From: a bacterium
GTDB lineage: Bacteria; Blakebacterota; Blakebacteria; Blakebacterales; Blakebacteraceae
Assembly (NCBI GenBank): GCA_025774205.1
Contig: JALGWK010000108.1
Location: 1-9,034, forward strand
DNA length: 9,034 nt
Reading direction: 5' to 3'
Program-made: the position numbers and the translations under genes
Notes under the pieces: generated by a model
Databases searched by the model: none
Told to the model about the DNA's origin: nothing
The model's input: the letters and a program-made list of their open reading frames with translations, nothing else
Part shown: one piece after another, positions 1 to 9,034 of the stretch
Numbering within the stretch: position 1 is the stretch's first letter
Layout: each line of letters begins with the position of its first letter

Positions 1-355
1 CGGGGCCCGATCCTGCGCGCCTTCAGGATCCAGGTTCCCCCCAGCTGCCCGCGGTCGAGCCCGACCGGATTCGATCCGAGACCGGAGGTCAGGGAGACCG
101 CGTAGAGGAACTCCTCCTCGAACCGGTCAATCTCCCAGAATAGGTGACCGGTGCTGTCATCCCAGTAGAGGTCGAAGAACCCCTCCATGGCGGTCATCCC
201 GGCCGTCCTCTCCTCGATCGTCGGCAGAGGAGCGACCGTCCCGGAACTCTGCGCGCACACCGTTCGACCGGGAGCCGAAGCGAGGTGGAGGAGGCCTGCC
301 GCGGTGGGGCAACGGAACGGCAGGAGCCGTGTGATCGGTGGCGGATCGGTGACAT
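1..355 (-). CDS. Exported zinc metalloprotease, DUF5117/DUF5118 (Met-zincin) family, N-terminal fragment with an apparent frameshift
   Basis: The minus frame ending at base 1 reads TIEERTAGM, then GFFDLYWDD, LFWEIDRF, EEEFLYAVSLTSGLGSN, and VGLDRGQLGG. This is the characteristic N-terminus of large exported zinc-dependent metalloproteases of the DUF5118/DUF5117/DUF4953 type. The catalytic HExxH region would lie beyond the window edge. The frame is open from 419 downward, but its first ATG is at 195-197, inside the conserved stretch, so the true start should lie upstream. A strong Shine-Dalgarno (GGAGG, 361-365) sits 5 nt before an ATG at 353-355, but that ATG is one base out of phase with the family sequence. 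A -1 shift in the first 10 or so codons would give a basic start followed by LLPFRC...GLLHLASA and VCAQ, a plausible signal peptide. The ATG at 195-197 also has a purine-rich site (GAGGAGAGG). The gene lies about 20 nt after the symporter stop, so it is probably co-transcribed. Family assignment is firm; the 5' end is not. Confidence 0.75.
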
Positions 356-360
356 GAGGA

Positions 361-365
361 CCTCC
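361..365 (-). promoter_or_regulatory. Shine-Dalgarno site of the metalloprotease gene
   Basis: GGAGG on the minus strand, 5 nt before the ATG at 353-355. It is one of the best ribosome-binding sites in the window. It lies in the short gap after the symporter stop, and it supports a start there despite the frame conflict downstream. Confidence 0.55.
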
Positions 366-375
366 AGCGAAAGTA

Positions 376-1830
376 TCACGGTTGAGCTGTCGGCTCGAAT
401 CCCGGAACGCGGCTGAGGATCAAGCCGGTGGCGAACGAGGTCGCGCATCCGAATGGTACCAGCCAGACCCAGAATATGCCGGTAAAAAGAATGAGCGCGC
501 CGGCCGTGACCACCCCGGTCAGGAGGGCCGCCACCGCTGCCCGCGGTCCGGGACGGGTCGTGAAGCGGCCGAGAAGGAAGGTACCGAGAAATCCCCCATA
601 GGTGACCGAGGCGATCGAGAGACCGAGCTCGACGACGGGATTGTCGGTGGAACGGAAGAGCATCGCACCCCCCACGAGCACACCCGCCCAGAAAAGGGTG
701 GTGAGGCGCCCGCGCCTGAGACCGTCGCCATCCCCTGACCGGTCAGCGTCGGATGATCCCCGTCGCGGCCGGAAGAGATCGAAGATGGTGCTGCTCGCCA
801 GCGAGTTCAGGCTGGAACTGAGAGTGGACATCGCCGCGGCGAAGATCGCCGCCAGCAGAAGGCCTGAGAGACCGGGGGGGAGGCCTTCGAGGATGTAGCG
901 CGGAAAGACCTGGTCGGTGGGGATGGCCGCGCCCTCGTAGAAGACGGCCAGCGCCGAGCCGAGCATGAGGAAGAGAAGGAATTGAAGCACCACAATGAAT
1001 CCGCTCGCGATCAGCGCCATCTGAGCCTGACGAAGCCCCCGGGTGGACAGGAGACGCTGGACGAGCAGCTGATCGGTCCCATGACTCGCCATACTGAGGA
1101 AGGCCCCTCCCAGGAGTGCGGCCGGGAGTTTGTATCCACCCGAGAAGAGTCCACTCCAGCCTTCATCAAGACCAAGGTCGATGATCGCCAACTTCTCAGC
1201 GGGCAGGGCTCCGGTGATCCCGCTCCATCCTCCGACTACCGTGGTCACGATCCAGAGCGCGATGACAGCGCCGGAGATATAGAGCACGAGCTGCACCGAG
1301 TCGAGCCATACCACCGACCTGATGCCCCCGACATAGGTGTAGAGGACCGTGACGGCGCCGATGATGAGAATGCAGATCGGGTATGACCAGCCGGTGATGA
1401 GGGCCAGCGGGATGGCGGTCGCGAAGAGCCGCACCCCGTCAGCCAGTACCCTGGTGATGAGGAACATCACCGAGGCGGTTGCCTGCGGTGCCCGGCCGAA
1501 CCGCTGACCGAGGAAGGAATACGCCGTTTCCGATTCCCCCCGGAAGTAGGAGGGCAGCAGCACGACGGCAATGACGATCCGCCCGATCACGTACCCGAAC
1601 GCCAGCTGCAGGAAGGTCATGTCGCCGTGATAGGCCAGGCCGGGCACGCTGATCACCGTGAGCGTGCTCGTTTCGGTAGCTACGACCGAGAGCGCCACCA
1701 GGGTCCAGGGCAGGGTACGGCTGCCGAGGAAGTAATCGGTCGCCGAACGCTGGGACCGTCCCATCCAGAGTCCCAGTCCGATACTCCCCGCCAGGTAGAC
1801 CGCCAGGACGACCAGGTCGAGTCCGCTCAC
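376..1830 (-). CDS. Sodium:solute symporter (SSS family), candidate amino-sugar/anhydroMurNAc importer
   Basis: A 484-residue hydrophobic protein, usual SSS length, with about 13 predicted membrane segments. Family signatures are TDYFLGSRTLPW (31-42), YTYVGGIRSVVWLDSVQ (165-181), HGTDQLLVQRLLSTR (250-264) and AAAMSTLSSSLNSLASS (331-347). The last is the Ser-rich TM8 region that contributes the Na2 sodium site in vSGLT-like proteins. A hydrophilic loop (about 353-376, RPRRGSSDADRSGDGDG) follows. The start is GTG at 1828-1830, overlapping the anmK stop in a GTGA, with a strong purine tract (GGGAGGGAGGG) just upstream inside anmK. It should use the Na+ gradient to carry a small solute across the inner membrane. 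The substrate cannot be read from sequence. Translational coupling to anmK and position after two peptidoglycan hydrolases make anhydroMurNAc or a related muropeptide sugar the leading guess. Family certain, substrate inferred. Confidence 0.95.
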   Translation of the reverse strand: MSGLDLVVLAVYLAGSIGLGLWMGRSQRSATDYFLGSRTLPWTLVALSVVATETSTLTVISVPGLAYHGDMTFLQLAFGYVIGRIVIAVVLLPSYFRGESETAYSFLGQRFGRAPQATASVMFLITRVLADGVRLFATAIPLALITGWSYPICILIIGAVTVLYTYVGGIRSVVWLDSVQLVLYISGAVIALWIVTTVVGGWSGITGALPAEKLAIIDLGLDEGWSGLFSGGYKLPAALLGGAFLSMASHGTDQLLVQRLLSTRGLRQAQMALIASGFIVVLQFLLFLMLGSALAVFYEGAAIPTDQVFPRYILEGLPPGLSGLLLAAIFAAAMSTLSSSLNSLASSTIFDLFRPRRGSSDADRSGDGDGLRRGRLTTLFWAGVLVGGAMLFRSTDNPVVELGLSIASVTYGGFLGTFLLGRFTTRPGPRAAVAALLTGVVTAGALILFTGIFWVWLVPFGCATSFATGLILSRVPGFEPTAQP

Positions 1831-3068
1831 GCCGTCCCTCCCTCCCCGGTTCCGGTGGTGAGCGGACGCCGGGGACCCGGAACCAGACTGCCGAGCACAA
1901 CCGGATGTACGGCCCCGGTAACCGCCGGCACATTCGCCGGCACTCCCTGCAGGAAGGCATCAGCCAGCAGCGCGAAGGCAGCCGCCTCCCGGGCGTCGAC
2001 GGGGAGTCCCAGCTCATCACTCGTCCGCACCGGGAGCGGGTCGAACCGCTCGGTGAGACACTCCATTATCACCGGGTTCCGGGTGCCGCCGCCGGCCACG
2101 AAGATCTCCCGGTCACCGCTCCCCTCCCCGTCTGGTGGCAGATGCTCCCGGCACGCCCCGACAATCGATTCGACGGTGAATTCCACGGCGGTCCTGACCA
2201 GGTCGGAGAGGGAGTGCCGGCCATATCCCGACTCCATCACCCGGTGCGCGAACTCCTCACCGAACTCCTCCCGGCCGGTGCTCTTTGGAGGCGGGCGACG
2301 CAGGAAGGGATGAGCGAGCCACTCCTTGAGGAGGTCGGGGACCACTCTTCCGGTCCGGGCGAGCCCGCCATCCAGGTCGAACGGTAATCGGGAATCTCCG
2401 GCCCGGACAAGGGCGTCCATCACCATGACCCCGGGGCCGGTGTCGAATCCGGTAACCCCCTCGATTCCCCTGCCCGCGGGGAGCCAGGTCAGATTGGCGA
2501 TACCGCCCAGATTGAGCATCACCCGGTCTTTCCCGGTATCGCGAAAGAGGATCGCGTCGGCGAACGGGACCAGGGGAGCGCCCTCCCCGCCGGCAGCGAC
2601 ATCACGACTGCGGAAATCACCAACCACATCGCAGCCAAGACGCTCTGCGACTACGGCCGCGGAACCGATCTGCACGGTCGCGCCCGCCTCCGGTGGATCG
2701 TTACCTGAGGCGCGACCGTATCCACCGCGGGGATCGTGGAATACGGTCTGTCCGTGGAGACCGACAGCGGTGAGAGCATCGGCGTCGAGGCCGGCCGAGC
2801 GGATCAGCGTACGCAGGGCTTCTGCGTACACCTCACCCAGCCGCGTGTGGAGTCGGGCAGTCGGCACCAGGAGCGCCGACCGGGGATCGGAGGCACGCAG
2901 GATATCCCGCTTCAGTCCTTCATCAAGGGGATCGGTGCGCCAGGCCAGGAGTTCCCATGAGAGGTCGGGGTAATCGCCTTCGAAACGGAGGAGGGCGGTA
3001 TCGATCCCGTCAGCGGAGGTCCCCGACATGCAGCCGGCCAGCAGCCGGGCCGCCCGGGGAGGACTCAC
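1827..3068 (-). CDS. anmK: Anhydro-N-acetylmuramic acid kinase
   Basis: A 413-residue ASKHA-fold kinase that opens the 1,6-anhydro ring of anhydroMurNAc and phosphorylates it to MurNAc-6-phosphate in the cytoplasm, a step of peptidoglycan recycling. Visible motifs are the N-terminal phosphate-binding loop GCMSGTSADGID (12-23), GLHGQTVFH (103-111), VGDFRSRDVAAGGEGAPLVP (149-168, Glu where many homologues have Gln in GGQGAPL), NLGGIANLTWLP (186-197) and GFDTGPG (207-213) with the likely catalytic Asp209. Near the C-terminus are FVAGGGTRNPVIMECL, the EAAAFALLA helix and PAVTGA. It is longer than the E. coli enzyme (369 aa), partly from an insert around 115-130. The start is GTG at 3066-3068, giving a 4-nt GTGA overlap with the upstream carboxypeptidase stop. 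Its own stop overlaps the symporter start the same way. No murQ or nagZ is in the window. Confidence 0.96.
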   Translation of the reverse strand: MSPPRAARLLAGCMSGTSADGIDTALLRFEGDYPDLSWELLAWRTDPLDEGLKRDILRASDPRSALLVPTARLHTRLGEVYAEALRTLIRSAGLDADALTAVGLHGQTVFHDPRGGYGRASGNDPPEAGATVQIGSAAVVAERLGCDVVGDFRSRDVAAGGEGAPLVPFADAILFRDTGKDRVMLNLGGIANLTWLPAGRGIEGVTGFDTGPGVMVMDALVRAGDSRLPFDLDGGLARTGRVVPDLLKEWLAHPFLRRPPPKSTGREEFGEEFAHRVMESGYGRHSLSDLVRTAVEFTVESIVGACREHLPPDGEGSGDREIFVAGGGTRNPVIMECLTERFDPLPVRTSDELGLPVDAREAAAFALLADAFLQGVPANVPAVTGAVHPVVLGSLVPGPRRPLTTGTGEGGTA

Positions 3069-5035
3069 CGCTGTCCACCGTCCGGACCGCTGAACCTGAC
3101 CAGTACTGTCCCGATCGGCAGGCCCTTCCGCCTGACGGTGATCTCATGGAGTCCACCACCACCCGGCAGAGGGCGATCCTTCAGCAGATCGTCACCGAGC
3201 TGGAGCTCGCTCTCCCGATCCCGGCTCCCGCCGGTTTCGCCGGATCCGCGCCAGTCGACCGTTAACGGTCCCGACTCCCGCGGGAGGGTGACCAGCTCGA
3301 TCACCTTGAGACTCGAGGTCGAACCGAGGTTCAGTGTATCTCCTTCGGCGAGAGCCAGGAGAGGTCCGTACCCGGGCTGAATGAGGACGTACTCGAGCCG
3401 CGGTATCACGATCTCCACGAACGAGCGGGCGAAGATAATCCCATTCAGTTCGGCCCTGATCTCGTATCGCTCTGAATCGGGGCTGAGGCTGAAGCGCTGG
3501 AGAAGGTCGTGAGCGGTATTGATCGGGTAGCCCCGATCCTCCCCGTCGTTCCGCCTCTGGTTTCCGACAAAGCCCCGGAAGTTGATCTTGAATCCTTCGG
3601 TCGGGGCCGCCAGAGGATCATCCAGCAGGAGTTCATCCCCCCACAGGACCTTCAGGGTCTCATCGGGTTGCAGCCAGGTCCAGCGTCCCTCCTGAGCGAT
3701 CCGGAACGCCTCGATGACGATCGGGGACGACTCCCCGGCCGGCCGGGTTGCCGGCGCGGGGATACCCGTCAGGGAGGGATCCGCGATCAGGAGGACACTC
3801 CCGCACGGGTACTTGTCCTTGCTCACTGTAACCCGGGTATCCCTCTCGATCCGGAACGCCAGTCCCAGGTCGTTGAAGCCCCCTTCACCCTCGATATCGA
3901 CCAGGATCCCGCGTTCGTAGTTCGCTTCGATATGGGTGATCTCGATCGTGGAACCGGGGGCCAGATTCAGGGATCCGCCGTTCTCCACGATCAGTGAGGG
4001 ACCGCCGTCGATGGAGACGGCGAGGTACCCGAGCACGGGTGTCTCGAGGGCGAAGCGCGGATGGTCCGGAACGATATCGAAGGCCTCCATGAAGGCATTG
4101 ATCACCAGCACCTGGTACCTGACCCGCTGCGACTCCAGCATGATATCCTGGGAGGTTTCGACTCCGAATCCGGGTATGCCCACTTCACTCACGGCATAGA
4201 AGGTCGCTGAGCCGCGCTGCTCCCGGTGACTTGAGTTCTCGTCGAAGGTAAGGGTGTTCTTGATCCTGAAATGATGACCGGCATCGGTGATCAGATGGTT
4301 GACCAGCCTCACCGCCTCGCCCGCTGTGCCGAGCAGGTCGCATCGCTTTCCATCGGACGTCGTGAAAGACTCGGTGTCGATGATCACCGACTGCCCCCAC
4401 AACCGGGGATTGCGCCGAGGTCCTTCCTCGACGGGACTGTAGAAACCTGATCCATCATGCAGGTTGAGCAGCACATCGGCCTGCGCCATGAGTTCTTCGA
4501 GGATGATTGCGATCTCGCGATCGATATGACCGTTATCATAGCCGCCGAACCGCCGGTTCAGATCACCCTCATTACCACGCGCATTCTGGTGGATCGCCTG
4601 GATATTGGCTCTCGGTACCACGATCAGATTGCCCCGGCGGAGGGAGAGATCGGCATAGAGGTCGGCTGCCAGATAGCCACCCGGTTCGTTACCATGTATC
4701 CCGCCGATGATGAGCATCGTCGTCCCCGGTTCCCGGCCGAGGATGTGGTAGATGTGCAGTTCGTGATCGGTATTGGGGAAATATATCCGGTGAGTCCGCC
4801 CGGGACCGTCCACGGTATCGGGATCGAACCGCTCGGAGGAGACCGTAACCGGCGTTGGAACTCCCCCTCCTCCTCCCATGGTGGTCAGGGGCGTCAGGGC
4901 CGATTCCCCGGAGAGGTTCGGGGCGCGGCTGACGTCGTCTGCCGGTGAATTGGATCCGGAGACGGCAAGAATCACCGGGAGGAGCACGACGACCACCGGG
5001 ACCAGGGAGCCGAATATCAGCCTTCGGCGCTTCAT
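3065..5035 (-). CDS. M14/M99-family peptidoglycan D,L-carboxypeptidase, Csd4/Pgp1-like
   Basis: A 656-residue protein with a basic N-terminus and one hydrophobic segment (7-28), a signal peptide or anchor, then a low-complexity linker with five glycines (54-58). The carboxypeptidase domain (about 80-320) shows the zinc site GGIHGNEPGG (111-120; ligands His114 and Glu117), NARGNEGDLNRRFGG (151-165; substrate-binding Arg/Asn), the third zinc ligand His193 in NLHDG, and the catalytic Glu293 in GFGVETSQD. Helicobacter Csd4 has Gln in place of the first His; here the classical HxxE is kept. About 320-415 resembles the M99 beta-barrel domain. The rest is beta-rich, with a GFVG...EDRGYPI segment like the M99 C-terminal domain. 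Csd4/Pgp1 trims muramyl tripeptides to dipeptides in the periplasm. The ATG at 5033-5035 overlaps the upstream stop (ATGA) and is preceded by GGTGGAGG. Family confident; exact substrate inferred. Confidence 0.88.
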   Translation of the reverse strand: MKRRRLIFGSLVPVVVVLLPVILAVSGSNSPADDVSRAPNLSGESALTPLTTMGGGGGVPTPVTVSSERFDPDTVDGPGRTHRIYFPNTDHELHIYHILGREPGTTMLIIGGIHGNEPGGYLAADLYADLSLRRGNLIVVPRANIQAIHQNARGNEGDLNRRFGGYDNGHIDREIAIILEELMAQADVLLNLHDGSGFYSPVEEGPRRNPRLWGQSVIIDTESFTTSDGKRCDLLGTAGEAVRLVNHLITDAGHHFRIKNTLTFDENSSHREQRGSATFYAVSEVGIPGFGVETSQDIMLESQRVRYQVLVINAFMEAFDIVPDHPRFALETPVLGYLAVSIDGGPSLIVENGGSLNLAPGSTIEITHIEANYERGILVDIEGEGGFNDLGLAFRIERDTRVTVSKDKYPCGSVLLIADPSLTGIPAPATRPAGESSPIVIEAFRIAQEGRWTWLQPDETLKVLWGDELLLDDPLAAPTEGFKINFRGFVGNQRRNDGEDRGYPINTAHDLLQRFSLSPDSERYEIRAELNGIIFARSFVEIVIPRLEYVLIQPGYGPLLALAEGDTLNLGSTSSLKVIELVTLPRESGPLTVDWRGSGETGGSRDRESELQLGDDLLKDRPLPGGGGLHEITVRRKGLPIGTVLVRFSGPDGGQR

Positions 5036-5748
5036 CTGCCCTCCACCGGGAAGCCCTGTTCCAGGACCAGTTCCCCGGCCCGGTCATATACGAGGAAGCG
5101 CACTTCGCGCATCACGAATCCCTCAGGGAGCGAGATATTGAAAAGAACGGGCTTCAGCCGTCGGATCGAGAAAGCTTCACCCGCCTGGGGAGAGAGTGGA
5201 CGACCGTTCACGACTGTCACCAGGGGATAGGTGAAGTACCGTCCGGGCCGCACTGCGTCCTCGATCAGGACGATGATGAACCCGCTCTGGACCGCTCCGG
5301 TCCATTCGGTCTTGGTCAACTGGATCTGCAGCTGCCACTCCGAGTCACGTTCCCCGGCTATCATGCGGAAGTCATCGAACCGGACCGGGGCTTCCTCCAG
5401 ATCGAGGCGCTCCGGGGCGACGATCGGCGCACCCGGCTCGACCGATACCGCCTGCCGCCGGTCGATCTCCTCCTGCTCCTCCCCGGCCGCCGGAACCTGC
5501 TCGACACTCACCGGCGGAGGCGTCATCGCGATGATCTCACGTCCCACCAGCAGCTGGTGTTCATCCCAGAGGTTCCTGAAACGGATATTCTGGTCGATTA
5601 CCATCCAGGTCAGCACCCCGAAGAGGATGACCAGCAGACTGAGGAGAGTGAAAAACCAGACGAGCTTACTGCGTGTGAGGGTCAGGGTCTTGTTCTCGCC
5701 GTCAGACTTCAACAGGATCAACGTCAGATCTCGCCGGTTCTCGGTCAT
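5032..5748 (-). CDS. Single-pass inner-membrane protein with periplasmic domain, function unknown
   Basis: A 238-residue protein that I do not recognise as a named family. A short polar cytoplasmic N-terminus (MTENRRDLTLILLKSDGENK) leads to one strong membrane helix (about 29-51). A possibly helical juxtamembrane stretch, a Pro/Glu-rich linker (about 76-125) and a beta-rich C-terminal domain (about 125-238) containing SEWQLQIQLTKTEW and GFIIVLIED follow. The domain would be periplasmic by the positive-inside rule. I chose the ATG at 5746-5748. An in-frame extension to 5937 would be Arg/Pro/Ser-rich, lacks family character and overlaps the upstream gene. The ribosome-binding site is weak. The gene sits 55 nt after the YkuD gene and its stop overlaps the M99 start (ATGA). 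This makes it a candidate scaffold or partner for the two wall hydrolases, like the bitopic Csd proteins of Helicobacter. That is analogy, not detected homology. Confidence 0.85.
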   Translation of the reverse strand: MTENRRDLTLILLKSDGENKTLTLTRSKLVWFFTLLSLLVILFGVLTWMVIDQNIRFRNLWDEHQLLVGREIIAMTPPPVSVEQVPAAGEEQEEIDRRQAVSVEPGAPIVAPERLDLEEAPVRFDDFRMIAGERDSEWQLQIQLTKTEWTGAVQSGFIIVLIEDAVRPGRYFTYPLVTVVNGRPLSPQAGEAFSIRRLKPVLFNISLPEGFVMREVRFLVYDRAGELVLEQGFPVEGR

Positions 5749-5803
5749 CTCACATCCCGTTCGTTCAGGGGGTCGAACGACAGGTCCGGATCGACCCCGG
5801 CAA

Positions 5804-7174
5804 CTATCCTTCCGGGATCTCCTCCCTGACGATCTTCCAGGTCTCCCCGGAGAGCCTGAAATGAAGCGATTTGCGGGTCGTGTCGGTGTAGAGGTCGGAA
5901 CGGTAGGTCTGCATGAACTCCACGACCGCGGTATCATCCTGAACAGAGACAGTCAGGTTGGTGATATCTATCTCGATGAAGTCGTACTGCCCGGCCAGCC
6001 GTTCCTTGTGAGCCTTCCAGGCATCGTAATCCCGACCCTGACCGCGGAACGATTGATCGTAGAACGACATGTACCGGTCGACATCCTTCGATTCCCAGGC
6101 TTCCTCCCACCCGGTCACCCGCTGACGGACATCGGCTGCGCGAAGGACTCGGATCTCGTCAACCGTCGGTACTGTGACGCGGGTCGGCGCTGCCTCCTCG
6201 ATCTCCTCGCGGCGCTCCTCACGAGTCTCGGGGGGCTGCTCTTCAGCAACGGCTGCCTGCGGGGCGGGTTGGAAGACCCCCTGCTGCGAGCTGGTAATGT
6301 GACCGGTCTCCTGGACAATCTTCCAGGTTCCGCCGTATTTCTGCCGGAAGGTGGCCACAAGCTCATCATCGTGGGTGTAGAGCCGGAGGTCATCCAGCTC
6401 CAGATCAATGAACGTGTACTGGTTGTTCAACCGGTTCTTGTAGGCCTTCCACGTTGCATAGTCCCGGCCCATTCCATGGAAGCGTCGATCGTAGAAACTC
6501 ATGTAACGGTCGGTATCGCGCGATTCCCATGCCTCTGCCCACGCGTCAAGAAGCGACCTCATCTCATCCCGTAATGAGGATGCCCGCTCCCGATCGAGGA
6601 GTTCGAAGTACTCCCGGACGATCAGGGGAGTAGCATCTGAGAGCGGTCCCATGTTGATCGCGGGGGTGAGGATCTCCAGCCCCTCGTTGGTGACGACGAC
6701 ACAACCCCTGGTATTCCGGCCATCCCAAACCCGTTCAGGTTCGTCGGTGGCGTGGAGCCAGATATTGCTGCCATCCTTCCCGTCAAGCAGATCGAAGATG
6801 TTCGGATAGTCTGTCGTGAAAGCTCGTACGCCGTACTCCGCAGGCAGGGTCCTGCCATCGATGATCCGACCGAAGAAGTAGATCCCCTCCGGTGTGCGCA
6901 GGTCACCCTCCTGGTGCTTGTCACCGTCCTTCTCCCCCGTGTTGGTCCGCATGATGTGAAGAGGACGGGGCACTCCATCAGATGTGCCGACATAGAGCAC
7001 CAGGGTTTGAGTGGCCTTCTCCACCAGGATGGCATAGCCCCCTTCAGGCAGGAGGAGGACAGAAGCGGGCAGCCGGTCGGTGAGCCCACCCTCGACCGCG
7101 TACCCGTTGCCGTTGGCGGGACCGGGATCCTGTTGGGCAGTGAGCAGACAGAGAAGGCAAAGCGAGCGGAGCAT
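5804..7174 (-). CDS. L,D-transpeptidase/L,D-carboxypeptidase (YkuD fold) with two NTF2-like domains, Csd6/Pgp2-like
   Basis: A 456-residue exported enzyme. It has a short hydrophobic N-terminus (MLRSLCLLCLLTAQQ), then a YkuD catalytic domain (about 45-190). Motifs are GDLRTPEGIYFFG (90-102), IWLHATDEP (138-146, catalytic His141) and NTRGCVVVTNEGLE (154-167, nucleophile Cys158), matching the family's H...[S/T]RGC pattern. Two NTF2-like/SnoaL-like domains follow at about 205-290 and 350-453. Each carries WESxDxDRYMSFYD and GRDYxxWKAxKxRL, and they are separated by a charged linker (EEQPPETREERREEIEEAAP). Helicobacter Csd6 and Campylobacter Pgp2 pair a YkuD domain with one NTF2-like domain and act as periplasmic L,D-carboxypeptidases in cell-shape control; here the accessory domain is doubled. 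It starts 6 nt after the lipoprotein stop, with a GGTGG about 11 nt upstream. Whether it cross-links or trims peptides cannot be decided from sequence. Confidence 0.9.
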   Translation of the reverse strand: MLRSLCLLCLLTAQQDPGPANGNGYAVEGGLTDRLPASVLLLPEGGYAILVEKATQTLVLYVGTSDGVPRPLHIMRTNTGEKDGDKHQEGDLRTPEGIYFFGRIIDGRTLPAEYGVRAFTTDYPNIFDLLDGKDGSNIWLHATDEPERVWDGRNTRGCVVVTNEGLEILTPAINMGPLSDATPLIVREYFELLDRERASSLRDEMRSLLDAWAEAWESRDTDRYMSFYDRRFHGMGRDYATWKAYKNRLNNQYTFIDLELDDLRLYTHDDELVATFRQKYGGTWKIVQETGHITSSQQGVFQPAPQAAVAEEQPPETREERREEIEEAAPTRVTVPTVDEIRVLRAADVRQRVTGWEEAWESKDVDRYMSFYDQSFRGQGRDYDAWKAHKERLAGQYDFIEIDITNLTVSVQDDTAVVEFMQTYRSDLYTDTTRKSLHFRLSGETWKIVREEIPEG

Positions 7175-7180
7175 TTCTGA

Positions 7181-7723
7181 TCAACCACCCAGGCCTGTGC
7201 GGAGGATGGTCATGATATCCGCCGCCGGATTCGAGGAGGGGGCCTCGATGATCCGACCGATTTCAATATTCCCCTGCAGAACGACGAAGGTGGGGGAGGC
7301 GGTGACATCATATCGTGATGCCAGCCCGTCACGGTCCTCGAGACGACGGTTCAGACCAATGATCCGCAGAGTGATCCGATTGTTCTCTACCTCCTTCATG
7401 GTCGCGAACAGGGCAGGCACATGGATCTGTGCGTCCACGTTCCAACTGCCCATGAAGACCAGGATCGTGACCTGTTCACGGAGATCATCAAGGTAGCCTG
7501 CCGCTTCCCGGTCGGTAGAGATCAGGTCTGTCCGGGTGCGGAATACCGCTATGTTCTCGAGGACCCACTCCATGTCACCCTGTCCGAACATCTCATTCCC
7601 GTCGAGACCGGCCGGGGTGACCGGACCGCTGTTCTGGTCGGAGGAAGAGCAGGCGCCGAGGACCATCACCGCGGCGAAGGCGGCAAGCAGGCAGGCTGCG
7701 GATCGATTACGGTTACCGGTCAT
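7181..7723 (-). CDS. Thioredoxin-fold lipoprotein lacking the CXXC active site
   Basis: A 180-residue protein with a lipoprotein signal: basic n-region MTGNRNR, hydrophobic core, and lipobox VLGAC with lipidated Cys25, followed by SSSDQ. From about 85 the sequence follows a thioredoxin fold: the strand VTILVFMGSW, an active-site helix ending near VPALF, the strand ITLRIIGLN, and the cis-proline loop ASPTFVV (Pro144). The active-site motif reads W-N-V-D-A (94-98) where thioredoxins have WC..C, and no cysteine exists beyond the signal peptide. It therefore cannot do dithiol chemistry and is probably a binding or structural protein. I chose ATG 7721-7723 over the longer frame to 7846 because it places the signal peptide at the N-terminus and avoids overlap with the repeat gene, whose stop is 17 nt upstream. 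It heads the cell-wall block, with only 6 nt before the YkuD gene. Confidence 0.88.
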   Translation of the reverse strand: MTGNRNRSAACLLAAFAAVMVLGACSSSDQNSGPVTPAGLDGNEMFGQGDMEWVLENIAVFRTRTDLISTDREAAGYLDDLREQVTILVFMGSWNVDAQIHVPALFATMKEVENNRITLRIIGLNRRLEDRDGLASRYDVTASPTFVVLQGNIEIGRIIEAPSSNPAADIMTILRTGLGG

Positions 7724-7739
7724 GCCATTATCCGACAGG

Positions 7740-8105
7740 TCAGAGGTCTTCTTCGGTTGTTTCTTCACCAGCTTCATCCACCGGTTCATCCTCATCAAGG
7801 GTCTCAGGTGTGTCCGACACTTCACCGGTTTCATCTGCGGGATCATCCCCGGTCACGGTTTCGGGCGCGTCTGACACTTCACCGGTTTCATCTGCAGGAT
7901 CATCATCGGTCACGGTTTCGGGCGTGTCTGACACTTCACTGGTTTCATCTGCAGGATCATCCTCGGTCGCGGTTTCGGGCGCGTCTGACACTTCACCGGT
8001 TTCATCTGCGGGATCATCCTCGGTCGCGGTTTCGGGCGCGTCTGACACTTCACCGGTTTCATCTGCGGGATCATCCTCGGTCACGGTTTCGGGCGCGTCT
8101 GACAC
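7740..8105 (-). CDS. Acidic 19-residue repeat protein, probably the C-terminal tail of the cold-shock protein
   Basis: This frame encodes six tandem copies of about [19 protein letters not shown] and ends in EETTEEDL. It is almost devoid of basic and aromatic residues, so it should be an intrinsically disordered polyanion. The only start in its own frame is a GTG at 8103-8105, overlapping the end of the cold-shock frame by 25 nt, with no convincing ribosome-binding site. Reading this frame further upstream gives [14 protein letters not shown], which joins the cold-shock domain at ...FEITEG if one G is added to the GGG at 8127-8129. The restored product would have 182 residues (548 + 1 bases, a whole number of codons). 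The NV just before the repeats fits the usual end of a cold-shock domain. I judge it most likely a tail fused to csp, by genome mutation, sequencing error or ribosomal frameshifting. A separate overlapping gene is the alternative. Confidence 0.65.
7759..8100 (-). repeat. 57-bp tandem direct repeat, five full units plus one diverged unit
   Basis: The landmark gacac on the plus strand recurs at 7816, 7873, 7930, 7987, 8044 and again at 8101, an exact 57-base period. Units from 7816 to 8100 differ by only a few bases. The unit at about 7759-7815 is diverged and encodes the final [19 protein letters not shown] copy. Because 57 is divisible by three, copy-number change would keep the frame and only alter the length of the acidic tail. 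There are no spacers between units. Confidence 0.95.
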
Positions 8106-8287
8106 ATTTCCGTCATTACTCTCAGTCCCTCGGTGATCTCGAACTCAACCTCCTCACCTTCCTTCAGCGTCCGGAATCCCTCTCCGGCGATAGCGGTATA
8201 GTGCGCGAACACATCAGGACCATCCACCTGGCTTATAAACCCATAGCCCTTCTGGTTATTGAACCACTTCACAGTACCGATCGGCAT
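8081..8287 (-). CDS. Cold-shock-domain protein (CspA family), with disrupted C-terminal frame
   Basis: A small RNA/ssDNA-binding beta-barrel protein. [18 protein letters not shown] contains the first strand and RNP1 (KGYGFI, 13-18). VFAHYTAI (26-33) carries RNP2, and [20 protein letters not shown] (35-54) completes the barrel up to the last strand. Cold-shock proteins normally finish with a segment like GPKGPQAANV; here the frame instead runs [14 protein letters not shown] to a stop at 8081. The -1 frame gives GTESNDGNV and then the acidic repeats. The start is ATG 8285-8287, preceded by GGGGAG about 10 nt upstream; an upstream in-frame extension to 8320 is unconvincing. As read, the product is 68 residues; with one G restored at 8127-8129 it would be 182. 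It probably has its own promoter in the 159-bp gap and may lead the transcript into the lipoprotein and wall genes. Confidence 0.9.
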
Positions 8288-8341
8288 GATATTTCCACTC
8301 CCCTGCCTGGATTGTGTCATTCCCCGGTTTCCGGAGACCCC

Positions 8342-8359
8342 GGCCGGTCACAACCGGCC
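8342..8359. other. Perfect GC-rich hairpin between the rlmB-like gene and csp
   Basis: GGCCGGT, loop CACA, ACCGGCC: a 7-bp stem with a 4-base loop in the 8288-8446 gap. In the minus direction it lies 88 nt after the methyltransferase stop and 54 nt before the csp ATG. It is not followed by a T-run on the minus strand, so a classical intrinsic terminator is unlikely. It may instead be a structural element of the csp leader. I see no confident -35/-10 pair in the gap. Confidence 0.4.
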
Positions 8360-8446
8360 AGAATATCTGATGATGCCCGAACAACCTGTCTTCCCACAAG
8401 TCTTTTCTATCCGGCCGGGATCAGAAACCTGTCGCAGGCCGAATGA

Positions 8447-9034
8447 TCAGATCGAAACCTCTCCGCGCTGCCTGGAGATCTCATAGAGCACGATACCGGC
8501 CGCGACCGAGGCGTTCAGACTCGAGGTCATGCCGGACAATGGGATCGACGCGATCATGTCACACGCCGATCTGACCACCGGTCGCATTCCTTTCTCCTCT
8601 CCACCGATTACCACCGCCAGCGGTACGGTCAGGTCGATCTCCCGCAGGATCACGCCCTCCCCGCCGGCGGTTCCCATGATCCACACACCCTCCCCCTTGA
8701 GCTCTTCCAGGGTCCGGGCGAGGTTGGCGACACGGCAGAGCGGGAGGTGACGGAGGGCTCCGGCGGCCGCCTTCTCCGCGGTCCCCCCCGGTGAGGCCGA
8801 CCGGTGCCGGGGGATAACCAGGGCGTGGGCACCGAGAGCTTCAGCGCTCCTGGCGACCGCGCCCAGGTTGTGCGGGTCCTGGATATGATCGAGGACCACC
8901 AGCAGGGGGGTGCCGCCATCACTCTTGACCGCCGCGATGATCTCCCGGTGGTCGGAGTATTGGACCGGTGCGATGATCGCCACTACTCCCTGGTGACGCC
9001 CCCGATCGGTCTGCCGGTCGAGCGCGTCCCGGGG
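8447..9034 (-). CDS. rlmB: 23S rRNA 2'-O-methyltransferase, TrmH/SpoU family (RlmB-like), N-terminus off the window
   Basis: A SPOUT-class methyltransferase that uses S-adenosylmethionine to methylate a ribose 2'-OH; RlmB acts on G2251 of 23S rRNA. The frame stays open to the window edge, reading LDRQTDRGRHQGVVAIIAP at its start, the usual linker from the small substrate-binding domain. The catalytic domain shows motif 1 (DHIQDPHNLGAVARSAEALG), motif 2 (VVIGGEEKGMRP) and motif 3 (IPLSGMTSSLNASVAAGIVL), which form the knotted cofactor site. The protein ends LYEISRQRGEVSI. About 195 residues are present; RlmB is usually near 245, so roughly 50 are missing. The apparent GTG start at 8981-8983 is internal to the conserved HQGVVA segment and should not be used. 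It is separated from the rest by 159 bp and is probably a distinct transcription unit. Another TrmH-family target cannot be excluded. Confidence 0.92.
   Translation of the reverse strand, partial: PRDALDRQTDRGRHQGVVAIIAPVQYSDHREIIAAVKSDGGTPLLVVLDHIQDPHNLGAVARSAEALGAHALVIPRHRSASPGGTAEKAAAGALRHLPLCRVANLARTLEELKGEGVWIMGTAGGEGVILREIDLTVPLAVVIGGEEKGMRPVVRSACDMIASIPLSGMTSSLNASVAAGIVLYEISRQRGEVSI

Follow-up and report, generated by a model that had tools for sequence, protein, structure and literature searches.

The same two kinds of wall-trimming enzyme bend the cells of Helicobacter, Campylobacter and Bdellovibrio, and genes for both stand close together in the window, the whole 9,034-nucleotide stretch of DNA analysed here. 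This raises the question of what the two enzymes do together with the membrane protein encoded between them and with the kinase and symporter genes that follow. The first-pass annotation had read the five genes as one operon for joint wall trimming and wall recycling. The window comes from a 3.09-Mb genome bin that is 86% complete, and its phylum-level lineage is represented by four genomes in the genome set used.

On the minus strand the gene order is rlmB, a cold-shock gene (csp), a gene for a thioredoxin-like lipoprotein, the five operon genes and the start of a DUF5118 protein. The operon genes together span positions 376-7174 and encode an LD-carboxypeptidase of the Csd6/Pgp2/Bd1075 type with a YkuD domain and two Cds6_C NTF2-like domains (456 residues, 5804-7174), a candidate bitopic adaptor (238 residues, 5032-5748), a DL-carboxypeptidase of the Csd4/Pgp1 type with a Peptidase_M99 domain (656 residues, 3065-5035), the anhydro-N-acetylmuramic acid kinase AnmK (413 residues, 1827-3068) and a sodium symporter of the SSS family (484 residues, 376-1830). 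The YkuD and bitopic genes are separated by 55 bases, and each of the last three junctions is a 4-base overlap, confirming the single, tightly packed minus-strand operon described earlier. Profile searches for Peptidase_M99, YkuD and AnmK, proposed at that time as a check, all gave matches over the cut-off, and the family assignments of the two enzymes, the kinase and the symporter stand.

The gene for the thioredoxin-like lipoprotein (7181-7846, minus strand; Thioredoxin_9 E 3e-4, below cut-off) lies outside this span and ends 6 bases ahead of the YkuD gene, making it a possible first gene of the transcript. No relative of it was found upstream in one sister genome of the phylum (G003). Its listed ATG falls inside a tandem repeat, and the true start is probably later. 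In csp (8081-8287, minus strand) the cold-shock domain stops at profile position 56 of 66, and beyond the break an out-of-frame run leads into a 57-base tandem repeat of 5.2 copies (region 7812-8105), where an alternative frame (7740-8105) encodes acidic 19-residue repeats. This could be an acidic tail that is frameshifted or phase-variable, or the repeat may have been assembled wrongly. A scan of the window for promoters and terminators was uninformative.

The neighbourhoods of M99 genes were compared in the best 80 named loci from one M99-alignment scan, a sample that is biased to close relatives and consists mostly of Desulfobacterota, with Nitrospirota, KSB1 and Aminicenantes in addition. 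A Csd6-like gene lies upstream of M99 on the same strand in 66 of these loci, the bitopic gene does so in 61, and a bactofilin gene is found near M99 in 40. The bactofilin is downstream of M99 in 36 of the 40, mostly within about 200 bases, and the other four have a tandem bactofilin pair upstream. All ten bactofilins tested were confirmed by Pfam, and the enzyme calls in other phyla were spot-checked. Iterative profiles unite all 56 intervening proteins and the bitopic protein of the window as one family. Among the 60 loci with enough flank, 30 carry both bitopic gene and bactofilin, 15 the bitopic gene alone, one the bactofilin alone and the other 14 neither of them (Fisher p 5e-5, not corrected for kinship). 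The M99 tree supports just three to four independent bitopic/bactofilin pairs, too few to reach significance, and none oppose the association. In three Syntrophus-type loci (L049, L050 and L051) the YkuD gene directly overlaps the M99 gene, and neither the bitopic gene nor a bactofilin is present, which represents a concerted loss of these two. The genes for the YkuD enzyme, the bitopic protein and the M99 enzyme form an old cassette that is widespread beyond the window's phylum, and they are linked on other contigs as well.

The pairing of Csd4- and Csd6-type enzymes is itself not new, because pgp1 and pgp2 were described in 2014 as neighbours in Nitratiruptor, Nautilia, a Desulfococcus and Persephonella (PMC3961634). 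That report was without an intervening bitopic gene or bactofilin, whereas the cassette described here has the bitopic gene and, in many lineages, the bactofilin, and no description of either as a part of the cassette was found in the open-access literature. The novelty lies in the candidate bitopic adaptor and in the set of four genes that bactofilin completes; the enzyme kinds and their adjacency were already known.

AnmK matches its Pfam family with an E value of 1.6e-99 and the NCBIfam equivalog NF007148 with 425.3 bits against a cut-off of 387, and its best PDB relative is 3CQY (E 4e-62). The symporter matches PF00474 (SSF) with an E value of 9.5e-36 and TIGR00813 above the cut-off, and SiaT (5NV9, E 1e-39) is its nearest solved relative. 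Arg135 of SiaT, which we take to have a role in sialate binding, aligns to Ala130 of the window symporter, and a sialic-acid-type substrate was dropped for that reason. The substrate is possibly an amino sugar.

These two genes lead to the first alternative, that all five genes form one operon for wall turnover and salvage, in which the YkuD and M99 enzymes trim released or old wall, AnmK and the symporter take up and phosphorylate anhydroMurNAc, and any effect on cell shape is incidental. The 4-base overlaps continue through the AnmK and symporter genes, as this reading would have it, and the arrangement recurs within the phylum: M99 is present in all four genomes, AnmK lies directly behind it in all three in which the contig continues past M99 (G000, G001 and G002), and an SSS gene lies behind AnmK in both that reach that far (G000 and G001). 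In the same four genomes, which are 63-86% complete, MurQ was found above the cut-off in three and GH3 in two, and AmpG in none, by a model that does match in five control genomes. With MurQ in three of the four and AmpG in none, salvage of anhydroMurNAc by AnmK and the symporter in the absence of AmpG is plausible; that the symporter takes it up independently of AmpG is no more than a reasonable guess. However, among the best 80 named M99 loci neither AnmK nor SSS was found behind the cassette outside the window's phylum, and in the loci sampled the trimming genes instead accompany a bactofilin and the membrane adaptor across phyla. In addition, the substrate of AnmK is a sugar and not the stem peptides. 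AnmK and SSS are thus a local addition of the window's phylum in a slot that is usually occupied by bactofilin, and because they are absent from the cassette elsewhere in the loci sampled, joint trimming and recycling is not the best reading of the operon; we regard it as unlikely. Of the first-pass annotation's proposal, the conserved Csd6/Csd4 pairing holds, whereas the joint function is weak and the tie to AnmK and SSS was seen only in the window's phylum. The two genes are probably co-expressed for salvage.

AnmK and SSS were also considered as a general pair, and this was rejected, a weak SSS match beside AnmK being found in only one of 27 AnmK loci outside the phylum (L199). The murQ gene is away from AnmK in three phylum genomes (L208-L210), where it comes immediately after a secF-like gene.

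The strongest functional clue comes from the bitopic protein, whose presence in the operon had been noted correctly but which had been left without an identity. Its AF2 model (pLDDT 86) consists of a confident cytoplasmic beta-hairpin (residues 8-24), one long transmembrane and coiled-coil helix (26-75), a loose linker and an Ig-like domain (120-238). The single sequence scores 15.3 bits against the Pfam profile of DUF6776 (PF20567), below the cut-off of 27, but in a profile-profile comparison with hhalign the Ig-like domain matches DUF6776 with a probability of 97 and an E value of 5e-11, and by this measure it is a remote DUF6776 relative. A comparison of the bitopic profile with solved structures returned only coiled-coil and transmembrane chance matches. 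Of 20 loci from gammaproteobacteria, a class inferred from gene content, 19 have bactofilin next to the DUF6776 gene, and no report linking DUF6776 with bactofilin was found in the open-access literature. These loci resemble the cassette in the remotely homologous periplasmic domain and the bactofilin neighbour; they differ in having no YkuD or M99 genes nearby and a cytoplasmic end unlike the bitopic hairpin. AnmK lies near 15 of the 20 (L154-L172), on the opposite strand, which is a second, independent vicinity of AnmK and bactofilin. It was not retained as a firm link, since AnmK and DUF6776 are convergent and therefore only loosely linked. In L154, the one locus read, an erpA-like gene follows DUF6776-bactofilin.

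The cytoplasmic hairpin of LmdC is the element that binds bactofilin in Rhodospirillum and through which LmdC is recruited to it (PMC10945521). A hairpin profile from 58 bitopic proteins was compared with that of 15 LmdC-type M23 hairpins, using pre-transmembrane segments only, and gave a score of 24.8 (E 1e-6). Among the controls, 200 column shuffles averaged 6.0 and peaked at 11.6, the N-termini of membrane proteins, drawn in 60 random sets, peaked at 8.9, and the DUF6776 N-termini gave 5.7. The bitopic protein shares with the LmdC-BacA system of Hyphomonas and Rhodospirillum a cytoplasmic beta-hairpin, a transmembrane segment, a coiled coil and a bactofilin partner gene. LmdC, however, ends in an M23 domain, which by Pfam and fold is absent from the bitopic protein. 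The Ig-like, DUF6776-type domain stands in its place, so that the bitopic protein would recruit enzymes rather than be one. A second likeness, by described role, is to Csd5 and Csd7 of H. pylori, membrane proteins that connect wall enzymes in the periplasm with the bactofilin CcmA (PMC9448923). The bitopic protein, with its single span and Ig-like domain, differs from both: Csd5 carries an SH3b domain at its end, and Csd7 crosses the membrane several times.

Alternatively, the bitopic protein could be a general periplasmic chaperone or activator of both carboxypeptidases that makes no contact with bactofilin, its hairpin serving only for membrane insertion. The 15 loci with a bitopic gene and no bactofilin nearby would fit such a role, and so would the hairpin of M23 proteins without an adjoining bactofilin, in which it is equally strong and may therefore mark a wider class of membrane proteins; short hairpins can also converge. 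Yet the bitopic hairpin is a confident and conserved cytoplasmic structure in the AF2 model, like the experimentally defined bactofilin-binding element, and the DUF6776 relatives of the Ig-like domain also adjoin bactofilin. A chaperone without a bactofilin partner appears improbable to us.

The bactofilin of the window's phylum is encoded elsewhere, in a locus of the order parA-parB-M23-bactofilin (L215, L216 and L218), in which the M23 peptidase is of the LmdC type and bears the hairpin. Because both the bitopic and the M23 protein carry the hairpin, the lineage would have one bactofilin with two hairpin-bearing clients. The same locus ties chromosome partition genes to wall shape genes.

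The two enzymes themselves are well assigned. In the product of 5804-7174 a YkuD domain (E 1.6e-10, 42 bits against a cut-off of 23.4) is followed by the two Cds6_C NTF2 copies (E 1.5e-35, 122 bits against 27), the first of which is shorter than in the sister genomes. The best solved relative is Bd1075 (7O21, E 7e-46), followed by Csd6 (4XZZ, 3e-24) and Pgp2 (6XJ6, 3e-20). Residues Glu110, Tyr133, Trp158, His160 and Cys176, which are essential in Csd6 (PMC4599014), are kept as E89, Y114, W139, H141 and C158. The triad glycine is replaced by A142 and Csd6 His155 by S136, both as in Bd1075, and A142 and V160 match Bd1075 at sites that have been discussed for that enzyme. Bd1075 is a proven LD-carboxypeptidase that gives the Bdellovibrio cell its curvature (PMC8938487). 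It shares YkuD plus NTF2 and the A142-type triad with the window enzyme, but is monocistronic with one NTF2 domain, whereas the window enzyme has two and lies in an operon with M99. That the enzyme is instead an LD-transpeptidase or a DpaA-like amidase, for which its place in the YkuD superfamily and a weak DpaA/LdtF match (E 0.001) could be cited, is very unlikely in view of the two Cds6_C NTF2 domains and a top match to Bd1075 that includes A142 and V160.

The product of 3065-5035 matches Peptidase_M99 with an E value of 1.3e-30 (107 bits against a cut-off of 27) and has an N-terminal membrane or signal helix, the M99 domain at about residues 80-320 and several beta domains. Csd4 is its best match by sequence and also the best fold match of its model (pLDDT 80; Foldseek 4WCK, E 1e-28). 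The metal and catalytic residues are H114, E117, H193, R153 and E293. With respect to the Csd4 motif QxxE...H and its Arg86, Arg94 and Glu222, the window protein has E117, H193, R153, R161 and E293, and differs at the first metal ligand, where Gln46 of Csd4 is replaced by His114, an HxxE ligand as in ordinary M14 enzymes. Among 30 aligned M99 members this ligand is Gln in 25 and His in five, namely those of the window's phylum, L067 and L090. A structure of Csd4 with the corresponding Gln46His exchange exists (4WCM).

The same two enzyme families with, apart from His114 at the first metal ligand of the M99 enzyme, the same catalytic residues are found as Csd6/Csd4 in Helicobacter pylori and Pgp2/Pgp1 in Campylobacter jejuni, where sequential trimming from tetra- to tri- to dipeptides is known. 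The genes lie apart in those species, whereas in the window they form an adjacent cassette. Judged from its sequence, the periplasmic Csd6/Bd1075-like enzyme of the window would convert tetrapeptides to tripeptides by taking off the terminal D-Ala, and the M99 enzyme would next shorten these to dipeptides. Pgp1 acts on the product of Pgp2 and both are needed for the helix, but their co-expression in E. coli gave no bending (PMC3961634), so that a localiser is to be expected. By analogy with LmdC, the cytoplasmic hairpin of the bitopic protein would dock on the bactofilin filament, and its coiled coil and Ig-like domain would cross the membrane and hold one of the enzymes, or both, at a single face of the cell.

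On balance we favour, as moderately likely, a bactofilin-guided wall-trimming module formed by the first three genes that sets cell curvature, with AnmK and the symporter as co-expressed salvage. The most likely role of the bitopic protein is to tether both trimming enzymes to bactofilin, presumably as a complex, and thereby set curvature. Bactofilin would be the fourth gene of this module in many lineages, its slot being taken by AnmK and SSS in the window's phylum; these two would most likely recover the anhydroMurNAc that this wall turnover sets free, in a lineage where AmpG was not detected, and would not be part of the shape machine. Against the bactofilin-guided module it must be said that several cassettes have the bitopic gene with no bactofilin nearby. 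Moreover, Bd1075 functions from a monocistronic gene, so such an enzyme does not strictly need an adaptor gene next to its own.

Taken more broadly, proteins that combine an LmdC-type hairpin with a DUF6776-type Ig domain may constitute a family of bactofilin adaptors, coupling both carboxypeptidases to bactofilin in a portable curvature cassette across phyla. We found no description of such a family in the open-access literature and hold the chances for and against it to be evenly balanced. What positions trimming carboxypeptidases along one flank of helical and vibrioid cells is a question that a conserved candidate adaptor gene, with a hairpin like a proven bactofilin-binding element, makes testable. 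The cassette also provides a marker by which curved cells can be predicted from the genomes of many uncultured lineages. If true, the adaptor family would give part of the reason why E. coli was not bent by Pgp1 and Pgp2 alone.
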